A DNA stretch of 64,000 nucleotides, from assembly GCF_013359815.1 (NCBI RefSeq), contig NZ_JABMCF010000035.1, forward strand, positions 1 to 64,000. Direction: 5' to 3'. Made by a program: the position numbers and the translations under genes. This stretch comes from Curtobacterium flaccumfaciens. Its GTDB lineage: Bacteria > Actinomycetota > Actinomycetes > Actinomycetales > Microbacteriaceae. The notes under the pieces were generated by a model that saw only the letters and a program-made list of their open reading frames with translations, was not told the origin of the DNA and made no database searches. Below are positions 1 through 64,000 of the stretch, piece after piece (position 1 is the first letter of the stretch; each line of letters opens with the position of its first letter).

Positions 1-1
1 C

Positions 2-907
2 GCCCCCGCTCCGCGAGCCAACGGCGGCCGAGCGCCACGACGGACCGACGGCTGGTGGCCGTGGCTCTTCGTGCTCCCGTTGCTCGTCGGCGTCGGCACC
101 TTCTACATCTGGCCGATCATCCAGACGTTCTGGTACTCGTTCACCAGCTGGGGCGTCTTCGGGGGCGCCACGTTCACCGGCGTCGCCAACTACGTCCGGC
201 TCGTCGGTGACCCGCAGCTGTACCAGTCGCTGCTCAACACGGTGATCTACACCGTGATCGTCCTCGCCGGGATCCCGATCGCGGTGTGGCTCGCCAGCCT
301 GCTGAACACCCCGGGGCTGCGGTTCGCGCAGTTCTACCGGGTGCTCTTCTTCCTGCCGTACGTCGCCATGCCCGCGGCGATCGCCCTGGTCTGGCGCATC
401 ATGTACAACGGCGACTACGGCATCGTGAACTGGTTCCTCGGGAACTTCGGGATCGACGGACCGTACTGGATCTCGACCCCCGGCTTCGCGCTGATCGCGG
501 TGAGCCTGGTCGGCCTCTGGTCGTCCCTCGGGTTCTCGATGATCATCCTCGGCGCCGGGCTCAAGGACATCCCGCCGGAGCTCTACGAGGCCGCGGAGCT
601 CGACGGCGCGAGCCGGTGGCGGCAGTTCCGGTCGGTGACCGTGCCGTTGCTCAGCCCGAGCATCTTCTTCGTGGTGATCGTCACGACGATCTCGAGCTTC
701 CAGCTGTTCGACCTGCTGTACGCGATCCTCGGCAGCACCAACCCGGTGATCCCGAAGACGATGTCGCTCGTCTTCTACTTCTACAGCGCCGGGTTCATCG
801 ACAACGACAAGGGCTTCGCGGCCGCGATCGCGATGGTGATCTTCCTGCTCATCGGCATCGTCACGCTCGTGCAGTTCCGCGTCCAACGGAAGTGGGTCCA
901 GGGATGA
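2..907 (+). CDS. Carbohydrate ABC transporter permease, MalF/UgpA type (5' truncated by window)
   Basis: Inner-membrane permease half of a sugar importer. The frame is open to the window edge, so the true start lies upstream; a GTG at 71 is only an internal candidate. About six hydrophobic segments are visible, starting with WPWLFVLPLLVGVG. The EAA loop that contacts the ATPase reads EAAELDGASRWRQFRSVTVP, as in family members. The stop overlaps the next ATG (ATGA at 904), so the two permeases are translationally coupled. The substrate cannot be read from the sequence; the solute-binding protein gene is presumably upstream of the window. Confidence 0.9.
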   Translation, partial: APAPRANGGRAPRRTDGWWPWLFVLPLLVGVGTFYIWPIIQTFWYSFTSWGVFGGATFTGVANYVRLVGDPQLYQSLLNTVIYTVIVLAGIPIAVWLASLLNTPGLRFAQFYRVLFFLPYVAMPAAIALVWRIMYNGDYGIVNWFLGNFGIDGPYWISTPGFALIAVSLVGLWSSLGFSMIILGAGLKDIPPELYEAAELDGASRWRQFRSVTVPLLSPSIFFVVIVTTISSFQLFDLLYAILGSTNPVIPKTMSLVFYFYSAGFIDNDKGFAAAIAMVIFLLIGIVTLVQFRVQRKWVQG

Positions 908-1764
908 CCGCCACCGTCACACCGCCACGGACCGCACGCCGGCCCGGCCGTCGCGGCGGCAGCCACTGGTGGATCCACGTCGTGCTCGGCATCGGCGGGT
1001 TCGCGATGGCCTTCCCGTTCCTGTGGCAGATCATCATGTCGCTCTCCACGAACGCGCAGGTGCAGTCCGTCACGCCGGTCTTCTGGCCGGGGGAGCTGCA
1101 GTGGCAGAACTACGCGCAGGTCTTCGAACGCCTGCCGTTCCTCAGCCAGCTCGGCACGTCGGTGTACGTCACGATCATCCGCACGATCGCGCAGATCGTC
1201 CTGTGCACGCTCGCCGGGTACGCCTTCGCCCGGATGCGGTTCCGCGGCCGGGCGGCACTGCTCGCGATCGTGCTGTCGATCCTGCTCGTGCCCTCGCAGG
1301 TCTACCTGATCTCGCAGTACCAGATCGTGCAGGGGCTCGGCTGGCTCGACACCCTGATGGGGATCGTCGCACCCGGGCTGTTCAGCGCCTTCGGCACGTT
1401 CCTGATGCGGACCGCGTTCCTGAACATGCCGCCCGAGCTCGAAGAGGCAGCGCGGATGGACGGCGCGAACCCGTTCCAGACGTTCTGGCGGATCATGCTG
1501 CCCCTGGCCCGTCCCTCGATCAGCGTGCTCGCGATCACGACCGTGCTGTGGTCGTGGAACGAGCTGCTCTGGCCGCTCGTGGTCTCCACCCGCGCCGAGG
1601 ACATGCCGCTCGCCGCCGGCCTCGCGACGCTGTCGAGTGACCGCACGATCGACTACCCGGTGCTGATGGCCGCCAGCCTGATGGCGATGGCGCCGGTGCT
1701 CATCATGTTCGTCGTGCTGCAGCGTCGGGTGATGGACGGGCTCGCGTCGTCCGGTCTGAAGTGA
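904..1764 (+). CDS. Carbohydrate ABC transporter permease, MalG/UgpE type
   Basis: Second permease of the same importer, 286 residues, a usual length for this family. A basic N-terminus (residues 5-20) precedes the first membrane segment, and about six segments follow. The EAA loop reads EEAARMDGANPFQTFWRIML. The ATG lies in a 4-base overlap with the upstream permease, which decides the start. The stop overlaps the GTG of the next gene, so three genes read as one operon. The nearby GH92 mannosidase (7129) makes a glycan-derived sugar a reasonable guess for the substrate, but this is inference. Confidence 0.92.
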   Translation: MTATVTPPRTARRPGRRGGSHWWIHVVLGIGGFAMAFPFLWQIIMSLSTNAQVQSVTPVFWPGELQWQNYAQVFERLPFLSQLGTSVYVTIIRTIAQIVLCTLAGYAFARMRFRGRAALLAIVLSILLVPSQVYLISQYQIVQGLGWLDTLMGIVAPGLFSAFGTFLMRTAFLNMPPELEEAARMDGANPFQTFWRIMLPLARPSISVLAITTVLWSWNELLWPLVVSTRAEDMPLAAGLATLSSDRTIDYPVLMAASLMAMAPVLIMFVVLQRRVMDGLASSGLK

Positions 1765-2534
1765 CCACCGCGACCCCCGGCCTGGAGGCCCGCCCCGCGT
1801 CCGTCGCGGTCCTCGCCGCCGCCGTGGGGTCACCGGACGACTCCGCGACGGTGGCGGCCGCACTGGTCGCCACCGTCGCCGACGCCCGGCCCGCGGAGCG
1901 GGACGCGCTGCTGGTCGCGGCGCTCCGCGCCGCGGTGCCGGACAGCGCCGACGCGCTCGCGGAGCGTGGGCTCCCGCGCGCGCTCGCCGAGGCATCCGTC
2001 GCCGACGTCGACCGCAAGCTCGCGCGCTACGGACTGCACGGCACCGGGGTGGAGTGGCTCGTCGCCGTGGTGACCGGGCGCGTGGTGGCCGTGGGGCGCC
2101 TCCAGTTCGAACTCGGCGACCACCTGGCGGACGGCACGCCGGCCTGGGGCGTGCACGTGCCGGAGACCGGGCCGCTCGACCCGGTGGCCTGCGACCGCTC
2201 GTTCGCCCGCGCACCCGAGGTCCTGCGCGGCCTCGCGCCGCAGCTCGCTGCGGACCGGTGGCAGTGCCGCTCCTGGATGCTCGATCCGGGCCTGCCGGCC
2301 GCGCTCGGCCCCGATGCCAACCTCGTGCGCTTCGCCCGGCGCTTCCGTCTCGTCCCGCCGGGGGAGCACGACGCGACCGAGGGGGACGCCAGCGTCGCGA
2401 AGTTCGTCTTCGGGGTGCCGCTGGCGACCGCACGGTCCGCGGCGCCGTCCGGTCGGTTGCGCGCGGCCGTGCTCGACCGGTGGGCGAGCGGTGGGCACTG
2501 GACCGAGCGGACCGGCACGGCGCCGGTCGCGTGA
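1761..2534 (+). CDS. Acyltransferase-domain protein (DUF5596-like)
   Basis: 257 residues starting at a GTG that overlaps the preceding stop, so it belongs to the ABC permease operon. It resembles actinobacterial proteins annotated as acyltransferase-domain (GNAT-fold) proteins found in sugar-uptake clusters. The conserved-looking core runs from VHVPETGPLDPVACDRS (about 130-146) to CRSWMLDPGL (about 170-179) and the NLVRFARRFRLVP segment. The N-terminal 85 residues are alanine-rich and probably helical. The acceptor and donor are unknown. Family assignment is from memory of the motif pattern, so moderate confidence. Confidence 0.6.
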   Translation: MTTATPGLEARPASVAVLAAAVGSPDDSATVAAALVATVADARPAERDALLVAALRAAVPDSADALAERGLPRALAEASVADVDRKLARYGLHGTGVEWLVAVVTGRVVAVGRLQFELGDHLADGTPAWGVHVPETGPLDPVACDRSFARAPEVLRGLAPQLAADRWQCRSWMLDPGLPAALGPDANLVRFARRFRLVPPGEHDATEGDASVAKFVFGVPLATARSAAPSGRLRAAVLDRWASGGHWTERTGTAPVA

Positions 2535-2568
2535 CCGCCCGCAGCTGCGGCCGCGTACCGTGCACGGC

Positions 2569-2763
2569 ATGACGAAGCCCGACCACGACCACCTCGACGA
2601 CGGCGTCGACATGACGTTCGAGGAACGCCGACAGGACACGTTCCGCCGCATGTCCGGATCCGACGAGCACGACGCCGATCCGCGGGTCGAGGTCTCCCGT
2701 GCCGAGGACGGCGACGTCCGCATCGACGTCGCCGACACCGCGGCGGTCCGACCCGGCGAGTGA
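2569..2763 (+). CDS. Small acidic protein, unknown function
   Basis: 64 residues, rich in Asp and Glu, no membrane segment or recognised domain. The start is supported by TACCGT at 2556-2561, seven bases before the ATG, the leaderless arrangement common in this window. It stands alone between the ABC operon and the polymerase gene. The middle carries a basic patch (FEERRQDTFRRM). I do not recognise a family. Confidence 0.6.
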   Translation: MTKPDHDHLDDGVDMTFEERRQDTFRRMSGSDEHDADPRVEVSRAEDGDVRIDVADTAAVRPGE

Positions 2764-2817
2764 CACCCGCTCCGGCCCTGGTCCACCGGGGTCGGTGGGG
2801 CACGGCATGATCGTGTC

Positions 2818-4503
2818 GTGCACCTCGTCCTCCGCCGCGTCGACGGCGGCGTCCTCGCGACGCCCCTGACCGACGCGGGGACCGCCGGGGGCGAGCCGAT
2901 CCGCCTGGACGAGCCGGGCCTCCCGGCCTTCGTCGCGGCCCACGACGCACCGGGCGTGCGCTGGGTGTGGGACGACACCGCGCGCTGGTACCCGGCCGTG
3001 CTCGCTGCGGGCGGTCGGGTCGGTCGCTGCGTCGACCTGCGCCTCGGTCGTCGTGTCCTGCGGGCCGCGCTGGCGGCACGGGGATCCGTGCTCGCCGCCG
3101 CCCCGGCAGATGCCCTGGACGCCCCGGTCGCGGAAGCCCGCGTGGTCCGGCCGACGCAGGCCCAGCTCTTCGACGACGCCCTGTTCACCGCCGCGGCGCC
3201 CGACGACGAGGTCGATCCGGTGGCGGAGTTCCGCTCCCAGCTCGCCGCGGTGGCGGGGGCGAGCGCTCCCGGCGCGCTCCGCCTGCTGCTCACCGCGGAG
3301 TCGGCCGGTGCGCTCGTGGCGGCCGAGATGCTGCACGCCGGGCTGCCGTGGCGTGCCGACGTGCACGAGCGGCTGCTCGAGGACGCCCTCGGGCCGCGCG
3401 TGCCCTACGGGGTGCGGCCGCGACGCCTCGAGGAGATCGCCGCCGTCGTGCGCGAGCGCCTCGACGACCCCGGTCTCAACCCGGACTCGCCCGCCGACGT
3501 CCTGAAGTCGTTGCGCCGGGCAGGCCTGATGGTCACGAGCACGCGGAAGTGGGAGCTGCAGGAGATCGAGCACCCCGTCATCGAGCCGCTGCTCGAGTAC
3601 AAGCGCCTGGCGCGACTGCTCACCGCCAACGGCTGGACCTGGCTCGACGACTGGATCCGCGACGGACGGTTCCACCCGAAGTACGTCGTCGGCGGTGTCG
3701 TCACCGGTCGCTGGGCGGCCGACGGCGGGGGAGCGATGCAGTTGCCGAAGGGCATCCGCGGGGCCGTCATCGCCGATCCCGGGTGGAAGCTCGTCGTCGC
3801 GGACGCCGCACAGCTGGAGCCCCGGGTGCTCGCCGCGATGTCCGGCGACCGGGCGATGGCCGCGGCCGGTGACGGGCGCGACCTGTACGACGGCGTGGTG
3901 GCCTCGGGTGCTGTGGAGACCCGGCAGCAGGCCAAGGTGGCGATGCTCGGTGCGATGTACGGGGCGACCCAGGGCGAGGGCGGTCGGCTCGTGCCGCGCC
4001 TGGTCCGGGCGTTCCCACAGGCGCTCGACATGGTGGAACGGGCGGCCCGTGCGGGGGAGCGCGGCGAACCCGTCACGACGCTGCTCGGGCGGACGTCACC
4101 GGTGCCCGAGGACTCGTGGTTCGAGGCCCGGAACCAGGCGTACACGGTCGAGGGGACCCCGGCGATGCAGCGTGCGGTCGAGTCCCGCGCCCGGAGCTGG
4201 GGGCGGTTCACCCGGAACTTCGTGGTGCAGGGGACCGCGGCGGAGTGGGCGCTCGCGTGGATGGGTTCCCTGCGCTCGCGGCTGATCGCGCGCTTCCCCG
4301 GAGCCGTGACGGACGGGCCGCACCTGGTGTTCTTCGTGCACGACGAGATCGTGGTGCACGCCCCGGCGGAGCACGCCGAGTGGGTGGCGCAGCAGATCCG
4401 GGAGGCCGCGGTCGATGCCGGACGGCTGTTGTTCCAGGACTTCCCGGTGACGTTCCCGCTGTCGGTCGGGGTGGTGGGGGCGTACTCGGAGGCGAAGGAC
4501 TGA
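2818..4503 (+). CDS. Bifunctional 3'-5' exonuclease/DNA polymerase, family A
   Basis: 561 residues, much shorter than Pol I; this is the short actinobacterial family A polymerase. Polymerase motif A is VVADAAQLEPRVLAAM (about 326-341, equivalent to the DYSQIELR box). Motif B is RQQAKVAMLGAMYGAT (about 369-384) with the expected R, K and YG. Motif C is FFVHDEIVVHAP (about 505-516) with the catalytic His-Asp-Glu. The first 200 residues correspond to the 3'-5' exonuclease-like domain and look degenerate; there is no 5' nuclease domain. In motif A the usual Ser and Ile are replaced (AAQLEPR). A GTG start six bases after CATGAT (2806-2811) fits leaderless transcription. Probably a repair polymerase; its cellular role is inference. 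Confidence 0.85.
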   Translation: MHLVLRRVDGGVLATPLTDAGTAGGEPIRLDEPGLPAFVAAHDAPGVRWVWDDTARWYPAVLAAGGRVGRCVDLRLGRRVLRAALAARGSVLAAAPADALDAPVAEARVVRPTQAQLFDDALFTAAAPDDEVDPVAEFRSQLAAVAGASAPGALRLLLTAESAGALVAAEMLHAGLPWRADVHERLLEDALGPRVPYGVRPRRLEEIAAVVRERLDDPGLNPDSPADVLKSLRRAGLMVTSTRKWELQEIEHPVIEPLLEYKRLARLLTANGWTWLDDWIRDGRFHPKYVVGGVVTGRWAADGGGAMQLPKGIRGAVIADPGWKLVVADAAQLEPRVLAAMSGDRAMAAAGDGRDLYDGVVASGAVETRQQAKVAMLGAMYGATQGEGGRLVPRLVRAFPQALDMVERAARAGERGEPVTTLLGRTSPVPEDSWFEARNQAYTVEGTPAMQRAVESRARSWGRFTRNFVVQGTAAEWALAWMGSLRSRLIARFPGAVTDGPHLVFFVHDEIVVHAPAEHAEWVAQQIREAAVDAGRLLFQDFPVTFPLSVGVVGAYSEAKD

Positions 4504-4546
4504 GGCGGCCGGGACGGCTCCCGGCGGCTTCGGGCAGGGTGGACGG

Positions 4547-5365
4547 ATGCACACCGAACACGGGGACGCCGCCGACCGCACCGTCGGCGAAGTCGACCTG
4601 ACCCGTTGGCGCTCCCGTGCCGGCCGCGGTGTCGCCAGCGTGTGGACCGCGCTCGGCAAGCGCTTCGGCGCCATGCCCGTCCTGCTGCTGACCCTCGCCG
4701 TGGGTCTCGGTGTCGCCGTCCTCGCCACGTGGATCGCCTCCGAGGTCTACGACGCCGTGCGGGAAGCCGACGACGTCGCGGTGCTCGACCGCCCCGTCCT
4801 GGACTGGGCGCTCACACTCCGATCACCCACGGCGGACACGCTCGTCACCTGGTGGACCGACGTCGCGGGCACGATCGGGATGCCGATCGTCGCGCTCGGG
4901 TTCCTGGTCGGCTTCACGATCCAGCGCCGTGCGTGGACGCCACTGGTGCTGCTCGTCGCGGCGAGTGGCGGCTCGCTGCTCATGACGATCGCGGGCAAGG
5001 ACCTGATCGGTCGCGCCCGTCCGCCGCTGTCCGACGCGGTACCGCCGTACGAGACGTCGCCGTCGTTCCCGTCGGGGCACACGCTCAACTCCACGGTGAT
5101 CGTGGGCACGATCGTGTACCTCCTGCTCCTGCGGCAGTCGCGCGTCGTCACCCGGGTGTGGACGATCGTCGTGGGCACCCTGTTCGTGCTGTCGGTCGGG
5201 GCGTCGCGGGTGTTCCTCGGGCACCACTGGCTGACCGACGTGCTGGCGGCGTGGGCGCTCGGCCTCGCCTGGCTCGCCCTCGTGATCACGGCGCACCGGT
5301 TGTACCTGACGGCGCTCCACCACGGTGCCGAGCCTGCGCCGGACGTCGACCGCATCACTTCGTGA
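4547..5365 (+). CDS. PAP2-family membrane phosphatase
   Basis: 272-residue integral membrane phosphatase, probably acting on lipid or isoprenoid phosphates at the outer face. The three PAP2 signature blocks are present: KDLIGRARPP (about 151-160), PSFPSGHTLNS (about 173-183) and SRVFLGHHWLTDVLAAW (about 222-238), giving the catalytic His residues. About six membrane segments are visible. CAGGGT lies six bases before the ATG. The last codons and the TGA lie inside a long palindromic repeat (5357-5417). The precise substrate (undecaprenyl pyrophosphate, phosphatidic acid or other) cannot be told. Confidence 0.88.
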   Translation: MHTEHGDAADRTVGEVDLTRWRSRAGRGVASVWTALGKRFGAMPVLLLTLAVGLGVAVLATWIASEVYDAVREADDVAVLDRPVLDWALTLRSPTADTLVTWWTDVAGTIGMPIVALGFLVGFTIQRRAWTPLVLLVAASGGSLLMTIAGKDLIGRARPPLSDAVPPYETSPSFPSGHTLNSTVIVGTIVYLLLLRQSRVVTRVWTIVVGTLFVLSVGASRVFLGHHWLTDVLAAWALGLAWLALVITAHRLYLTALHHGAEPAPDVDRITS

Positions 5366-5417
5366 GCAGAAGACGTCGGGTCGCTCGCCCGCACCCGACA
5401 TCTTCTGCTCACGAAGT
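5357..5417. repeat. Palindromic repeat, family 1, copy 1
   Basis: Two 25-base arms (5357-5381 and 5393-5417) pair with one G-T type mismatch around an 11-base loop. The arm core GTGAGCAGAAGACGTCGGGT is shared with copies at 27850 and 59371. The stop codon of the PAP2 gene (5363-5365) is inside the left arm. There is no downstream T-run. It could act as a terminator or mRNA stabiliser, or be a REP-like mobile repeat. Confidence 0.85.
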
Positions 5418-5485
5418 CGCCGGGCGCCGCCGCGCCGCCCGCGAACGGCAGAGCGCCGTCAGCCGCGACCGGTAGGTTGCCGGGC

Positions 5486-7084
5486 ATGGAAGAACGGGTC
5501 TTCGGCGGCAGGTACCGCGTCACGGGCACGCTCGGACACGGTGGCATGGCGTCCGTGTACCGGGCGGTCGACGAGCAACTCGGTCGCGAGGTCGCGGTCA
5601 AGGTGTTCCGCATCGGCCCCGTCGACCGCGGTGAGCGCGCCCGCGCCGAGGCGGAGATCCAGACCCTCGCGACGCTGCGCGCCCCCGAGCTCGTCACGCT
5701 CTACGACGCCGCGCTCGACGACGTCGACGGCGATTCGTACCTCGTCATGGAACTCGTGCCGGGCAGTGACCTGGCGACCCGTCTGCGCGAGGGCCCGCTC
5801 GACCCCGCGACCGCTGCCCGCCTGGGTGCCCAGGTCGCCGACGGCCTGGCCGCCGTGCACGCGCAGGGGATCGTCCACCGTGACGTGAAGCCCGCGAACG
5901 TCCTGCTCGAGAGCGACGGCCGGCACGTCAAGCTCGCCGACTTCGGGATCGCCCTGCTCCGTGACGCCTCCCGGGTGACGGGGACGGGGACCGTCATGGG
6001 GACGGCCGCGTACCTGGCCCCGGAGCAGGTCCTGGCGAAGGAGATCACCGGCAAGGCCGACGTCTACTCGCTCGGGCTCGTTCTGCTCGAGTGCATGACC
6101 GGCCGCCAGCCGTTCCCGGGCAGCGCGGTCGAGTCGGCCACGGCCCGGCTGACCCGTTCGCCCGAGATCGACCGGCAGCTGCCCACGGCCTGGCGCACCC
6201 TGCTGCACGTGATGACCGCGCAGGACCCGGTGGAGCGACCGACGGCAGCCGAGGCCGCCGAGCGCCTGCGAGCGCTGGGCCGCGACGAGCCGACGAACGC
6301 CACGCAGCTGCTGCCCGGCACACCCGGTGCGGTGACGTCCGCGGCCGCCGGTGCGGCTGGCGCCGGTGCCGCCGCTGCGGCGAACGCCGACGACCGGACG
6401 CAGGCGATGCCGGCGAGCGAACTGCCGAACGGCGGCGCGGGTCCGGGCGACGACGCCACCCGAGTCCTCGACACCCAGCGTCCGAACGCCGCCGACGACG
6501 TCTCGACGACCGTCCTCGGCGCCCAGGCGAACGGCCGCGGCGCATCGGGCCCGAGCGGGCCGACCCCGCCGCCGGTCCCGCCCCGCCCGGTCCGGGACCG
6601 GCCGGACGACCAGCCGGAGAAGAAGAAGCGCGGACCGCTCATGGCCGCGATCATCGTGATCGTCCTGGTGCTGATCGGCATCGGGGTCGCGGTGTTCGCC
6701 CTGAACGGCGACGACGACGGCACTCCGGCCCCGACGGACACCACGTCGACCGCGCCGACCGAGCAGCAGCCGTCCGAGGACCCGGGCGAGGAACAGCAGC
6801 CGAGCGAACCCGCCGAGCAGCAGCCCTCGCAGGAGCAGCAGCAGCCGTCGCAGCCCGCCGAGGAACCGAGCGAGCAGCCGAGCGAACCGACCGAGCCGGA
6901 GCAGCCCACGCAGGACCCGCCCGTCGGTCCGGAGCCGAGCACTCCGGCCTCGAACCCGGTGCAGGAGCCGCAGGACGGTACGGGCGCGGCCGACACGGGC
7001 GCGGCTGACACGGGCGCGGTCGACACCACGTCGGACACCGCCCCCGGCAAGTCCGGCAGCGCCCCGGGACAGAACAAGGACTGA
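5486..7084 (+). CDS. Membrane-anchored Ser/Thr protein kinase (PknB-like)
   Basis: 532 residues. The N-terminal kinase domain (about 8-265) has the Gly loop GHGGMASVYRA, the VAIK-type lysine in EVAVKVF, the catalytic loop IVHRDVKPANVLL (about 129-141), the DFG motif in KLADFGIALL, and GTAAYLAPEQ. An Ala/Gly linker follows. A single membrane segment lies at about 384-407 (MAAIIVIVLVLIGIGVAVFA), then a Pro/Gln/Glu-rich extracellular tail with EQQPS-type repeats and no PASTA domain. The start is ATG 5486, seven bases after TAGGTT (5473-5478). The signal it senses is unknown. Confidence 0.9.
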   Translation: MEERVFGGRYRVTGTLGHGGMASVYRAVDEQLGREVAVKVFRIGPVDRGERARAEAEIQTLATLRAPELVTLYDAALDDVDGDSYLVMELVPGSDLATRLREGPLDPATAARLGAQVADGLAAVHAQGIVHRDVKPANVLLESDGRHVKLADFGIALLRDASRVTGTGTVMGTAAYLAPEQVLAKEITGKADVYSLGLVLLECMTGRQPFPGSAVESATARLTRSPEIDRQLPTAWRTLLHVMTAQDPVERPTAAEAAERLRALGRDEPTNATQLLPGTPGAVTSAAAGAAGAGAAAAANADDRTQAMPASELPNGGAGPGDDATRVLDTQRPNAADDVSTTVLGAQANGRGASGPSGPTPPPVPPRPVRDRPDDQPEKKKRGPLMAAIIVIVLVLIGIGVAVFALNGDDDGTPAPTDTTSTAPTEQQPSEDPGEEQQPSEPAEQQPSQEQQQPSQPAEEPSEQPSEPTEPEQPTQDPPVGPEPSTPASNPVQEPQDGTGAADTGAADTGAVDTTSDTAPGKSGSAPGQNKD

Positions 7085-7128
7085 CACGCCGGGTTTTCGT
7101 CCAGTCCCTGGAGCAATAGGCTCGCCCC

Positions 7129-10100
7129 GTGCGAGAACTGCAACGGAGCGGTGGCCCGACGACGGCCGTGGCCGCTCGGAACGGTGTCGGCTTCGGTTCG
7201 GCAGAGGCCTGGCTCGTCGAACGACCAGCGGGAGCGTCCGTGGCCGAGGGGATCGTCCCCGGTTTCACCGGACGCACCATCACCACCGGCGACGAGCTCT
7301 CCTGGGTCTGGTTCCCCGAACGGACACTGCCCGAGGGGGCGTCGGAACCGACGGAAGCAGACCTGCCGCACTTCTGGGACGCCACGGCCTTCGCCGTCGA
7401 CGTCGTCTTCACCGACGGCTCGCGGCTGCGTGACCACGCCGCGGTCCGCGACCAGTACGGCGACGCGGTCACCCCGGACGCGCAGGACGCGGCCCGCAAG
7501 CAGTGGGTGGACCAGTGGAACCGTCGCGCGGTCGACCTCACGCCGTTCGCGGGGCTGGTCGTCGACCGCCTGGAGGCCCGACTCGGCTCCGACACGTCGG
7601 CTGCGGCCACCGACGGCGAGCGTCCCGCACTGCGCGGCTGGCTCGACGCCGTCCGGATCGGTCCCGCGCGTCCGGCCCCGACGACTCCGCTCGGCCACGT
7701 CCGGACGACCCGTGGCACCCAGGCGTCCTCCCGGTTCTCCCGCGGCAACAACGCCCCGCTCGTCGGCGTCCCGCACGGTGGGGTGTTCGGCCTGCCGATG
7801 ACGGACGCCTCGAGCAACCGCTGGCCGTACGCGTACCAGGAGCACGACCGGCTCGACGACCAGGGGCGACTCCGCCCGGCGATCCAGGCCTTCGCGACGA
7901 GTCACATCCCGTCGCCGTGGATGGGCGACCGCGGGGTGTTCCAGGTGATGCCCTCGCCACTCGACACCCCCGATGTCGACCGGTCCGCCCGCGCGCTCGG
8001 GTTCGACCACGAGGACGAGCAGGACGGCCCGCACCGCTACCGGGTCGCCCTCGAGCACGGTGTGACGGCCGAGCTGACCGCGGGGGAGTTCGCCCTCGGG
8101 TTCCGGTTCACCGGCACCCGCAGCGTCGTGCTCGACCACCACGGCCGGGTGTCCGACGTCTCCGTGACGATCACCGACGGCACCGCCGTGGTCGAGGCGC
8201 TCCTGGACGACCGACCGGGCACCCCGCCGCACCACGTGCACCTGCGGGTCGCGGGGGTCACCGCCGACCACACGACGATCGGCGAGCACGAGCTGCGCGG
8301 CTGGCTGTCCGTGGGAGAGGCCAGCGGCACGGACGGCCCGGTCGACGTCCTGCTCGGCATCTCGACCGTCTCGATCGAGGACGCCCGCGCGAACCTCGAC
8401 GACGCCGGCTCGTTCGACGCCATGTGCTCCCGTGCCGAGGCACTGTGGACCGAGAAGCTCGCGACGCTGTCCTTCGACGGCGCGACCCCCGACCAGCTGA
8501 CGAGCCTGTACTCCGGCCTGTACCGGCTGTTCCTCTACCCGAACCGCGCCGGGGAGACCGCCCTGACCGGCACCCCGCGGCACCGCTCCCCGTACGGCGC
8601 CGTGCTGGCGGACCCGATCCGCGACGAGCCCGGGCCGGAGGTCGTCGAGGGTCCGTTCACCACCACGAACGGCTTCTGGGACACCTACCGCACGGCCTGG
8701 CCGCTCCTCGGACTCCTGACCCCCGAGACCGCGGGCGAGCTCGCGCAGGGCTTCGTCGAGCACCACCACGACGGCGGGTGGACGCCCCGCTGGAGTGCCC
8801 CCGGCGCCGAGGACTGCATGACCGGAACCACGAGCGACACCGTCTTCGCCGACCTCGCGCTGAAGGGCGTGCGTGGCTTCGACCTGGCCGAGGCGTACCG
8901 GAGCGCGGTGCGGAACGCGACCGTCCCGCCGCGTGACGAGCGCGTCGGACGCAAGGGGAGCCTCCCGGGCGCCTTCCGCGGCCACGTCGACACGGCGACC
9001 CACGAGGGGATGTCGTGGACCCTGGACGCGGCCATCAACGACTGGGGTCTGGCCGTCATGGCGGGCCTGCTCGCGTCACGGGCGCGGACGCCCGCCGACC
9101 TGTCCCGCTACGAAGCCGAGGCCGAGTGGTTCGCCCGCCGGTCGCTGCAGTACCGGCACGTCTTCGACTCCGAGCGCGGGTTCTTCATCGGCCGCGACCC
9201 GGACGGCTCGTGGCGGGTCGGCACCGAGTTCGACCCGCGCGACTGGGGCGACGACTACACGGAGACGAACGCGTGGGGCACCGCGTTCACGGCGCCGCAC
9301 GACGGCGCCGGCATCGTCGACCTGCACGGCGGGCCGGAGCGGTTCGATGCCGCTCTCGACGCGTTCTTCGCCACCCCCGAGACCGGTGCGCTGGCGCGGT
9401 CCGGCTCGTACGGCTTCCCGATCCACGAGATGACCGAGGCCCGCGACGTCCGGATGGGCATGCTCGGGCTGTCGAACCAGCCCGCGCACCACATCCCCTT
9501 CTTCCCGATGTTCACCGGACGCCACGACGACGCGCACCGCATCGTCCGCGAATCGCTCGAGCGCCTGTTCGTCGGGTCCGACCTCGGTCAGGGCTACCCC
9601 GGCGACGAGGACAACGGCGAGATGAGCGCCTGGTACGTCTTCGCGACCATCGGCCTGTACCCGCTGGCCCCGTCGACCGGTACCTACGTGCTCGTGCCGC
9701 CGTCGGTCCGCAGGACGGTGCTGCGACAGCCGGGAGGATCGCCCACCGTCATCGAGATCGCCGCCAGCTCCGCAGGCGCGTACGTCGCGTCGGTGACGGT
9801 CGACGGCGCGCCCTGGACCTCGGTCACCATCCCGCACAGCGTGGTCGTGGCCGCGTCGCGGATCGAGTTCACCCTGTCCGACGAGCCGCAGGGCTGGGCG
9901 TCGGACACCCGCCCCGTCTCGGCCTCCGACGTGCACGGGTACCGGGACGCCCCGGTGGACGTCCTGCCCGTCGGAGCCTCGGCGCTCACCGACGACACCG
10001 GCCGCTCCGTCACGGCGCTCGCCGCGGGGGAGTCCGTGTCCTTCGACGTGTCGTGCCCCGCCGCCTCGTTGTACACCGTGACGGTGGCATCGCCGGGGTC

Positions 10101-10281
10101 CTACTCGTGGCAGGTCGGCCTCGACGACGCCGTCACCGCGGTCGACGGCGCCGAGTTCTCGTGGGCCGGCCAGACCCGGGTGTTCCGCATCCTCGGCGGT
10201 GGTTCGTCGTTCACGTTCACCGCCGGCACCGACCTGACGCTGACGCAGCTCGAGCTCATCGCGGCCGACGGACAGCGTTGA
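7129..10281 (+). CDS. GH92-family alpha-mannosidase-like glycoside hydrolase
   Basis: 1050 residues. GH92 enzymes are calcium-dependent exo-acting alpha-mannosidases. Family signatures are FTTTNGFWDTYRTAWPLL (about 509-526), the histidine-rich EHHHDGGWTPRWSAPGAEDCM region, and YPGDEDNGEMSAWYVFATIG (about 823-842), which carries the acidic catalytic residues. An N-terminal beta domain (roughly to 420) and an extra C-terminal beta region (from about 870) flank the (alpha/alpha)6 core. No signal peptide is seen, so the enzyme may be cytoplasmic and act on imported glycans; the sugar ABC operon lies 4.6 kb upstream. GTG start six bases after TAGGCT (7117-7122). Confidence 0.9.
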   Translation: MRELQRSGGPTTAVAARNGVGFGSAEAWLVERPAGASVAEGIVPGFTGRTITTGDELSWVWFPERTLPEGASEPTEADLPHFWDATAFAVDVVFTDGSRLRDHAAVRDQYGDAVTPDAQDAARKQWVDQWNRRAVDLTPFAGLVVDRLEARLGSDTSAAATDGERPALRGWLDAVRIGPARPAPTTPLGHVRTTRGTQASSRFSRGNNAPLVGVPHGGVFGLPMTDASSNRWPYAYQEHDRLDDQGRLRPAIQAFATSHIPSPWMGDRGVFQVMPSPLDTPDVDRSARALGFDHEDEQDGPHRYRVALEHGVTAELTAGEFALGFRFTGTRSVVLDHHGRVSDVSVTITDGTAVVEALLDDRPGTPPHHVHLRVAGVTADHTTIGEHELRGWLSVGEASGTDGPVDVLLGISTVSIEDARANLDDAGSFDAMCSRAEALWTEKLATLSFDGATPDQLTSLYSGLYRLFLYPNRAGETALTGTPRHRSPYGAVLADPIRDEPGPEVVEGPFTTTNGFWDTYRTAWPLLGLLTPETAGELAQGFVEHHHDGGWTPRWSAPGAEDCMTGTTSDTVFADLALKGVRGFDLAEAYRSAVRNATVPPRDERVGRKGSLPGAFRGHVDTATHEGMSWTLDAAINDWGLAVMAGLLASRARTPADLSRYEAEAEWFARRSLQYRHVFDSERGFFIGRDPDGSWRVGTEFDPRDWGDDYTETNAWGTAFTAPHDGAGIVDLHGGPERFDAALDAFFATPETGALARSGSYGFPIHEMTEARDVRMGMLGLSNQPAHHIPFFPMFTGRHDDAHRIVRESLERLFVGSDLGQGYPGDEDNGEMSAWYVFATIGLYPLAPSTGTYVLVPPSVRRTVLRQPGGSPTVIEIAASSAGAYVASVTVDGAPWTSVTIPHSVVVAASRIEFTLSDEPQGWASDTRPVSASDVHGYRDAPVDVLPVGASALTDDTGRSVTALAAGESVSFDVSCPAASLYTVTVASPGSYSWQVGLDDAVTAVDGAEFSWAGQTRVFRILGGGSSFTFTAGTDLTLTQLELIAADGQR

Positions 10282-10315
10282 CCCTGCGTTCACCGAGCGG
10301 GAGCATGCTCGCCCC

Positions 10316-10546
10316 ATGTCGATGAGCGCACCGTTCGATCCCGAACAGCAGGGCCGGTCCATCCCCGTGGACGGCAGTGACGAGTCCGAGCTCGAGATGG
10401 AGGAGGACCGCGGCGCCGACGTCGGCGACGACTCCGCCGACCCGAGCGTCTCGCCCGTCAGCCATCACGACGAGGACGAAGCCGGCGGCGGCCCGGTGTT
10501 CCGGCGTCCGCACGCCGGCGATCGGCTGCACCCGGACGACCTCTGA
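10316..10546 (+). CDS. Small acidic protein, paralogue of the next gene
   Basis: 76 residues, strongly acidic, no membrane segment, predicted disordered by composition. It shares with the gene at 10611 the spaced pattern GR(S/A)IP, LE(M/L)(E/D)ED and ADP..VSPV. The upstream sequences also match (CATGCT at 10304-10309, then ATG 10316, then TCGAT), so the two look like a tandem duplication that has diverged. Function unknown. It follows GH92 by 34 bases but has its own leaderless-type promoter. Confidence 0.6.
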   Translation: MSMSAPFDPEQQGRSIPVDGSDESELEMEEDRGADVGDDSADPSVSPVSHHDEDEAGGGPVFRRPHAGDRLHPDDL

Positions 10547-10610
10547 CCGTTCCGGGGGTCCTCCGGGGTTTCTTGGGTGATTGCCAAGCGGCTCGGGCAT
10601 GCTCGTCCGC

Positions 10611-10823
10611 ATGTCGATCGCGAACTCGTGGGATCCGTCCGGTGGCCGTGCAATCCCCGAGGACCAGGTCCGTCAGGACGGGCTCGAACTCGACGAGGAC
10701 CCGGCGATGCTGGGGATCTCGTTCGACGTCGTGGGTGGTGCCTCCGCCGACCCCGCCGGGGTGTCCCCGGTCGACGTGAACGTCCCGATGCCGAGGTCTG
10801 CTGGCGCCGACTCCGACGACTAG
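10611..10823 (+). CDS. Small acidic protein, paralogue of the preceding gene
   Basis: 70 residues, acidic, with the GRAIP and ADPAGVSPV blocks that match the upstream paralogue at 10316. The start ATG 10611 is chosen because CATGCT (10598-10603) lies seven bases before it, as in the paralogue. An upstream in-frame TTG at 10581 is rejected for that reason. No domain recognised; the C-terminus ends in an Asp-rich tail. Confidence 0.6.
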   Translation: MSIANSWDPSGGRAIPEDQVRQDGLELDEDPAMLGISFDVVGGASADPAGVSPVDVNVPMPRSAGADSDD

Positions 10824-10905
10824 CGCGCGCCCGGCTGCAGCGGCAGCGCGGTCCCATCCGACCGGTAGTATTCCGGAATGGTACCGACGGCGTGAGCACC
10901 TGATC

Positions 10906-11169
10906 TTGGAACTCCGCGCGGGCGGTGTCGATCGAGTCGTCCTCGAATCTCGCGGGCCCTCGGACCGGAACGATCGTGCGCACCTCGACGCCTTGCGATC
11001 ACGCAAGTTGGTTCACGGGTTGGCGTTCAAGCACCTGCCGGGTGGCCGCGAGCCACTTCTCTGGGCGGCGGACGCGGTGTGCGGCGTGGTCGCGCTGGCT
11101 CGGCGAGGCGAAACGACGTACCTCGAGCAGCTGGACGATGTGCTGAGCGTCCATGAACACCGCCGGTGA
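10906..11169 (+). pseudogene. C-terminal remnant of a hypothetical protein
   Basis: About 87 codons ending at 11169. It reads like the C-terminal part of a longer actinobacterial hypothetical protein: VVLESR, then ALRSRKLVHGLAFKHLPGG, PLLWAADAVCGVVALARRGE and TYLEQLD. No good start codon, Shine-Dalgarno site or -10 precedes it. The frame stays open upstream for at least 80 bases without a convincing start, so a 5' deletion is likely. It borders the region containing the AT-rich island. Identity is from recall of similar sequences; it could also be a short functional gene. Confidence 0.4.
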
Positions 11170-11250
11170 ATGCGCGAATCCCCGGGCCCCGCTATACCGC
11201 AGGATCTCCCGGGGATCACTTCCGCACCCACCTCGATGGGGCGACTGGTC

Positions 11251-11796
11251 TCAGTGTGACATATCAGGCGGGATGGCGGAAGGGTCGGGGACCCGGTACT
11301 TGAACCCGACGTGCGAGCCGGTGAAGCCGAGGCGCTCGTAGAACCGGTGCGCATCGGTCCGTGCAGCGTCCGAGGTGAGCTGCACGAGCGGGGTCCCGAG
11401 GGCCGGCGCCGCGGCGTCGGTCACCCAGCGCATCAGCGCACTCCCGATGCCGCCGGAGCGCAGCGCACTGCTGACCCGCACCGCCTCGACGAGCAGCCGG
11501 GTGGCACCACGACGAGCCATCCCGGGGATCCGGGTGAGTTGCAGCGTCCCGACGAGCCGCCCGTCGGCGTCCTCGGCGACGAGCAGCGCGTTCGCCGGGT
11601 CGTCCACGATCGACCGGAGTGCCTCGGCGTACTGCGGACGGTCCTCCGGCGCGGCGACGTCACCCCGTGCGGCGCTGATCGGGTCGTCGGACAACAGCGC
11701 CATGAGCGCATCGAGGTCCTCGTCCACCGCGTTCCGCAGCGTCAGTTCGCCGGAGCGGGTGGTCAGGCGGACGGGCAGGGCGAGGTCGTGGAGCAC
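11251..11796 (-). CDS. GNAT-family N-acetyltransferase
   Basis: 181 residues. The acetyl-CoA binding motif is VEAVRVSSALRSGGIGSALMRWV (split here as VEAVRVSSALRSG then GIGSALMRWV), where R-S-G-G-I-G stands for the Q/R-x-x-G-x-G/A loop. AHRFYERLGFTGSHVGFKY near the end is the usual C-terminal GNAT motif. The start is GTG 11796, preceded at six bases by CAGGGT (complement of 11803-11808); an upstream open extension to 12012 runs through the neighbouring gene and is rejected. Substrate unknown. It may be co-transcribed with the aldo/keto reductase upstream, 37 bases away. Confidence 0.82.
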   Translation of the reverse strand: MLHDLALPVRLTTRSGELTLRNAVDEDLDALMALLSDDPISAARGDVAAPEDRPQYAEALRSIVDDPANALLVAEDADGRLVGTLQLTRIPGMARRGATRLLVEAVRVSSALRSGGIGSALMRWVTDAAAPALGTPLVQLTSDAARTDAHRFYERLGFTGSHVGFKYRVPDPSAIPPDMSH

Positions 11797-11833
11797 GACC
11801 CCACCCTGCCCGACCCGGCGGGGCGGTCCCGGT

Positions 11834-12772
11834 TCAGGGAACGGTGTGTCCGGCCGCGGTGAAGATCCGGTACCACTCCTCGCGCGACAGCTCGACGTCC
11901 GAGCCGGCTGCCGAGTCCCGCACGCGCTGCGGGTTCGTGGTGCCGAGGACGACCTGGAAGTGCGCGGGGTGGCGGGTGATCCACGCGACCGCGATGCCGG
12001 TCGGGGTGACACCGTGTGCGGCGGCGACCTCCTCGAGCACGTCGTTCAGCTCGGCGTACTGCTCACGGTCGCCCAGGAAGACGCCGTCGAAGAAGCCCTT
12101 CTGGAACGGCGACCAGGCCTGCAGCGTGATGTCGTTGATGCGCGAGTAGTTGAGGATGTCGTTGTCGCGGTCCGCCGACTGCTCGAGGCCGCCCATGTTC
12201 GCGGTCAGGCCCTGCGAGATGACGTTGGCGTGGGTGATGCTCAGCTGCACTTGGTTGAACGCGAGCGGCTGGCGGACGTGCTTCTTGAGCAGGTCGACCT
12301 GGCCGGGGGTGTGGTTCGAGACGCCGAAGTGGTGCACCTTGCCGGCGGCGTGCAGCTCGTCGAATGCCTTCGCGACCTCTTCCGGCTCGACCAGGGCGTC
12401 GGGGCGGTGCAGCAGCAGGACGTCGACGTACTCGGTCTGCAGTGCCTCGAGCGACTCGTGCACGGACTCGAGGATGTGCTCGTACGAGAAGTCGAAGTAC
12501 GCGCCCTTCGGCGTCGGCCGGATGCCGACCTTGGTCTGCAGCACGATCTCGGCGCGTTCCGCGGGCGTCAGCGTGACGGCGGCGCCGAACCGCTCCTCGC
12601 AGCCGTGCCACTCGCCGTAGACCGCTGCGTGGTCGAACATGTTCACGCCCGCATCGCGCGAGGCGCTGTAGAGCGAACGGATGTCCTCGTCGCTCATGTC
12701 GTTGATCCGCATCAGTCCGACGACGACGTCAGAGGCGGTGAGGTCTGTCTGTGGCAACTCCAGTGTCTTCAC
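11834..12772 (-). CDS. Aldo/keto reductase, YdhF-like
   Basis: 312-residue NAD(P)H-dependent oxidoreductase. The active-site segment FDHAAVYGEWHGCEERFG (about 46-63) gives the conserved Asp and Tyr, QTKVGI supplies the Lys and LLLHRPD the His, followed by the HFGVSNHTPGQV strand. NPQRVRDS near the end is the cofactor-phosphate loop. This arrangement fits the COG4989 (YdhF) branch. Start GTG 12772 with CAGGAT seven bases before it. Natural substrate unknown. Confidence 0.88.
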   Translation of the reverse strand: MKTLELPQTDLTASDVVVGLMRINDMSDEDIRSLYSASRDAGVNMFDHAAVYGEWHGCEERFGAAVTLTPAERAEIVLQTKVGIRPTPKGAYFDFSYEHILESVHESLEALQTEYVDVLLLHRPDALVEPEEVAKAFDELHAAGKVHHFGVSNHTPGQVDLLKKHVRQPLAFNQVQLSITHANVISQGLTANMGGLEQSADRDNDILNYSRINDITLQAWSPFQKGFFDGVFLGDREQYAELNDVLEEVAAAHGVTPTGIAVAWITRHPAHFQVVLGTTNPQRVRDSAAGSDVELSREEWYRIFTAAGHTVP

Positions 12773-12889
12773 GCCGTCGATCCTGCCAGCCGGTCCCCGG
12801 CACAGGCAGGCCCTGCCAGTACCTCAAGGCCAAACCCCAGAGCGGACTATGTTGGCCACCTCTCTGCTAAATTACGGACCAAGTCCCGC

Positions 12890-13342
12890 ATGGTTCGGCT
12901 GCCTCGATTCATGCCAGAAATGAGGGTGAAATTGGTCGTCGACGTTTGGGTTGTCGCGATAGGCCTGCCCATCGTGCTGATGGCGGGAATCGTAATTCCT
13001 CGGAAGATCGTAAGAGGACAAGGCGGCTGGAGGCGAGCCGATTTTTACTTAGGGCTTGAGCTGTGCTGGACGACGCTAGGGGCCTGTCTCCTTGAGTACT
13101 ATTCCTTGGCTAAAGATCTGACGGGCAGCACCGTCGGGCTTGGCTTTGCGCAACGCATTCAAGCGAATACCACGCTCGCTATCGTAACCCTCCTTGTTAT
13201 GATGCTCGTTCTTGCGCTGCATCAATCCTGGGAGTCCTCCGTGCAACGGATCAAACAAATAGTTGCACTCGGCGTTGTGGGCAACGCATTGGGAGTAAGT
13301 CTCTTCGCTGCTTTTGTTTTGTTCGTGCAGGAGGTGTCATGA
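12890..13342 (+). CDS. Small polytopic membrane protein, partner of the TIR gene
   Basis: 150 residues from ATG 12890; ATGs at 12911 and 12920 are in frame and equally possible, since no clear Shine-Dalgarno site decides between them. Four hydrophobic segments are visible, at about 16-38, 51-69, 90-110 and 124-147, separated by short charged loops (IPRKIVRGQGGWRR; SSVQRIKQ). No family recognised. The stop TGA overlaps the ATG of the TIR gene (ATGA at 13339), so the two are translationally coupled and probably work together. Base composition is near 50 percent G+C by eye, far below the flanking genes, with A/T-ending and ATA/AGA codons, which suggests horizontal acquisition. Confidence 0.65.
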   Translation: MVRLPRFMPEMRVKLVVDVWVVAIGLPIVLMAGIVIPRKIVRGQGGWRRADFYLGLELCWTTLGACLLEYYSLAKDLTGSTVGLGFAQRIQANTTLAIVTLLVMMLVLALHQSWESSVQRIKQIVALGVVGNALGVSLFAAFVLFVQEVS

Positions 13343-13971
13343 AGTTCTGGTCGGAACGATCAAGTGCGCGGAGATGGTTGTTGCTGATCGCGCTCGCTCT
13401 GTTCAGCGCGCTGGTTGTCCTCGTCGTGCTCACAGCGGTTTTTCGACTCGGCCCTGACGGGGCGACTAGTGAGTACATCCCCGCTCTTGTCTCTGTATTC
13501 GCCGCAGTTACCGGCGTTGTCATCGGCATACTCCGCGAAAGCGTTTCGGATCGGAAGTTGCGGAAGCAGGTATTCATTGCGTATGCACACGAAGATCGAC
13601 AAGTTGCGGAATCAATCGCGGCGACCGTGCGGTCGGCCGGGTATAGCCCATGGCTGGACGTCGAACAAGTGTTGCCAGGTGAAAACATCGAAGCCTCATT
13701 GGAGCGAGCAATCCGGAGTAGCGGAGCGGCGATCTTCATTGTTCCCTCCGGGCCGCTTGCTCAGTCTTCCTATCTGCAGCGAGAACTGTTCGAAATCACG
13801 CAAAGGATCAGGCCACTCGGGCGAGATGTCCAGCCCATACTGCCGATAGTGCAATCCGAAGGGCAGGTGAAAAATCTCCCGGCGAACCTTTCAGGTATTT
13901 CAGCGCTCTCGGTAGGGGACGCTGCCTGGGAGAGCCGTTTGACTGACGCCCTTCGGCGCGCATTCGCCTAG
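13339..13971 (+). CDS. Membrane-anchored TIR-domain protein
   Basis: 210 residues. Two N-terminal membrane segments (about 13-34 and 46-66) are followed by a short basic linker (RKLRK) and a TIR domain (about 76-209). TIR signatures: KQVFIAYAHEDRQVAESIAA (betaA with the Y-x-H-E-D variant of S-Y-x-x-x-D), GYSPWLDVEQVLPGENIEAS (BB-loop side), SSGAAIFIVPSG, and SSYLQRELFEI, whose Glu is placed like the catalytic Glu of NAD-hydrolysing TIRs. TIR domains often act as NAD-consuming effectors in bacterial defence. The coupling to a four-TM protein and low G+C make a defence-type module plausible, but function is inferred only. Confidence 0.8.
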   Translation: MKFWSERSSARRWLLLIALALFSALVVLVVLTAVFRLGPDGATSEYIPALVSVFAAVTGVVIGILRESVSDRKLRKQVFIAYAHEDRQVAESIAATVRSAGYSPWLDVEQVLPGENIEASLERAIRSSGAAIFIVPSGPLAQSSYLQRELFEITQRIRPLGRDVQPILPIVQSEGQVKNLPANLSGISALSVGDAAWESRLTDALRRAFA

Positions 13972-14003
13972 GGCGCCGCGCCAGTCGTTGGCGTCCCTGG
14001 AGC

Positions 14004-14759
14004 TCAGTGGACGGAGAACCCGCCGTCCACCGCGATGGACTGCCCGGTGACGTAGGCCGACCCGGGTCCAGCGAGGAACACCGCCGCCGCGGCGAAGTCC
14101 GACGCCAGCCCGTTCCGGCCGACCAGCGTCCGCGCGGCGAGGGCCGCCACCGTCGCCGGGTCGGACCCGAGTCGCTCGTTGAGCGGGGTGCGCACGAAAC
14201 CGGGGACGAGGACGTTGGAGGTGACCCCCTGCGCGGACCAGGCCTCTGCCTGGGACCGGGCCAACGCCTCCAGGCCCGCCTTGGAGACCCCGTACGCGCC
14301 GCTGGCGGCGAAGGGGCGGTGGGCCTGCTGCGAACTGATCGACACGATCCGCCCGTACCCACGGGCCGCCATGCCGGGTGCGAGCCGCTGCCCGAGCACG
14401 AACGGCGCGTCGAGGTTGACGGCCATCGTGGCGTCCCAGGTGGCCTCGTCGAGTTCGGGCATCGGCGGCCGCAGGTTGATCCCGGCGGAGTTCACCAGCA
14501 CGTCGACGTCCCCGGCGGCGTCCGCGAGTGCGTGTGCGCCAGCGCGGGAGGAGAGGTCCGCGACGATGCCGTCAGCCGAGCGGCCCGCCTGGCGGATGCC
14601 GGCGACGGTGGTGTCGATGGTCGCGGACGTCCGGGCGGCGATGAGGACGTGGGCACCCGCGTCGGCGAGTGCGGTGGCGATCGCTCGGCCGATGCCGGAG
14701 CTGCCTCCCGTCACGAGTGCGGTGCGGCCGTCGAGGCCGAAGAGCTGCTGCAGCGACAT
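14004..14759 (-). CDS. SDR-family NAD(P)-dependent oxidoreductase
   Basis: 251 residues, a classical short-chain dehydrogenase. Cofactor motif TGGSSGIG (about 17-24), NSAG at about 87-90, and catalytic Ser, Tyr and Lys in SISSQQAHRPFAASGAYGVSKAG. The C-terminal AVDGG block is typical. Start ATG 14759 is six bases after TACCCT (complement of 14766-14771), in a divergent promoter region shared with the methyltransferase gene. Similar enzymes include gluconate 5-dehydrogenase, but the substrate cannot be assigned. Confidence 0.87.
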   Translation of the reverse strand: MSLQQLFGLDGRTALVTGGSSGIGRAIATALADAGAHVLIAARTSATIDTTVAGIRQAGRSADGIVADLSSRAGAHALADAAGDVDVLVNSAGINLRPPMPELDEATWDATMAVNLDAPFVLGQRLAPGMAARGYGRIVSISSQQAHRPFAASGAYGVSKAGLEALARSQAEAWSAQGVTSNVLVPGFVRTPLNERLGSDPATVAALAARTLVGRNGLASDFAAAAVFLAGPGSAYVTGQSIAVDGGFSVH

Positions 14760-14793
14760 CCGGTCAGGGTACCGAGGCCCGTACGCTGGGCCG

Positions 14794-15606
14794 GTGCGTG
14801 ACGACCTGCTGCCGATGCTCGCCTGCCCCGTGTGCGCCGAGCCCCTCGGCCGCGTCGACGGTGGCCAGGTCGGCTGCCCGAACGGTCACCGGTTCGACGA
14901 GGCGAAGCAGAGCCACCTGACGCTCCTGCCCGCGAAGCGGCGCGCACTCACCGCGGACACCCCGGAGATGGTGGACGCGCGGCTGCGGTTCCTGGGGCGC
15001 GGCCACTACGCGCCGGTCGAGCGGGCGCTCGCCGCGATCGTCGCGGACGCCACCGCGCCCGGCATCGTGCTCGACGTCGGTTCCGGCCCGGGGACCTACC
15101 TGGCGCATGCGCTGCGCGCGGCGGACGGGAGGCTCGGGGTCGCGCTCGACCTGTCGGCCGTCGCGATCCGGCGTGCGGCACGCGCCCACGAGCGCGCGGG
15201 GGCCGTCGTCGGGGACGTGACCGAGCGCCTCCCGGTCGTCGACGGCGCTGCCGCCGTCCTGCTCGACGTCTTCGCGCCCCGCAACCAGACCGAGTACGCC
15301 CGCGTCCTGCATGTCGACGGCGTGCTCGCGGTGGTGACCCCGCGGACCGGCCACCTGGCGGAGCTCGCCGAGGCGACGATCAGCGTGGACCCGGAGAAGG
15401 AGCGCCGGCTGCACGACTCCCTGACACCGTCGTTCGCGCTGCGGTCCTCCGAAGACCTGACGTGGTCCATGGAGCTGTCGGCGGAGCACGTCCACGACGT
15501 CGTGCACATGGGGCCGAGCCACCACCACGTCGCGGCGGACACGGAGTTCGAGCCGGCAACGGTGACGGCCGCGGTCACCGTGTCGACGTGGACGCCGACG
15601 CGCTGA
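14794..15606 (+). CDS. RlmA-type rRNA (guanine-N1)-methyltransferase
   Basis: 270 residues. The N-terminal zinc site is formed by CPVC (about 11-14) and CPNGH (about 28-32), followed by FDEAKQSHLTLLP, all characteristic of RlmA/TlrB enzymes that methylate guanine in a 23S rRNA hairpin. The SAM-binding motif is VLDVGSGPGTYLAHAL (about 90-105). The catalytic-domain loop DVFAPRN follows. Start GTG 14794 lies six bases after TACGCT (14782-14787). Whether it modifies G745 or G748 cannot be told from sequence, so no specific symbol is given. Confidence 0.85.
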   Translation: MRDDLLPMLACPVCAEPLGRVDGGQVGCPNGHRFDEAKQSHLTLLPAKRRALTADTPEMVDARLRFLGRGHYAPVERALAAIVADATAPGIVLDVGSGPGTYLAHALRAADGRLGVALDLSAVAIRRAARAHERAGAVVGDVTERLPVVDGAAAVLLDVFAPRNQTEYARVLHVDGVLAVVTPRTGHLAELAEATISVDPEKERRLHDSLTPSFALRSSEDLTWSMELSAEHVHDVVHMGPSHHHVAADTEFEPATVTAAVTVSTWTPTR

Positions 15607-15625
15607 CCGCGGCCCTCAGGACGGA

Positions 15626-16045
15626 CTAGTCGCCAGCGGGGGCGACGTCGAGCTGCCAGACCACCCCGAAGCGGTCACGCAGCTGCCCGGCCAACGGTGC
15701 CCAGGCCGAGGGTTCCAGGGGCTGCCGGACCTCGGCGCCCTCGGACAGTGCCGTCCAGTACCGCTCGATCTCGGCCGTGTCGTCGCCGTGCACGAACACG
15801 TAGAAGGCGTTCGATCCCTGGTCGTAGGGCTGCCCGGGCCAGACGTCGAAGGCCATGACACGGAAGCCGGCGGGCGTGGAGACCTGCCCGAAGACGATGC
15901 GGTCCGCCCAGCCCGGGTCGTCCAGGGCGCCCATCTGGCCGTAGGTGGCGGCGGTGACATCGCCGCCGAAGACCGATGCGTAGAAGTCGAGCGCCGCGCG
16001 GGCGTCGCCGTCGAAGTTGAGGTGGGTTGTCGTTTCGATGCTCAT
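15626..16045 (-). CDS. VOC-family (PhnB/glyoxalase-like) protein
   Basis: 139 residues of the PhnB-type vicinal-oxygen-chelate fold: an HLNFDGDARAALDFYASVFGG opening (here ending LDFYASVFGG), FMAF-like RVMAFDVWPGQPYDQG centre, and the closing DRFGVVWQLDV. Divergent from the WYL regulator with a 62-base gap; regulator and VOC partner genes are commonly paired this way, so the regulator probably controls it. CATCCT lies six bases before the ATG. Enzymatic activity unknown. Confidence 0.82.
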   Translation of the reverse strand: MSIETTTHLNFDGDARAALDFYASVFGGDVTAATYGQMGALDDPGWADRIVFGQVSTPAGFRVMAFDVWPGQPYDQGSNAFYVFVHGDDTAEIERYWTALSEGAEVRQPLEPSAWAPLAGQLRDRFGVVWQLDVAPAGD

Positions 16046-16107
16046 GGGACGAGGATGTCGGGCAATGCGGTCAGATCATGTCCGCTTCTCGGACGAAGAT
16101 GGACGCC

Positions 16108-17052
16108 ATGGCCGGACCCTCCGCACGGATGCTCGCGCTGCTCTCCCTGCTCCAGGTGCACCGCGACTGGCCGGGCGACGAGCTCGCCGGTCGGCTCGAC
16201 GTCAGTCCGCGCACCGTCCGCCGCGACGTTGACCGGCTCCGCGGGCTCGGGTACCGGGTGGAGGCGCTCCGCGGACCGGCCGGCGGCTACCGGCTCGAGG
16301 CCGGCTCCGACCTGCCCCCGCTGCTCTTCGACGACGACCAGGCGGTGGCGATCGCCCTGGCGCTCGCCGTGGCACCGGCATCGGGGGCGGACGTCGCCGA
16401 GTCGGCGGCCCGTGCCTTGGCGACCGTCCGGCAGGTGATGCCCGCGCGGCTGCGGTCCCGGGTCGACGCGGTGCAGGCCGTGACCGCGACGAGCCGGACC
16501 ACCACCGACCCGGAGGTCCTGGTGGCGGTGAGCGAGGCCGTCCACCTGCAGGAGGTCTTCCGCTTCCGGTACGGCGAGGACGAGACCCCGCACCGGGTGG
16601 AACCGCACGCCGTCGTCGCCCGGAACGGTCGTTGGTACCTGCTCGACTGGGATGCCGACCGTGACGACTGGCGCACGCACCGCATCGACCGGATCACGCC
16701 CCGGATGCGCACCCGCGTCCCCTTCACGCCGCGACCGATCCCCGGTGGCGATGCGGCCGCGTTCGTGTCCGCGCGGTTCAAGGGGTCGGCGGTCGACGAC
16801 GTGTGGCCGTGCACCGGTTCGGTGACCACGACGGCGGACGATGCGCGGCGGATCGCGCCGTACCTGCCCGAGGACGCCGTGGTCGAGCAGGCCGAGGACG
16901 ACCGGGCCCGCGTCACCCTCGGATCGTGGTCGTGGGACGGCCTCGCCGGAGTCATCGCCGGGCTGGCCGTGCCGATCCGGGTCGAGGGGCCGGAGGCGCT
17001 GCGTGGCGCAGTCCGCGACCTGTCGACCCGACTCGCGACCGCGGCCGACTGA
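16108..17052 (+). CDS. WYL-domain transcriptional regulator (YafY family)
   Basis: 314 residues. An N-terminal winged HTH of the HTH_11 type (about 8-60; DVSPRTVRRDVDRLRGLGY is the recognition region) is followed by a WYL domain centred on VEPHAVVARNGRWYLLDWD (about 170-188) and a C-terminal WCX-type region. WYL domains sense ligands such as nucleic acid. Start ATG 16108 is seven bases after GAAGAT; a longer in-frame start at 16027 would overlap the divergent VOC gene and is rejected. Likely regulates the divergent VOC gene. Confidence 0.88.
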   Translation: MAGPSARMLALLSLLQVHRDWPGDELAGRLDVSPRTVRRDVDRLRGLGYRVEALRGPAGGYRLEAGSDLPPLLFDDDQAVAIALALAVAPASGADVAESAARALATVRQVMPARLRSRVDAVQAVTATSRTTTDPEVLVAVSEAVHLQEVFRFRYGEDETPHRVEPHAVVARNGRWYLLDWDADRDDWRTHRIDRITPRMRTRVPFTPRPIPGGDAAAFVSARFKGSAVDDVWPCTGSVTTTADDARRIAPYLPEDAVVEQAEDDRARVTLGSWSWDGLAGVIAGLAVPIRVEGPEALRGAVRDLSTRLATAAD

Positions 17053-17070
17053 GCCGCCTCGGTCACGCGC

Positions 17071-17176
17071 GTTAGGAGCGTGCATGCGTCCGCCAGGGCG
17101 GCGTCAGGGATCCGTTAGGAGCGGCCTGGAGGCGCGGCGCAGGATCCAGCATCGGTTCGGCACCACAAGTGGTGCC
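17071..17176. promoter_or_regulatory. kdp leader: direct repeats and palindrome
   Basis: The 171 bases between the WYL gene and the kdp operon hold a perfect 10-base direct repeat GTTAGGAGCG at 17071-17080 and 17114-17123, start-to-start spacing 43 bases (about four helical turns). An 8-base-arm palindrome GGCACCACAAGTGGTGCC lies at 17159-17176. The repeats are candidate KdpE binding sites and the palindrome a second operator or hairpin. No obvious -35/-10 pair is seen. Confidence 0.5.
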
Positions 17177-17223
17177 GGTCCGCGTCACCCGGCGCGGACA
17201 CCGCAGAGCTTCTGGAGTCCCTC

Positions 17224-17307
17224 GTGTTCGACGTGTTCGTCGTCGCCGGTGTCCTCGCCGTGTTCGGCGTGGTGGCACTGATCGCCAAGGGGGTGGAACG
17301 GCTGTGA
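17224..17307 (+). CDS. 27-residue single-span membrane peptide upstream of kdpF
   Basis: GTG start with GGAG (17214-17217) six bases upstream. The product is 27 residues: about 20 hydrophobic residues ([20 protein letters not shown]) and a positively charged end KGVERL. Its stop overlaps the GTG start of kdpF (GTGA at 17304), so it is the first cistron of the kdp operon. It resembles KdpF in size and topology but is a separate peptide. Too short for usual gene finders. A second KdpF-like stabilising subunit is the simplest idea; unproven. Confidence 0.6.
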
Positions 17308-17393
17308 TCGGCATCACCATCGCGGCCGCCGTCCTCGGCATCGCCGCAGTCGTGTACCTCGTCTGGGCGCTCGTGCGTCCGGAGCGTTTCTAG
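17304..17393 (+). CDS. kdpF: KdpF, small subunit of the K+-transporting ATPase
   Basis: 29 residues with one membrane span and the family's closing motif [12 protein letters not shown]. KdpF stabilises the KdpFABC complex in the membrane. GTG start overlaps the preceding stop; its TAG stop overlaps the kdpA GTG (17393). The position immediately before kdpA confirms the call. Confidence 0.9.
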
Positions 17394-19075
17394 TGGGCGC
17401 CGCGGACGTCTGGGCGGGCATCGCCCAGGTCGCCACGCTCGTCCTGCTGCTCGTCGTCGCGTACCGCCCGCTCGGTGACTGGATGGCGAAGGTCTTCACG
17501 CCCGTCCGCCACAACCGGGTCGAGCGCGGGGTCTACCGGCTGATCGGGGTCGACCCGGACGCCGAGCAGTCGTGGCCCGTGTACCTGCGCGGCGTGCTGC
17601 TCTTCAGCGTCGCCGGGCTCCTGCTCGTCTACCTGCTGCAGCGCATCCAGGTCGTCCTGCCCGGCGACCTCGGGCTGCCCGCCGTCGGACCCTCGCTCGC
17701 GTTCAACACCGCGGCGTCGTTCGTCGCGAACACGAACTGGCAGTCCTACTCGCCCGAGGCCACCCTCGGCTACACGGTGCAGATGGCCGGCCTGGCGGTG
17801 CAGAACTTCCTGTCCGCGGCCGTCGGTCTCTCGGTCGCCGTGGCCCTGGTGCGCGGGTTCGCCCGTCGCAAGTCGGGCACGCTCGGCAACGTGTGGGTGG
17901 ACATCGTCCGCGGTCTCGGCCGACTGCTGCTGCCCGGGGCGTTCGTCTTCGCGATCGTCCTCGTCGCCGGCGGGGTCGTCCAGTCGTGGGGGAGCGGCAC
18001 CGACGTCACCACGCTCATCGGCGGCACGCAGCACATCCCGGACGGGTTCGTCGCCTCGCAGGAGGCGATCAAGGAACTCGGCACGAACGGCGGCGGCTAC
18101 TTCAACGCCAACTCGGCGCACCCGTTCGAGAACCCGCAGGCGTGGACGAACCTCGTCGAGATCTTCCTGATGCTCGTCATCCCGTTCTCGCTCCCGCGCA
18201 CGTTCGGGCGGCTGGTCGGCGACGACCGCCAGGGGTACGCGATCCTCGCCGTGATGGGCGCGATCTTCCTCGTGTCGCTGTCGGTCATGTCGATCGCCGA
18301 ACTCGGCGGCGGCGGTGTCGCCACACACGCTGCCGGGGCCGCGATGGAGGGCAAGGAGAGCCGCTTCGGCATCCTCGGTTCGACGCTCTTCTCGACCGCG
18401 ACCACCTCGACGTCCACCGGTGCCGTCAACGCGATGCACGACAGCTACACCCCGATCGGCGGGATGATGGCGCTCGTCAACATGATGCTCGGCGAGGTCA
18501 CCCCCGGCGGCGTCGGATCCGGCCTGTACGGGATGCTCGTGCTCGCCGTCATCACGGTGTTCATCGGCGGCCTGCTCGTCGGTCGCACCCCGGAGTACCT
18601 CGGCAAGAAGATCCGCGCCAAGGAGATGACCTTCGCGGCGCTGTACATCCTCGTCACGCCGACGCTCGTGCTCCTGGCCACCGGGCTCTCGCTCGTGATC
18701 CCCGGGGTCCGCGAACAGGTGCTCGGGACGTCGATCTTCAACCCCGGCAACCACGGGTTGTCCGAGCTGCTCTACGCCTTCACCTCGGGTGCGAACAACA
18801 ACGGCTCGGCCTTCGGCGGGCTCACCGCGAACACCACGTGGATGAACTCCTCGCTCGGCGTCGTGATGCTGCTCGGCCGCTTCGTGCCGATGGTGTTCGT
18901 CCTGGCGCTCGCCGGGTCCCTCGCCGCGCAGGACCGGGTGCCGGAGACCGCCGGCACGCTGCCCACCCACCGCCCGCTGTTCATCGGGCTGCTCGGCGGC
19001 GTCGCCGTCATCGTCACCGCACTCACCTACTTCCCGGTGCTCGCACTGGGTCCGCTCGCAGAAGGACTGTCATGA
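17393..19075 (+). CDS. kdpA: KdpA, potassium-binding channel-like subunit
   Basis: 560 residues, normal KdpA length, about ten membrane segments in the fourfold-repeat channel fold. Selectivity-filter regions are recognisable: [18 protein letters not shown] (about 104-121), [19 protein letters not shown] (about 230-248), [14 protein letters not shown] and [14 protein letters not shown]. It takes up K+ and passes it to KdpB's membrane site. The stop overlaps kdpB's ATG (ATGA at 19072), so expression is coupled. Confidence 0.97.
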
Positions 19076-21171
19076 CCACCCCCGTGACCACGGAGTCGGA
19101 ACCGCGCACCGCCGTGGAACCGGCCACCCGCTCGTCCGCATTCGGACCCCGCCAACTGGTGGCGGGCCTCCCGGGCGCCCTGCGGAAACTCGATCCGCGA
19201 CTCATGTGGCGGAACCCCGTCATGTTCATCGTCGAGGTCGGCGCGGCGCTGACGACGGTGGCCGCCGTCGTCGAGCCGTCCGCGTTCACCATCGCGATCG
19301 CCGTGTGGCTCTGGCTCACCGTCGTCTTCGCCAACCTGGCGGAGTCGGTGGCGGAGGGCCGTGGCAAGGCGCAGGCCGACACCCTGCGGAAGACCCGCTC
19401 GACCACGAGCGCCCGTCGGGTGCTCGGGTACGCGACGACCGACGCGGCCGCGACCGGCAACGAGACCGAGGAGGTCGCGTCCGTCGACCTGGCCAAGGGC
19501 GACGTGGTCGTGGTCGTCGCCGGCGAGGTCATCCCGGGCGACGGCGACGTCATCGACGGCATCGCGTCGGTCGACGAGTCGGCCGTCACGGGTGAGTCCG
19601 CACCGGTCATCCGCGAGTCCGGCGGTGACCGCAGTGCCGTCACCGGCGGCACCCGGGTGCTGTCGGACCGGATCGTCGTGCGCATCACCTCGACGCCGGG
19701 CGAGACCTTCATCGACCGGATGATCCGCCTGGTCGAGGGCGCGGCACGGCAGAAGACGCCGAACGAGATCGCGCTGAACATCCTGCTCGCCTCGTTGTCG
19801 ATCGTTTTCGTGATCGTCTGCCTGACGATGCAGCCCATCGCGGGACTCGTCGGCGCGACGGTCAGCGTGCCGGTGCTCATCGCCCTGCTCGTCTGCCTCA
19901 TCCCGACCACCATCGGGGCCCTGCTCTCCGCGATCGGCATCGCCGGCATGGACCGGCTCGTGCAGCACAACGTGCTGGCGATGTCGGGCCGCGCGGTCGA
20001 GGCCGCCGGTGACATCACGACGCTGCTGCTCGACAAGACCGGGACGATCACCTACGGCAACCGTCGGGCATCCCGTGTGGTGCCGGTGCCGGGCGTGAGC
20101 GAGGCTTCGCTGATGGAAGCGGCAGCCCTGTCGAGCGCTGCGGACTCGACCCCTGAGGGGCGCTCGATCGTCGACCTGGCGCGCGAGGACGGCGCCGCCG
20201 TGGGCCTGCCAGACGGCGCTGTCGAGGTGCCGTTCACGGCGCAGACGCGCATGTCCGGTCTCGACCTGCCCGACGGCTCACAGATCCGGAAGGGCGCCGC
20301 TGCGGCAGTGCTCGCCTGGGCGGACACCACCGAAGCCGGTGTGGTTTCGGCCATCGACGCGACCGTCGCGGAGATCTCCGACCAGGGCGGCACCCCGCTC
20401 GTCGTCGGTCGCCGCTCGTCAACGGGCGCGGTCACGCTGCTCGGTGTCGTGCACCTGAAGGACGTCGTCAAGGACGGCATGGCGTCGCGGTTCGCCGAGC
20501 TCCGGTCGATGGGCATCCGCACGGTGATGATCACCGGGGACAACCCCCGCACCGCGGCCGCCATCGCCCACGAGGCCGGCGTCGACGACTTCCTCGCCGA
20601 GGCCACCCCGGAGGACAAGCTCGCCTACATCAAGCGCGAGCAGGAGGGCGGCAACCTCGTCGCCATGACCGGTGACGGCACCAACGACGCCCCGGCCCTG
20701 GCCCAGGCGGACGTCGGCGTCGCGATGAACACCGGCACGACGGCGGCGAAGGAGGCGGGCAACATGGTCGACCTCGACTCCGACCCGACCAAGCTCATCG
20801 ACGTCGTCCGCATCGGCAAGCAGCTGCTCATCACCCGCGGCGCGCTGACCACCTTCTCCATCGCCAACGACGTCGCGAAGTACTTCGCGATCATCCCGGC
20901 GATGTTCCAGGCGGCGTTCCCCGGGCTCGCGGCGCTCAACATCATGGGGCTGCACAGCCCGTCGTCCGCGATCCTGTCGGCTGTCATCTTCAACGCGCTC
21001 GTCATCGTGGCGCTCATCCCGCTGTCCCTGCGTGGCGTCAAGTACCGCGCGGCCGCAGCGTCGTCGATCCTCGGCCGCAACCTGCTCGTCTACGGGCTGG
21101 GCGGCGTGGTCGTCCCCTTCATCGGCATCAAACTGATCGACCTCGTGGTCGGTCTCATCCCGGGGTTCTAG
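19072..21171 (+). CDS. kdpB: KdpB, P-type ATPase subunit
   Basis: 699 residues, full length. The phosphorylated Asp is in [10 protein letters not shown] (Asp 321). The actuator loop [10 protein letters not shown] is intact, including the Ser that is an inhibitory phosphorylation site in E. coli KdpB. The hinge MVTGDN-equivalent is [15 protein letters not shown], and the [20 protein letters not shown] block is complete. ATP hydrolysis here drives high-affinity K+ import. N-terminal 35 residues are polar and disordered-looking. Followed by kdpC after two bases. Confidence 0.97.
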
Positions 21172-21173
21172 TC

Positions 21174-21773
21174 ATGGCATCTGCACGTTCCACCTTCCGT
21201 TCCGCCGGTGTGGCCATCCGCCTCACCCTCGTCGCCACCGTCGTCCTGGGCGTCGGCTACCCGCTCGCCGTCTGGGGAGTCGGCCAGGCGGCGTTCCACG
21301 ACCAGGCCAACGGTTCGATGGTCACGGACTCGTCCGGCAAGGTCGTCGGTTCCTCGTTGATCGGGCAGTCGTTCACCGGCAAGCAGGCCGACCGCTGGTT
21401 CCAGTCGCGGCCGTCCGCCGCCGGGGAGGGCTACGACGCGGGGGCGTCCTCCGGCTCGAACCTCGGGCCGAACAACGCCGACCTGCTCAAGGCCGTCGAG
21501 GAGCGTCGTGCGGCGCTGGCGAAGGCCGACGGGGTCTCCGCCGCGCAGGTGCCGGTGGACGCGGTCACGGCGTCGGGTTCGGGGCTCGACCCGGACATCA
21601 GCCCGGAGTACGCGTCGCAGCAGGTCGCGCGGGTGGCCTCGGCGCGAGGCCTGTCGGTTGCTGACGTGCGGGCGCTCGTGGCCGAGCACACCGAGTCGCG
21701 GCAGCTCGGGTTCCTCGGCGAGCCCGTCGTGAACGTGTTGTCGCTGAACCTGGCGCTGGCGAAGTCCTCCTGA
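21174..21773 (+). CDS. kdpC: KdpC, accessory subunit of the K+ ATPase
   Basis: 199 residues. One N-terminal membrane segment (about 11-33) and a periplasmic-type domain containing GSSLIGQSFTGKQADRWFQSRPSA (read in parts: LIGQSF, WFQSRPSA), SGSNLGPNN, VTASGSGLDPDISPEYA and RQLGFLGEPVVNVLSLNLAL, all family signatures. It bridges KdpA and KdpB and stabilises the ATP-bound state. Last gene of the structural operon; a palindromic repeat (21789-21862) separates it from kdpD. Confidence 0.96.
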   Translation: MASARSTFRSAGVAIRLTLVATVVLGVGYPLAVWGVGQAAFHDQANGSMVTDSSGKVVGSSLIGQSFTGKQADRWFQSRPSAAGEGYDAGASSGSNLGPNNADLLKAVEERRAALAKADGVSAAQVPVDAVTASGSGLDPDISPEYASQQVARVASARGLSVADVRALVAEHTESRQLGFLGEPVVNVLSLNLALAKSS

Positions 21774-21788
21774 CCGTGGGTGGCCCCT

Positions 21789-21862
21789 CCGCAAGACACC
21801 GGTGCTCGCGCGTCGAACACCCGCAGACCGCGGTGCGACAGGTGAACACCGGTGTTTTGCGG
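21789..21862. repeat. Palindromic repeat, family 2, copy A
   Basis: 74-base element between kdpC and kdpD. The ends are inverted: CCGCAAGACACCGGTG at 21789-21804 and CACCGGTGTTTTGCGG at 21847-21862, 16-base arms with one mismatch. The interior ACACCCGCAGACCGCGG is shared with the copy at 51034. It could terminate kdpFABC, separate the two transcripts, or be a mobile repeat. Confidence 0.85.
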
Positions 21863-21894
21863 AGACCGACCCCCGCACGCGAGAGGATGAGCAC

Positions 21895-24387
21895 GTGAAG
21901 CGCGGGAAGCTGCGGGTCCTGCTCGGTGCGGCGCCCGGTGTCGGCAAGACCTACACGATGCTCGAAGAGGGGCGTCGGCTGCTCGACGAGGGTCGCGACG
22001 TGGTCGTCGCCGTCGTCGAGACGCACGAGCGCGCCGCCACCGCGGCACTGGTGAACGGGCTCGAGGTCGTGCCACGGCGCACCGTCTCGCACCGCGGTGT
22101 CGACCTGGACGACCTCGACCTCGACGCCGTCATCGCCCGGGCGCCCGAGGTCGCGCTGGTCGACGAACTCGCGCACACGAACGCCCCGGGGAGCCCGAAC
22201 GAGAAGCGCTGGCAGGACGTGGAGGCACTGCGGGACGCCGGCATCGACGTCATCTCGACCGTCAACGTGCAGCACATGCAGTCCCTCGGCGACGTGGTCC
22301 GCGAGATCACCGGCACCGTGCAGCGCGAGACCGTTCCCGACGCCGTGGTGCGCGCGGCCGACCAGATCGAGGTCGTCGACCTGGCCCCGGCAGCGCTGCG
22401 CGAACGGCTCTCCGACGGGCTCGTGTACCCGGCGGCACGGATCGACGCCGCGCTGTCGAACTACTTCCGCCTCGGCAACCTCACCGCACTGCGCGAGATC
22501 GCCCTGCTCTGGCTGGCCGACGAGGTCGACGACGCGCTCAAGGCCTACCGCGCCGAGCACGGCATCGAGCACCGGTGGGAGACCCGGGAGCGCGTGCTCG
22601 TCGCCCTGACCGGCGGCCCCGAGGGCGAGACCCTGCTGCGCCGCGGCGCCCGCATCGCCGCCCGCAGCGCCGGTGGGGAACTCGCCGCCGTGCACGTGAC
22701 GACGAACGACGGCCTGCGCGTCCGGCACCCCGGTGCGCTCGGCAAGCAGCGGACCCTGCTCGAGCAGCTCGGTGGGACGTACCACCAGGTCGTCGGTGAC
22801 GACGTGCCGAGCACGCTGGTGCGGTTCGCGCGGTCGATCGACGCCACCCAGATCGTGATCGGGGTCAGCCGCCGCAGCCGGCTCGCGGCCGCCATGACCG
22901 GTCCGGGGATCGGCAACACCGTGATCCGCGAGTCCGGCGACATCGACGTGCACGTCGTCACGCACGAGCGCGCCGGCGGCGGGATCACCCTGCCGAAGCT
23001 CGGCGGCAGCCTGTCGCGCGGCCGGGTGGTCGCCGCGTTCGTCCTGTCGGTCCTGGTCGGGCCGCTGCTCACGTGGGTGCTGTCGATCGGCAGCGATCCG
23101 GACGCCATCACGGTGGACGTGCTGGCGTACCAGCTGCTCGTCCTCGTCGTGGCGCTCGTGGGCGGGATGTGGCCGGCGGTGTTCACGGCCGTGCTGTCCG
23201 GACTGAGCCTCGACTACTTCTTCGTGCAACCCCTCTACATGGTCACCGTCCAGCAGCCGTGGCATCTGTTCGCCCTGGTCATGTACGTGATCAGTGCGGT
23301 GCTGGTCAGCTTCGTGGTCGACCGGTCCGCGCGGCGGTCGCGCGCTGCCCGTCGGGCCTCGGCCGAGTCCGGGCTCCTGATGGGCATCGCCGGCAGCGTG
23401 CTCCGCGGCGACGACGCCCTGCAGGCACTGCTCGACCGCACCCGTGAGGCCTTCGGCTTCGCCGGCGTCCGGATCCGCCAGGGTGACGAGGTGCCCGCGA
23501 CCTCCGGCGAGTTCGGTGCGACGCCGGACGCGTCGACGACGCTGGCGTCCGGTGCCGTGCTCGAGTTCGCCGGTGCGCCCGACGACCCGACCCAGCGCCG
23601 ACTGCTGCGGGTCGTCGAGCAGCAGCTCGACGCCGCCGTCGAGCACCGCGAGCTCACCCGCACCGCCGTCGGCGCCGAGCGCATCGCCGCCGCCGACCGG
23701 GTCCGGAGCGCGCTGCTCGCGGCCGTCGGCCACGACGTGCGCCGCCCCATCGCAGCGGCCTCCGCCGCCGTGCAGACGCTGCGTGCGTCCGACATCGACC
23801 TGTCCGGGGCCGACCGGGAGGCGCTGCTCGCGACCGCCGACGAGAGCCTCGGTCAGCTGGCGGTGCTGTTGGCAGACCTGTTGGACGTCAGCCGGGTCCA
23901 GGCCGGTGTCCTCGCGGTCACCCCGGCGGCGATCGCGCTCGAGACGGTGGTCGCCCCCGCCCTCGACGAGCTGGAGCTCGGCCCGGACGACGTCGACCTC
24001 GACCTGCCCGCGGACCTGCCGCCGGTGCTCGCCGACCCGGTCCTGCTGCAGCGCGTCGTCGTGAACCTGCTCGCCAACGCCGCCCGGTACGCCCCGGACG
24101 GCACCCACGTCCGGGTCGCCGCCAGTGCCTTCGCCGGCGGGGTGGAACTCCGTGTGGCCGACCACGGCCCCGGCATCCCCGCGGACCGCCGCGACGAGGT
24201 GTTCCAGCCGTTCCAGCGACTCGGTGACACCGACAACGAGACCGGCCTCGGGCTCGGGCTGGCCCTGGCGCGCGGGTTCACCGAGGGCATGGGCGGCACG
24301 ATCGAGGTCGACGACACCCCGGGCGGTGGGCTCACCGTCGTGGTGCGGCTGCCGATCGCCGGGCACGTGGGAGTGGAGATCCGATGA
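21895..24387 (+). CDS. kdpD: KdpD, sensor histidine kinase for K+ limitation
   Basis: 830 residues. KdpD N-domain (about 1-210) with the Walker A-like GAAPGVGKTYTM and VDELAHTNAPG; a USP-like domain (about 235-360); four close membrane spans (about 378-485); a linker; then HisKA with His 613 in VGHDVRRPIAAASAAVQTLR; and HATPase (NLLANAARYAP, ADHGPGIP, GLGLGLALARG). The H-box reads HDVRRP rather than the usual HDLRTP. Start GTG 21895 sits six bases after GAGGAT (21883-21888), so kdpDE has its own leaderless-type promoter. Overlaps kdpE by ATGA. Confidence 0.95.
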   Translation: MKRGKLRVLLGAAPGVGKTYTMLEEGRRLLDEGRDVVVAVVETHERAATAALVNGLEVVPRRTVSHRGVDLDDLDLDAVIARAPEVALVDELAHTNAPGSPNEKRWQDVEALRDAGIDVISTVNVQHMQSLGDVVREITGTVQRETVPDAVVRAADQIEVVDLAPAALRERLSDGLVYPAARIDAALSNYFRLGNLTALREIALLWLADEVDDALKAYRAEHGIEHRWETRERVLVALTGGPEGETLLRRGARIAARSAGGELAAVHVTTNDGLRVRHPGALGKQRTLLEQLGGTYHQVVGDDVPSTLVRFARSIDATQIVIGVSRRSRLAAAMTGPGIGNTVIRESGDIDVHVVTHERAGGGITLPKLGGSLSRGRVVAAFVLSVLVGPLLTWVLSIGSDPDAITVDVLAYQLLVLVVALVGGMWPAVFTAVLSGLSLDYFFVQPLYMVTVQQPWHLFALVMYVISAVLVSFVVDRSARRSRAARRASAESGLLMGIAGSVLRGDDALQALLDRTREAFGFAGVRIRQGDEVPATSGEFGATPDASTTLASGAVLEFAGAPDDPTQRRLLRVVEQQLDAAVEHRELTRTAVGAERIAAADRVRSALLAAVGHDVRRPIAAASAAVQTLRASDIDLSGADREALLATADESLGQLAVLLADLLDVSRVQAGVLAVTPAAIALETVVAPALDELELGPDDVDLDLPADLPPVLADPVLLQRVVVNLLANAARYAPDGTHVRVAASAFAGGVELRVADHGPGIPADRRDEVFQPFQRLGDTDNETGLGLGLALARGFTEGMGGTIEVDDTPGGGLTVVVRLPIAGHVGVEIR

Positions 24388-25067
24388 AGGTCCTGATCGC
24401 TGACGACGACGCGCAGCTCGTCCGCGCGCTCTCGGTGACGCTCTCGGCGCGCGGGTACGACGTCGTCACGGCTCGGGACGGGCGCGAGGCGATCGACGCC
24501 GTCATCACCGAGCGCCCCGACCTGGTGCTGCTCGACCTCGGCATGCCCCGGCTCGACGGGATCGGGGTGCTCGAGGGCGTCCGGGCCTGGTCGCAGGTGC
24601 CGGTCCTCGTGCTCTCCGGCCGGACCGACTCGTCCGACAAGGTCGACGCGCTCGACGCCGGTGCCGACGACTACGTGACGAAGCCGTTCCAGATGGACGA
24701 GCTCCTCGCCCGGCTGCGGGCACTCGGACGGCGCCGGGTGGTGGCGTCCGAGGAGACCCCGACGATCGCGATCGGACCGCTGCTCGTGGACCTCGTCGCG
24801 AAGCAGGTCACCCCGGCCGAGGGTCCCGCGATCCGCCTGACGCCCACCGAGTGGCGCCTGCTCGAGGTCCTGGTCACGAACCCCGACCGCCTGATGACCC
24901 GCGAGATGCTGTTGACCGAGGTCTGGGGGCCGACGCACGGCAACGACTCCGGGTACCTGCGCCTCTACATGGCCCAGCTGCGGCGGAAGCTCGAGCCCGA
25001 CCCCGCGCACCCGCGCTACCTGGTGACGGAGTCCGGAATGGGCTACCGCTTCGCCCCCGGAGCGTAG
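24384..25067 (+). CDS. kdpE: KdpE, OmpR-family response regulator
   Basis: 227 residues. Receiver domain with acidic pocket DDD (7-9), phosphoacceptor Asp 51 in LVLLDLGMPRLDG and Lys in VTKPF; OmpR-type winged helix from about 130, with LTPTEWRLLEVLVTNPDRLMTR read in parts and the closing RYLVTESGMGYRF. Coupled to kdpD by an ATGA overlap. The likely target is the leader with paired GTTAGGAGCG repeats upstream of kdpF (17071-17123). Confidence 0.95.
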   Translation: MKVLIADDDAQLVRALSVTLSARGYDVVTARDGREAIDAVITERPDLVLLDLGMPRLDGIGVLEGVRAWSQVPVLVLSGRTDSSDKVDALDAGADDYVTKPFQMDELLARLRALGRRRVVASEETPTIAIGPLLVDLVAKQVTPAEGPAIRLTPTEWRLLEVLVTNPDRLMTREMLLTEVWGPTHGNDSGYLRLYMAQLRRKLEPDPAHPRYLVTESGMGYRFAPGA

Positions 25068-25163
25068 GCGAGCGCCGCTGTCGGGGGACTGGCGGGAAGC
25101 TGTCGTGTCGGTGGCGGGTCCCTGTCGTGGTGCGCCGTTCCGCGGTTCCCTACTGTTCAGGAC

Positions 25164-25682
25164 ATGAACGAGATGCGGATCGGTGAACTCCGACGACTGC
25201 GGGGCTGGACCCAGGAACGACTGGCCGAGACGAGCGGCATCGCCGTGCGGACGGTGCAACGGATGGAGAGCGGCAACGACGCGAGCCTCGAGTCGCTGTC
25301 CGCGGTGGCCACGGCCCTCGAGGTCCCCGTGCGCGACCTGTTCGCCACCGAGGAGCCGGCGTCGCTCGACCCCGGGGTGCGCGGGCTCGACGAGCGCGCC
25401 GAGCGGGAGCAGGCGCAGCGCGACGCTGCTTCGCGCGGTTGGCAGTACCTGTACTCCGGCGTCGGCATCGTCGTGACGCTCGGCTCCCTGGCACTGATCG
25501 GCTCGCGCATCTGGCCGGGCGCCGCGATCTTCGTCATCCCCATCTACTGGGCGGGTGGGCGGATGCTCTCGCAGTTCCTGATGGCGACCGTCGTCGAGCC
25601 CGCGCTCGACCGTCGGTACCCGTTGTCGCGGTCTCGTCGGGATGCCTCGTCGCGGTCCCGTCGCTTCACGCCCGGGAGCTGA
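25164..25682 (+). CDS. HTH transcriptional regulator with two membrane segments
   Basis: 172 residues. An XRE-type HTH (about 5-60: RLRGWTQERLAETSGIAVRT then VQRMESG) is fused to a short acidic linker and two hydrophobic segments (about 98-114 and 117-133), ending in a Ser/Arg tail. The design suggests a membrane-tethered regulator. TACTGT lies seven bases before the ATG. Its last 17 bases overlap the convergent LuxR-type gene. Target unknown. Confidence 0.8.
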   Translation: MNEMRIGELRRLRGWTQERLAETSGIAVRTVQRMESGNDASLESLSAVATALEVPVRDLFATEEPASLDPGVRGLDERAEREQAQRDAASRGWQYLYSGVGIVVTLGSLALIGSRIWPGAAIFVIPIYWAGGRMLSQFLMATVVEPALDRRYPLSRSRRDASSRSRRFTPGS

Positions 25683-26511
25683 ACGCCGCGAGCTCCGCCC
25701 GGGTCCGGGCACCGTGCTTCCGGAGCAGGTTCGCCACGTGGTACTTCACGGTGTTGACGCTGATGCCGAGTCCCTCGGCGATCTCCCGGTTGCCGACACC
25801 GGTCGCCACGAGCCGCAGGACGTCGCGCTCCCGCGGGGTCAGGTCGCCGTCGTCGACCGCGTCCACCTCGGTCGGCCGCGGGTCGAGCGGCAGTGAGATG
25901 TCGAGCACCGATCCCCACCCCGGCGTGCTCGCGACCTGCACCCGCCCGTCGAGCGTGACGACCCGCTCCGCGATCGGTCGCATGGCGTCGTCCTGCACGT
26001 CGAGCGTGCCGGAGCCGTCGTCGCGGAGCTGCATGAGCAGGTTCCGGCCGTCACAGTCCCACTGGATGCGCACCCGCTTCGCCGCACCGTCGTCGACCAG
26101 AGCGAGCACCGCGGTCCGCACGATCGCCCGGGCCGCGTGGGCGACGTCACCGGGGAGCGCACGGCCGGTGGCCGGCGGTTCGACGAACTGCACGTCGAGG
26201 TCCCCGAAGCGCACGAGCGGTCGCAGGTCGGCGCGCAACCGCGAGAACGCGCCGGTGACGGGTTCGAGCAGGGTGCTCCGCTGCTGATCGGTCACGGTGC
26301 GCAGGTCGACGAGGGCGGCCGAGGCGATCTCGACGGCCTCGGCCCTGGCGGCCGCGTCGGTGACCCGCGACGACCGGAGCACGGCGAGGACGGACTCCAG
26401 GGTGAGCGCGTGCCGGTCCGCCTGCTCGGCGACGGTCCGGGCGTGCTCGGCGGCCGCGAGCCGGATGGCGGAGCCGCCCCGGGCCTCCAGGGTGTCGACC
26501 GATGCGTCCAT
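25666..26511 (-). CDS. LuxR-type regulator with a histidine-kinase-like ATPase domain
   Basis: 281 residues. The C-terminal 65 residues are a GerE/LuxR HTH (LTPRERDVLRLVATGVGNRE and IAEGLGISVNTVKYHVANLL). The middle resembles an HATPase_c domain: LRDDGSG stands for the G1 box and TPGWGSVLDISLPL for the last block, but the N-box is weak. The N-terminal helices (about 10-80) look like a dimerisation module without a convincing phospho-His, and there is no receiver domain. Start ATG 26511 is seven bases after TATGGT (complement of 26519-26524). Divergent from hxlBA, which it may control. Confidence 0.75.
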   Translation of the reverse strand: MDASVDTLEARGGSAIRLAAAEHARTVAEQADRHALTLESVLAVLRSSRVTDAAARAEAVEIASAALVDLRTVTDQQRSTLLEPVTGAFSRLRADLRPLVRFGDLDVQFVEPPATGRALPGDVAHAARAIVRTAVLALVDDGAAKRVRIQWDCDGRNLLMQLRDDGSGTLDVQDDAMRPIAERVVTLDGRVQVASTPGWGSVLDISLPLDPRPTEVDAVDDGDLTPRERDVLRLVATGVGNREIAEGLGISVNTVKYHVANLLRKHGARTRAELAAFSSRA

Positions 26512-26621
26512 GGACGCGACCATACCCGTCCCACCCGAGCGGACGGGCCCACCCGATGGGATGGGGTCCCTGCCGGGGCGGGTAGCGGCGTGCCGAGGCG
26601 CGCGACGGAAGGATCGAGGGC

Positions 26622-27185
26622 ATGGCAGCAACCACCGTCTCCGCAGCGCTCGACCTGGTCGTCCGCGAGGTCGGCGACCTGGCAGCCCGCCTCGACGACG
26701 CCCCGGCTCAGCGCGCACTCGACCTGATCGAGGGCGCCGACCGGGTGTTCGTCCACGGCGCCGGGCGCTCCGGCCTCGCCCTCCGCATGACCGCGATGCG
26801 CCTCATGCACCTGGGGCTCGACGCCCACGTCGTCGGCGAGGTCACCACCCCGGCGATCCGTCAGGGTGACCTGCTCCTCGTCGCGAGCGGCTCCGGTACG
26901 ACCACCGGCATCGTGCAGGCCGCGCGCACCGCGCACGAGGTCGGCGCATCCGTCGTGGCACTCTCGACCACCGACGACTCCCCGCTCTCCGAGCTGGCGG
27001 ACGTCACGATCGTGCTGCCCGCCGCGACGAAGACCGACCGCTCCGGCACCGCCTCGGCCCAGTACGCCGGTGGCCTCTTCGAACAGGCGGTCGCCCTGGT
27101 GGGCGACGCCGTGTTCCACGCCCTGTGGACCCGAGGCGGGCAGTCCGCCGACGACCTCTGGCCCCGTCACGCCAACCTCGAATGA
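26622..27185 (+). CDS. hxlB: 6-phospho-3-hexuloisomerase
   Basis: 187-residue SIS-domain enzyme that converts hexulose 6-phosphate to fructose 6-phosphate in the ribulose monophosphate pathway. VHGAGRSGLALRMTAMRLMH (about 44-63) and LLVASGSGTTTGIV (about 84-97) form the sugar-phosphate site; AQYAGGLFEQA and LWTRGGQSADDLWPRHANLE close the family pattern. Followed after 11 bases by hxlA, completing the two-enzyme module. AAGGAT and GGAAGG overlap just before the ATG, so leaderless or leadered initiation is ambiguous. Confidence 0.92.
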   Translation: MAATTVSAALDLVVREVGDLAARLDDAPAQRALDLIEGADRVFVHGAGRSGLALRMTAMRLMHLGLDAHVVGEVTTPAIRQGDLLLVASGSGTTTGIVQAARTAHEVGASVVALSTTDDSPLSELADVTIVLPAATKTDRSGTASAQYAGGLFEQAVALVGDAVFHALWTRGGQSADDLWPRHANLE

Positions 27186-27196
27186 AAGGCACACCC

Positions 27197-27820
27197 ATGC
27201 AGCTCCAGTTCGCCATGGACACCCTGACCACCGAAGCCGCCCTCGAGCTCGCCGCCGCGGCCGCGCCGCACGTCGACGTCCTCGAGCTCGGCACGCCCCT
27301 GATCAAGAGCGCCGGCCTGTCCGCCGTCACCGCGATCAAGGAAGCACACCCCGACAAGATCGTGTTCGCCGACCTCAAGACCATGGACGCCGGTGAGCTC
27401 GAGGCCGACATCGCCTTCTCGGCCGGTGCCGACCTGGTCACCGTCCTCGGTGTCGCCGGCGACTCGACGATCGTCGGTGCCGTCAAGGCCGCCAAGAAGC
27501 ACGGCAAGGGCATCGTCGTCGACCTGATCGGCGTCTCCGACAAGGCCGCCCGTGCCCGCGAGGTCGTCGCGCTCGGCGCCGAGTTCGTCGAGGTCCACGC
27601 CGGGCTCGACGAGCAGGCGGAAGAGGGCTTCACGTTCTCGACCCTGCTCGACGCCGGCAAGGACTCGGGCGTCCCGTTCTCGATCGCGGGCGGCGTGAAC
27701 GCGTCCTCGGTCGCCTCGGTGCAGGAGGCCGGTGCCCGCATCGCCGTCGCCGGCAGCGCGATCTACAGCGCCTCGGACGTCGGCGCAGCAGCAGCCGAGA
27801 TCCGCGCCGCCATCAAGTAG
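27197..27820 (+). CDS. hxlA: 3-hexulose-6-phosphate synthase
   Basis: 207 residues, orotidine-decarboxylase fold, condensing formaldehyde with ribulose 5-phosphate (or the reverse, supplying pentose phosphates). Signatures: LELGTPLIKSAG (about 31-42), FADLKTMDAGE (about 57-67) with the Asp-Lys-Asp catalytic set, VDLIGV and EVHAGLDEQAEEG, and the phosphate loops IAGGVNASS and VAGSAIY. Start ATG 27197 follows a GAAAGG Shine-Dalgarno site; a longer start at 27125 would run back through hxlB. Role is either formaldehyde detoxification or pentose supply; the context does not decide. Confidence 0.93.
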   Translation: MQLQFAMDTLTTEAALELAAAAAPHVDVLELGTPLIKSAGLSAVTAIKEAHPDKIVFADLKTMDAGELEADIAFSAGADLVTVLGVAGDSTIVGAVKAAKKHGKGIVVDLIGVSDKAARAREVVALGAEFVEVHAGLDEQAEEGFTFSTLLDAGKDSGVPFSIAGGVNASSVASVQEAGARIAVAGSAIYSASDVGAAAAEIRAAIK

Positions 27821-27849
27821 CGCGTCTCGGTCGCCCGTTGCGGGCGACA

Positions 27850-27904
27850 TCGTGAGCAGGAATGGTCGGGTGTGCACGTCGCACCCGACCATTCCTGCTC
27901 ACGA
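27850..27904. repeat. Palindromic repeat, family 1, copy 2
   Basis: Perfect 23-base arms (27850-27872 and 27882-27904) around a nine-base loop, with the family core GTGAGCAGGAATGGTCGGGT. It lies between hxlA and the hydrolase gene and may end the hxl transcript. No T-run follows. Confidence 0.87.
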
Positions 27905-27944
27905 AGCGAACGCCGCCGGCTCGGATGCGCCGTACGGTGGCCAC

Positions 27945-28667
27945 ATGAACCGAGCGCTGCGCTGGACCACCTGGATCGTCGCCGTCGTCGTGCTGATCGC
28001 GGTGGTGTTCCTCGTCTGGGCGCACATCGTGATGCAGGGCACCCGTAGCGCCGCCCTGCAGGTCTGGCGCGACGACCGGATCGCGGTCCGGGACGCCGGT
28101 GACTCGGTGGTGATGACCCCGACCGGCCAGGCCGACGGGGTCGGGATCGTCTTCATCCCCGGCGCGAAGGTCGATCCGTACGCCTACATGGCCACGTTCC
28201 GGCAGGTGGTCGCCAACGGCACGACGGTGGTCATCACGAAGCCGACGCTGAACCTCGCGTTCTTCGACACCCGGCCGCTCGCGACGTTCGAGGCTCACGC
28301 CCCCTCGGTCACACGCTGGGGGGTCGGTGGGCACTCCCTGGGTGGGGTCCGCGCGTGCCAGCTCGCCCAGGACGCCGACGGCCTGCTGCTGCTCGGCAGC
28401 TACTGCGCGAACGACATCAGCCGGTCGTACATCGACGTGCTGAGCGTCTCCGGTTCGCGTGACGGCCTGTCCACACCGGCCAAGGTCGACGCCGCGCGGG
28501 ACAAGCTGCCGTCGACCGCCACCATGACCGAGATCCAGGGCTCGAACCACGCCGACTTCGGTGCCTACGGCGACCAGCCGGGCGACCGCACGGCGACCAT
28601 CAGCCGTGCTGATGCCCGCCAGCAGATCTCGGACGCGATCGAGGCCTGGGTGCGCGACCTGCGCTGA
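27945..28667 (+). CDS. Alpha/beta hydrolase, membrane-anchored
   Basis: 240 residues. A single N-terminal membrane segment (about 8-30) is followed by an alpha/beta hydrolase domain. The nucleophile elbow is GGHSLGGVRA (about 128-137); an oxyanion strand GIVFIPGAKVDP precedes it and GSNHADFG supplies the likely catalytic His. TACGGT (27933-27938) lies six bases before the ATG. Substrate unknown; the family also contains lysophospholipase-like enzymes. Confidence 0.8.
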   Translation: MNRALRWTTWIVAVVVLIAVVFLVWAHIVMQGTRSAALQVWRDDRIAVRDAGDSVVMTPTGQADGVGIVFIPGAKVDPYAYMATFRQVVANGTTVVITKPTLNLAFFDTRPLATFEAHAPSVTRWGVGGHSLGGVRACQLAQDADGLLLLGSYCANDISRSYIDVLSVSGSRDGLSTPAKVDAARDKLPSTATMTEIQGSNHADFGAYGDQPGDRTATISRADARQQISDAIEAWVRDLR

Positions 28668-28689
28668 CCACTCGGGCGGACCGGCGGAC

Positions 28690-28732
28690 GCACCACGGGT
28701 CTCCAGACGGTCTGCCTGGAGGCCCGTGGTGC
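28690..28732. terminator. Hairpin between convergent genes
   Basis: Arms GCACCACGGGTCTCCAG and CTGGAGGCCCGTGGTGC pair almost perfectly around nine bases, centred between the hydrolase (+) and the permease (-) stops. No U-tract on either side. A bidirectional terminator is the likely role. Confidence 0.75.
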
Positions 28733-28738
28733 GTGACG

Positions 28739-30094
28739 TCAGTGGATCACGCCCGCCTCGTGGTCGCGTCCGGAACGGCGCCCGGTGAACCGGGCGACGA
28801 AGTACAGGACCACGCCGACGGCGAGCAGGATCGCGGCGTAGAGCCAGACCTGACCGCTCTGCTGCGTCAGCAGCAGGATGCACGACAGCACCCCGAGCAC
28901 CGGGACGAACGTCCAGACCTTGAAGTGGTCGTGCTCGACGTGGTCGCGGCGGAGCACCAGGACGGCGACGTTCGTGCTGATGAACACGAAGAGCAGCAGG
29001 AGCACGACGGTCTCGGCCAGCACGCCCACGTCGCCCACCAGGGTCAGGAGCATCGCGACGACCGTGGTGGCGACGATGGCGGTCCACGGGGTCTTCCGGT
29101 TCGGCAGGACCTTCGCGAGCAGGGCGGGCAGGAGCCGCTGCTCGGCCATGCCGTAGGTCACGCGGCTCGACATGATCATCGTGAGCAGTGCGCCGTTCGC
29201 GACGGCGACCAGGGCGATGAGGCTGAAGACCCAGTCGGGGATCGGGACGCCGGTGGCGGAGACGACCGCGAGCAGCGGGCCGCTGGACTCGGACAGCTCC
29301 GAAGCGGGCAGCGCGATCGCACTGGCGAGGGCGACGAGGACGTAGACGACGCCGGCCGTGGCGAGGGCGCCGAACAGGGCCTTCGGGTAGACGCGGCGGG
29401 GGTCGCGGACCTCCTCCGCGATGTTGGCGGACGTCTCGAAACCGACGAACGAGTAGTAGGCGACGATCGCGGCGCTCAGGGTCGCCAGGGCCGGGTTCGC
29501 CTCGGACGGGAACGCGCCGATCCGGGAGACGTCACCGCCGCCACCGCCGAGCATCACGGCCACGACGACGATCACGATGACGAGGCCGGAGACCTCGATG
29601 ATCGTCATCACGACGTTGCTCTTGAGCGAGTCGGAGATGCCGCGGGCGTTCAGGCAGGCGATCAGGGCGAGGAAGACGATCGCGGTGGGCACGGGCGGCA
29701 GGTCGACGAACGTGCCGAGGTAGTCGCCGGCGAAGGCGAGCGACAGGCCGGCGGCGCTCGTGACGCCGGCGGCGAGCATGCTGAACCCGACCAGGAACGA
29801 GACGATCGGCGCCTTGTAGGCCCGTTCGGCGAAGACCGCGGCACCGCCGGCCTTCGGGTACTTCGTCACGAGTTCGGCGTAGGAGCCCGCGGTGAGCAGG
29901 GCCAGCAGGAGCGCGAGCACCAGCGGCGCCCAGAGTGCACCGCCGACGTCCTTGGCCAGCGTCCCCATCAGGGCGTAGATGCCGGCGCCGAGCACGTCGC
30001 CGAGGATGAAGAGGAACAGCAGCGGGCCGGTGATCGCCTGGCGGAGCTTCGACTGCGTGCCGTCGTGGGGTGCGGCCGTGGTGTCGCTGGTCAT
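28739..30094 (-). CDS. APC-family amino acid permease
   Basis: 451 residues with about 12 membrane segments. The N-terminal helix GDVLGAGIYALMGTLAKDVG carries the APC unwound-helix glycine pattern, and VGFETSANIAEEVRDPRRVYP (read in parts) is the classic loop after TM6. A GAAAGG Shine-Dalgarno site precedes ATG 30094; upstream open sequence to 30208 is rejected because it lacks coding features. Transported amino acid cannot be assigned. Divergent from the beta-PGM/GH65 operon. Confidence 0.87.
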   Translation of the reverse strand: MTSDTTAAPHDGTQSKLRQAITGPLLFLFILGDVLGAGIYALMGTLAKDVGGALWAPLVLALLLALLTAGSYAELVTKYPKAGGAAVFAERAYKAPIVSFLVGFSMLAAGVTSAAGLSLAFAGDYLGTFVDLPPVPTAIVFLALIACLNARGISDSLKSNVVMTIIEVSGLVIVIVVVAVMLGGGGGDVSRIGAFPSEANPALATLSAAIVAYYSFVGFETSANIAEEVRDPRRVYPKALFGALATAGVVYVLVALASAIALPASELSESSGPLLAVVSATGVPIPDWVFSLIALVAVANGALLTMIMSSRVTYGMAEQRLLPALLAKVLPNRKTPWTAIVATTVVAMLLTLVGDVGVLAETVVLLLLFVFISTNVAVLVLRRDHVEHDHFKVWTFVPVLGVLSCILLLTQQSGQVWLYAAILLAVGVVLYFVARFTGRRSGRDHEAGVIH

Positions 30095-30295
30095 GGTGGT
30101 GCCTTTCGTCCGGGTCAGCGTGCCGGGGCATGTCTCAGAGGCCTCACAGGTGCACCGTGGCGGGGGTCCTCCCTGCACAGCGGAGCGCCCGGTGAACTCT
30201 CTCCACATGGTGCGGCGCGTCCGAACGTCCGGACTGGAGCGGTCCTAGACTCGTCGCGAGCCATTCGTCCACCACCAGTCCCCGGAGGACCGCAG

Positions 30296-31063
30296 ATGAC
30301 GACGCAGGACCAGCGCACGCCCGCGCGACTCAGTGACCAGCGAGCGCTCCTGTTCGACCTCGACGGCGTGCTCACCCCGACCGCCGACGTCCACATGCGT
30401 GCGTGGAGCCGACTGTTCACGCCGTACCTCGAAGCACACGGGGTCGCGCCGTACACCGAGCAGGACTACTTCACCTCCATCGACGGCAAGCCCCGCTACG
30501 ACGGCGTGCGCTCGTTGCTCGAGTCGCGCGGCATCGACCTGCCGCAGGGCACCCCCGACGACGCGCCCGACACCGACACGGTGTGCGGGCTCGGCAACCG
30601 GAAGAACGCGGAGTTCACCGCCGAGCTCGACGAGCACGGCGTCGAGCCCTACCCGGGCTCGCTCCGGTTCCTGACCGCCGCGATCGCCGCAGGCATGTCC
30701 GTCGCGGTCGTCTCCAGCTCGGCGAACGCCACGTCGGTGCTCCGGACGGCGGGCATCCTCGACCGGTTCCCCGTCGTCGTCGACGGGCTCGTCGCGCGCC
30801 AGGACGGCCTGACCGGCAAGCCCGCTCCCGACACCTACCTCGACGCAGCGACCCGGTTCGGACTCACTGCCGCCGAGTGCGTCGTGGTCGAGGACGCCAC
30901 CAGCGGGGTCGAAGCCGGCCGCAACGGATCGTTCGGTCTCGTCGTCGGTGTCGACCGCGGCGCCGGGGCGGATGCCCTGCGCGAGCACGGTGCCGACGTC
31001 GTCGTGTCCGACCTCGACGAACTCATCGACCAGCTGCCCGCACCGGCCACCAGCACGACGTAG
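30296..31063 (+). CDS. Beta-phosphoglucomutase family HAD hydrolase
   Basis: 255 residues. HAD motif I is LLFDLDGVLT (with DxD for phosphotransfer), motif II is AVVSSSANAT, motif III Lys is in TGKPAPDTYL and motif IV is VVVEDATSGVEAG. The cap domain sits between. It converts beta-glucose 1-phosphate to glucose 6-phosphate when partnered with a GH65 phosphorylase, which follows after 73 bases. TAGACT at 30245-30250 and GGAGGA at 30284-30289 give a leadered transcript, unlike many neighbours. Confidence 0.88.
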   Translation: MTTQDQRTPARLSDQRALLFDLDGVLTPTADVHMRAWSRLFTPYLEAHGVAPYTEQDYFTSIDGKPRYDGVRSLLESRGIDLPQGTPDDAPDTDTVCGLGNRKNAEFTAELDEHGVEPYPGSLRFLTAAIAAGMSVAVVSSSANATSVLRTAGILDRFPVVVDGLVARQDGLTGKPAPDTYLDAATRFGLTAAECVVVEDATSGVEAGRNGSFGLVVGVDRGAGADALREHGADVVVSDLDELIDQLPAPATSTT

Positions 31064-31136
31064 GCCACCCGGCCGGACGCTCCCTGGCTGCCGGCCGCAC
31101 CGACGTACCCATCTCCCTCCCTTCCCACGGAGCAGC

Positions 31137-33647
31137 ATGAACCCCATCACCTCGGACCCCCTCGACCGCGTCCGCTACCCGATCGACGAGTGGGCCCTCG
31201 TCGAGACCGAGTACACCCCCGACGAGCAGGGCGTCGCTGAGACGAACTTCGCCGTCGGCAACGGGTACCTCGGCCTGCGCGGCAACCTCGACGAAGGCCG
31301 TGGCGGCGTGCAGTACGGCACGTACATCAACGGGTTCCACGAGACCTGGCCGATCCGGCACGCGGAAGACGCCTTCGGCTTCGCGAAGACCGGGCAGACG
31401 ATCATCAACGCGCCGGACGCCAAGGTCATCCGCCTCTACGTCGACGACGAGCCGCTCGTGCTGGCCGAGGCCGACATCCTCCGGCACACCCGTCGGCTGG
31501 AGTTCCGCGGCGGGTACCTGTTCCGCGAGACCGAGTGGTCGACGCCATCCGGTAAGCGGGTGCTCATCCGGGCACGTCGACTCGTGTCGTTCACCGACCG
31601 GCACCTCGCCGTCATCGACTACGAGGTCACGGTGCTCGACGCGGACGCCTCGATCCTGCTGTCGAGCCAGATCCTCAACCGCCAGGACGTGCAGGACGAG
31701 TACCACGCCGGCATGCGGGCCGCGGCGAACGCCTTCGACCCCCGCAAGGCCGAGTCGTTCACCGAGCGGGTGCTCGTGCCGAAGCTCAAGCGCAGCACCG
31801 GCGGCCGTTCGGTCCTCGGGTACCAGGCGTCCAGCTCCGGCATGACGATCTGCGTCGGCGTCGAGCACCACATCGAGACCGAGAACAGCTGGGACGAGTC
31901 GTCGTCGATCGAGGACGACCTGGCGAAGCACGTCTACCGGGTGCAGGCCCGCGCGGGGCAGCCCATCCGGCTCGTGAAGCACGTGGTCTACCACACCTCC
32001 CGCGGGGTGCCCGTGCGCGAGCTCGCCGACCGGTGCGACCGCACGCTCGACCGCGCGCACGCCGAGAACGTCGACGAGACCTTCGCGAAGCAGCGCGACT
32101 GGCTCGACGACTACTGGGCCCGCAGCGACGTCGAGATCGCCGGTCAGCCCGCGATCCAGCAGGCCGTCCGCTGGAACCTCTTCCAGCTCGCGCAGGCCAC
32201 CGCCCGCACCGACGGCCACGGCATCGCCGCGAAGGGCGTCACCGGCTCCGGCTACGGCGGCCACTACTTCTGGGACATGGAGATCTACGTCCTGCCGTTC
32301 CTGTCGTACACGGCGCCGATCGTCGCGCGGAACGCCCTGCGCTTCCGCTACAACATGCTCGACGCGGCACGGGCGCGGGCGCGCGAGCTGAACCAGCGCG
32401 GCGCCCTGTTCCCGTGGCGGACGATCAACGGTGAAGAGTCCAGCGCGTACTACGCCGCCGGCACCGCGCAGTACCACATCGACGCCGACATCTCGCATGC
32501 GCTCATGCAGTACGTGCGGGCCTCGGGCGACCGCGAGTTCCTGAAGCGCGGCGCCATCGACGTGCTCGTCGAGACCGCGCGGCTCTGGGCCGACCTCGGG
32601 TTCTGGCGGTCGAACGGTGACAAGAAGTTCCACATCGACGGCGTCACCGGACCGGACGAGTACACGACCGTCGTCGACGACAACCTCTACACGAACGTCA
32701 TGGCGCGGGCGAACCTGTGGTTCGCCGTCAACGCCTGCCGCGAGCTCGCCGCCGACGACGCCGAAGAGTACGACCGCATGGTGCGCCGGACCGGTCTGCA
32801 GCCGGACGAGCTCGTCGAGTGGGAGCACGCCGCGGAGTCGATGGAGATCCCCTTCGACCCGCACCGCGGCATCCACCCGCAGGACGCCCAGTTCCTCGAC
32901 AAGGAACTCTGGGACCTCGAGAACACCCCTGAGTCCAAGCGCCCGCTGCTGCTCCACTACCACCCGCTGGTGATCTACCGGTTCCAGGTGCTCAAGCAGG
33001 CCGACGTCGTGCTCGCGCTGTTCCTGCAGGGGCACGAGTTCACCGCGGCCGAGAAGCGTCGCGACTTCGACTACTACGACGCACTCACCACCGGCGACTC
33101 GACGCTGTCCGCGGTCGTGCAGTCGATCATGGCGGCCGAGGTCGGGTACCACGACCTCGCCGACCAGTACTTCCAGACCGCGCTCTACGTCGACCTGGCG
33201 GACCTGCACGGCAACACCTCGGACGGCGTGCACATCGCGTCGACCGGTGGCATCTGGGGTGCGCTCGTCAACGGCTTCGGTGGCATGCGCGACCACGGCG
33301 GGCGGATGAGCTTCAACCCGCGGCTGCCGAAGCACTGGGACCGTCTGTCCTACCGTCTGACGGTGCGCGGATCGCGGGTCCGGGTCGACCTCGAGCAGGA
33401 AGCCATGACGCTCACGGTCGAGACCGGTTCGGGCTTCACGGTGTGGGTGCACAACCAGCAGTGGGACATCGAGGCGGGGGAGCCCACCGTGGTGCCGCTG
33501 CCGCACCACGGGCCGCGCATGTCCGGGCATGCCCCGACCACGAGCGACATCCAGGGCACGCTGCGGGCGGACGGCTCGGTCATCACCGCGTCGATCCCGA
33601 CGATCTCCCTGGAGCGCGACTTCGACCTCGACGACTCGACCGGCTGA
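31137..33647 (+). CDS. GH65-family disaccharide phosphorylase
   Basis: 836 residues, cytoplasmic (no signal peptide). GH65 enzymes phosphorolyse alpha-linked glucosides (maltose, trehalose, kojibiose and others) to beta-glucose 1-phosphate. An N-terminal beta-sandwich starts ETNFAVGNGYLGLRGN; the (alpha/alpha)6 core has GYGGHYFWDMEIYVLPFL (about 380-397) and the catalytic Glu in DGVTGPDEYTTVVDDNLYTN (about 502-521). HIASTGGIWGALVNGFGGMR contains the phosphate-binding residues. Coupling to beta-PGM supports phosphorylase rather than hydrolase activity. Which disaccharide is used is not evident. Confidence 0.9.
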   Translation: MNPITSDPLDRVRYPIDEWALVETEYTPDEQGVAETNFAVGNGYLGLRGNLDEGRGGVQYGTYINGFHETWPIRHAEDAFGFAKTGQTIINAPDAKVIRLYVDDEPLVLAEADILRHTRRLEFRGGYLFRETEWSTPSGKRVLIRARRLVSFTDRHLAVIDYEVTVLDADASILLSSQILNRQDVQDEYHAGMRAAANAFDPRKAESFTERVLVPKLKRSTGGRSVLGYQASSSGMTICVGVEHHIETENSWDESSSIEDDLAKHVYRVQARAGQPIRLVKHVVYHTSRGVPVRELADRCDRTLDRAHAENVDETFAKQRDWLDDYWARSDVEIAGQPAIQQAVRWNLFQLAQATARTDGHGIAAKGVTGSGYGGHYFWDMEIYVLPFLSYTAPIVARNALRFRYNMLDAARARARELNQRGALFPWRTINGEESSAYYAAGTAQYHIDADISHALMQYVRASGDREFLKRGAIDVLVETARLWADLGFWRSNGDKKFHIDGVTGPDEYTTVVDDNLYTNVMARANLWFAVNACRELAADDAEEYDRMVRRTGLQPDELVEWEHAAESMEIPFDPHRGIHPQDAQFLDKELWDLENTPESKRPLLLHYHPLVIYRFQVLKQADVVLALFLQGHEFTAAEKRRDFDYYDALTTGDSTLSAVVQSIMAAEVGYHDLADQYFQTALYVDLADLHGNTSDGVHIASTGGIWGALVNGFGGMRDHGGRMSFNPRLPKHWDRLSYRLTVRGSRVRVDLEQEAMTLTVETGSGFTVWVHNQQWDIEAGEPTVVPLPHHGPRMSGHAPTTSDIQGTLRADGSVITASIPTISLERDFDLDDSTG

Positions 33648-33675
33648 CGCCAGTTCCTGCGCTGCGCTGCAGTCG

Positions 33676-33716
33676 CACGTCGCCCCGGTTCCGCCTCGCG
33701 GGGCCGGGGCGACGTG
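33676..33716 (+). terminator. Hairpin after the GH65 gene
   Basis: Arms CACGTCGCCCCGG (33676-33688) and CCGGGGCGACGTG (33704-33716) pair perfectly over 13 bases with a 15-base loop, 29 bases after the GH65 stop. A short TGTT follows. Likely ends the beta-PGM/GH65 transcript. Confidence 0.75.
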
Positions 33717-33838
33717 TGTTCCCGGGCGTTCCCGGCGCCTCCGAACGCGTCCAGTCGGTCCGGGGCACCGTGGTCTGCCGTGCCCCTCGGGTCGATGGCG
33801 TCTCCCCGGGCACGGTTCGTGCAACGAGAGGAGACATC

Positions 33839-34606
33839 ATGGGCAACCGGTTCGAGGGCAAGGTCGCGATCGTCACGGGCGCGGGGTCCGGCATCGGTGA
33901 GGCGACGGTGCGGGCGTTCATCGACGAGGGCGCTTCGGTCGTGCTGACCGACAGCGTCGAGGAGAAGGTCCGCGCGGTGGGCGACTCCCTGCCGACGCAC
34001 CGGGTCGTCGCCCTGCACGCCGACGTGGCGAGCCCGGAGGACTGGGAGACCGTCGTTTCGGCGGCGATCGACCGCTTCGACCGGCTCGACGTCCTGGTGA
34101 ACAACGCCGGGACCTTCAGCTCCGGCGACATCACCGACATCAGCACGGCCGAGTGGCGCCGGGTCATCGAGACCGACCTGTCCGGTGTGTTCTACGGCAC
34201 CCGGGCGGCCCTGCCGTTCCTGCGCGAGACGAAGGGGTCGATCGTCAACACCTCGTCGGTCTCCGGTGAGGACGCCGACTGGCGGATGAGCCCCTACAAC
34301 GCGGCGAAGGGTGGCGTGACGAACTTCACCAAGGCCGCCGCGCTCGACAACGGGCAGTTCGGCGTCCGCGTCAACGCCGTCGCTCCGGGGCTCATCTGGA
34401 CCGACCTGACCCAGGAGCAGGCGGAGGACGAGGCCCTGCAGTCGAAGTTCACCGAGCGCATCGCCCTCGGCCGCGGGGGTCGCTCTGCCGAGGTCGCCGA
34501 GGCGATCCTGTTCCTGGCCAGCGACGCGGCCTCGTTCATCACGGGTGCGGTCCTGCCGGTGGACGGCGGCACCATGGCGAGCAACGGGCAGCCGCCGCAA
34601 GCCTGA
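33839..34606 (+). CDS. SDR-family NAD(P)-dependent oxidoreductase
   Basis: 255 residues. TGAGSGIGEATV (about 12-23) binds the cofactor, NNAGTFSSGD follows the fourth strand, and Ser, Tyr and Lys are in NTSSVSGEDADWRMSPYNAAK. VLPVDGGTMASNG closes the family pattern. A strong GAGGAG Shine-Dalgarno site precedes the ATG, chosen over an upstream in-frame start at 33443 that lies inside GH65. Monocistronic by spacing. Substrate unknown. Confidence 0.87.
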   Translation: MGNRFEGKVAIVTGAGSGIGEATVRAFIDEGASVVLTDSVEEKVRAVGDSLPTHRVVALHADVASPEDWETVVSAAIDRFDRLDVLVNNAGTFSSGDITDISTAEWRRVIETDLSGVFYGTRAALPFLRETKGSIVNTSSVSGEDADWRMSPYNAAKGGVTNFTKAAALDNGQFGVRVNAVAPGLIWTDLTQEQAEDEALQSKFTERIALGRGGRSAEVAEAILFLASDAASFITGAVLPVDGGTMASNGQPPQA

Positions 34607-34630
34607 GCCGTCCCGGCCCCGGCGGCACCG

Positions 34631-35017
34631 TCAGCTGGCGACGAGCTCGACCTTGAACCGCTCGGCGTCCTCGAGGAAGGCCGCGTGGTGCTCCGGGCCA
34701 CCGGCGAACGGGTGCCGGTCCTCGTACAGGTGGGTCCAGCCGTGATCGGGAGCCTCGGCCCAGAGCCGCTCCACCGTCTCGGCAGTACCGGCGTGGAACG
34801 CCAGGTGGCTGAGCCCCGGTCGGCGGCGGTCGTGATCGCCGTCCAGCGGTGCCGATTCGAGGACGACGTACAACGGGCCGAGCCGCCAGCTCCGGCCGTG
34901 CTCCCAGCGCTGGAACGGCTCGTAGCCGAGTTCGCCGAGCAGCCAGCCCCACGCCCCGGCGGCGGTGTCGAGGTCGGCGGTGCGGAGCTCGACGTGGTGC
35001 AGCGTGCCGAGCGTCAC
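34631..35017 (-). CDS. VOC-family (glyoxalase-like) protein
   Basis: 128 residues: LHHVELRTADLDTAAGAWGW opens the first beta-alpha-beta-beta-beta unit (metal His in HHVEL), SHLAFHAGT starts the second, and AAFLEDAERFKVELVAS closes it. Start GTG 35017 overlaps the DUF1697 stop (GTGA), so it is the second gene of that operon. Likely a small metal-dependent enzyme; substrate unknown. Confidence 0.8.
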   Translation of the reverse strand: MTLGTLHHVELRTADLDTAAGAWGWLLGELGYEPFQRWEHGRSWRLGPLYVVLESAPLDGDHDRRRPGLSHLAFHAGTAETVERLWAEAPDHGWTHLYEDRHPFAGGPEHHAAFLEDAERFKVELVAS

Positions 35018-35529
35018 AGGAGCTTCCGCAGGGTGTTCGTGTTGCGGGTCGTCGTCGTGCGCTTGAAGCGGGCGGCGGCGGCCCGCTTGGCGAACATCGT
35101 GTCGGTACTCGACCCCTTCGGACACGACCAGTAGACGACGCCGTCCCCGCGGGTGACCTGCTCGACCGACTCGTCGAGTTCGAGGTCCGCGACCAACGCG
35201 TCGAGCGCACCGTCGTCGGACCCGAACACGACGTAGTCGTGCCGTTCGTCGGCACGCGCGAAGGGGAACCCGTCGACCACGGCCGCGAGGGCGTCGTGCC
35301 GGACGAGCACGATCCAGGCGTCGTAGCCGAACCGGTCGCGCAACCCCCGCTCGATCGACGTCTTCAGCTGCTCGGCGGGCACGTCGGCGGAGAACACGAC
35401 GTTGCCCGAGGCGAGCACGGTGCGGACGTCGTCGAACCCGAGCCCTCGGAAGAGCTCCGCGAGCTCGGCGCTCCGGATCGTGATGCCGTTCACGTTGACG
35501 CCGCGCAGCAGCGCCACCCACCTGTCCAT
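35014..35529 (-). CDS. DUF1697-domain protein
   Basis: 171 residues covering the whole DUF1697 domain: WVALLRGVNVNG, LRGLGF-like LFRGLGFDDVRTVLASGNVV, and the C-terminal STDTMFAKRAAAARFKRTTT then TRNTNTLRKLL. Biochemical role of the family is unknown. Start ATG 35529 lies six bases after TACCGT (complement of 35536-35541). It is translationally coupled to the VOC gene downstream. Confidence 0.88.
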   Translation of the reverse strand: MDRWVALLRGVNVNGITIRSAELAELFRGLGFDDVRTVLASGNVVFSADVPAEQLKTSIERGLRDRFGYDAWIVLVRHDALAAVVDGFPFARADERHDYVVFGSDDGALDALVADLELDESVEQVTRGDGVVYWSCPKGSSTDTMFAKRAAAARFKRTTTTRNTNTLRKLL

Positions 35530-35555
35530 GTCCGGACGGTAGCGGTCCGGGCCGC

Positions 35556-35822
35556 TCACGTCCACGTCCGGGCCACGCCCCAGCCGGCACCCTGGGGAAC
35601 GATGTCGACCACCAGGGCCTCACCGTCGTCGTCGCTGGTCGCCTGGAAGCGCCAGCCCACGGTGCGCTCGGGCGCATGGGTGATCGCGGTGGGCAGCTCG
35701 GCGCGCGTCACGGTCAGCCGGGTGGGGGTGTCGCTCACCCGCCAGCGCCGTCCGGCCCACACCAGCCGGGTCGGCGTGCCCTCGACCCACCACACCGTGG
35801 CGGCCGTGTCGGTGATCATCAT
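35556..35822 (-). CDS. Small protein behind a LexA box, unknown function
   Basis: 88 residues, Trp- and Thr-rich with no membrane segment; TPTRLVWAGRRWRVSDTPTR is the clearest block and recalls DUF6504-type proteins that occur with the actinobacterial mutasome genes, though I am not sure of the match. Two adjacent ATGs (35822, 35819) follow a GAGGAG Shine-Dalgarno site. A perfect LexA-type box (35836-35851) covers the promoter, so the gene should be DNA-damage induced. Ends 26 bases before the DUF1697 start. Confidence 0.65.
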   Translation of the reverse strand: MMITDTAATVWWVEGTPTRLVWAGRRWRVSDTPTRLTVTRAELPTAITHAPERTVGWRFQATSDDDGEALVVDIVPQGAGWGVARTWT

Positions 35823-35835
35823 CGGGTCTCCTCGT

Positions 35836-35851
35836 TCGAACGTGTGTTCGA
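35836..35851. promoter_or_regulatory. LexA (SOS) box
   Basis: TCGAACGTGTGTTCGA is a perfect inverted repeat with TCGAAC arms and a four-base centre, matching the actinobacterial SOS-box pattern. TACCAT (complement of 35852-35857), a plausible -10 for the minus-strand gene at 35822, is directly adjacent, so LexA would cover the transcription start. Confidence 0.85.
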
Positions 35852-35892
35852 ATGGTAGGCGGCAACCACTGACGGAGCAACCGGCCATTGCG

Positions 35893-35910
35893 TTCAGAAC
35901 ACGTTCTGAA
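35893..35910. promoter_or_regulatory. Palindromic operator of the antitoxin-like gene
   Basis: TTCAGAACACGTTCTGAA, two 8-base arms around AC, abuts the -10 TAGGCT (35911-35916) of the gene at 35923. Its position at -35 and the antitoxin-like product suggest autoregulation. Confidence 0.7.
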
Positions 35911-35922
35911 TAGGCTCGATCC

Positions 35923-36387
35923 ATGACGCTTGTCGCTCCGCCCCGATCCCGACGGTCGGTGCAGTCCTCTGACCTCTCCCGCCACGCCAAGCAGGTGTTC
36001 GCTGCCGCCGAGGAAGCCCCACTCGAGGTCACCCGTCGAGACGGGAAGCCCCTCGTCCTCACCACGAAGGAACGGTCCGACGACGACGACGCGGTCCTGG
36101 ACATCGCGGCGCAGCTCATCGCCGCGGTGACGCTCAACGAGCAACTGCCGCTCCACGATCGGCTGGCGATCCCGTACCCGTGGATCAAGCTCCTCAGCGC
36201 CGCAGACCAGCAGCGCTTCGCCCGGGAGATCGTCGACGTCGCCCGTGGCTCGTTCTCGCTCCGGCAGCCGCGCAGGCTCCTGCTCGAGATGCAGGCGTGG
36301 CGCAACAGTGCCGAGGCGATCGCCGCGGGCTGGGACACCGGAGAGCCGGAGATCCTCGCCGAACCGATCCGCGTCGAGAAGCCCTGA
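35923..36387 (+). CDS. Prevent-host-death-like antitoxin (toxin decayed)
   Basis: 154 residues. The N-terminal half (SSDLSRHAKQVFAAAEEAPL then EVTRRDGKPLVLTTKERSD) has the Phd/YefM pattern: DNA-binding start, a helix and two strands ending in a short motif. The C-terminal half is helical and would bind a toxin. TAGGCT lies six bases before the ATG, with a perfect palindrome in front. The following reading frame (36392-36539) is a broken toxin gene, so this antitoxin appears orphaned. Phd assignment is by pattern, moderate confidence. Confidence 0.68.
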   Translation: MTLVAPPRSRRSVQSSDLSRHAKQVFAAAEEAPLEVTRRDGKPLVLTTKERSDDDDAVLDIAAQLIAAVTLNEQLPLHDRLAIPYPWIKLLSAADQQRFAREIVDVARGSFSLRQPRRLLLEMQAWRNSAEAIAAGWDTGEPEILAEPIRVEKP

Positions 36388-36391
36388 CGCG

Positions 36392-36539
36392 GTGGCGGGC
36401 CGGCGCGGCGGGGTCCCCCGGCCGATCCGTTCGACGGAGTACACGATCGTCTTCGGGACACGTGGCGCGGAACAGGGGTGGCGCGACGTGGTGGCGGTGC
36501 AGCGGAACGCAGTCGCACCACCCCAACCAGACGAAGTGA
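36392..36539 (+). pseudogene. Internally deleted toxin gene
   Basis: A GTG four bases after the antitoxin stop opens a frame reading RPIRSTEYTIVFGTRGAEQG then WRDVVAVQRNAV, the opening expected of the RelE-like partner. From about 36510 the sense continues only in the next frame as HHPNQTK and a stop at 36537-36539, which looks like the toxin's C-terminus. The central part (roughly 200 bases) is missing. A deletion joining the two ends is the simplest explanation. Confidence 0.55.
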
Positions 36540-36578
36540 CTGCGCTCGGCCTCGGCAGCCCTCGTGTAGACGGGACCC

Positions 36579-37031
36579 ATGACGAACGACGCACAGGGCC
36601 CCGACGCGCAGCACCAGGTTCCCGAGGGGGTGTCCGAGGCCACGGTCGAGGCACTCGGCAGCCTGTCCGCCGCGGTCGAGGTCATCGAGCACGCCCGTGG
36701 CCTGCTCTACGGGTTCCACCGCCTGACCGGCACCGCTGACCTGAACCTCGGTGAGGCGGTCGAGCAGCTGCGGAAGGCCGGGCACACCGAACTCGCCGAG
36801 CGCATCGGCACCGAACTCGTGGGCCGCAACGTCATCGCGGGCCGCTGGACGTTCCAGGTCGTCGAGGACTACGACGACGGCTACTACGCCCTCGCCAAGG
36901 AGCTCGAGCGCACCGCGCGCGACGAGCTCGTGCAGGGCCGCCGCCACCTGTTCGAGGCGGGCATGAAGGAAGACCGTCGCACCCAGGACCAGCGCCACCA
37001 CGAGGCGACGCCGAGCGACCTGCCGGACTGA
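36579..37031 (+). CDS. Conserved actinobacterial hypothetical protein
   Basis: 150 residues, soluble, mostly helical. The block IEHARGLLYGFHRLTG, the LRKAGHTELAERIGTELVGR segment and GRWTFQVVEDYDDGYYALAK recall a conserved uncharacterised actinobacterial family. The charged C-terminus (KEDRRTQDQRHHE) may be disordered. TAGACG lies six bases before the ATG. Function unknown. Confidence 0.75.
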   Translation: MTNDAQGPDAQHQVPEGVSEATVEALGSLSAAVEVIEHARGLLYGFHRLTGTADLNLGEAVEQLRKAGHTELAERIGTELVGRNVIAGRWTFQVVEDYDDGYYALAKELERTARDELVQGRRHLFEAGMKEDRRTQDQRHHEATPSDLPD

Positions 37032-37118
37032 GCACGGGCCTCCAGGCCGACGCCGCCGACGCCGCCGACGCGAGCCTGCGGAAGACGCCGGCGTCCTGCG
37101 GAAGACGCCCTGGAAACG

Positions 37119-37150
37119 TCGAGACGCCGCCGGATTCGGCGGCGTCTCGA
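37119..37150. terminator. Perfect hairpin between convergent genes
   Basis: Arms TCGAGACGCCGCCG and CGGCGGCGTCTCGA (14 bases each) with loop GATT, between the hypothetical gene (+) and the NCS2 permease (-). The preceding 80 bases hold short GACGCCGCC and CCTGCGGAAGACGCC direct repeats. Likely bidirectional terminator. Confidence 0.78.
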
Positions 37151-37204
37151 TGACACGACGGCGTCGTGCGCCAGGCCCGGATCAGCCGGGCCCAGCAGAA
37201 AGCT

Positions 37205-38677
37205 TCAGCCGACGCCGAGCAGCGCCTCCAGCGGCCCGCGCGCGAAGTACAGCAGGAAGCCCGCGGCCACGACGTAGAGCAGCCACGAGACCTCGCGGCC
37301 ACGGCCGGACAGCAGCTTGATGAGCACCCAGCTGATGAAGCCGGCGCCGATGCCGTTCGCGATCGAGTAGGTCAGCGGCATGACGACGATCGTCAGGAAC
37401 GCCGGCAGGGCCGAGCCGAAGTCCGACCACGAGATGTCCGCGACCTGCGCGACCATGAGCGCACCGACGACGACGAGCCCGGCGGCGGCGACCTCGAGCG
37501 GGACGACCTGGGTGAGCGGCGTGAGGAACATCGACGCCAGGAACAGCAGGCCGGTGACGACCGAGGCCATGCCCGTGCGGGCGCCCTCGCCGATGCCGGA
37601 GGCCGAGTCGATGAAGACCGTGTTCGACGACACCGACGCGCCACCGCCGGCGATCGCACCGACGCCCTCGACGACGAGCGCCGACTTCAGGCGGGGGAAC
37701 GTGCCGTCGGGCTTCGCGACACCGGCGGCCTTGGCCAGACCGGTCATGGTGCCCATGGCGTCGAAGAAGTTGGTGAAGACGAGGGTGAAGACGAGCATCG
37801 ACGCGGCGAGCGGGCCGATGCGGGTGAAGGCACCGAAGACGTCGGCGTGGCCGACGAGCGACAGGTCCGGCACGGCGAACAGTGCGCTCGGCAGGCCGGG
37901 GGCGTTGAGGTTCCAGCCGGTCTTCGAGTCGACCGAGGTCGGCACCTGGAAGATCGCCTGCAGGATGATCGCGATGATGGTGGTCGCGACGATGCCGATG
38001 AGCAGCGCACCCTTGACCCGGCGGGCCATGAGCGTGCCGATGATGATCAGGCCGATCAGGAACACGATGGTCGGCAGGGCCCCGACGGAGCCGTCCTCGC
38101 CGAGCTGCAGCGGCGGCGAGGCGAGCCCGGAGGACCGCACGAAGCCGGAGTCGACGAGCCCGATGAAGGCGATGAACAGGCCGATGCCGACCGTGATCGC
38201 GGCCTTGAGCTGGGCCGGGACGGCGGTGAAGATCATCGTCCGGATGCCGGTCAACGCGAGGATCACGATGATCACACCGTTGATGACGACCAGGCCCATC
38301 GCCTCGGCCCAGGTGACCTGGTGCACGACGCTGACGGCGAGGAACGAGTTGATCCCGAGCCCCGCGGCGATGCCGAACGGCAGGTTCGCGATGATGCCCA
38401 TCGCGATGGTCATGACGCCGGCGACGAGGCCGGTCGCCGCGGCCACCTGAGCGTTCTCGAGCCATCCGCCGCTGACGTCCTTGGCGGCCTGGTCGGCGCT
38501 GAACCCGCCGAGGATGAGGGGGTTCAGGATGACGATGTACGCCATCGTCACGAACGAGACGAGGCCACCGCGGACCTCGCGGGGGATCGACGATCCGCGT
38601 TGCGTGATGGAGAAGAATCGATCGAGGCCGGTCGCGAAGCGGTTCCGGGGCGTGGTGTCGGTCTGCGGGGCGCTCAC
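37205..38677 (-). CDS. NCS2-family purine permease (AzgA-like)
   Basis: 490 residues with about 12-14 membrane segments. AzgA-type start FFSITQRGSSIPREVRGGLV and FVTMAYIVILNPLIL; the binding-site region FTNFFDAMGTMTGLAKAAG (about 260-280) and the SSNTVFIDSASGIGEGARTG stretch are family hallmarks. Imports purines such as adenine, guanine or hypoxanthine with protons. Of two adjacent GTGs, 38677 is chosen because TAAACT (complement of 38684-38689) lies six bases before it. Confidence 0.9.
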   Translation of the reverse strand: MSAPQTDTTPRNRFATGLDRFFSITQRGSSIPREVRGGLVSFVTMAYIVILNPLILGGFSADQAAKDVSGGWLENAQVAAATGLVAGVMTIAMGIIANLPFGIAAGLGINSFLAVSVVHQVTWAEAMGLVVINGVIIVILALTGIRTMIFTAVPAQLKAAITVGIGLFIAFIGLVDSGFVRSSGLASPPLQLGEDGSVGALPTIVFLIGLIIIGTLMARRVKGALLIGIVATTIIAIILQAIFQVPTSVDSKTGWNLNAPGLPSALFAVPDLSLVGHADVFGAFTRIGPLAASMLVFTLVFTNFFDAMGTMTGLAKAAGVAKPDGTFPRLKSALVVEGVGAIAGGGASVSSNTVFIDSASGIGEGARTGMASVVTGLLFLASMFLTPLTQVVPLEVAAAGLVVVGALMVAQVADISWSDFGSALPAFLTIVVMPLTYSIANGIGAGFISWVLIKLLSGRGREVSWLLYVVAAGFLLYFARGPLEALLGVG

Positions 38678-38825
38678 CACGAGAGTTTAAAGGACGCTGG
38701 GTTTCGGGCGTGTCACACCGGTCTCACAGGTTGTGACGGCCGGGAGGCCCGTTCCACGCGGTTCGCGCACCTCGCGCTGGGCGTCTGCCCGCGTTCTCCG
38801 GCCAGGGCTGGTGTTGGATGAGCTG

Positions 38826-39449
38826 GTGACGTCACCCATGGACCGCGCCCGTGTGGAGGCCGCCGTCCGCGAGCTGCTGCTCGCCATCGGCGAGGATCCC
38901 GACCGCCCGGAACTCACCCGCACCCCCGCCCGGGTCGCCGACTCGTACGCCGAGTTCTTCTCCGGGATCGGCACCGACGCGGTCGCCATCGCCCGCGACG
39001 GCACCGTGCACGCCGAGGACGGCGAACGCGGTCGGCTCGTGATCGTCCGGGACGTCAAGTTCCGTTCCGTCTGCGAACACCACCTGCTGCCGTTCCTCGG
39101 GGTCGCGCACCTGGCGTACGCGCCCGGTGACCGGCTCATCGGGCTCGGCACGCTGGCACGGGTGCTCGACGCGGTGGCCTCCCGTCCGCAGCTGCAGGAG
39201 CGGCTCGGCGAACAGGTCGCCGCGACCATCGCCGAGGGGCTCGGTGCCGAGGGCGTCCTGGTGGTCCTCGACGCGCAGCACCAGTGCGTCACGACGCGTG
39301 GGGAGCGCCAGACCGGTTCGACGACGGTGACGGTGGCGGCGACCGGTTCGCTGGCCGACGCCGCGGGACGGGCCGAGGCGATTGCGCTCATCGGTGCGGG
39401 GCGTGGGACCGAGGCCGGGCACGACGAGCGTGCCGGGTCGGACGCATGA
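38826..39449 (+). CDS. folE: GTP cyclohydrolase I
   Basis: 207 residues. Converts GTP to dihydroneopterin triphosphate, first step of folate synthesis. Zinc and active-site residues are in SVCEHHLLPFLGVAHLAY (Cys, His, His), and LSR-type KLARVLD is represented by LGTLARVLDAVASRPQLQERL (read in parts). The second zinc Cys is in AQHQCVTTRG. TTGGAT (38814-38819) six bases before GTG 38826 decides the start over ATG 38838. Overlaps folP by ATGA. Confidence 0.93.
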   Translation: MTSPMDRARVEAAVRELLLAIGEDPDRPELTRTPARVADSYAEFFSGIGTDAVAIARDGTVHAEDGERGRLVIVRDVKFRSVCEHHLLPFLGVAHLAYAPGDRLIGLGTLARVLDAVASRPQLQERLGEQVAATIAEGLGAEGVLVVLDAQHQCVTTRGERQTGSTTVTVAATGSLADAAGRAEAIALIGAGRGTEAGHDERAGSDA

Positions 39450-40366
39450 CGGGCCTCCCCGACGGCACGGCCGGCCCCGGCTGGGTCGTGCCGGACCTGC
39501 GCCACCCGGTCCGGACGTTCGGCCGCCGCGCCATCGACTTCGACCACCGCATCGCCGTGATGGCGATCGTGAACCGCACCCCCGACTCGTTCCACGACCG
39601 CGGCGCCACCTTCGAGCTCGACCAGGCCGTCGCTGCCTCGATCCGTGCCGCCGAGCAGGGCGCCGACTGGGTCGACATCGGCGGCGTGAAGTTCGCCCCC
39701 GGTCCGGAACTGCCCGCCTCCGACGAGATCGACCGCGTCGTGCCCGTCGTCGAGCAGCTTGCCCAGCAGTCCGACGTCGTCATCAGCGTCGACACCTTCC
39801 GCCCGGAGGTCGCCGCAGCGGCGATCGCAGCCGGGGCGACCGTCGTCAACGACACCACCGGCCTGTCCGACCCGCGGATGGCCGCCGTGGTCGCCGACTC
39901 CGAGGCCACCGTCGTCATCACGCACTCGCTCGCGGAACCCCGTCGTCCGCTGCCCGCGCCGCCGCAGTACGGCGACATCGCGAGCGAGGTCGTCGCGTTC
40001 CTGCGCGAACGGGTCGACCGGGCGCTCGCCGCGGGCATCCCCGAATCGCGGATCATCGTCGACCCGGGCCACGACCTGCACAAGAACACCGTGCACACCC
40101 TCGAGCTCACCCGTCGGCTGCCCGAGGTCGTCGCGCTCGGCTACCCGGTCCTCGCCGCGGTGTCGAACAAGGACTTCGTCGGGGAGTCGCTCGGACGCCC
40201 CCGCGGGGAACGACTCTCCGGATCGCTCGCCGTCGCGACCGTGAGCGCGATGCTCGGCGCCCGGATCGTCCGGATGCACGACGTCGCCGAGAGCGTCGAC
40301 GCGATGCGCATGGTCGAGGCCACGCTCGGATGGCGCACCCCCGTGGAATCGAGGCACAACACGTGA
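39446..40366 (+). CDS. Dihydropteroate synthase-like protein, FolP2 type
   Basis: 306 residues, DHPS TIM-barrel. It keeps MAIVNRTPDSF, ISVDTFR, VNDT and RMHDV, but the pABA loop usually ESTRPG reads VKFAPG, the DPGxGFGK motif reads DPGHDLHKN, and SRK reads SNK. These changes match mycobacterial FolP2, reported to lack DHPS activity. Yet it sits in an operon with folE and a RibD-like reductase by overlapping start and stop codons. Whether it makes dihydropteroate here is open. The substitutions are seen directly; the activity inference is from the FolP2 literature. Confidence 0.85.
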   Translation: MTGLPDGTAGPGWVVPDLRHPVRTFGRRAIDFDHRIAVMAIVNRTPDSFHDRGATFELDQAVAASIRAAEQGADWVDIGGVKFAPGPELPASDEIDRVVPVVEQLAQQSDVVISVDTFRPEVAAAAIAAGATVVNDTTGLSDPRMAAVVADSEATVVITHSLAEPRRPLPAPPQYGDIASEVVAFLRERVDRALAAGIPESRIIVDPGHDLHKNTVHTLELTRRLPEVVALGYPVLAAVSNKDFVGESLGRPRGERLSGSLAVATVSAMLGARIVRMHDVAESVDAMRMVEATLGWRTPVESRHNT

Positions 40367-41112
40367 ACGTCCTGCCCCCGTCGATCGCGGACCTGTCCGA
40401 CGACGACCTGCTCGACCTCTACACCGCCGACGCCGGGGCCCCCTGGCTCCGGGTGAACTTCGTCGCGACGCTGGACGGTTCGGCCTCGGCCGCCGGGGTG
40501 TCCGGGTCGCTCGGCGGCGACGACGACCTGCGCGTCTTCGACCTGCTCCGGCGGGTGGCCGACGTCGTGCTCGTCGCCGCCGGCACCGTCCGTGACGAGG
40601 GCTACGGGCCGATGGTCCTGCACGACGCCGCCGCCGCCTGGCGTCGGGCGCACGGCAAGCCGGACCACCCCGTGTTCGCGATCGTCACCGGCTCGCTGTC
40701 GCTCGACCCGGGGTCTCGGGTGTTCACCGAGGCGCCGGTGCGCCCGATCGTCCTGACGTCGGCGACGGCGGCCGCGTCGTCGAAGGCCCAGGCGCTCGCC
40801 GAGGTCGCCGACGTCGTGCCCTGCAGCGCGGACGACGAGCCGGACTCGGTCGACGCCGGGCGGATCCGAGGCGTGCTGGCCGACCGTGGCCTCGGGATGA
40901 TCCACTGCGAGGGAGGGCCGTCGTTCCTCGGGGCGCTCATCGCCGCGGAGGCCGTCGACGAGCTCACCCTGACGATCGACCCGTCGCTCGAGGGCGGGGA
41001 AGGGCCGCGCATCGCCCGCGGGTCGTCGCCGGAGCTCCGGCGGATGCGACCGGCGCACGTGCTGCTCGGCGCGGGCGGCGTGCTGCTCACCCGGTACGTC
41101 CGGGCGCGCTGA
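40363..41112 (+). CDS. RibD C-terminal-type reductase
   Basis: 249 residues of the RibD_C/dihydrofolate-reductase fold, without the deaminase domain: PWLRVNFVATLDGSASAAGV (substrate and NADPH strand), VADVVLVAAGTVRDEGYGP, and IHCEGGPSFLGALIAAEAVD. Such stand-alone proteins are annotated pyrimidine reductases of riboflavin synthesis. Placement third in the folE-folP operon, coupled by GTGA, raises the option that it reduces a pteridine or dihydrofolate instead. The stop region is part of a 32-base tandem duplication. Confidence 0.82.
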   Translation: MNVLPPSIADLSDDDLLDLYTADAGAPWLRVNFVATLDGSASAAGVSGSLGGDDDLRVFDLLRRVADVVLVAAGTVRDEGYGPMVLHDAAAAWRRAHGKPDHPVFAIVTGSLSLDPGSRVFTEAPVRPIVLTSATAAASSKAQALAEVADVVPCSADDEPDSVDAGRIRGVLADRGLGMIHCEGGPSFLGALIAAEAVDELTLTIDPSLEGGEGPRIARGSSPELRRMRPAHVLLGAGGVLLTRYVRAR

Positions 41113-41165
41113 CACCGCTCGACCGCGGACCGCGGGCGCGCTGACACCGCTCGCGCGCGGACCGC
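41102..41165. repeat. 32-base tandem duplication across a stop codon
   Basis: Copies 41102-41133 and 41134-41165 are identical except for a few bases in ACCG versus CGCG. Each copy contains GCGCGCTGACACCGCTCG, so the reductase's last codons and TGA are duplicated downstream as non-coding sequence. Confidence 0.8.
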
Positions 41166-41199
41166 GGGACGGTCGGGCCCGTGGGCTAGGGTCGGGCGC

Positions 41200-41853
41200 G
41201 TGATCGACATCGTGGCGTCCGGGGTCCTCTTCGACATGGACGGGACCCTCGTCGACTCGACCGCGGTGGTCGAGGCGACCTGGACCCGGTTCGGCCACGC
41301 GAACGGCATCGACCCTGACGAGATCCTCGCGTTCTCGCACGGACGGCAGGCGATCGACACCCTGCGGCGCTTCCTCCCCGACCTGCCCCTGGCCGAGCAG
41401 CAGCGGATCGCGGCGGAACTCGTCGCCGAGGAGACCGCGAGCACCGAGGGCATCCTCGAGATCCCCGGCGCCGTCGCCTTCGTGCAGCGGCTCGTCGAAC
41501 TCGGCGTCCCGGTGGCCCTCGTGACGAGTGCCCCGCGTGACCTCGCCGCGGGCCGGATGGCCGCCGCAGGGTTCGCCGTGCCCGAGGCCTTCGTGCCCTC
41601 GGAGGACGTCGAGCACGGCAAGCCCCACCCCGACGGCTACCTGCGCGGAGCTGCCCTGCTCGGCGTCGACGCGACCGACTGCGTGGCGTTCGAGGACGCC
41701 CCGGCCGGGCTGGAGTCCGCCATCGCCTCCGGCGCGACCACGGTCGTCGTCGGGCCCCTCGAGCACCCGGTGACGGCCGGCCTGCACCGAGTGCACGGGT
41801 ACGACGGCCTGACCGTCGAGCGCGACGGCGGGGCCTTCCGTATCCGCGGCTGA
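41200..41853 (+). CDS. HAD-IA family sugar-phosphate-type phosphatase
   Basis: 217 residues. Motif I is VLFDMDGTLVDS, motif II is VALVTSAPRD, motif III Lys is in EHGKPHPDGYL and motif IV is VAFEDAPAGLESA. The pattern is that of glycerol-phosphate/2-deoxyglucose-phosphate phosphatases, but the substrate is not fixed by sequence. GTG 41200 is seven bases after TAGGGT (41187-41192). Confidence 0.85.
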   Translation: MIDIVASGVLFDMDGTLVDSTAVVEATWTRFGHANGIDPDEILAFSHGRQAIDTLRRFLPDLPLAEQQRIAAELVAEETASTEGILEIPGAVAFVQRLVELGVPVALVTSAPRDLAAGRMAAAGFAVPEAFVPSEDVEHGKPHPDGYLRGAALLGVDATDCVAFEDAPAGLESAIASGATTVVVGPLEHPVTAGLHRVHGYDGLTVERDGGAFRIRG

Positions 41854-41892
41854 GCGCGGCGCCCGTCCTGCCCGGCTGACGGTCTGCCGTCG

Positions 41893-42000
41893 GTCAGGAC
41901 ACCCCGCCCGGCCTGCGCCGAGTGGTCAGGAACCGTCGGCTGCGCCGCCGCCAGGCGACACTTCGGGACCGCTCGGCGGACGTGAGCGGGGGGTTGCGAC
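41893..42000. repeat. Palindromic repeat, family 3, copy 1
   Basis: 108 bases. The left half has GTCAGGACACCCCGC and GTGGTCAGGA; the right half has their imperfect inverted counterparts, so the whole folds into one long imperfect hairpin centred on CTGCGCCGCCGCCAG. The copy at 42081 is highly similar. Confidence 0.8.
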
Positions 42001-42080
42001 CGCCCGAGTGGCGGCCTGGAGGCCCGTGGCGGGCCGGCACCGTGCCTCCAGGCCGACTGTGGGCGCGTCCACGGCGGCCG

Positions 42081-42188
42081 GTCAGGACACCCCGCCCGGC
42101 CTGCGCCGAGTGGTCAGGAACCGTCGGCTGCGCCGCCGCCAGCCGACGCTTCGCGACCACCCGGCGGACGTGAGCGGGGTGTCGCGAC
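42081..42188. repeat. Palindromic repeat, family 3, copy 2
   Basis: 108 bases. Inverted arms: GTCAGGACACCCCGC pairs with GCGGGGTGTCGCGAC at the other end, and GTGGTCAGGA with TCGCGACCAC, each with two mismatches. This copy is a better palindrome than copy 1. Confidence 0.82.
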
Positions 42189-42302
42189 CGCCCGACCGCC
42201 CGACCGACCGGACCCCCGAGCCGCCCCTGGAGGCCTCCCCAGCCGACCCCGACGACCCTCGGGTGTGCGGCCGGAGCGACCGGGCCGCGGAAGGAGCGGA
42301 TC

Positions 42303-42845
42303 ATGGCAACCCTCGACGGCAAGAAGGTCCTCGTCATCACGACGAACTACGGCGTGGAGCAGGACGAGATCGTCGTCCCCACCGAGCAGCTGCGTGAGCG
42401 CGGTGCCTCGGTGACCGTGGCGGCGAAGGAGACCGGCACGATCCAGACCCTGGTCGGCGACAAGGACCCCGGGCAGACGCTCGAGCCGGACACCACCATC
42501 GCCGGTGTCGACGCGAAGGACTTCGACGCCCTCGTGATCCCCGGCGGCACGATCAACGCCGACACGCTGCGCCAGGAGTCCCGCGCGGCGACGCTCGTAC
42601 AGGCCTTCGCCGAGGCGAGCAAGCCGGTCGCGGCGATCTGCCACGGCCCGTGGACCCTCGTCGAGGCGGGCGTGCTGTCGGGCAAGACCGTCACCTCGTT
42701 CCCGTCGCTGCAGACGGACCTGCGCAACGCCGGTGCCGAGTGGGTCGACCAGGAGGTCCAGGTCGACGGCGGCTTCATCACGTCCCGCACCCCGGACGAC
42801 CTGCCAGCGTTCGTCGACGCGATCGAGAGCGCTCTCACCGCCTGA
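42303..42845 (+). CDS. DJ-1/PfpI-family type 1 glutamine amidotransferase-like protein
   Basis: 180 residues. The nucleophile elbow Cys is in PVAAICHGPWTLVEAG (about 102-117), the glutamate in GVEQDEIVVP near residue 20, and the DALVIPGGTINADTLR strand precedes the elbow. PfpI-type proteins act as protease, deglycase or chaperone-like proteins. A GGAAGGAG Shine-Dalgarno site precedes the ATG, so this gene has a leader. Precise activity unknown. Confidence 0.88.
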   Translation: MATLDGKKVLVITTNYGVEQDEIVVPTEQLRERGASVTVAAKETGTIQTLVGDKDPGQTLEPDTTIAGVDAKDFDALVIPGGTINADTLRQESRAATLVQAFAEASKPVAAICHGPWTLVEAGVLSGKTVTSFPSLQTDLRNAGAEWVDQEVQVDGGFITSRTPDDLPAFVDAIESALTA

Positions 42846-42885
42846 GCACTGCGCCGCCTGAGCCGAGTCTCGGCCGGCGCAGGAC

Positions 42886-42905
42886 GGTCGCCCCGCCCGG
42901 CGACC
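42886..42905. terminator. Short hairpin between convergent genes
   Basis: GGTCGCC and GGCGACC arms with a six-base loop lie between the PfpI and MOSC stops. Weak stem without T-run; probable but not certain terminator. Confidence 0.5.
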
Positions 42906-42908
42906 GCG

Positions 42909-43508
42909 TCAGCCGAGCGCGACGGGGCGGGCCGTGCGGAGCACCGCGGGTCCGAGGGTGAGCACACCGTCGGACTCCGGGTCGCACCGCACGCCGCCCC
43001 GGCCGCGCATCGCCCGGAACGCCCCGGGTGCCACCTCGTGGTCCATCCAGGCGCAAGGGTTCGCCGCCCGGTAGCCACGGAACCGGACGGCACGACCGAG
43101 GGCGTCGCTGCCGTCGCCACCGGGAAGCACGCTCTCGAGCGAGAACGGCTCGCCCCGCAGCGCCTCGACGTCGGCGCCCCGCAGGAACACGTTCCGCCGG
43201 GTCGCAGCGGGGTCGACGGTCGCCCCGATCGCCGTGCCGACGGCCTCGAGCCCCTCCAGGCCGATCACCGTGACCGAGGCGTGCACGTGCGCCCGTGCCG
43301 CGAAGTACCGGTCACCGACGATGCCCAGCCCGGCCCGCAGTTCGATCCGGTCGCGTGACTCGTCCGGATCGTCCGCGCCCACCGGCAGCGCGCCGTCGGC
43401 CGGGCGTCCCTCGTACCGGTGCCGCGGCGAGACGAGCAGCAGCGCGACCTCGACCTCGGTCCGGAACGGCAGGTCGTCGAGACCGGCCACGTCGTCTGCG
43501 GAAGTCAC
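42909..43508 (-). CDS. MOSC-domain protein
   Basis: 199 residues. MOSC domains bind molybdenum cofactor and are thought to carry sulfur. GLGIVGDRYFAARAHVHASVTV and TRRNVFLRGADVEAL are the domain's core blocks, and Cys residues lie in ANPCAWMDHE and GGVRCDPESDGVL. Start GTG 43508 lies seven bases after TAGCGT (complement of 43516-43521). No molybdoenzyme gene is nearby. Confidence 0.82.
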   Translation of the reverse strand: MTSADDVAGLDDLPFRTEVEVALLLVSPRHRYEGRPADGALPVGADDPDESRDRIELRAGLGIVGDRYFAARAHVHASVTVIGLEGLEAVGTAIGATVDPAATRRNVFLRGADVEALRGEPFSLESVLPGGDGSDALGRAVRFRGYRAANPCAWMDHEVAPGAFRAMRGRGGVRCDPESDGVLTLGPAVLRTARPVALG

Positions 43509-43597
43509 CCGGCCAACGCTAGCCGGGCCTCCCGGCCGTGCGCTGCTCCGTCCGATTCCCGCCAGTCGACGTCGGCGGCGCATGTCAGGCTGAGCCC

Positions 43598-45190
43598 ATG
43601 ACCACCCCGGACACCGACGTGCAGCCGGACGCACTGCACGCCGAACGGCACCGCGCCGTCGCCTCGCGCGACGCGCGTTTCGACGGCCAGTTCGTCACCG
43701 CCGTGCACTCCACCGGCATCTACTGCCGGCCCAGCTGCCCGGCCCGCACGCCGAAGGTCTCGGGCGTCACCTTCTACCGCACGAGCGCCGCAGCGCACCT
43801 GGCCGGCTTCCGCGCGTGCAAGCGCTGCCTGCCCGAGGCGACTCCCGGCAGCCCCGAGTGGGACCTGCGCGAGGACGTCGCCGGCCGGGCGATGCGACTC
43901 GTCCTCGACGGTGTCGTCGAGCGCGACGGCGTCCCCGGGCTCGCCGCGCGTGTGGGGTACTCGGAGCGGCAGCTCAACCGCATCATGACGGCCGAGCTGG
44001 GCGCCGGGCCGAAGGCGCTCAGCCGGGCGCACCGGGCGCAGACCGCGCGGACCCTGCTCACCTCGTCCGACCTGCCCGTCGCCGACGTCGCGTTCGCCGC
44101 GGGCTTCGCCAGCGTCCGGCAGTTCAACGACACCGTGCGCGAGGTCTTCGCCGTCACCCCGACGGAGCTCCGCGCACGTCGGTCCGGGCGAGGCGACGGT
44201 GCCACGGGCGGCGGCGACGGGGCACTGCACGTGCACCTGCCGGCCCGGGCACCCTTCGACGCGCAGGGCCTCCTCGACTGGCACGCGCTGCACGCCCTGC
44301 CGGGCACGGAGCAGGTGGACACCGACCCCACCGGTCGGGTCACGTCGTACGGGCGGCTGGTCGCCCTGCCTGGAGGCCCGGGCTGGTTCAGCGCGTCGGC
44401 CGCCGTCCCCGACGTGGCCGGGCGGGGCACCGGGATCGACCTGCGCGTGCGGGTCACCGACCTCTCCGACCTGCCCGCGCTCGTGGCGCGGGTGCGTGCG
44501 CTGTTCGACCTCGACGCCGACCCGGTCGCCGTCGACGCCGTCCTCGGAGCCGTGCCCGAGCTCGCCGGCCCCGTCGCACGGGTGCCCGGCCTCCGGCTCC
44601 CCGGCGCGGTGGACGCGCACGAGATCGTGTTCCGCACCCTGATCGGGCAGCAGGTCTCGGTGGCCGCAGCGCGCACGGCGCAGACCCGGCTCGTGGCCGC
44701 ACTCGGCGCGACGGTGCCGGACGCCATCCGGCCCGGCGGACTGCTCTTCCCGTCGGCGGCGGTGATCGCCGAAAGCGGGCACGAGGTGCTGCGCGGCCCG
44801 GCCGCCCGCGTCGACACGATCCTGCGGGTGGCCGCCGCGCTCGCCGACGGGTCCCTGGTGGTGGACGGTGGGCAGTCCCTCGGTGATCTGCGCGACGGAC
44901 TCCTCGCGGTGAAGGGCATCGGGCCGTGGACCGCCGACTACGTCGCGCTGCGGGTCCGGCACCACCCCGACATCTTCCTCCACAGCGACCTCGCCGTGCG
45001 GAACGGTGCACAGGAACTCGGGCTGCCCGGAACGGCGCGCGAGCTCTCCCTATGGTCGGAGCAGGTGGCCCCCTGGCGGAGCTACCTCGCGATGCACTGC
45101 TGGCGACCGATCATCGACCGCGCGATGACCGCGACCGCCGGCGCCCGTGCAGCCCGTGCCCCCGAGGACCCCCGGAAGGACGACCGATGA
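43598..45190 (+). CDS. Ada-type regulator fused to AlkA-type DNA glycosylase
   Basis: 530 residues. The N-terminal Ada zinc domain has FVTAVHSTGIYCRPSCPAR and CKRCLPEA (four Cys); an AraC-type double HTH follows (about 90-190, ARVGYSERQLNRI and AGFASVRQFNDTVREVF); then an AlkA N-terminal domain and HhH-GPD glycosylase from about 330 with IGQQVSVAAARTAQTRL and LLAVKGIGPWTADYVALRV, whose catalytic Asp is in HHPDIFLHSDLAV. It should sense alkyl phosphotriesters and excise alkylated bases. CAGGCT lies six bases before the ATG. Coupled by ATGA to the Ogt gene. Confidence 0.92.
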   Translation: MTTPDTDVQPDALHAERHRAVASRDARFDGQFVTAVHSTGIYCRPSCPARTPKVSGVTFYRTSAAAHLAGFRACKRCLPEATPGSPEWDLREDVAGRAMRLVLDGVVERDGVPGLAARVGYSERQLNRIMTAELGAGPKALSRAHRAQTARTLLTSSDLPVADVAFAAGFASVRQFNDTVREVFAVTPTELRARRSGRGDGATGGGDGALHVHLPARAPFDAQGLLDWHALHALPGTEQVDTDPTGRVTSYGRLVALPGGPGWFSASAAVPDVAGRGTGIDLRVRVTDLSDLPALVARVRALFDLDADPVAVDAVLGAVPELAGPVARVPGLRLPGAVDAHEIVFRTLIGQQVSVAAARTAQTRLVAALGATVPDAIRPGGLLFPSAAVIAESGHEVLRGPAARVDTILRVAAALADGSLVVDGGQSLGDLRDGLLAVKGIGPWTADYVALRVRHHPDIFLHSDLAVRNGAQELGLPGTARELSLWSEQVAPWRSYLAMHCWRPIIDRAMTATAGARAARAPEDPRKDDR

Positions 45191-45699
45191 CCGACGCAAC
45201 CATCCAGACCCTGGACACCCCCGACGGGGCGTTCACCGTGCTCGAAGACGCCGAGGGCAGGGTCCTCGCGTCCGGGTGGACCGACTCCGTCGAGCGGATC
45301 CTCGCCCGCCTGGCCGACCGCCACCGCCCCGACCGGGTGCTCGACGGCGTGGTCGCCTCGGCCGACGCGGTCGACGCCTTCTACTCGGGCGAGGTCGAGC
45401 ACGCCATGCAGGTGCCCGTGCGCCAGTTCGGCACGGAGCTCTTCACCGAGGGGTGGCGCCAGCTCCGCCGGATCCCCGCCGGCGGCACCCTGACCTACAC
45501 CGGTTTCGCGGCGGCGATGGGCCGGCCCGACGCCGTGCGGGCGGCGGCGAGCGTGTGCGCCCGGAACGCCCCGGCGCTCTTCGTCCCATGCCACCGGGTG
45601 TTGCGCTCGGACGGCACGCTCGGCGGCTTCGCGTGGGGGCTCGACGTCAAGCGGTCCCTGCTCGAACGGGAGTCTGTGGGCACCACGGCACTCGTCTGA
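45187..45699 (+). CDS. ogt: Methylated-DNA-protein-cysteine methyltransferase
   Basis: 170 residues. The suicide Cys is in ALFVPCHRVLRSDGTLGGFA, with the recognition helix GMGRPDAVRAAASVCARN-like segment (AAMGRPDAVRAAASVCARNA) and the closing LLERE. It removes methyl groups from O6-methylguanine. Overlap with the Ada/AlkA gene makes an adaptive-response operon. Confidence 0.92.
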   Translation: MTDATIQTLDTPDGAFTVLEDAEGRVLASGWTDSVERILARLADRHRPDRVLDGVVASADAVDAFYSGEVEHAMQVPVRQFGTELFTEGWRQLRRIPAGGTLTYTGFAAAMGRPDAVRAAASVCARNAPALFVPCHRVLRSDGTLGGFAWGLDVKRSLLERESVGTTALV

Positions 45700-45701
45700 G
45701 T

Positions 45702-45726
45702 TGTACAAAACGCTCTAGAATGTACA
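45702..45726. promoter_or_regulatory. Operator and promoter of the Phd-RelE module
   Basis: Two TGTACA palindromes (45702-45707 and 45721-45726) lie 19 bases apart, start to start, the second overlapping the end of the -10 TAGAAT (45716-45721). The GTG of the antitoxin gene is at 45728. The layout suits cooperative autorepression by the Phd dimer. Confidence 0.65.
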
Positions 45727-45727
45727 G

Positions 45728-45988
45728 GTGAGCGAAGTGTCGATCTCCGAAGCCCGTGGCCGCCTGGCGTCGATCATCGATGATGCCCGGCACGAACCCG
45801 TCTACCTGACCCGGCGCAACAAGCGCGTCGCGGCCGTGGTCGACGCGGCCGTCCTCGACCGGTTGCTCGAGGCGGCGGAGGACCTGGACGACCTGAAGGC
45901 GGTGGAAGAGGCCCGACTCGAGAACGAGCGCATCGGCGGCGAGAACGTCAAGTGGGAGGACCTCAGGCGCGAACTCGGTCTGGGATGA
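45728..45988 (+). CDS. Phd/YefM-family antitoxin
   Basis: 86 residues with the full Phd pattern: VSISEARGRLASIIDDARHE, PVYLTRRNKRVAAVVDAAVL and a C-terminal acidic helix that binds the toxin. GTG start six bases after TAGAAT. The stop overlaps the RelE ATG (ATGA at 45985). Confidence 0.88.
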   Translation: MSEVSISEARGRLASIIDDARHEPVYLTRRNKRVAAVVDAAVLDRLLEAAEDLDDLKAVEEARLENERIGGENVKWEDLRRELGLG

Positions 45989-46245
45989 CCTACGACATCG
46001 AGTTCGAGCCGAGTGCGGGGCGTGCCATCCGCAAACTGCCGCCACATGCCCGACGACTCGTCGAAGGGGTTCTCGCGATCCTGGCTGACGAGCCACGTCC
46101 ACCCGCGGCTCGTCGACTCGTCAACAGCCCGGAATGGCGTGTCCGGGTCGGTGACTACCGCGTGATCTACCTGATCGACGATGGGCGGCTCGTGGTCGTC
46201 GTCGTGCGCGCCGGGCACCGGCGCGAGGTCTACCGGGGTCGTTGA
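45985..46245 (+). CDS. RelE/ParE-family toxin
   Basis: 86 residues: FEPSAGRAIRKLPPHARRLV, NSPEWRVRVGDYRVIYLIDD and the C-terminal VVVRAGHRREVYRG, matching RelE mRNA interferases including the basic and Arg/Tyr residues near the C-terminus. Coupled to the antitoxin. The module is intact, unlike the decayed one at 35923-36539. Confidence 0.9.
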   Translation: MTYDIEFEPSAGRAIRKLPPHARRLVEGVLAILADEPRPPAARRLVNSPEWRVRVGDYRVIYLIDDGRLVVVVVRAGHRREVYRGR

Positions 46246-46249
46246 GGCG

Positions 46250-46843
46250 TCAGGCGATCGCGCTGCGCAGGCTGTCCACGTGCAGTTCGACGAGCGCCAG
46301 GACCCGCTCGGGCGCACGTGCCGCCGGATCCCACGTGTGCTCGACCGCCAGCCCGTCGATCAGCGCGTGCAGCCGGTCGACCTCGTCGGTCAGGTCGCGA
46401 CCGTCGCCGAAGCCGCCGTCCTCACGCAGGATCTCCAGCGCCCGGGTGCACACCTGGCTGACCCCGTCGTTCAGGCGTCGGGCACTCGCGGCCAGGTGGT
46501 CGTCGGTGCGCGCGAGCACGCCGAGCTGCACCTGCGCCAGGATCTCGGTCGTGCGCTCGGCGTCGAGCGGCAGCACCTGGGCGAGGACGTCCAGTGCGAG
46601 CGCACGACCCGTCGAACGCAGGGCGGCGAGCCGAACGGTGACCCGTTCCTCGATGATCGTCAGGCAGTGCTCGCGCAGGGCGTGCTGTGTCGGGAACACG
46701 CGGCGGAGTGACGCCGGGGCGATGCCGGCCTCGTCCGCGACGTTCCGCACGGACAGCGCACTGAGGCCGTCCCGCTCCAGGATCCGCAGGCAGGCCGCAG
46801 CCACCAGGGATCCCCGTTCCTCGAGGTCGACACGGCGGGGCAC
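46250..46843 (-). CDS. TetR-family repressor
   Basis: 197 residues. N-terminal HTH (about 10-55; LSVRNVADEAGIAPASLRRVFPT in parts, LSALSVRNVADEAGIAPASL and RRVFPTQHAL), then a helical ligand domain. GTG 46843 follows TAGGCT (complement of 46850-46855) by six bases; that hexamer overlaps the upstream membrane gene's stop codon. Likely binds the 24-base palindrome at 47458-47481 and represses the membrane gene. Confidence 0.87.
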   Translation of the reverse strand: MPRRVDLEERGSLVAAACLRILERDGLSALSVRNVADEAGIAPASLRRVFPTQHALREHCLTIIEERVTVRLAALRSTGRALALDVLAQVLPLDAERTTEILAQVQLGVLARTDDHLAASARRLNDGVSQVCTRALEILREDGGFGDGRDLTDEVDRLHALIDGLAVEHTWDPAARAPERVLALVELHVDSLRSAIA

Positions 46844-46852
46844 CGGGTCAGC

Positions 46853-47419
46853 CTACGGCTGGCTCGACGCTCCGGCCGGGTCCGCGGCTGCGGTGGTGAC
46901 TCGGCGCGGCCAGATCGTGTAACTGATCGCCCACAGCAGTTCGATGCCCAGGACCACCCCGAGCAGTGCGACCGTGCCCTGCAGCTCGTCCGTGCGCTCC
47001 GGGTCGCCGACGACGAGCACGAGCGCACCGATGATCCCGCCGGCGATCAGCACGGCGAGCCCGGTCCGCAGCACGTCGCCCCAGCACCGGGCCGTGTACC
47101 GCCGTCCACTCAGACGCTCCGGCGCGGGACCCCCGGCGAACCGGTGCGTGAACCGGACGTCCGCCCACGCGATCATCCGGTGCCCGTACGCGACCGAGAA
47201 GCCGATGTAGATCGCCGCGAGTCCGTGGTGCCACGACGCGGTTCCGCCACCGAGCAGGTCGACCGTGACGACCGCGAGCAGCACGAGGTCGATCACGGGT
47301 GCCGCGACGAGCATCGCCGCACCCGTGCGCGGCCGTCGCAGCAGGTACCGGGTGGTCAGGCCGCCGAGGATCGCGACCCAGAAGGCGATCTCGCAGGCGA
47401 TGATGGCGATGAGTGTCAT
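46853..47419 (-). CDS. Conserved actinobacterial membrane protein next to TetR
   Basis: 188 residues, about five hydrophobic segments (3-22, 30-50, 63-80, 111-135, 145-163). The central block YIGFSVAYGHRMIAWADVRF then THRFAGG is the most recognisable and recurs in actinobacterial membrane proteins of unknown role beside TetR regulators. GGGGAA before ATG 47419 serves as Shine-Dalgarno site. The 5' leader contains a GGTGGC hexamer array (47430-47455). Function unknown; export or stress sensing is speculation. Confidence 0.72.
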   Translation of the reverse strand: MTLIAIIACEIAFWVAILGGLTTRYLLRRPRTGAAMLVAAPVIDLVLLAVVTVDLLGGGTASWHHGLAAIYIGFSVAYGHRMIAWADVRFTHRFAGGPAPERLSGRRYTARCWGDVLRTGLAVLIAGGIIGALVLVVGDPERTDELQGTVALLGVVLGIELLWAISYTIWPRRVTTAAADPAGASSQP

Positions 47420-47429
47420 GGTTCCCCGA

Positions 47430-47455
47430 GGCGGTGGCGGTGGCGGTGGCGGTGT
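47430..47455. repeat. GGTGGC hexanucleotide array in a 5' leader
   Basis: About four tandem copies of GGTGGC (GCCACC on the coding strand) lie between the TetR operator and the start codon at 47419. Copy-number change would alter leader length, not the protein. Confidence 0.8.
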
Positions 47456-47457
47456 TC

Positions 47458-47481
47458 GTTTGAGTACAGGTGTACTCAAAC
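47458..47481. promoter_or_regulatory. 24-base palindrome, probable TetR operator
   Basis: Perfect arms GTTTGAGTACA (47458-47468) and TGTACTCAAAC (47471-47481) around GG. It lies upstream of the membrane gene-tetR operon on one side and the hydrolase gene on the other, so it could control both directions. Confidence 0.85.
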
Positions 47482-47642
47482 AGGATGGCACGGCGACCAC
47501 CACGGTGTCGAGCGACGGGGTTCTGCCCCTGGAAGCGGGGGGAGACACGGACTCCCATGCCTGCGACACTCGGAGGACCGGTAATCCGCACGGTCCCCTC
47601 CGAGGCCCGACGCATCGCCGTCGACAGCTCGCAAAGGACCCC

Positions 47643-48464
47643 ATGCTCCCTCCAGTCGACCGAACGGTCGTCTCCTCCGACGGCACCACCATCGCCGTCT
47701 CCGAGGCAGGGGACGGGCCGGCGGTCGTCGTCGTGGGCGGTGCCTTCGACCACCGCGGGACCCCGTACCTCGACCGCGTGGTCGCCGAGCTCGGCTCGAC
47801 CCACCGCGTGGTGACCTACGACCGCCGTGGCCGTGGTGCCAGCGGTGACTCCCCGTCGTGGGCGATCGAGCGCGAGGTCGACGACCTGCGCGCCGTCGTC
47901 GAGAGCATCGGCGCACCGACCACCGCCGTGGGCATCTGCGTCGGCGCCGGTGTCGTCCTGCACGGGCTCGCCACCGGACTGCCCGTCGACGGCGCAGTCC
48001 TGTGGGAACCGCCGTACCGCGCCTCGGTCGACCCGCACGCCGACGACGTCGTGTTCGCTGACCTGCTCGACGAACACGTCGGCGCTGGCCGCCGGGCCCA
48101 GGCCGTCCGCGGGTTCCTGACCCAGGTGCTCGGGGTCCCGATGGGCCAGATCACGGCCCTGCGGCTCAAGGGGTCGCTCTGGCGCTCCCTGGTCGTCGAC
48201 GCCCACGTGCTCAGCCGCGAGGTCCGCCTGCTGAACGGCCTCGCCGTGCCCGAGCGGGTCGCTGCCGCCGTGGGTGTGCCGGTACTCGTCGGCGCCGGTG
48301 GCGACGGACTCGAGTGGATGCGCCGTGCGGCCCGCGCCGTGGTCGACGCCGTCCCGGGCTCGGAGTACGCCGAGGTGCCCGGGCAGGGACACGTCCCCGC
48401 TCCCGCGGCCCTCGGAGCCCTGATCGACCGCGTCCGGAGCCGGATCGCCTCGCCCAGCAGCTGA
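47643..48464 (+). CDS. Alpha/beta hydrolase with Cys at the nucleophile position
   Basis: 273 residues. VVVGGAFDHRGTPYLDRVVA and VVTYDRRGRGASGDSPSW open the fold. The elbow, normally G-x-S-x-G, reads AVGICVGAGVVLHG (about 94-107), so Cys replaces Ser. The C-terminal His is in VPGQGHVPAPAAL; an acid is not certain. Cys nucleophiles occur in dienelactone hydrolases, but loss of activity is equally possible. AAAGGA before ATG 47643 is the Shine-Dalgarno site. It may be under the TetR operator. Confidence 0.82.
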   Translation: MLPPVDRTVVSSDGTTIAVSEAGDGPAVVVVGGAFDHRGTPYLDRVVAELGSTHRVVTYDRRGRGASGDSPSWAIEREVDDLRAVVESIGAPTTAVGICVGAGVVLHGLATGLPVDGAVLWEPPYRASVDPHADDVVFADLLDEHVGAGRRAQAVRGFLTQVLGVPMGQITALRLKGSLWRSLVVDAHVLSREVRLLNGLAVPERVAAAVGVPVLVGAGGDGLEWMRRAARAVVDAVPGSEYAEVPGQGHVPAPAALGALIDRVRSRIASPSS

Positions 48465-48482
48465 CTGCGAGAGGATGGGCGG

Positions 48483-49355
48483 GTGAACGCACCCCGCCTC
48501 GGTCTCCTGCTCGACGTCGACGGGCCCATCGCCAGCCCGGTCTCCCGCACCATCGCGATCCCGAGCATCGTCGCGGACCTCGTCGCGCTCGCCGCCGAGG
48601 GCATCCCGATCGTCTTCAACACCGGCCGCAGCGACGCCTTCATCCGCTCCGAGGTCGTCGGTCCGCTGCTCGCTGGGGGTCTCGCCGAGGGTGGACGGGT
48701 CCACGCCGTCTGCGAGAAGGGCGCCGTGTGGTGCTCGATCGGCCCGCAGTACGACGGCGGCATGGGCGAACTGACCGTCGCCGAGGACCTCGCGCTGCCG
48801 CGGGACTACGCCGACGAGATGCGCGAGCTGGTCCGCGACGAGTACGCCGACCTGGTGTTCTTCGACGAGACGAAGCGCGCCATGGTGTCGATCGAGCAGC
48901 GCGTCGAGGTGCCGAACGCCACCTACCTGGCCCGCCAGCCGGAGTTCGACGCGAAGGCCATGGCCGCACTCGAGCGTCGCGGGCTCGGTGTCCGCCGACT
49001 CGACGACGTCCGGCCCGATGCCGACGGCGCCGTGCAGTGGCGCATCGACCCGACGATCATCTCGACCGACGTCGAGTCCGACCGCAGCGGCAAGGACCTG
49101 GGCGCCGAACGCTCGCTCGAGCTCCTCGGGCAGGACGGCGAGCTCCCGGTCACCTGGCGCACCGTGGGGGACTCCCGCAGCGACTACGCCATGGCGGACT
49201 GGCTGCACGCCCACGGTCACGAGGTCGCGCACGTCGACGTCCGTCCCGCCGACGGGGTGCCGGCCACGCCGTACCCGGTGCTCACCGCGCCCGTCGACGT
49301 GATCCACGACGAGGCCGGAGCCCGGTTCCTGGCGGACTGGCGCGCGGGCCGCTGA
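48483..49355 (+). CDS. HAD-superfamily hydrolase-like protein
   Basis: 290 residues. Motif I is LLLDVDGPIASPV (DxD kept, with Pro where Thr is usual), motif II IVFNTGRSD, and motif IV GDSRSDYAMADWLHAHGHEV. The cap region between suggests a HAD-IIB-like sugar-phosphatase shape. GTG six bases after GAGGAT (48471-48476). Substrate unknown. Confidence 0.78.
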   Translation: MNAPRLGLLLDVDGPIASPVSRTIAIPSIVADLVALAAEGIPIVFNTGRSDAFIRSEVVGPLLAGGLAEGGRVHAVCEKGAVWCSIGPQYDGGMGELTVAEDLALPRDYADEMRELVRDEYADLVFFDETKRAMVSIEQRVEVPNATYLARQPEFDAKAMAALERRGLGVRRLDDVRPDADGAVQWRIDPTIISTDVESDRSGKDLGAERSLELLGQDGELPVTWRTVGDSRSDYAMADWLHAHGHEVAHVDVRPADGVPATPYPVLTAPVDVIHDEAGARFLADWRAGR

Positions 49356-49463
49356 CGCGACCGCGGCCCTGGACGCGCCCGTCAGCCGGCCGAGCGGTGC
49401 GTGCCGGACCGCCACCGCGCCTCCCGGCCGTCACCGGACCGGCCCACCGTCCGGCCGGACGCT

Positions 49464-49493
49464 TTGCGTGACACAGTGGTACACCAGTACCCT
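49464..49493 (+). promoter_or_regulatory. Promoter of the amino acid permease gene
   Basis: TTGCGT (49464-49469) and TACCCT (49488-49493) are 18 bases apart, 38 bases before the ATG. Between them TGGTACACCA is a near-palindrome of the TGGT-ACCA kind bound by GntR-type repressors. Confidence 0.5.
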
Positions 49494-49531
49494 TCCGAGG
49501 TCCGCCGCCAGCCGATGACGGGATCCACCCC

Positions 49532-51007
49532 ATGGCAACGAAGCTCCGCATCAAGTCGATCGAGGCCTCCCTGGCCGACTCCGAGGAGCAGGGCAGGTCC
49601 CTGAAACGCTCCCTGAAGACGTTCGACATCGCCGCGATGGGGATCGCGGTCGCCGTCGGCGCCGGCATCTTCTCGGTCGGCGCGAACGCCGCCGCGAACT
49701 TCGCCGGGCCCGGCGTCATCATCTCCTTCCTGCTCGCCGCCGTCACCTGCGGCCTGGCGATCATGTGCTACGCCGAGTTCGCGTCGACGATCCCCGTCGC
49801 CGGCTCCGCGTACACGTTCACCTACGCCACGATGGGTGAGCTGCTCGCCTGGATCGTGGGCTGGGACCTCATCCTCGAGACCCTCACGGCCAGCGCCGTG
49901 ATCGCGAAGTACTGGGGCATCTACCTCAGCGAAGCGTTCAAGGTGTTCGGCGTCGACCTGCCCAGCACGATCCAGCTCGGTCCGATCCCGTTCACCTGGG
50001 GGCCGGTGCTCATCGTCGGGATCTTCACGGTGCTCCTCGCCTTCGGCACCCGCCTGTCGTCGCGGGTGTCGGCGGTCATCACGGTCATCAAGGTCGCGAT
50101 CGTCGTGTTCGTCATCGTCGCCGGTGCGTTCTTCGTCAAGGCCGCGAACTTCACCCCGTTCATCCCGCCGGCCGAGCCCGCCAAGGGTGCCGAGGGCAGC
50201 GTCTGGACGCAGTCCCTCGTGTCGTGGTTCACCGGTGCGGAGCCCGCCCAGTACGGCGTCTTCGGCCTGCTCGCCGCGGCGTCCCTGGTGTTCTTCGCCT
50301 TCATCGGGTTCGACGTCGTCGCCACCAGTGCCGAGGAGACCGAGAACCCGCAGAAGACGCTGCCCCGCGGCATCTTCATCGGCCTCGGCATCGTGACCCT
50401 GCTCTACGTCGGCGTCAGCATCGTCATCACCGGCATGGTCTCGTACCAGCGCCTGGCCGAGGAGGACACACCGTCCCTGGCGTCGGCGTTCAACATCGTC
50501 GGGCTGCCGTGGGCCGCCGGCATCATCGCCATCGGCTCCCTGATCGGGCTGACCACCGTCGTCATGGTGCTGCTGCTCGGCCTGTCCCGCATCGTCTTCT
50601 CGATGAGCCGCGACGGCCTGCTGCCCCGCTGGTTCTCGAAGACCAACCCGAAGACGCAGACGCCGGTGCGCGTGCAGGTCGTCGCCGGTGTCGTCGTGGC
50701 GCTGCTGGCCGGGTTCACGGCGGTCGACAAGCTCGAGGGCATGATCAACATCGGCACGCTGTCCGCGTTCGTCCTGGTGTCGATCGGCATCGTCGTGCTG
50801 CGTCGGTCGCGGCCCGACGCCCCGCGGGCCTTCCGGGTGCCGTGGTCGCCGGTGCTCCCGATCATCTCGGCGGTGCTGTGCTTCTGGCTGATGCTGAACC
50901 TCGAGGTCGAGACCTGGCTCCGGTTCGTCGTCTGGCTGGCCATCGGCTTCGTCATCTACTTCGGCTACAGCCGTCGGCACAGCCGCGTCGGCCAGCGCAT
51001 GCAGTAG
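49532..51007 (+). CDS. APC-family (CAT-type) amino acid permease
   Basis: 491 residues with about 12-13 membrane segments. The first helix GIAVAVGAGIFSVGANAAAN has the Gly-rich APC motif and FIGFDVVATSAEETENPQKT the TM6-7 loop typical of cationic amino acid transporters. The N-terminus (SIEASLADSEEQGRSLKRSL) is the usual CAT-type cytoplasmic start. Substrate probably a basic or neutral amino acid; not fixed. It is not in an operon. Confidence 0.88.
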   Translation: MATKLRIKSIEASLADSEEQGRSLKRSLKTFDIAAMGIAVAVGAGIFSVGANAAANFAGPGVIISFLLAAVTCGLAIMCYAEFASTIPVAGSAYTFTYATMGELLAWIVGWDLILETLTASAVIAKYWGIYLSEAFKVFGVDLPSTIQLGPIPFTWGPVLIVGIFTVLLAFGTRLSSRVSAVITVIKVAIVVFVIVAGAFFVKAANFTPFIPPAEPAKGAEGSVWTQSLVSWFTGAEPAQYGVFGLLAAASLVFFAFIGFDVVATSAEETENPQKTLPRGIFIGLGIVTLLYVGVSIVITGMVSYQRLAEEDTPSLASAFNIVGLPWAAGIIAIGSLIGLTTVVMVLLLGLSRIVFSMSRDGLLPRWFSKTNPKTQTPVRVQVVAGVVVALLAGFTAVDKLEGMINIGTLSAFVLVSIGIVVLRRSRPDAPRAFRVPWSPVLPIISAVLCFWLMLNLEVETWLRFVVWLAIGFVIYFGYSRRHSRVGQRMQ

Positions 51008-51033
51008 GGCGGCTCCTCGGGTCGGCCTGGCCC

Positions 51034-51103
51034 GCTGAACACCGGTGTTCGCACGTTGCACACCCGCAGACCGCGGCGCGACGCGTGGACACCGGTGTTT
51101 TGC
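51034..51103. repeat. Palindromic repeat, family 2, copy B
   Basis: 70 bases, inverted ends ACACCGGTG and CACCGGTGT with flanking GCTGA and TTTTGC. The interior CACACCCGCAGACCGCGG matches copy A at 21789. Lies between the permease stop and the convergent lysE remnant. Confidence 0.85.
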
Positions 51104-51140
51104 ATCCACCGCCCGCCCGCCCGCCGCGCCGCCGCCGCCG

Positions 51141-51871
51141 CTACGCGCCGACGAGCAGGAGCGCGCCGAACGCGAGCATCACGACGGCGACCAGGCCGTC
51201 GAACACCCGCCAGGTCAGCGGCTTCTCGAACAGCGGCCGCAGCAGGCGTCCGCCGAACCCGAGGGCCCCGAACCACAGGCAGCTCGCCGCGACGGCACCG
51301 ATCGTCCAGAGCCACCGGTCGTCCGCACCCTGCTGGTTCGCCACCGACCCGAGGAACACCAGCGTGTCCAGGTAGACGTGCGGGTTCGCCCACGTGAAGA
51401 CGAGCATGGTCAGCACGGCCGTCCGCATGGTCACCACCTGGCCGGGAGGCGCGGTGCGCGTCCGCCCCGCCGCCACCGTCGTGCGCCCGGTCGCGTCGCC
51501 CCCGCGCCCGCGCTCGCAGCGTCGCCCACGACCCCGTCGTCGGCCGCCTCGTCGGCGACCCGCATCGCGTCCCCCGAGGGCCGCAGCGCACGCCGCGCCG
51601 CGAGCACCCCGTACGTGAGCAGGAACGCGGCACCGACGAACCGGATCACCAGGAGCGCCACGGGGAACCGCTCGACCACGGCGCCGACCCCGAGCACCCC
51701 GGCGACGATGAGCAGCGCATCCGAGACCGCGCACACCACGACCGCCGCGGCCACCACCCGGAGTCCTGCGCTGACCGCGAGCCGGAGCAGGTACGTGTTC
51801 TGCACACCGATCGCGACGATCAGTGCGAGGCCGGTGCCGAGGCCGGAGAGCAGAGGCAGGAGCGAGGTCAC
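51141..51871 (-). pseudogene. LysE-family exporter gene, frameshifted
   Basis: Read in two frames, the sequence encodes a whole LysE/ArgO exporter. The first frame (from GTG 51871) gives LSGLGTGLALIVAIGVQNTY and the LLTYGVLAARRALRPSG helix. After about residue 124 the sense continues in another frame as MRTAVLTMLVFTWANPHVYL, then GFGGRLLRPLFEKP and the last span. Restoring one base to the C-run at 51499-51503 (five C; six would fit) rejoins the frames to a 243-residue protein. TAGCGT lies six bases before the GTG. Could be a true pseudogene or a sequencing error. Confidence 0.8.
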
Positions 51872-51940
51872 GATCCGACGCTAGGGCCGGGCGTCGGTGT
51901 AGTACAGCTCACGTTCGTGCAGCGCCGTAAGCTCAGCTGC

Positions 51941-52861
51941 ATGACCCGGTTCCAGCGCGAGCACCTCGAGACGCTGCTCGCCGCCGTCGACCACGGCACG
52001 CTCGACGCGGCGGCCCGTGCGCTGGCGATCACCCCGTCGGCGGTCTCGCAGCGGATCAAGTCGATGGAGCAGCAGGTCGGCCGGGTCCTGCTCCAGCGCA
52101 CCACCCCGGTGCGCCCGACCGCGGACGGCGCAGTCGTGCTCCGGCACGCACGGCAGGTCCGGCTGCTCGACGAGGAGACCTCCCGAGCCCTCGGCGGTGG
52201 ATCGTCGGTGGTGCCGTCGATCCCGCTGGCCGTGAACGCCGACTCGCTCGGCACCTGGTTCCTCGACGCCCTCGCCCTCGTGCGGGCCGACACCGAGGTG
52301 GTCTTCGACCTGCACCGCGAGGACCAGGACCGCACCGCCGAACTGCTCCGCGCCGGCACGGTGATGGGTGCCGTGACGGCCGAGGCGGATCCGGTGCAGG
52401 GCTGCTCGTCGGTGCCGCTCGGCATCGATCGGTACCGGGCCGTGGCGTCCCCGGCGTTCGTCGCCCGCTACCTCGGCGACACCGACACCGAGCGGCGGAT
52501 GCTCCGGCGGCTCGACGAGGTCCCGCTCGTCGACTACGACCGCGACGACGACCTGCAGCAGGGGTACCTGCGTCAGGTCCTCGGCCACGCTCCCGGAGGC
52601 CCGCGCCACTTCGTCCCGACCTCCGCCGACTTCGCCCGTGCGGTCACGCTCGGGTTCGGGTGGGGGCTGCTGCCCGAGGCGCAGTGCCTCGAGGCGATCG
52701 ACCGCGGTGTCCTGGTCGAGCTGGCCCCGGGCCGGCACGCGGACGTGGCGCTGTGGTGGCAGCGCTGGAACCTGGCGTCACCCCTGCTCGAGCGGGTCAC
52801 CGACGCCGTCCGTGCGACCGCGTCGTCGCGACTGCACCCCGCGCGTCAGCGTCAAGACTGA
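51941..52861 (+). CDS. ArgP/LysG-family LysR regulator
   Basis: 306 residues. LysR HTH at about 4-60 (FREHLETLL-like QREHLETLLAAVDHGTLDAA and ARALAITPSAVSQRIKSMEQ), then a two-lobe effector domain (PLAVNADSLGTWFLDALA). The start pattern and divergent position to the lysE gene match the ArgP/LysG group that activates amino acid export. TAAGCT (51928-51933) lies seven bases before ATG 51941. Its partner gene is now frameshifted. The last ten bases overlap the nei gene. Confidence 0.9.
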   Translation: MTRFQREHLETLLAAVDHGTLDAAARALAITPSAVSQRIKSMEQQVGRVLLQRTTPVRPTADGAVVLRHARQVRLLDEETSRALGGGSSVVPSIPLAVNADSLGTWFLDALALVRADTEVVFDLHREDQDRTAELLRAGTVMGAVTAEADPVQGCSSVPLGIDRYRAVASPAFVARYLGDTDTERRMLRRLDEVPLVDYDRDDDLQQGYLRQVLGHAPGGPRHFVPTSADFARAVTLGFGWGLLPEAQCLEAIDRGVLVELAPGRHADVALWWQRWNLASPLLERVTDAVRATASSRLHPARQRQD

Positions 52862-53631
52862 CAGCGCGGACACCAGTACGTGTCGCGCAGGGTGAGCTCC
52901 GAGTCACCGAGTTCGCCGTGCCGGATCGGTGTCCCGCACCGCAGACACGGCTTGCCGGCACGGCCGTAGACCCAGAACCGTCGCCCGGGGCGGTCGACGC
53001 CGGTCGTGACGCGGGCGCTGCGGTCGCGGTTGGCCAGGATCAGTCGGCTGGCGAGCGTGATCGTCCGCGCCGGGTCCGGCACCTGCCCGACCGGACGTGT
53101 GGGCAGCACCCCGCGCAGGAAGCAGAGTTCGTTCCGGTACACGTTGCCGAGCCCGGCGAGCACCCGCTGGTCGAGCAGTGCCAGCCCGACCGGGCGCTCG
53201 GGGTCCTCGGTCAGGTTGGCGAGCGCGAGGTCGGCGTCCCAGTCCGGGCCGAGCAGGTCCGGCCCCAGGTGTCCGACGACCTCGGACTCCTGGTCGCGCG
53301 GCACGACCTCGAGCACCCCGAGGGCGAAGCCGACGGTGGAGACCCCCTCGGCGTCCAGGATCGCCCGGGCCTGGTGCGCAGGGCGTCGCCAGCGGTCACC
53401 GGGCGCGTAGACGTCCCACCGGCCCTCCATCTTCAGGTGCGAGTGCACGGTCAGGTCGCCGATGCGGTGCAGCAGGTGCTTGCCGCGGGGGACGACCTCG
53501 TCGACGGTGCGGCCGACCAGGTCGAGGGTCGCGAACGCGGGGACGCGGAAGTCACTCTTCGTCAGGACCTTGCCCGCCAACGCGGTGTGCAGGCGGCGGG
53601 CAGCCCGGTAGACGGTGTCGCCTTCAGGCAC
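52852..53631 (-). CDS. Fpg/Nei-family DNA glycosylase (endonuclease VIII type)
   Basis: 259 residues. PEGDTVYRAARRL supplies the N-terminal Pro2 and Glu3 active site, and KHLLHRIGDLTVHSHLKMEG holds the beta-domain Lys. The H2TH region contains LDQRVLAGLGNVYRNELCFL and a C-terminal zinc finger (CLRCG and CPRCQ). It removes oxidised bases and nicks abasic sites. PEGDTV indicates the Nei2-type branch. A GGAGGTGA Shine-Dalgarno site precedes GTG 53631. It follows lhr by 92 bases, a common actinobacterial pairing. Confidence 0.9.
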   Translation of the reverse strand: MPEGDTVYRAARRLHTALAGKVLTKSDFRVPAFATLDLVGRTVDEVVPRGKHLLHRIGDLTVHSHLKMEGRWDVYAPGDRWRRPAHQARAILDAEGVSTVGFALGVLEVVPRDQESEVVGHLGPDLLGPDWDADLALANLTEDPERPVGLALLDQRVLAGLGNVYRNELCFLRGVLPTRPVGQVPDPARTITLASRLILANRDRSARVTTGVDRPGRRFWVYGRAGKPCLRCGTPIRHGELGDSELTLRDTYWCPRCQS

Positions 53632-53723
53632 GGGTCACCTCCGACGGGTGCGCGCGCGCAGTCCCGATGGCACGGGTCACCTCCGGCACGTGGTCGCCGC
53701 ACTGCCGGGAGGCGCGGCTTGCC

Positions 53724-56700
53724 TCACACACGGAGCCGCAGCCCCTGCGGGGTCGCCGTGAACCCCGCGGCCCGGAGCGCGCCGCCGAGCGGCGTCTCCA
53801 GCACGAAGTCCCCGTCGACCCGCTCGACCGAGAGCTTTCGCAGCCCGGTCCGGACGATGCCGGCGATCGAGTCGGCCGCGGCAGCGAGGTCGGCGGCGTC
53901 GTCGGTGAAGGTCAGCACCGACTTGCCACCGCGCTCCACGTACACGGTGAGCTTGCCGTCGACGGTCGTGACGAGGGCACCCGCCTTGCGCCCGGGCCGG
54001 TGGCCCCGAGCGGTCTTCGCACCGCTGCCGACCGCGGTCTCAGGCGGGGCGGCTCCGCCGTCATCGGCCACGAGACCGGGGTCGGCGTCGCCCGTTGGCC
54101 ACGGCAACGAGGCCCCGAACGGGTTCGCCGGGTCGGTCGCGGCGAGCGTGAGCGCCTCGCGCTTCCGGTCCGGATCGTCGCGCTCGTCGTCGCCGAGTTC
54201 GCGGGCGTAGGTCCGCAGCCGGTCGACGGTCGGGCCGGTGGCGAACTGCGCCGCGCCGAGCCCCTCGACGAAGTACCCGCGACGAGCCCGGCCGGACTCC
54301 TCGAACCGCGAGAGCACCCGGTACACCCCGGCGAAGCCGCCGCGGACACCTTCGACCTGCACGGCACCGCGGGTGACGACGCCGTAGCGTTCGAGCAGCT
54401 GTTCGGCGGTCGCGGCGGCCCGCACGGTCGAGTCGGACTCGGCCAGCGGCAGGAGCGACCAACGACCCCCGACGGACGGCGGCCCGGACTGCGTCGGCAT
54501 GGTCGGACGCCGTCGGCCGCGGTAGGCCCGAGCACGCGGAGTACTCGAGCTCTTCGCCTTGCCACCGAGCATCGAGCGCAGCGGGGCGAACGTGTCGTTC
54601 GTGATCTGCCCGGCCCAGACCAGGTCCCACAGCGCGGTGGTGAGCGCCTGGTCGTCGCTGCTGCCCACGGCCTGGCCGAGCTGCCGGAAGAAGTACGCGC
54701 CGCCGCCGGCCAGGGCGCCGAGCACGTCCCGCTGCAGTTCGGTCGTCTCGTCACCGGAGGGCTCGGCGAGCGTCGTCGCCGCGGTGTCGGCCAGGTGCAG
54801 GCGCACCCAGCCGTCGTTGCCCGGCAGGGTGCCCCCGCCGGACCACAGGACCTCGCCGGTGGCGGTGAGTTCGTCGAGCATGCTCGTCGAGTAGTCGGTG
54901 ACGCGCGACGGCAGCACCAGGGTCTCCCAGGCGCTGGCGGGCAGGGCGACCCCGGCGAGCTGGTCGATCACCTGCAGGACGCCGTCGACGCCACGGAGCC
55001 CGCCGCGGGTCCCCGGTGTCTGCACGTGCTGCCACGCGGGCAGGAAGCGGGCGAGGGTGTCCGGCGAGACCGGTTCGACCTCGTGCCGCAGCGCTGCGAG
55101 TGACTTCGTGCGGATCCGTCGCAGGACCTCGGCGTCGCACCACTCGGCACCCTGGCGGTCGGGTCGGAACTCGCCCTCCACCACCCGGCGGTCGGCGACG
55201 AGTCGGCGCAGGGTGTCCTGCACGACGGCGATGCCCAGCCCGAGGCGACCGGCGGCCTCCTGCGCGGAGAACGGCCCGTGCGACCGGGCGTAGCGGCCGA
55301 TCAGGTCGCCGAGGGGGTCGGCCACGGGCTCGACGAACGCCGTCGGCACACCGATCGGCAGGGGGACCCCGAGGGCGTCGCGCAGGCGGGCGGCGTCCTC
55401 GATCACGGCCCAGCGCGTCGCCCCGGCGTGCGAGAACGAGAGCACCCGGCGGTCGCGCTCCAACACCTGGAGTGTGCTGCGCAGTTCGGCGGTGGCCGCT
55501 GGACGGTCGGCGGCGTCGGCGAGCCAGCTCCGGTCGACCGCTTCGTCGAGGTCGAGCGCGCCGACGAGCCGCAGCACGTCCACGAGTCCCTCGGCGTCAC
55601 GGGCACGGCGGTCCGGCGACAGCCGCTGCAGGTCGCGCTCCACCGAGGTGATGACCGCCGGGTCGAGCAGCTCGCGTAGCTCCGCACGTCCGAGCAGCTC
55701 GCCGAGCAGGGTCGAGTCGAGCGACAGGGCCGCTGCCCGGCGTTCGGCGAGCGGGGTGTCGCCCTCGTACATGAAGGCCGCGACGTACCCGAACAGGATC
55801 GAGCGGGCGAACGGCGACGGCTGCTCGGTCTCCGTCTCGACCAGGCGGATCCGGCGTCCGGCGATGTCGTCGGCGATCCCGAGCAGCGCGGGCACGTCGT
55901 AGACGTCCTGCAGCACCTCGCGCACGGTCTCGAGCACGATCGGGAACGTCGGGTACTTCTGCGCGACCTCGAGCAGCTGCGAGGCCCGCTGCCGCTGCTG
56001 CCAGAGCGGCGATCGCTGCCCGGGGTTCCGTCGGGGCAGCAGCAGGGCGCGCGCCGCACACTCACGGAACCGCGCGGCGAACAGTGCCGAGCCGCCGACC
56101 TCGTCGGTGACCAGGGCCTCGAGGTCGTCGCGCTCGAACACGAACAGGTCGGCACCCGGCGGCTCGGCGTCGGTCTCCGGGATGCGGACGACGATGCCGT
56201 CGTCGGCCGCCATCGCGTCACCGTCGATACCGTGCCGTTCGCGCAGCCGTGCGGCGACGGCCAGGGCCCACGGCGCGTGCACCTGCATGCCGTAGGGCGA
56301 GTGCAGGATGAGCCGCCAGTCTCCGAGCTCGTCGCGGAACCGCTCGATGACGAGCGTGGTGTCGTTCGGCACGTGACCGGTGGCCGCGCGCTGGTCGCGC
56401 AGGAAGGTCAGCAGGTTGGTGATCGCGCGCTCGTCCAGTCCACCGGCGGCGACGCGGGCGCGGGCGTCGTCGTCCGACGCGCCCTCGACCTCGCGGACGA
56501 ACGCACCGGTGGCACGGCCGAGTTCGGCGGGCCGGCCGATGCCGTCGCCCTTCCAGAACGGCACGCGTCCGGGCTGCCCGAACGCCGGGCTCACGACGAC
56601 GCGGTCGTGGGTGATCTCCTCGATCCGCCAGCTCGTCGCACCGAGGGCGAAGACGTCGCCCACGCGCGACTCGTAGACCATCTCCTCGTCGAGCTCGCCG

Positions 56701-58481
56701 ACGCGGGACGCCTTCTCGCCGACCATGAAGACGCCGAACATGCCGCGGTCGGGGATCGTCCCGCCGCTCGTCACCGCGAGTCGCTGCGCACCGGGGCGCC
56801 CGGTCAGGGTGCCGTGCACGCGGTCCCAGACCAGCCGTGGCCGGAGCTCGGCGAACTCGTCGCTCGGGTACCGGCCCGTGACCAGGTCGAGCGTCGCCTC
56901 GAACGCCGATCGGGGCAGACCGCTGAACGGGGCGCTCCGCCGCACGAGCTCGAACCAGTGCTCGACGTCGAGGGTGTCGATCGCCCCGGCCGCCACGGTG
57001 TGCTGCGCCAGGACGTCGAGCGGGTTCGCCGGCACCGAGATCGACTCGATCTGACCCGTGACCATCCGCTCGACCGTGACCGCGCTGTTGACCAGGTCGG
57101 CCCGGTGCTTCGGGAACAGCACGCCTCGGGAGATCTCGCCCACCTGGTGTCCGGCACGACCGACGCGTTGCAGGCCGCTCGCGACCGAGGGCGGCGCCTC
57201 GACCTGGACGACCAGGTCGACCTCGCCCATGTCGATGCCGAGCTCGAGTGAACTCGTCGCGACGACGCACCGCAGCCGACCGGACTTCAGGTCGTCCTCG
57301 ATGATCGCGCGCTGGTCCTTCGACACCGAGCCGTGGTGTGCGCGGGCGAGCACCGGGACGGAGGCGTCCGAGCCCCCGCCGCCCGTCTGCCCGGACCCGC
57401 CGATCAGCTGCGCCGGCGGGCGCTTGGCCCCCTGGGGTGCGACGGCGTGCGCCGAGGTGCGGGCCGGAGACTGTGGTCGACCCCGCGCCACGGGGAGCCC
57501 GTCGTCGTCCGGGGACGCCCCCGCCGGCACCAGCACGCCGTCACCGGCGGCGGCGAGCACGCGTTCCTCGTGGATCTCGTTGAGCCGAGCCGTGAGTCGT
57601 TCGGCCAGCCGCCGCGAGTTCGCGAACACGATGGTCGAGCGGTGTTCCTCGATCAGGTCGACGACACGTTCTTCGACGTGCGGCCAGATCGACCCGTTCG
57701 TCGGCGACTCGGACGCGTCCGCACCCACCGGCGGCGCCCCGAGCTCGGTCATGTCGTCGACGGGCACGACGACCCGCAGGTCGAAGGTCTTCTGCGCGGG
57801 CGGCGCGATGATCGTCACCGGTGCACGGCCGCCGAGGAACCGCGCGACCTCTTCCGGCGGGCGGACGGTCGCGGACAGCCCGATGCGCTGCACGGGCTTG
57901 TCGAGCAGGTCGTCGAGGCGCTCGAGCGACACGGCCAGGTGTGCGCCGCGCTTGGTCGAGGCGACCGCGTGGACCTCGTCCACGATGACGGTGTCGACGT
58001 TCACCAGGGTCTCGCGCGCCTGCGAGGTGAGCATCAGGTAGAGCGACTCGGGCGTGGTGATGAGGATGTCCGGCGGCTGGCGCAGGAGCTTCTGCCGGTC
58101 GGACGACGGGGTGTCACCGCTGCGCACCCCGACCGTGACGTCGGGCGGTTCGGTGCCGAGGCGGCGTGCGGTCTGGGTGATGCCGACGAGCGGGCTCCGC
58201 AGGTTGCGCTCGACGTCGACGCCCAGGGCCTTGAGCGGCGAGACGTAGAGCACGCGCGTGCGCTGCTTCGCCGGTGGACGGTCCGTCGCGCTGATGAGCC
58301 GGTCGATCGACCACAGGAACGACGCCAGGGTCTTGCCGGAGCCGGTCGGGGCGATCACGAGTGCGTGCTGCCCGGTCGAGATGGCGTCCCACGCCCCGGC
58401 CTGCGCCGGTGTCGGTGCATCGAAGGCGCCGCGGAACCACTCGGTGGTCGCGGGGGAGAAGCGCTCGAAGACGTCCGTCAT
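53724..58481 (-). CDS. lhr: Lhr-type ATP-dependent DNA helicase
   Basis: 1585 residues, the length of full Lhr. Walker A APTGSGK (about 45-51), DEVH box in VIVDEVHAVASTKRGAHLAV, a variable insert around 310-370, then the second RecA domain (VVATSSLELGIDMGEVDLVV, GRAGHQVGEISRG). A winged helix, the Lhr core beta-barrel and a long C-terminal domain follow. Lhr unwinds DNA 3' to 5' and is linked to repair. Start ATG 58481 is chosen because MTDVFERFSPAT opens the family's first motif; longer starts at 58508 are possible. Confidence 0.93.
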   Translation of the reverse strand: MTDVFERFSPATTEWFRGAFDAPTPAQAGAWDAISTGQHALVIAPTGSGKTLASFLWSIDRLISATDRPPAKQRTRVLYVSPLKALGVDVERNLRSPLVGITQTARRLGTEPPDVTVGVRSGDTPSSDRQKLLRQPPDILITTPESLYLMLTSQARETLVNVDTVIVDEVHAVASTKRGAHLAVSLERLDDLLDKPVQRIGLSATVRPPEEVARFLGGRAPVTIIAPPAQKTFDLRVVVPVDDMTELGAPPVGADASESPTNGSIWPHVEERVVDLIEEHRSTIVFANSRRLAERLTARLNEIHEERVLAAAGDGVLVPAGASPDDDGLPVARGRPQSPARTSAHAVAPQGAKRPPAQLIGGSGQTGGGGSDASVPVLARAHHGSVSKDQRAIIEDDLKSGRLRCVVATSSLELGIDMGEVDLVVQVEAPPSVASGLQRVGRAGHQVGEISRGVLFPKHRADLVNSAVTVERMVTGQIESISVPANPLDVLAQHTVAAGAIDTLDVEHWFELVRRSAPFSGLPRSAFEATLDLVTGRYPSDEFAELRPRLVWDRVHGTLTGRPGAQRLAVTSGGTIPDRGMFGVFMVGEKASRVGELDEEMVYESRVGDVFALGATSWRIEEITHDRVVVSPAFGQPGRVPFWKGDGIGRPAELGRATGAFVREVEGASDDDARARVAAGGLDERAITNLLTFLRDQRAATGHVPNDTTLVIERFRDELGDWRLILHSPYGMQVHAPWALAVAARLRERHGIDGDAMAADDGIVVRIPETDAEPPGADLFVFERDDLEALVTDEVGGSALFAARFRECAARALLLPRRNPGQRSPLWQQRQRASQLLEVAQKYPTFPIVLETVREVLQDVYDVPALLGIADDIAGRRIRLVETETEQPSPFARSILFGYVAAFMYEGDTPLAERRAAALSLDSTLLGELLGRAELRELLDPAVITSVERDLQRLSPDRRARDAEGLVDVLRLVGALDLDEAVDRSWLADAADRPAATAELRSTLQVLERDRRVLSFSHAGATRWAVIEDAARLRDALGVPLPIGVPTAFVEPVADPLGDLIGRYARSHGPFSAQEAAGRLGLGIAVVQDTLRRLVADRRVVEGEFRPDRQGAEWCDAEVLRRIRTKSLAALRHEVEPVSPDTLARFLPAWQHVQTPGTRGGLRGVDGVLQVIDQLAGVALPASAWETLVLPSRVTDYSTSMLDELTATGEVLWSGGGTLPGNDGWVRLHLADTAATTLAEPSGDETTELQRDVLGALAGGGAYFFRQLGQAVGSSDDQALTTALWDLVWAGQITNDTFAPLRSMLGGKAKSSSTPRARAYRGRRRPTMPTQSGPPSVGGRWSLLPLAESDSTVRAAATAEQLLERYGVVTRGAVQVEGVRGGFAGVYRVLSRFEESGRARRGYFVEGLGAAQFATGPTVDRLRTYARELGDDERDDPDRKREALTLAATDPANPFGASLPWPTGDADPGLVADDGGAAPPETAVGSGAKTARGHRPGRKAGALVTTVDGKLTVYVERGGKSVLTFTDDAADLAAAADSIAGIVRTGLRKLSVERVDGDFVLETPLGGALRAAGFTATPQGLRLRV

Positions 58482-58535
58482 GGTCCGTCCCATCCTGCCC
58501 GCCACCACCGACAGCAGGCCGAGCGCACGTACCCC

Positions 58536-58565
58536 TTGACAGAGCGATAGTTACCGATCTATCGT
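58536..58565 (+). promoter_or_regulatory. padR promoter with internal operator
   Basis: TTGACA (58536-58541) and TATCGT (58560-58565) are separated by 18 bases. An inverted repeat CGATAG (58545-58550) and CTATCG (58559-58564) with eight bases between spans spacer and -10, so PadR binding would block the polymerase. Confidence 0.75.
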
Positions 58566-58641
58566 AAACGCATCGCGATACGACGAAGACGATCAGGTCA
58601 GACCGATCGCGAGCCGACTCAGCACGACGAAAGGACTCCTC

Positions 58642-59316
58642 ATGCGCCCCTCGTATGACGACAACAGCAACACGTCCCCCCGCGACCAGCGCGGGTTCGG
58701 CCCGCGCGGCCCCCGCTTCGGCGGCGCGCGGCAGCACCACGGCGCCGGCTTCCCCGGCCGTGACCGCGGTGACCACGACCACGGCGGCCGCGGCTTCGGT
58801 GGCCGCGGGTTCGGCCCCGGCTTCGGCCCGGGCATGGGCTTCGGCCCCGGTTTCGGCGGGCCCGGCTTCGGCCGCGAACGCCGTCGCCGCGGTGACGTCC
58901 GCCTCGCGATCCTCGGTCTGCTGGCCGAGGGCCCGCAGAACGGGTACGCCGTGATCAAGACCATCGCCGAGCGCACCGGCGGCGCCTGGAAGCCGAGCCC
59001 CGGCTCGGTCTACCCGACGCTCCAGCAGCTCGTCGACGAAGACCTCGTGGTCTCGTCGGGCGACGGCCGCAAGACGCTCTTCGAGCTCACCGACGCCGGC
59101 AAGGCCGAGACCGAGGCCAAGGCCGACGAGATTGCTGCGGCACTCGACGGGGCCCCGGGCATCCCGGACGCCCAGCGCGAGTTCTTCGAGGCGCTGCGGA
59201 AGACCATGGGCGTCCTGCAGATGTACCGCAGCACCGCGACCGAGGAACAGGCCAAGGCCGCCACGGCCAAGGTGGACCAGCTCCGCAAGGACCTGCTCCA
59301 GATCCTCGCCGACTGA
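58642..59316 (+). CDS. PadR-family regulator with Gly/Phe-rich N-terminus
   Basis: 224 residues. Residues 1-82 are low complexity, with repeats such as GRGFGGRGFGPGFGPGMGFG, rich in Gly, Phe, Arg and His. The PadR winged helix starts at about 83 (RRGDVRLAILGLLAEGPQNG), with GGAWKPSPGSVYPTLQQLVD as recognition motif, followed by a C-terminal dimerisation helix. AAAGGA precedes the ATG. An operator lies in its own promoter, so autorepression is likely. The signal and other targets are unknown. Confidence 0.9.
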   Translation: MRPSYDDNSNTSPRDQRGFGPRGPRFGGARQHHGAGFPGRDRGDHDHGGRGFGGRGFGPGFGPGMGFGPGFGGPGFGRERRRRGDVRLAILGLLAEGPQNGYAVIKTIAERTGGAWKPSPGSVYPTLQQLVDEDLVVSSGDGRKTLFELTDAGKAETEAKADEIAAALDGAPGIPDAQREFFEALRKTMGVLQMYRSTATEEQAKAATAKVDQLRKDLLQILAD

Positions 59317-59362
59317 CGGACAGGAGGCCCGGTGCCAGCTGGCACCGGGCCTCCAGTCCGTC
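59315..59362 (+). terminator. Hairpin after the padR gene
   Basis: A long stem from GACGGA (59315-59320) to TCCGTC (59357-59362), with inner GGAGGCCCGGTGCC pairing with GGCACCGGGCCTCC around the AGCT centre. It starts at the padR stop. Probable terminator. Confidence 0.78.
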
Positions 59363-59370
59363 CGCACATC

Positions 59371-59421
59371 GTGAGCACGAATGGTCGGGTCCGCACCTCG
59401 GACCCGACCATTCGTGCTCAC
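59371..59421. repeat. Palindromic repeat, family 1, copy 3
   Basis: Perfect 21-base arms (59371-59391 and 59401-59421) around a nine-base loop, with core GTGAGCACGAATGGTCGGGT. Lies directly after the padR terminator and before the convergent esterase gene. Confidence 0.87.
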
Positions 59422-59430
59422 CAAGCGCGC

Positions 59431-60051
59431 CTACGACGCGTCGATGAACGCCGCGACGTCCGACAGCTCGGCTGCGGACACCGCGTGCGGCAGCCCCTCG
59501 TAGGTGCGGTCAGTCACGTCGGTGTGCGCTGCGGCCCACGCCTGCGTCCGGGCGGTGGCCTCGGGCGGGATCACCGGGTCGAGGTCACCGTGCCCCAGGA
59601 ACACCCGCGGCCGCACGGCCGACACGGCCTCGTCGCGGGAGTCCGTGACGCCCGGCACGACGAAGCCCGACAGCGACACCGCGAACGCGAACGCCGCGGG
59701 CCGGGCGCGCAGGAGCTGGAGCGCCATCGAGCCGCCCTGCGAGAACCCGAGCAGCCCGATCCGCGGGTGATCGGCGGCGACGGAGTCGATCCAGTCGAGC
59801 ACCTCGGCGGTCGCGGCGTCCACCGCCTCGGGCGCAGGGGAGCCGGGCGTGCCGAGCGGGTACCAGCTGAAGCCGGGCCCCCACGGCATCGGCGCCCGGA
59901 GCGACGCGACCGTCCACGCGGGCGGCAGTGCGGGGGCGAGGCCGAGCAGGTCGTGCTCGTTCGACCCGACCCCGTGCATCGCCACGAGCAGGGGTGTGCC
60001 CCGCCGGTCCGAGGTACTTCGGGTCCACTGCACCAGGTCCGCATCGATCAT
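59431..60051 (-). CDS. Alpha/beta hydrolase (phospholipase/carboxylesterase type)
   Basis: 206 residues. Ser nucleophile in IGLLGFSQGGSMALQLL (about 104-120), Asp in GHGDLDPVIPPE and His in YEGLPHAVSA; LLVAMHGVGSNEHDLLGLAP is the oxyanion region. This matches PF02230-type esterases. TAGCGT (complement of 60059-60064) is seven bases before ATG 60051; it diverges from the NUDIX gene. Substrate unknown. Confidence 0.88.
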   Translation of the reverse strand: MIDADLVQWTRSTSDRRGTPLLVAMHGVGSNEHDLLGLAPALPPAWTVASLRAPMPWGPGFSWYPLGTPGSPAPEAVDAATAEVLDWIDSVAADHPRIGLLGFSQGGSMALQLLRARPAAFAFAVSLSGFVVPGVTDSRDEAVSAVRPRVFLGHGDLDPVIPPEATARTQAWAAAHTDVTDRTYEGLPHAVSAAELSDVAAFIDAS

Positions 60052-60124
60052 GTGGACAACGCTAACCATCCCCAACTCCCGCGCCTTCCGCCGAACTCGC
60101 CGCCGTCCCTGGTAGACACGGTGC

Positions 60125-60667
60125 ATGTCCTCGCTGCGCACCCCCGATCCCGACTCCGGCTGGCTGTCCGACGAGGAGCTCGCGAACGTCCGCCGTCGTC
60201 TGCCGATCTGCTACGTCGAGGCGGTCCCCGTCCGCACCGACGGCCTCGGCGTCGTGACCGAGGTCGGCGTGCTGCTGCGTGTCTCCCCGAGCGGTTCGAT
60301 CGCCCGCACCCTGGTGTCCGGCCGTGTGATGTTCGGCGAGTCGATCCGCACCGCGCTGTTCCGCCACCTCGAGAAGGACCTCGGGCCGATGGCGTTCCCG
60401 CAGCTGCCCTCGAGTCCGACGCCGTTCACCGTGGCCGAGTACTTCCCGCTGCCCGGCGCCTCGGTGTACACCGACGAGCGGCAGCACGCGATCTCGCTGG
60501 CGTACGTCGTCCCCGTCACGGGGACGTGCGAGCCCCGGCAGGACGCCCTCGAGCTCACGTGGATGACCCCGATGGAAGCCGCGTCCGACGCCGTCGCCGA
60601 CGAGATGGAAGGCGGCCGTGGCGCACTGCTCCGCGCCGGCCTCGCATCGGTCGGCGCCCTGCACTAG
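60125..60667 (+). CDS. NUDIX-like protein (DUF4916)
   Basis: 180 residues. The region GRVMFGESIRTALFRHLEKD LG has the Nudix spacing, but the REUXEE motif reads RHLEKD, so metal binding may be weakened. The whole-length pattern (GWLSDEELANVRRRLPICYV at the start) is that of the DUF4916 actinobacterial family. TAGACA lies six bases before the ATG. Substrate unknown; a non-catalytic role is possible. Confidence 0.78.
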   Translation: MSSLRTPDPDSGWLSDEELANVRRRLPICYVEAVPVRTDGLGVVTEVGVLLRVSPSGSIARTLVSGRVMFGESIRTALFRHLEKDLGPMAFPQLPSSPTPFTVAEYFPLPGASVYTDERQHAISLAYVVPVTGTCEPRQDALELTWMTPMEAASDAVADEMEGGRGALLRAGLASVGALH

Positions 60668-60678
60668 CCCGCGCACGA

Positions 60679-60714
60679 CGAAGCCCCCGGATCCGATCGG
60701 ATCCGGGGGCTTCG
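60679..60714. terminator. Perfect palindrome between convergent genes
   Basis: A 36-base perfect palindrome that begins CGAAGCCCCCGGATCC, between the NUDIX gene (+) and csbD (-). The stable stem suits a bidirectional terminator. Confidence 0.85.
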
Positions 60715-60735
60715 CAGCGCGGTTGCGAACCGGCT

Positions 60736-60939
60736 TCAGTGCTTGTCGTCCTTGAAGCTGTCGGCGACGCCGTGCGCGGCGTCCTTGACGTCGGTGACGC
60801 CCTGCTTCGCCGAGGCCTTGCCCTGGTCGGTCTGGCCTTCGGCCTTCAGGCGGTCGTTGTCGGTCGCGTTCCCGACGGCTTCCTTGACCTTGCCTGCCGC
60901 CTTCTCAGCGGCGTTCTTGATGTCATCGATGCCAGCCAT
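60736..60939 (-). CDS. CsbD-family stress protein
   Basis: 67 residues, hydrophilic and helix-rich: KNAAEKAAGKVKEAVGNATD then NDRLKAEGQTDQGKA, the CsbD hallmark. CsbD proteins are general-stress induced and of unknown mechanism. A GGAAGGAG Shine-Dalgarno site precedes ATG 60939; an in-frame start two codons upstream is less well placed. Confidence 0.9.
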   Translation of the reverse strand: MAGIDDIKNAAEKAAGKVKEAVGNATDNDRLKAEGQTDQGKASAKQGVTDVKDAAHGVADSFKDDKH

Positions 60940-61063
60940 AGGCACTCCTTCCAGAAGCGGACGTGTTCCCCGTCAGCCGCTTGCGCGGCATCCGGTGAAG
61001 CAGACCGTACGCCCGGTGGAGTACCCCACCCCCAGCCGCCGCCAAGGTTCGCCCGAGCCCGGA

Positions 61064-61137
61064 CGCAGAACACCGGTGTTCACGGATCACACCCCGGGAT
61101 GCGGGGGTTCGAAACGTGGACACCGGTGTCTTGCGGG
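61064..61137. repeat. Palindromic repeat, family 2, copy C
   Basis: 74 bases with inverted ends CGCAGAACACCGGTG and CACCGGTGTCTTGCG; the centre differs from copies A and B. Lies between csbD's promoter region and the DEAD-box gene's stop. The 264 bases between these genes hold nothing else recognisable. Confidence 0.82.
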
Positions 61138-61203
61138 CATCGACGCGCTCAGGCCGACGGGGTCAGGCCGAGCGGGTCAGACCGCGCGGGTCAAGCGCGC
61201 AGG

Positions 61204-62814
61204 TCAGTGGCGGTCGGCAGCGCCGGCCGGACGGGAGGCGCGGCGCGAGCCACCACGGCGGTTGCCGCCCGACTCGTTGCCGGACCGACCCGCGGCGTAG
61301 CCGCCCTCGGACGACCAGACGGCCGACGAGCCGCCGCGCACGACGTCGCTGCTGCCCGAGCGACGGTTGCCGCCGCTGCGGCGACCACCGGTCGAACCGG
61401 CGGCCGCGGCACCGGAGCGCCCGGCACCATCGGCCCGTGCGCCACGAGCCGGACGGCCCTGACGGCCCCCGGCCGAACCGGCGGACTCGCCAGCCGAGCC
61501 GGAACGCGCGGGCTGCGCCGCGCCTCCTGACCGACCGCCGCGACCACGGCGACGACCGCCGCCGTCACCGGCGGACTCGGCCGAGCGCTGCTTGGGCTGA
61601 CGCTGCTGGGTGGGCTGCTCCTCGGCCACGTGGCGGATCGGAGCGACCTCGCCGACGAGCGCGGTGACGGCCGGGGAGGTCGCCGAGACGTGCTGCGGGG
61701 TGACCTTGATCGCGGCTGCACGCATCATCTGCGCGACGTCGCGACGCTCGGCGGGCATCGTCACCGTGACGACGTCACCGGACGAACCGGCACGCGCCGT
61801 GCGTCCAGAGCGGTGCAGGTAGGCCTTGTGCTCGGTGGGCGGGTCGACGTGCACGACGAGCTCGACGTTGTCGACGTGCACACCGCGGGCGGCGACGTCG
61901 GTGGCGACGAGCACGAGGGCCTCACCGGAGGAGAACTTCGCGAGGTTGCGCTCACGGGCGCCCTGCGACAGGTTGCCCTGCAGGTCGACGGCCGGGATCC
62001 CCTGGCTGCTGAGCTGCTTGGCGAGGCGCTTGGCGTGGTGCTTCGTGCGCATGAAGAGGATGCGGCGACCGTTGCCCGAGGCGAGGGCGCTCACGAGGTG
62101 CTTCTTCGCGTCGGCGTCGGCGACCTCGAACAGGTGGTGGGTCATCGCCTCGACGGGGCTGTTCGCCTCGTCGACGGAGTGCATCACCGGGTTGTGCAGG
62201 AACTTCTTGACGAGCTTGTCCACGCCGTTGTCGAGCGTGGCGGAGAACAGCAGTCGCTGCCCGTTCTCGGGCGTCGCCTGCATGATCTTGGTGACGCCGG
62301 GCAGGAAGCCCATGTCGGCCATGTGGTCGGCCTCGTCGAGGACGGTGACCTCGATGTCGCCCAGGTTCACGTGACCCTGCTGCATGAGGTCGGCGAGGCG
62401 ACCCGGGCAGGCGACCACGACGTCGACGCCGCCGCGCAGGGCGTCGACCTGACGACCCTGACCGACGCCACCGAAGATGGTCGTGGTGTTGAGGCCCATG
62501 GCCTTGGCGAGCGGGGCGAGGGCGACGTCGATCTGCGTCGCGAGCTCACGCGTCGGTGCGAGCACCAGGGCGCGGGGGCGGCCGGCGCGGCGCTTGCGGC
62601 CGCTGGCGGCGAGGCGGGCGACGAGCGGGATCGCGAAGGCGATGGTCTTGCCGGAGCCGGTGCGGCCGCGGCCGAGGACGTCCTTGCCCTGCAGGGAGTC
62701 CGGGAGGGTGTCCGCCTGGATGGGGAACGCCATGTCCTTGCCCTGGTCGGCGAGGACGGAGACCATCGGCGCGGGGACGCCGAGGTCGGAGAAACGGATG
62801 TCTTCGGTGGTCAT
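61204..62814 (-). CDS. DEAD-box RNA helicase
   Basis: 536 residues. Q motif FSDLGVPAPM and FPIQADTLPDSL, Walker A GRTGSGKT (about 50-57), PTRELATQI, VTVLDEADHMADMGF, SAT in LLFSATLDNG, and VATDVAARGVHVDNVE and HRSGRTARAG in the second domain. The C-terminal 130 residues are Arg/Gly/Ser-rich, typical of cold-shock type helicases. GAAAGG precedes ATG 62814. An in-frame ATG at 62952 could add 46 residues. A leader of over 200 bases is likely (see findings). Confidence 0.93.
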   Translation of the reverse strand: MTTEDIRFSDLGVPAPMVSVLADQGKDMAFPIQADTLPDSLQGKDVLGRGRTGSGKTIAFAIPLVARLAASGRKRRAGRPRALVLAPTRELATQIDVALAPLAKAMGLNTTTIFGGVGQGRQVDALRGGVDVVVACPGRLADLMQQGHVNLGDIEVTVLDEADHMADMGFLPGVTKIMQATPENGQRLLFSATLDNGVDKLVKKFLHNPVMHSVDEANSPVEAMTHHLFEVADADAKKHLVSALASGNGRRILFMRTKHHAKRLAKQLSSQGIPAVDLQGNLSQGARERNLAKFSSGEALVLVATDVAARGVHVDNVELVVHVDPPTEHKAYLHRSGRTARAGSSGDVVTVTMPAERRDVAQMMRAAAIKVTPQHVSATSPAVTALVGEVAPIRHVAEEQPTQQRQPKQRSAESAGDGGGRRRGRGGRSGGAAQPARSGSAGESAGSAGGRQGRPARGARADGAGRSGAAAAGSTGGRRSGGNRRSGSSDVVRGGSSAVWSSEGGYAAGRSGNESGGNRRGGSRRASRPAGAADRH

Positions 62815-63060
62815 GGTGACCTTTCGAGCCGGAGCAGTCCGGCTGTGGGCGCGCTCTGAGGCAGCGCGCGGGCGGGATGCGCGCCAACGGATGTGGCTGG
62901 CGCAGTCGCCGCAGCAGAGAAGCCTGGGCACCTTCGTGAGGTGCTCGATCATCGACCAGAGTCCGGAGACAGGTGGTCGGGAGTTCGGGGCGTCCGTACG
63001 ACGCACGAGGCGATCGGCGCCTCGAGTACGACCAGCATAGCGTGCACATCCCCGGAACAG
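62815..63060 (-). promoter_or_regulatory. Long leader and promoter region of the DEAD-box gene
   Basis: TATGCT (complement of about 63038-63043) is a plausible -10, leaving roughly 220 bases before the ATG at 62814. The leader is G+C rich and can fold. It also contains an in-frame ATG at 62952 that would read MIEHLTKVPRLLCCGDCASH. Long leaders are common in cold-inducible helicase genes. No riboswitch class recognised. Confidence 0.4.
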
Positions 63061-63102
63061 CGAGGGCGGGGTCGTTCGCCCTGCGCGTGCGAGGATTCCG
63101 GG

Positions 63103-63936
63103 GTGCGCATGCGATCCGTCCTGTTGACCACCGCGATGGCCCTGGTGGCCGTCCTCGGCACGGCCGGCTGCGCCGAGGCCGCCACGACCAGCGCGGCCGC
63201 GAGCTACCGCAACCTGCCGACCTCGGGTCGCGTGGACTACCAGCTCGGCGGCGGGTACACCCCGCCCTCCGGCGTGACGATCGTCGAGCGCGACAGCACC
63301 GACCGCCCCGCGAAGGGCAAGTACAACATCTGCTACGTCAACGGGTTCCAGACGCAGCCCGAGGCCGCCCGCACGTGGAAGAAGTCGTACCCGTCGGCGA
63401 TCCTCCGCGACCGCGCGGGCAAGCCGGTCTCGGACCCGGGGTGGCCGGACGAGATGCTCCTCGACACCCGGACCGCGGCCAAGCGTGCCCTGATCACGAA
63501 GGTGCTCGCGAAGACCGTCGCCCGCTGCGGTGACCGCGGGTTCGACGCGGTGGAGTTCGACAACCTCGACTCGTGGACCCGGAGCGGCAAGCGGCTCACC
63601 CGTGCCGGCAACCTGGCGCTCGCGAAGTCGCTCGTCGCCAAGGGGCACCGGCACGGCCTGGCCGTCGGACAGAAGAACACGCCGCAGCTCGGGGCGTCCG
63701 GCCGGAAGCAGACCGGGTTCGACTTCGTCGTCGCCGAGGAGTGCGTGCAGTACCGGGAGTGCGCCGCGTACACGAAGGCCTACGGCGGGCGGGTCATCGA
63801 TGTGGAGTACTCGGACACCCTCGAGCGCTCGTGGGGTTCGGTCTGCGGGCTGAAGAGCCGTCCGGCCATGACGATCCTGCGCGACCGCGATCTGGTGACC
63901 CCGAAGGACGACGCGTACGTGTACGAGCACTGCTGA
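63103..63936 (+). CDS. Secreted GH114-type endo-alpha-1,4-polygalactosaminidase-like protein
   Basis: 277 residues. The signal peptide (about 1-26) contains LVAVLGTAGC, so lipidation at Cys 23 or signal peptidase I cleavage nearby are both possible. The TIM-barrel GH114 domain follows: VDYQLGGGYTPPSGVTIVER, YNICYVNGFQTQP, and the conserved acidic FDAVEFDNLDSWTRSG, DFVVAEECVQYREC and VEYSD. It probably cleaves an amino-sugar polymer outside the cell. GTG 63103 lies six bases after GAGGAT; ATG 63109 is the alternative. Confidence 0.85.
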   Translation: MRMRSVLLTTAMALVAVLGTAGCAEAATTSAAASYRNLPTSGRVDYQLGGGYTPPSGVTIVERDSTDRPAKGKYNICYVNGFQTQPEAARTWKKSYPSAILRDRAGKPVSDPGWPDEMLLDTRTAAKRALITKVLAKTVARCGDRGFDAVEFDNLDSWTRSGKRLTRAGNLALAKSLVAKGHRHGLAVGQKNTPQLGASGRKQTGFDFVVAEECVQYRECAAYTKAYGGRVIDVEYSDTLERSWGSVCGLKSRPAMTILRDRDLVTPKDDAYVYEHC

Positions 63937-63958
63937 GCGCTCGCACCACCCGCGACCG

Positions 63959-64000
63959 CTACGCCGGCCAGGCCTCGCGCAACGCGGTCGCGGCCTGGTC
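63959..64000 (-). CDS. C-terminal end of a minus-strand gene
   Basis: Only the last 13 codons and stop are in the window, reading DQAATALREAWPA. Codon use is strongly G+C at third positions, as in neighbours. Too short to identify. Confidence 0.35.
   Translation of the reverse strand, partial: DQAATALREAWPA

What the first reader, a model, noticed from the sequence alone, without database searches (positions are those of the whole stretch)
12890..13971. AT-rich island with a coupled membrane protein and membrane-anchored TIR protein
Seen: a stretch of about 1.1 kb whose base composition is clearly lower in G+C than both sides, holding two overlapping genes (ATGA at 13339). The first encodes a four-TM protein with no recognised family; the second has two TM segments and a TIR domain with a Glu placed like the catalytic one. 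Known: bacterial TIR domains are often NAD-consuming effectors of defence systems such as Thoeris. Inference: the four-TM protein may be sensor or membrane partner, giving a compact two-gene defence or cell-death module unlike the ones I can name. No mobility gene or att site is visible.
Basis: partly seen in the sequence, partly recalled or inferred. Interest (0 to 1): 0.78.

Follow-up and report, generated by a model that had tools for sequence, protein, structure and literature searches.

The report
Two-gene membrane TIR defence cassette
Two overlapping genes in a low-GC stretch of a high-GC bacterium encode a predicted four-helix membrane protein and a TIR protein that is predicted to be membrane-anchored, and related genes lie side by side at the cargo site of two prophages, one of them in E. 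coli, so the pair is likely a compact anti-virus module that would kill the infected cell.

Summary
In detail: the island is the lowest-GC stretch of the window (0.565; mean 0.718) and holds two genes overlapping by ATGA. Gene 1 is a predicted 4TM protein (likely start TTG 12932, 136 aa); gene 2 a predicted 2TM-TIR protein (210 aa) with a catalytic-type Glu149. Both are P2-like prophages with the pair between genes A and Q, a published hotspot of anti-phage genes; one is in two E. coli genomes. Against a fixed pair: a distant 4TM relative on Variovorax plasmids has no TIR neighbour, and nine further relatives have unread contexts. The cassette is absent from the 65 other genus genomes searched. 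No library used names the pair as a system; PHROG families of unknown function match each protein. Best reading: abortive infection by a membrane sensor that clusters a membrane-bound TIR NADase; a messenger-pore reading is the main rival. Nearest in print: the three-gene TIR plus TM system of phage AC1. New variant of a known kind; activity untested.

The parts
12827..13985 (.). low-GC island; the stretch without similarity to the related intervals of the genus
   Evidence: GC 0.565 vs 0.718; in the 40 related intervals aligned, similarity stops at 12816-12831 on the left, and in the 32 where the SDR gene follows it resumes at 13986-14006
12922..12926 (+). likely Shine-Dalgarno (GAGGG) for gene 1
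   Evidence: read from the sequence, 5 bases before TTG 12932; inference
12932..13342 (+). gene 1: predicted four-helix membrane protein, 136 aa (longer in-frame starts at 12890, 12911, 12920, 12926)
   Evidence: phrog_25392 1.9e-18; AlphaFold2 four long helices, pLDDT 73.8; four relatives of 136 aa; alignment
13329..13334 (+). likely Shine-Dalgarno (AGGAGG) for gene 2, inside gene 1
   Evidence: read from the sequence; inference
13339..13342 (+). ATGA overlap of the stop of gene 1 and the start of gene 2 (likely translational coupling)
13339..13971 (+). gene 2: predicted 2TM-TIR protein, 210 aa; Pfam TIR_2 at residues 78-191, catalytic-type Glu149
   Evidence: Pfam TIR_2 1.5e-16; phrog_24215 2e-12 over residues 15-195; best structure matches of the model are TIR proteins
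11834..12772 (-). left flank: aldo/keto reductase gene, conserved in the genus
   Evidence: Pfam Aldo_ket_red 1.7e-51; this side of the DNA query matched in 66 of 66 genus genomes, own included
14004..14759 (-). right flank: short-chain dehydrogenase gene
   Evidence: Pfam adh_short_C2 6.4e-50

Best explanation
The island is a two-gene cassette, found in none of the 65 other genomes of the genus searched and so likely acquired laterally, that likely works as an anti-phage abortive-infection module: the predicted four-helix membrane protein would sense infection at the membrane and cluster its partner, whose predicted membrane-anchored TIR domains would then destroy NAD+ and stop the cell. Shown: the two overlapping genes, the TIR domain with its Glu, the same pairing at the cargo hotspot of two P2-like prophages, and a GC content of the pair below its surroundings in all three loci. 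Inferred: membrane topology (conserved basic loop 1, and with it loop 3, on the cytoplasmic side where the TIR domain must lie), sensing by the 4TM protein, activation by clustering, and NAD+ cleavage. Untested: any defence activity.
For: Pairing: 4TM profiles A2, A4 and A5 find two loci in IMG/VR, the same two each time, both with a 2TM-TIR gene starting at the base after the 4TM stop. The TIR profile A3, with its own patterns, finds the same two loci. The window TIR aligns with both partners through the TM part as well (25-26% over 192-200 residues). Place: both pairs lie between a replication gene and the portal gene of P2-like prophages, a region shown to hold anti-phage systems (PMC9122126, section 10 read). 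One of the two is also in 2 of 5426 complete E. coli genomes. Foreign look: pair GC 0.56, 0.33 and 0.35 in loci of 0.72, 0.50 and 0.46. Catalysis: Glu149 invariant in 3 of 3, aromatic residue at 145. Clustering: TIR NADases work by self-association (PMC12847820, passages read). Anatomy: the 4TM loops average 11-18 residues, so there is little room for a ligand-binding domain; loop 1 is the most conserved region (0.71, 4.4 Lys+Arg), loop 2 the least conserved of the loops (0.36).
Against: No functional data. Rousset et al. write that transmembrane proteins of known anti-phage systems are believed to be effectors, not sensors (PMC9122126, passage; 'not sensors' is my gloss). Loop 3 is not basic (1.5 Lys+Arg against 1.8 Asp+Glu) and TM2 and TM4 are as conserved as loop 3 (0.63, 0.64 and 0.62), so the topology argument is modest. 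The Variovorax 4TM relative has no TIR neighbour (27.5% identity to the L083 protein, no significant pairwise match to the window protein), so the 4TM family may have other partners. Only three distinct contexts show the pair; for the nine database relatives P0004-P0012 the neighbours could not be read. The window TIR found no relative but itself at E <= 1e-3, although that search also missed the E. coli partner. The two flanking genes are metabolic, and I did not scan the rest of the window for defence genes.
Confidence: 0.45

Rival explanations
1. Thoeris-like signalling: the TIR enzyme senses infection and makes a nucleotide messenger, and the 4TM protein is the effector that opens or disrupts the membrane.
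For: Proposed in print for the TIR plus TM proteins of phage AC1 (PMC9122126, section 10), whose authors write that TM proteins of known anti-phage systems are believed to be effectors; TM-macro ThsA effectors of Thoeris cluster their TM parts on nucleotide binding (PMC11204291, abstract and passages); four TM helices could form a pore.
Against: The 4TM protein has no soluble domain that could bind a messenger (helices 19-42, 54-77, 84-115, 120-147; loops of 11-18 residues on average). The TIR protein is itself predicted to be membrane-anchored, which a maker of a diffusible signal does not need.
Confidence: 0.24
2. Toxin-antitoxin type pair: the first gene holds the TIR toxin inactive in the membrane and phage attack releases it.
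For: Order and 4-base overlap (small first gene, likely toxic second gene) resemble toxin-antitoxin operons (the comparison is recalled); the pair stays together in the prophages.
Against: Gene 1 is a membrane protein with conserved motifs, and no DNA-binding antitoxin domain is seen.
Confidence: 0.13
3. An orphan effector of a cyclic-nucleotide system (Pycsar or CBASS) whose cyclase lies elsewhere.
For: Weak similarity to Pfam CAP12-PCTIR_TIR, E 1.2e-4, 22.6 bits against a cut-off of 24.7, and to PADLOC 'Effector' models.
Against: No cyclase was recognised among the neighbouring ORFs read in the three loci (not all were scanned); apart from TIR no known nucleotide-binding domain was found in either protein.
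Confidence: 0.06
4. Not a defence module: a membrane stress or signalling pair, or decaying acquired DNA with no role.
For: No functional data; a distant 4TM relative sits beside SecB-like and release-factor-like genes.
Against: Both reading frames are intact with likely ribosome sites; the same pair sits in prophage cargo sites of a kind rich in defence genes.
Confidence: 0.12

Closest known systems
Three-gene TIR plus TM system of P2-like phage AC1 (Rousset et al. 2022, PMC9122126); the DefenseFinder paper PMC9090908 lists Rst_2M_1M_TIR (passage), which I recall to be this system
   Same: A TIR protein encoded with membrane proteins, at the same A-Q hotspot of P2-like prophages as the homologues of this pair; protects E. 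coli against lambda, LF82_P8 and P2
   Different: Three genes (by its label 2TM, 1TM, TIR) against two here (4TM, 2TM-TIR). Sequence kinship not testable: AC1 was not found in the phage collection by TIR similarity nor among the 51 records with a similar portal gene
Thoeris (SIR2-SLOG and TM-macro forms; type III model NF058526)
   Same: TIR enzyme plus partner gene, abortive infection
   Different: No SIR2, SLOG or macro domain in the partner; window TIR scores 26.3 bits against a cut-off of 220 for NF058526; the partner here is only membrane helices
phrog_25392 and phrog_24215 (PHROGs v4, unknown function)
   Same: Window 4TM protein matches phrog_25392 at 1.9e-18 over residues 16-148 of 150, and window TIR protein matches phrog_24215 at 2e-12 over residues 15-195 of 210
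   Different: No function or system name is attached
TIR effectors of Pycsar and CBASS (CAP12-PCTIR_TIR, SAVED-TIR)
   Same: TIR domain as a likely NADase effector
   Different: No cyclase or nucleotide sensor recognised; below the Pfam cut-off

Membership tests
TIR domain superfamily, enzymatic type | TIR fold | tested here: met
   Pfam TIR_2 1.5e-16, score 61.4 against a cut-off of 28; 28 PDB chains at E <= 0.001, by title all TIR-domain, SARM1, SPARTA or TIR-STING type entries (model pLDDT 68.7)
TIR domain superfamily, enzymatic type | catalytic Glu at the position of solved bacterial TIR NADases | tested here: met
   Glu149 aligned with a Glu of PdTIR (3h16) and BtTir (7uxr), invariant in 3 of 3; that this Glu is the catalytic one is recalled
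TIR domain superfamily, enzymatic type | NAD+ cleavage | not testable with these tools
   needs an enzyme assay
Family phrog_25392 + phrog_24215 pair | both genes adjacent, 4TM first | tested here: met
   window, L082, L083
AC1-type system (Rst_2TM_1TM_TIR) | three genes: a TIR protein and two separate transmembrane proteins | tested here: not met
   the island has two genes only, with 4TM and 2TM-TIR
AC1-type system (Rst_2TM_1TM_TIR) | sequence kinship with the AC1 proteins | tested here: inconclusive
   no AC1 sequence was obtained; no PADLOC model so named among the hits, but whether the library has one is unknown
Thoeris | ThsA partner with SIR2-SLOG or TM-macro domains | tested here: not met
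   gene 1 has no such domain
Thoeris | ThsB-type TIR protein | tested here: inconclusive
   weak hits of the window TIR to ThsB models, best 4.9e-4
Pycsar / CBASS | nucleotide cyclase in the operon | tested here: inconclusive
   ORF lists around the window pair, L082 and L083 were read and the two-gene units hold none; not every neighbour was scanned against families
Anti-phage defence system | protection against phage | not testable with these tools
   needs phage challenge

The most novel reading that the evidence does not exclude
The pair founds a new, phylum-crossing family of bacterial membrane TIR receptors that signal by direct contact in the membrane: a four-helix sensor switches a membrane-bound TIR enzyme on, with no diffusible messenger, much as a Toll-like receptor passes a signal to TIR domains.
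Probability: 0.3. Interest if true: 0.76.

Novelty: new variant of a known kind. Interest (0 to 1): 0.55.

Why it matters
TIR domains are the shared currency of immunity in bacteria, plants and animals, yet the best-studied bacterial TIR systems (recalled) mostly use soluble TIR proteins with messengers or soluble sensors. A two-gene unit of under 1.1 kb whose only partner is a small membrane protein would be among the smallest TIR systems, would place both sensing and killing in the membrane, and would be easy to test. The result also gives the function-unknown families phrog_25392 and phrog_24215 a testable role.

Tried and rejected

Other TIR genes of the genus and order as the same system: rejected. 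The 14 open frames reported (8 from the genus at E <= 1e-3, including the own-genome gene on C35; 6 from the order at E <= 1e-8) show no N-terminal TM pair. Two weak phylum hits of the 4TM profile: the G666 locus encodes an unrelated-looking 235-aa membrane protein; G471 was not examined further.

Searches for the 4TM protein that found nothing new: genus 1 of 66, own only; family 1 of 398, own only; class 1 of 296, own only, 0 of 14 control genomes; GTDB genome contigs; viral contigs with the first narrow profile; plasmids; phages. The L083 TIR protein: phages none at 1e-5, six unconvincing partial matches at E 3-6; viral contigs only itself. The L082 pair in E. coli genomes: only a 74-base match in the two genomes that carry the L083 pair. 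Paper searches for a two-gene 4TM plus TIR system found none; I saw listings and abstract starts, and passages of the papers named. Supplementary tables (such as the list of P2 hotspot systems in PMC9122126) could not be read, so prior listing there is not excluded.

Integrase- or tRNA-borne insertion: no support. Promoter scan: none found, 0.5 expected by chance.

Full report
What is there. The island at 12827-13985 is the lowest-GC stretch of the window: 0.565, while all 1159-base windows average 0.718 with sd 0.028. It lies between an aldo/keto reductase gene and a short-chain dehydrogenase gene, both on the minus strand. It holds two plus-strand genes that overlap by ATGA at 13339-13342. 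Gene 1 has several in-frame starts; TTG 12932 has GAGGG five bases upstream and gives 136 aa, the length of four of its database relatives (P0004, P0005, P0007, P0009), so it is the likely start rather than ATG 12890. Gene 2 (210 aa) has AGGAGG four bases upstream.

The proteins. Gene 2 has two strong hydrophobic segments (14-32, 47-65) and a TIR domain (Pfam TIR_2 1.5e-16). Glu149 aligns with a Glu of solved bacterial TIR domains and is invariant in its two distant homologues, with Tyr or Phe four residues before. The AlphaFold2 model from three sequences is of modest confidence (pLDDT 68.7), and its best PDB matches are TIR proteins. Gene 1 is predicted as four long helices (pLDDT 73.8, 11 sequences); plain hydropathy sees three of them clearly. 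It has no named family: among 11 members the best Pfam match has E 0.0042, the best NCBIfam match 0.0015, and PADLOC gives none at E <= 1, while all 11 match phrog_25392. Invariant or nearly invariant are, among others, K39, R42, W47, D51, F52, Y53 (loop 1), G55 (helix 2), H111, Q112, W114 (loop 3), Q123 and N132 (helix 4); numbering of P0001. Mean column identity is 0.71 for loop 1, 0.62 for loop 3, 0.63 and 0.64 for helices 2 and 4, and 0.36 for loop 2. Loop 1 carries on average 4.4 Lys+Arg against 1.2 Asp+Glu; loops 2 and 3 have no net positive charge. By the positive-inside rule, recalled, loop 1 would be cytoplasmic, and with four helices loop 3 lies on the same side, where the TIR domain must be. 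That is inference.

Co-occurrence. The plain sequences are too far from their relatives: P0002 found only itself and P0001 three relatives besides itself in 5.8 billion proteins, and the 4TM protein or its first profile had no hit outside the own genome in genus, family, GTDB, viral, plasmid or phage collections. The database holds the window's own proteins on six contigs, so other sequenced records likely carry the cassette. A second round with an alignment gave ten proteins, eight of them relatives without a named organism, and the widened profile A2 found two of 2.9 million viral contigs. In both, a 200-202 aa 2TM-TIR gene starts at the base after the 4TM stop. The TIR alignment A3, with its own patterns, found the same two contigs; repeat scans with A4 and A5 found no more. 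These scans need short conserved motifs, so they are not exhaustive; the protein search, for one, did not list the E. coli proteins. Identities: window to L082/L083, 4TM 38/32%, TIR 26/25%; L082 to L083, 4TM 49%, TIR 36%. So the 4TM protein is the more conserved partner in each of three comparisons. phrog_24215 covers residues 15-195 of the window TIR protein, TM part included. By contrast, the 14 other TIR open frames reported from the genus and order lack the TM pair.

Place in the prophages. L083 is found at 100% identity in 2 of 5426 complete E. coli genomes, annotated as hypothetical protein plus toll/interleukin-1 receptor domain-containing protein, between the replication endonuclease and the portal protein of a P2-like prophage. 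In L082 the neighbours are a replication protein (35% to the annotated one) and a portal protein (82%). This A-Q interval is the hotspot described by Rousset et al. 2022 (PMC9122126; section 10 read whole, and passages), where several cargo systems protect against phages. One of them, from phage AC1, has a TIR gene and transmembrane proteins in three genes. In all three loci the pair is poorer in GC than its surroundings: 0.56 of 0.72, 0.33 of 0.50, 0.35 of 0.46.

A result against a fixed pair. Three Variovorax plasmids carry a distant 4TM relative (27.5% identity to the L083 protein, E 4e-4; profile A4 E 1.9e-14 in a small set; no significant pairwise match to the window protein). In the one read in detail it lies beside SecB-like and release-factor-like genes, without a TIR gene; the next ORF is another membrane protein. 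The 4TM family therefore may have other partners, or this one may be a remote cousin. For nine database relatives (P0004-P0012) the neighbours could not be read.

Origin at this site. None of 65 other genomes of the genus carries the 4TM gene, a genome listed as the same species (G007) included. Of the 65, I fetched the interval in 40; none matches either protein (the printed head of its query file shows P0001 only, but P0002 also had no match at these places). In 32 of these the SDR gene follows: 6 have only 8-33 bases between the genes, 25 have a gene of which one copy was shown to have a maltokinase N-terminal cap domain (Pfam 6.6e-26 in L050), and 1 has neither. In the other 8 the SDR gene is not at that place or only a short piece of it matches; 6 of them have the cap-domain gene, and one of the remaining two (L079) is partly masked. 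The own genome gave no match to that gene (the tool warns that an empty answer without a control shows little). The remaining 25 genomes were not fetched. So the cassette either replaced that gene or entered an emptied site. No flanking repeats, tRNA or integrase mark the ends. The same interval holds other insertions in relatives.

Mechanism. Best reading: abortive infection, with the 4TM protein as membrane sensor and scaffold and the TIR protein as a clustered NADase. Reasons: the TIR protein is itself predicted to be anchored; the 4TM protein has no soluble domain for a messenger; its most conserved loop would face the side of the TIR domain; and TIR NADases switch on by self-association (SpbK, PMC12847820, passages read). 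The rival, a Thoeris-like messenger that opens the 4TM protein as a pore, was proposed for AC1, fits the view that TM proteins of such systems are effectors, and has a parallel in TM-macro Thoeris (PMC11204291, abstract and passages read). Nothing here measures activity.

Novelty. It is not Thoeris by its partner gene, it has no cyclase in the two-gene unit as Pycsar and CBASS would need, and by gene content it is not the AC1 three-gene system, though kinship with AC1 could not be tested. I file it as a new variant of a known kind, TIR-based membrane-linked defence. The paper searches showed no description of a two-gene 4TM plus 2TM-TIR system; supplementary tables could not be read.

Noticed in passing
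L060 1910-3552 (relative G029, same interval between the reductase and the cap-domain gene): Another low-GC insertion with two overlapping ORFs (143 and 404 aa) without any Pfam or PADLOC match at E <= 0.1, at the same site of a different genome of the genus.
   Followed up: partly
L059, and by size also L062, L067, L070 (same interval); L068: Insertions of about 4.9 kb in four relatives; in L059, the one whose ORFs were listed, a 1151-aa ORF looks like a carboxylic acid reductase and a 219-aa ORF like a phosphopantetheinyl transferase (labels recalled). L068 holds 13.6 kb. The interval is a variable site of the genus.
   Followed up: partly
window 12300-12826 and relatives L074 (G014), L042 (G007): The left flank is 99% identical to G014, listed as same genus only, but 96% to G007, listed as the same species: a hint of recombination across species at this locus.
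   Followed up: no
L090 4811-6976 (Variovorax plasmid): A 4TM relative in a row with a SecB-like protein (Pfam 2e-14) and a short RF-1-type release factor (1.7e-20), followed by a 187-aa membrane ORF: an odd gene set that may be another use of the 4TM family.
   Followed up: partly
L002 301-1812 (own genome, contig C35), L004, L007, L098: Proteins of about 500 aa with an N-terminal TIR domain and a long C-terminal part, in the own genome and in genomes of the genus and order; not the same system.
   Followed up: partly
L087 4832-5674: A 280-aa ORF with three hydrophobic segments (phrog_3630, unknown function) just upstream of the 4TM gene in the E. coli prophage; no such ORF between replication gene and pair in L082.
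   Followed up: partly
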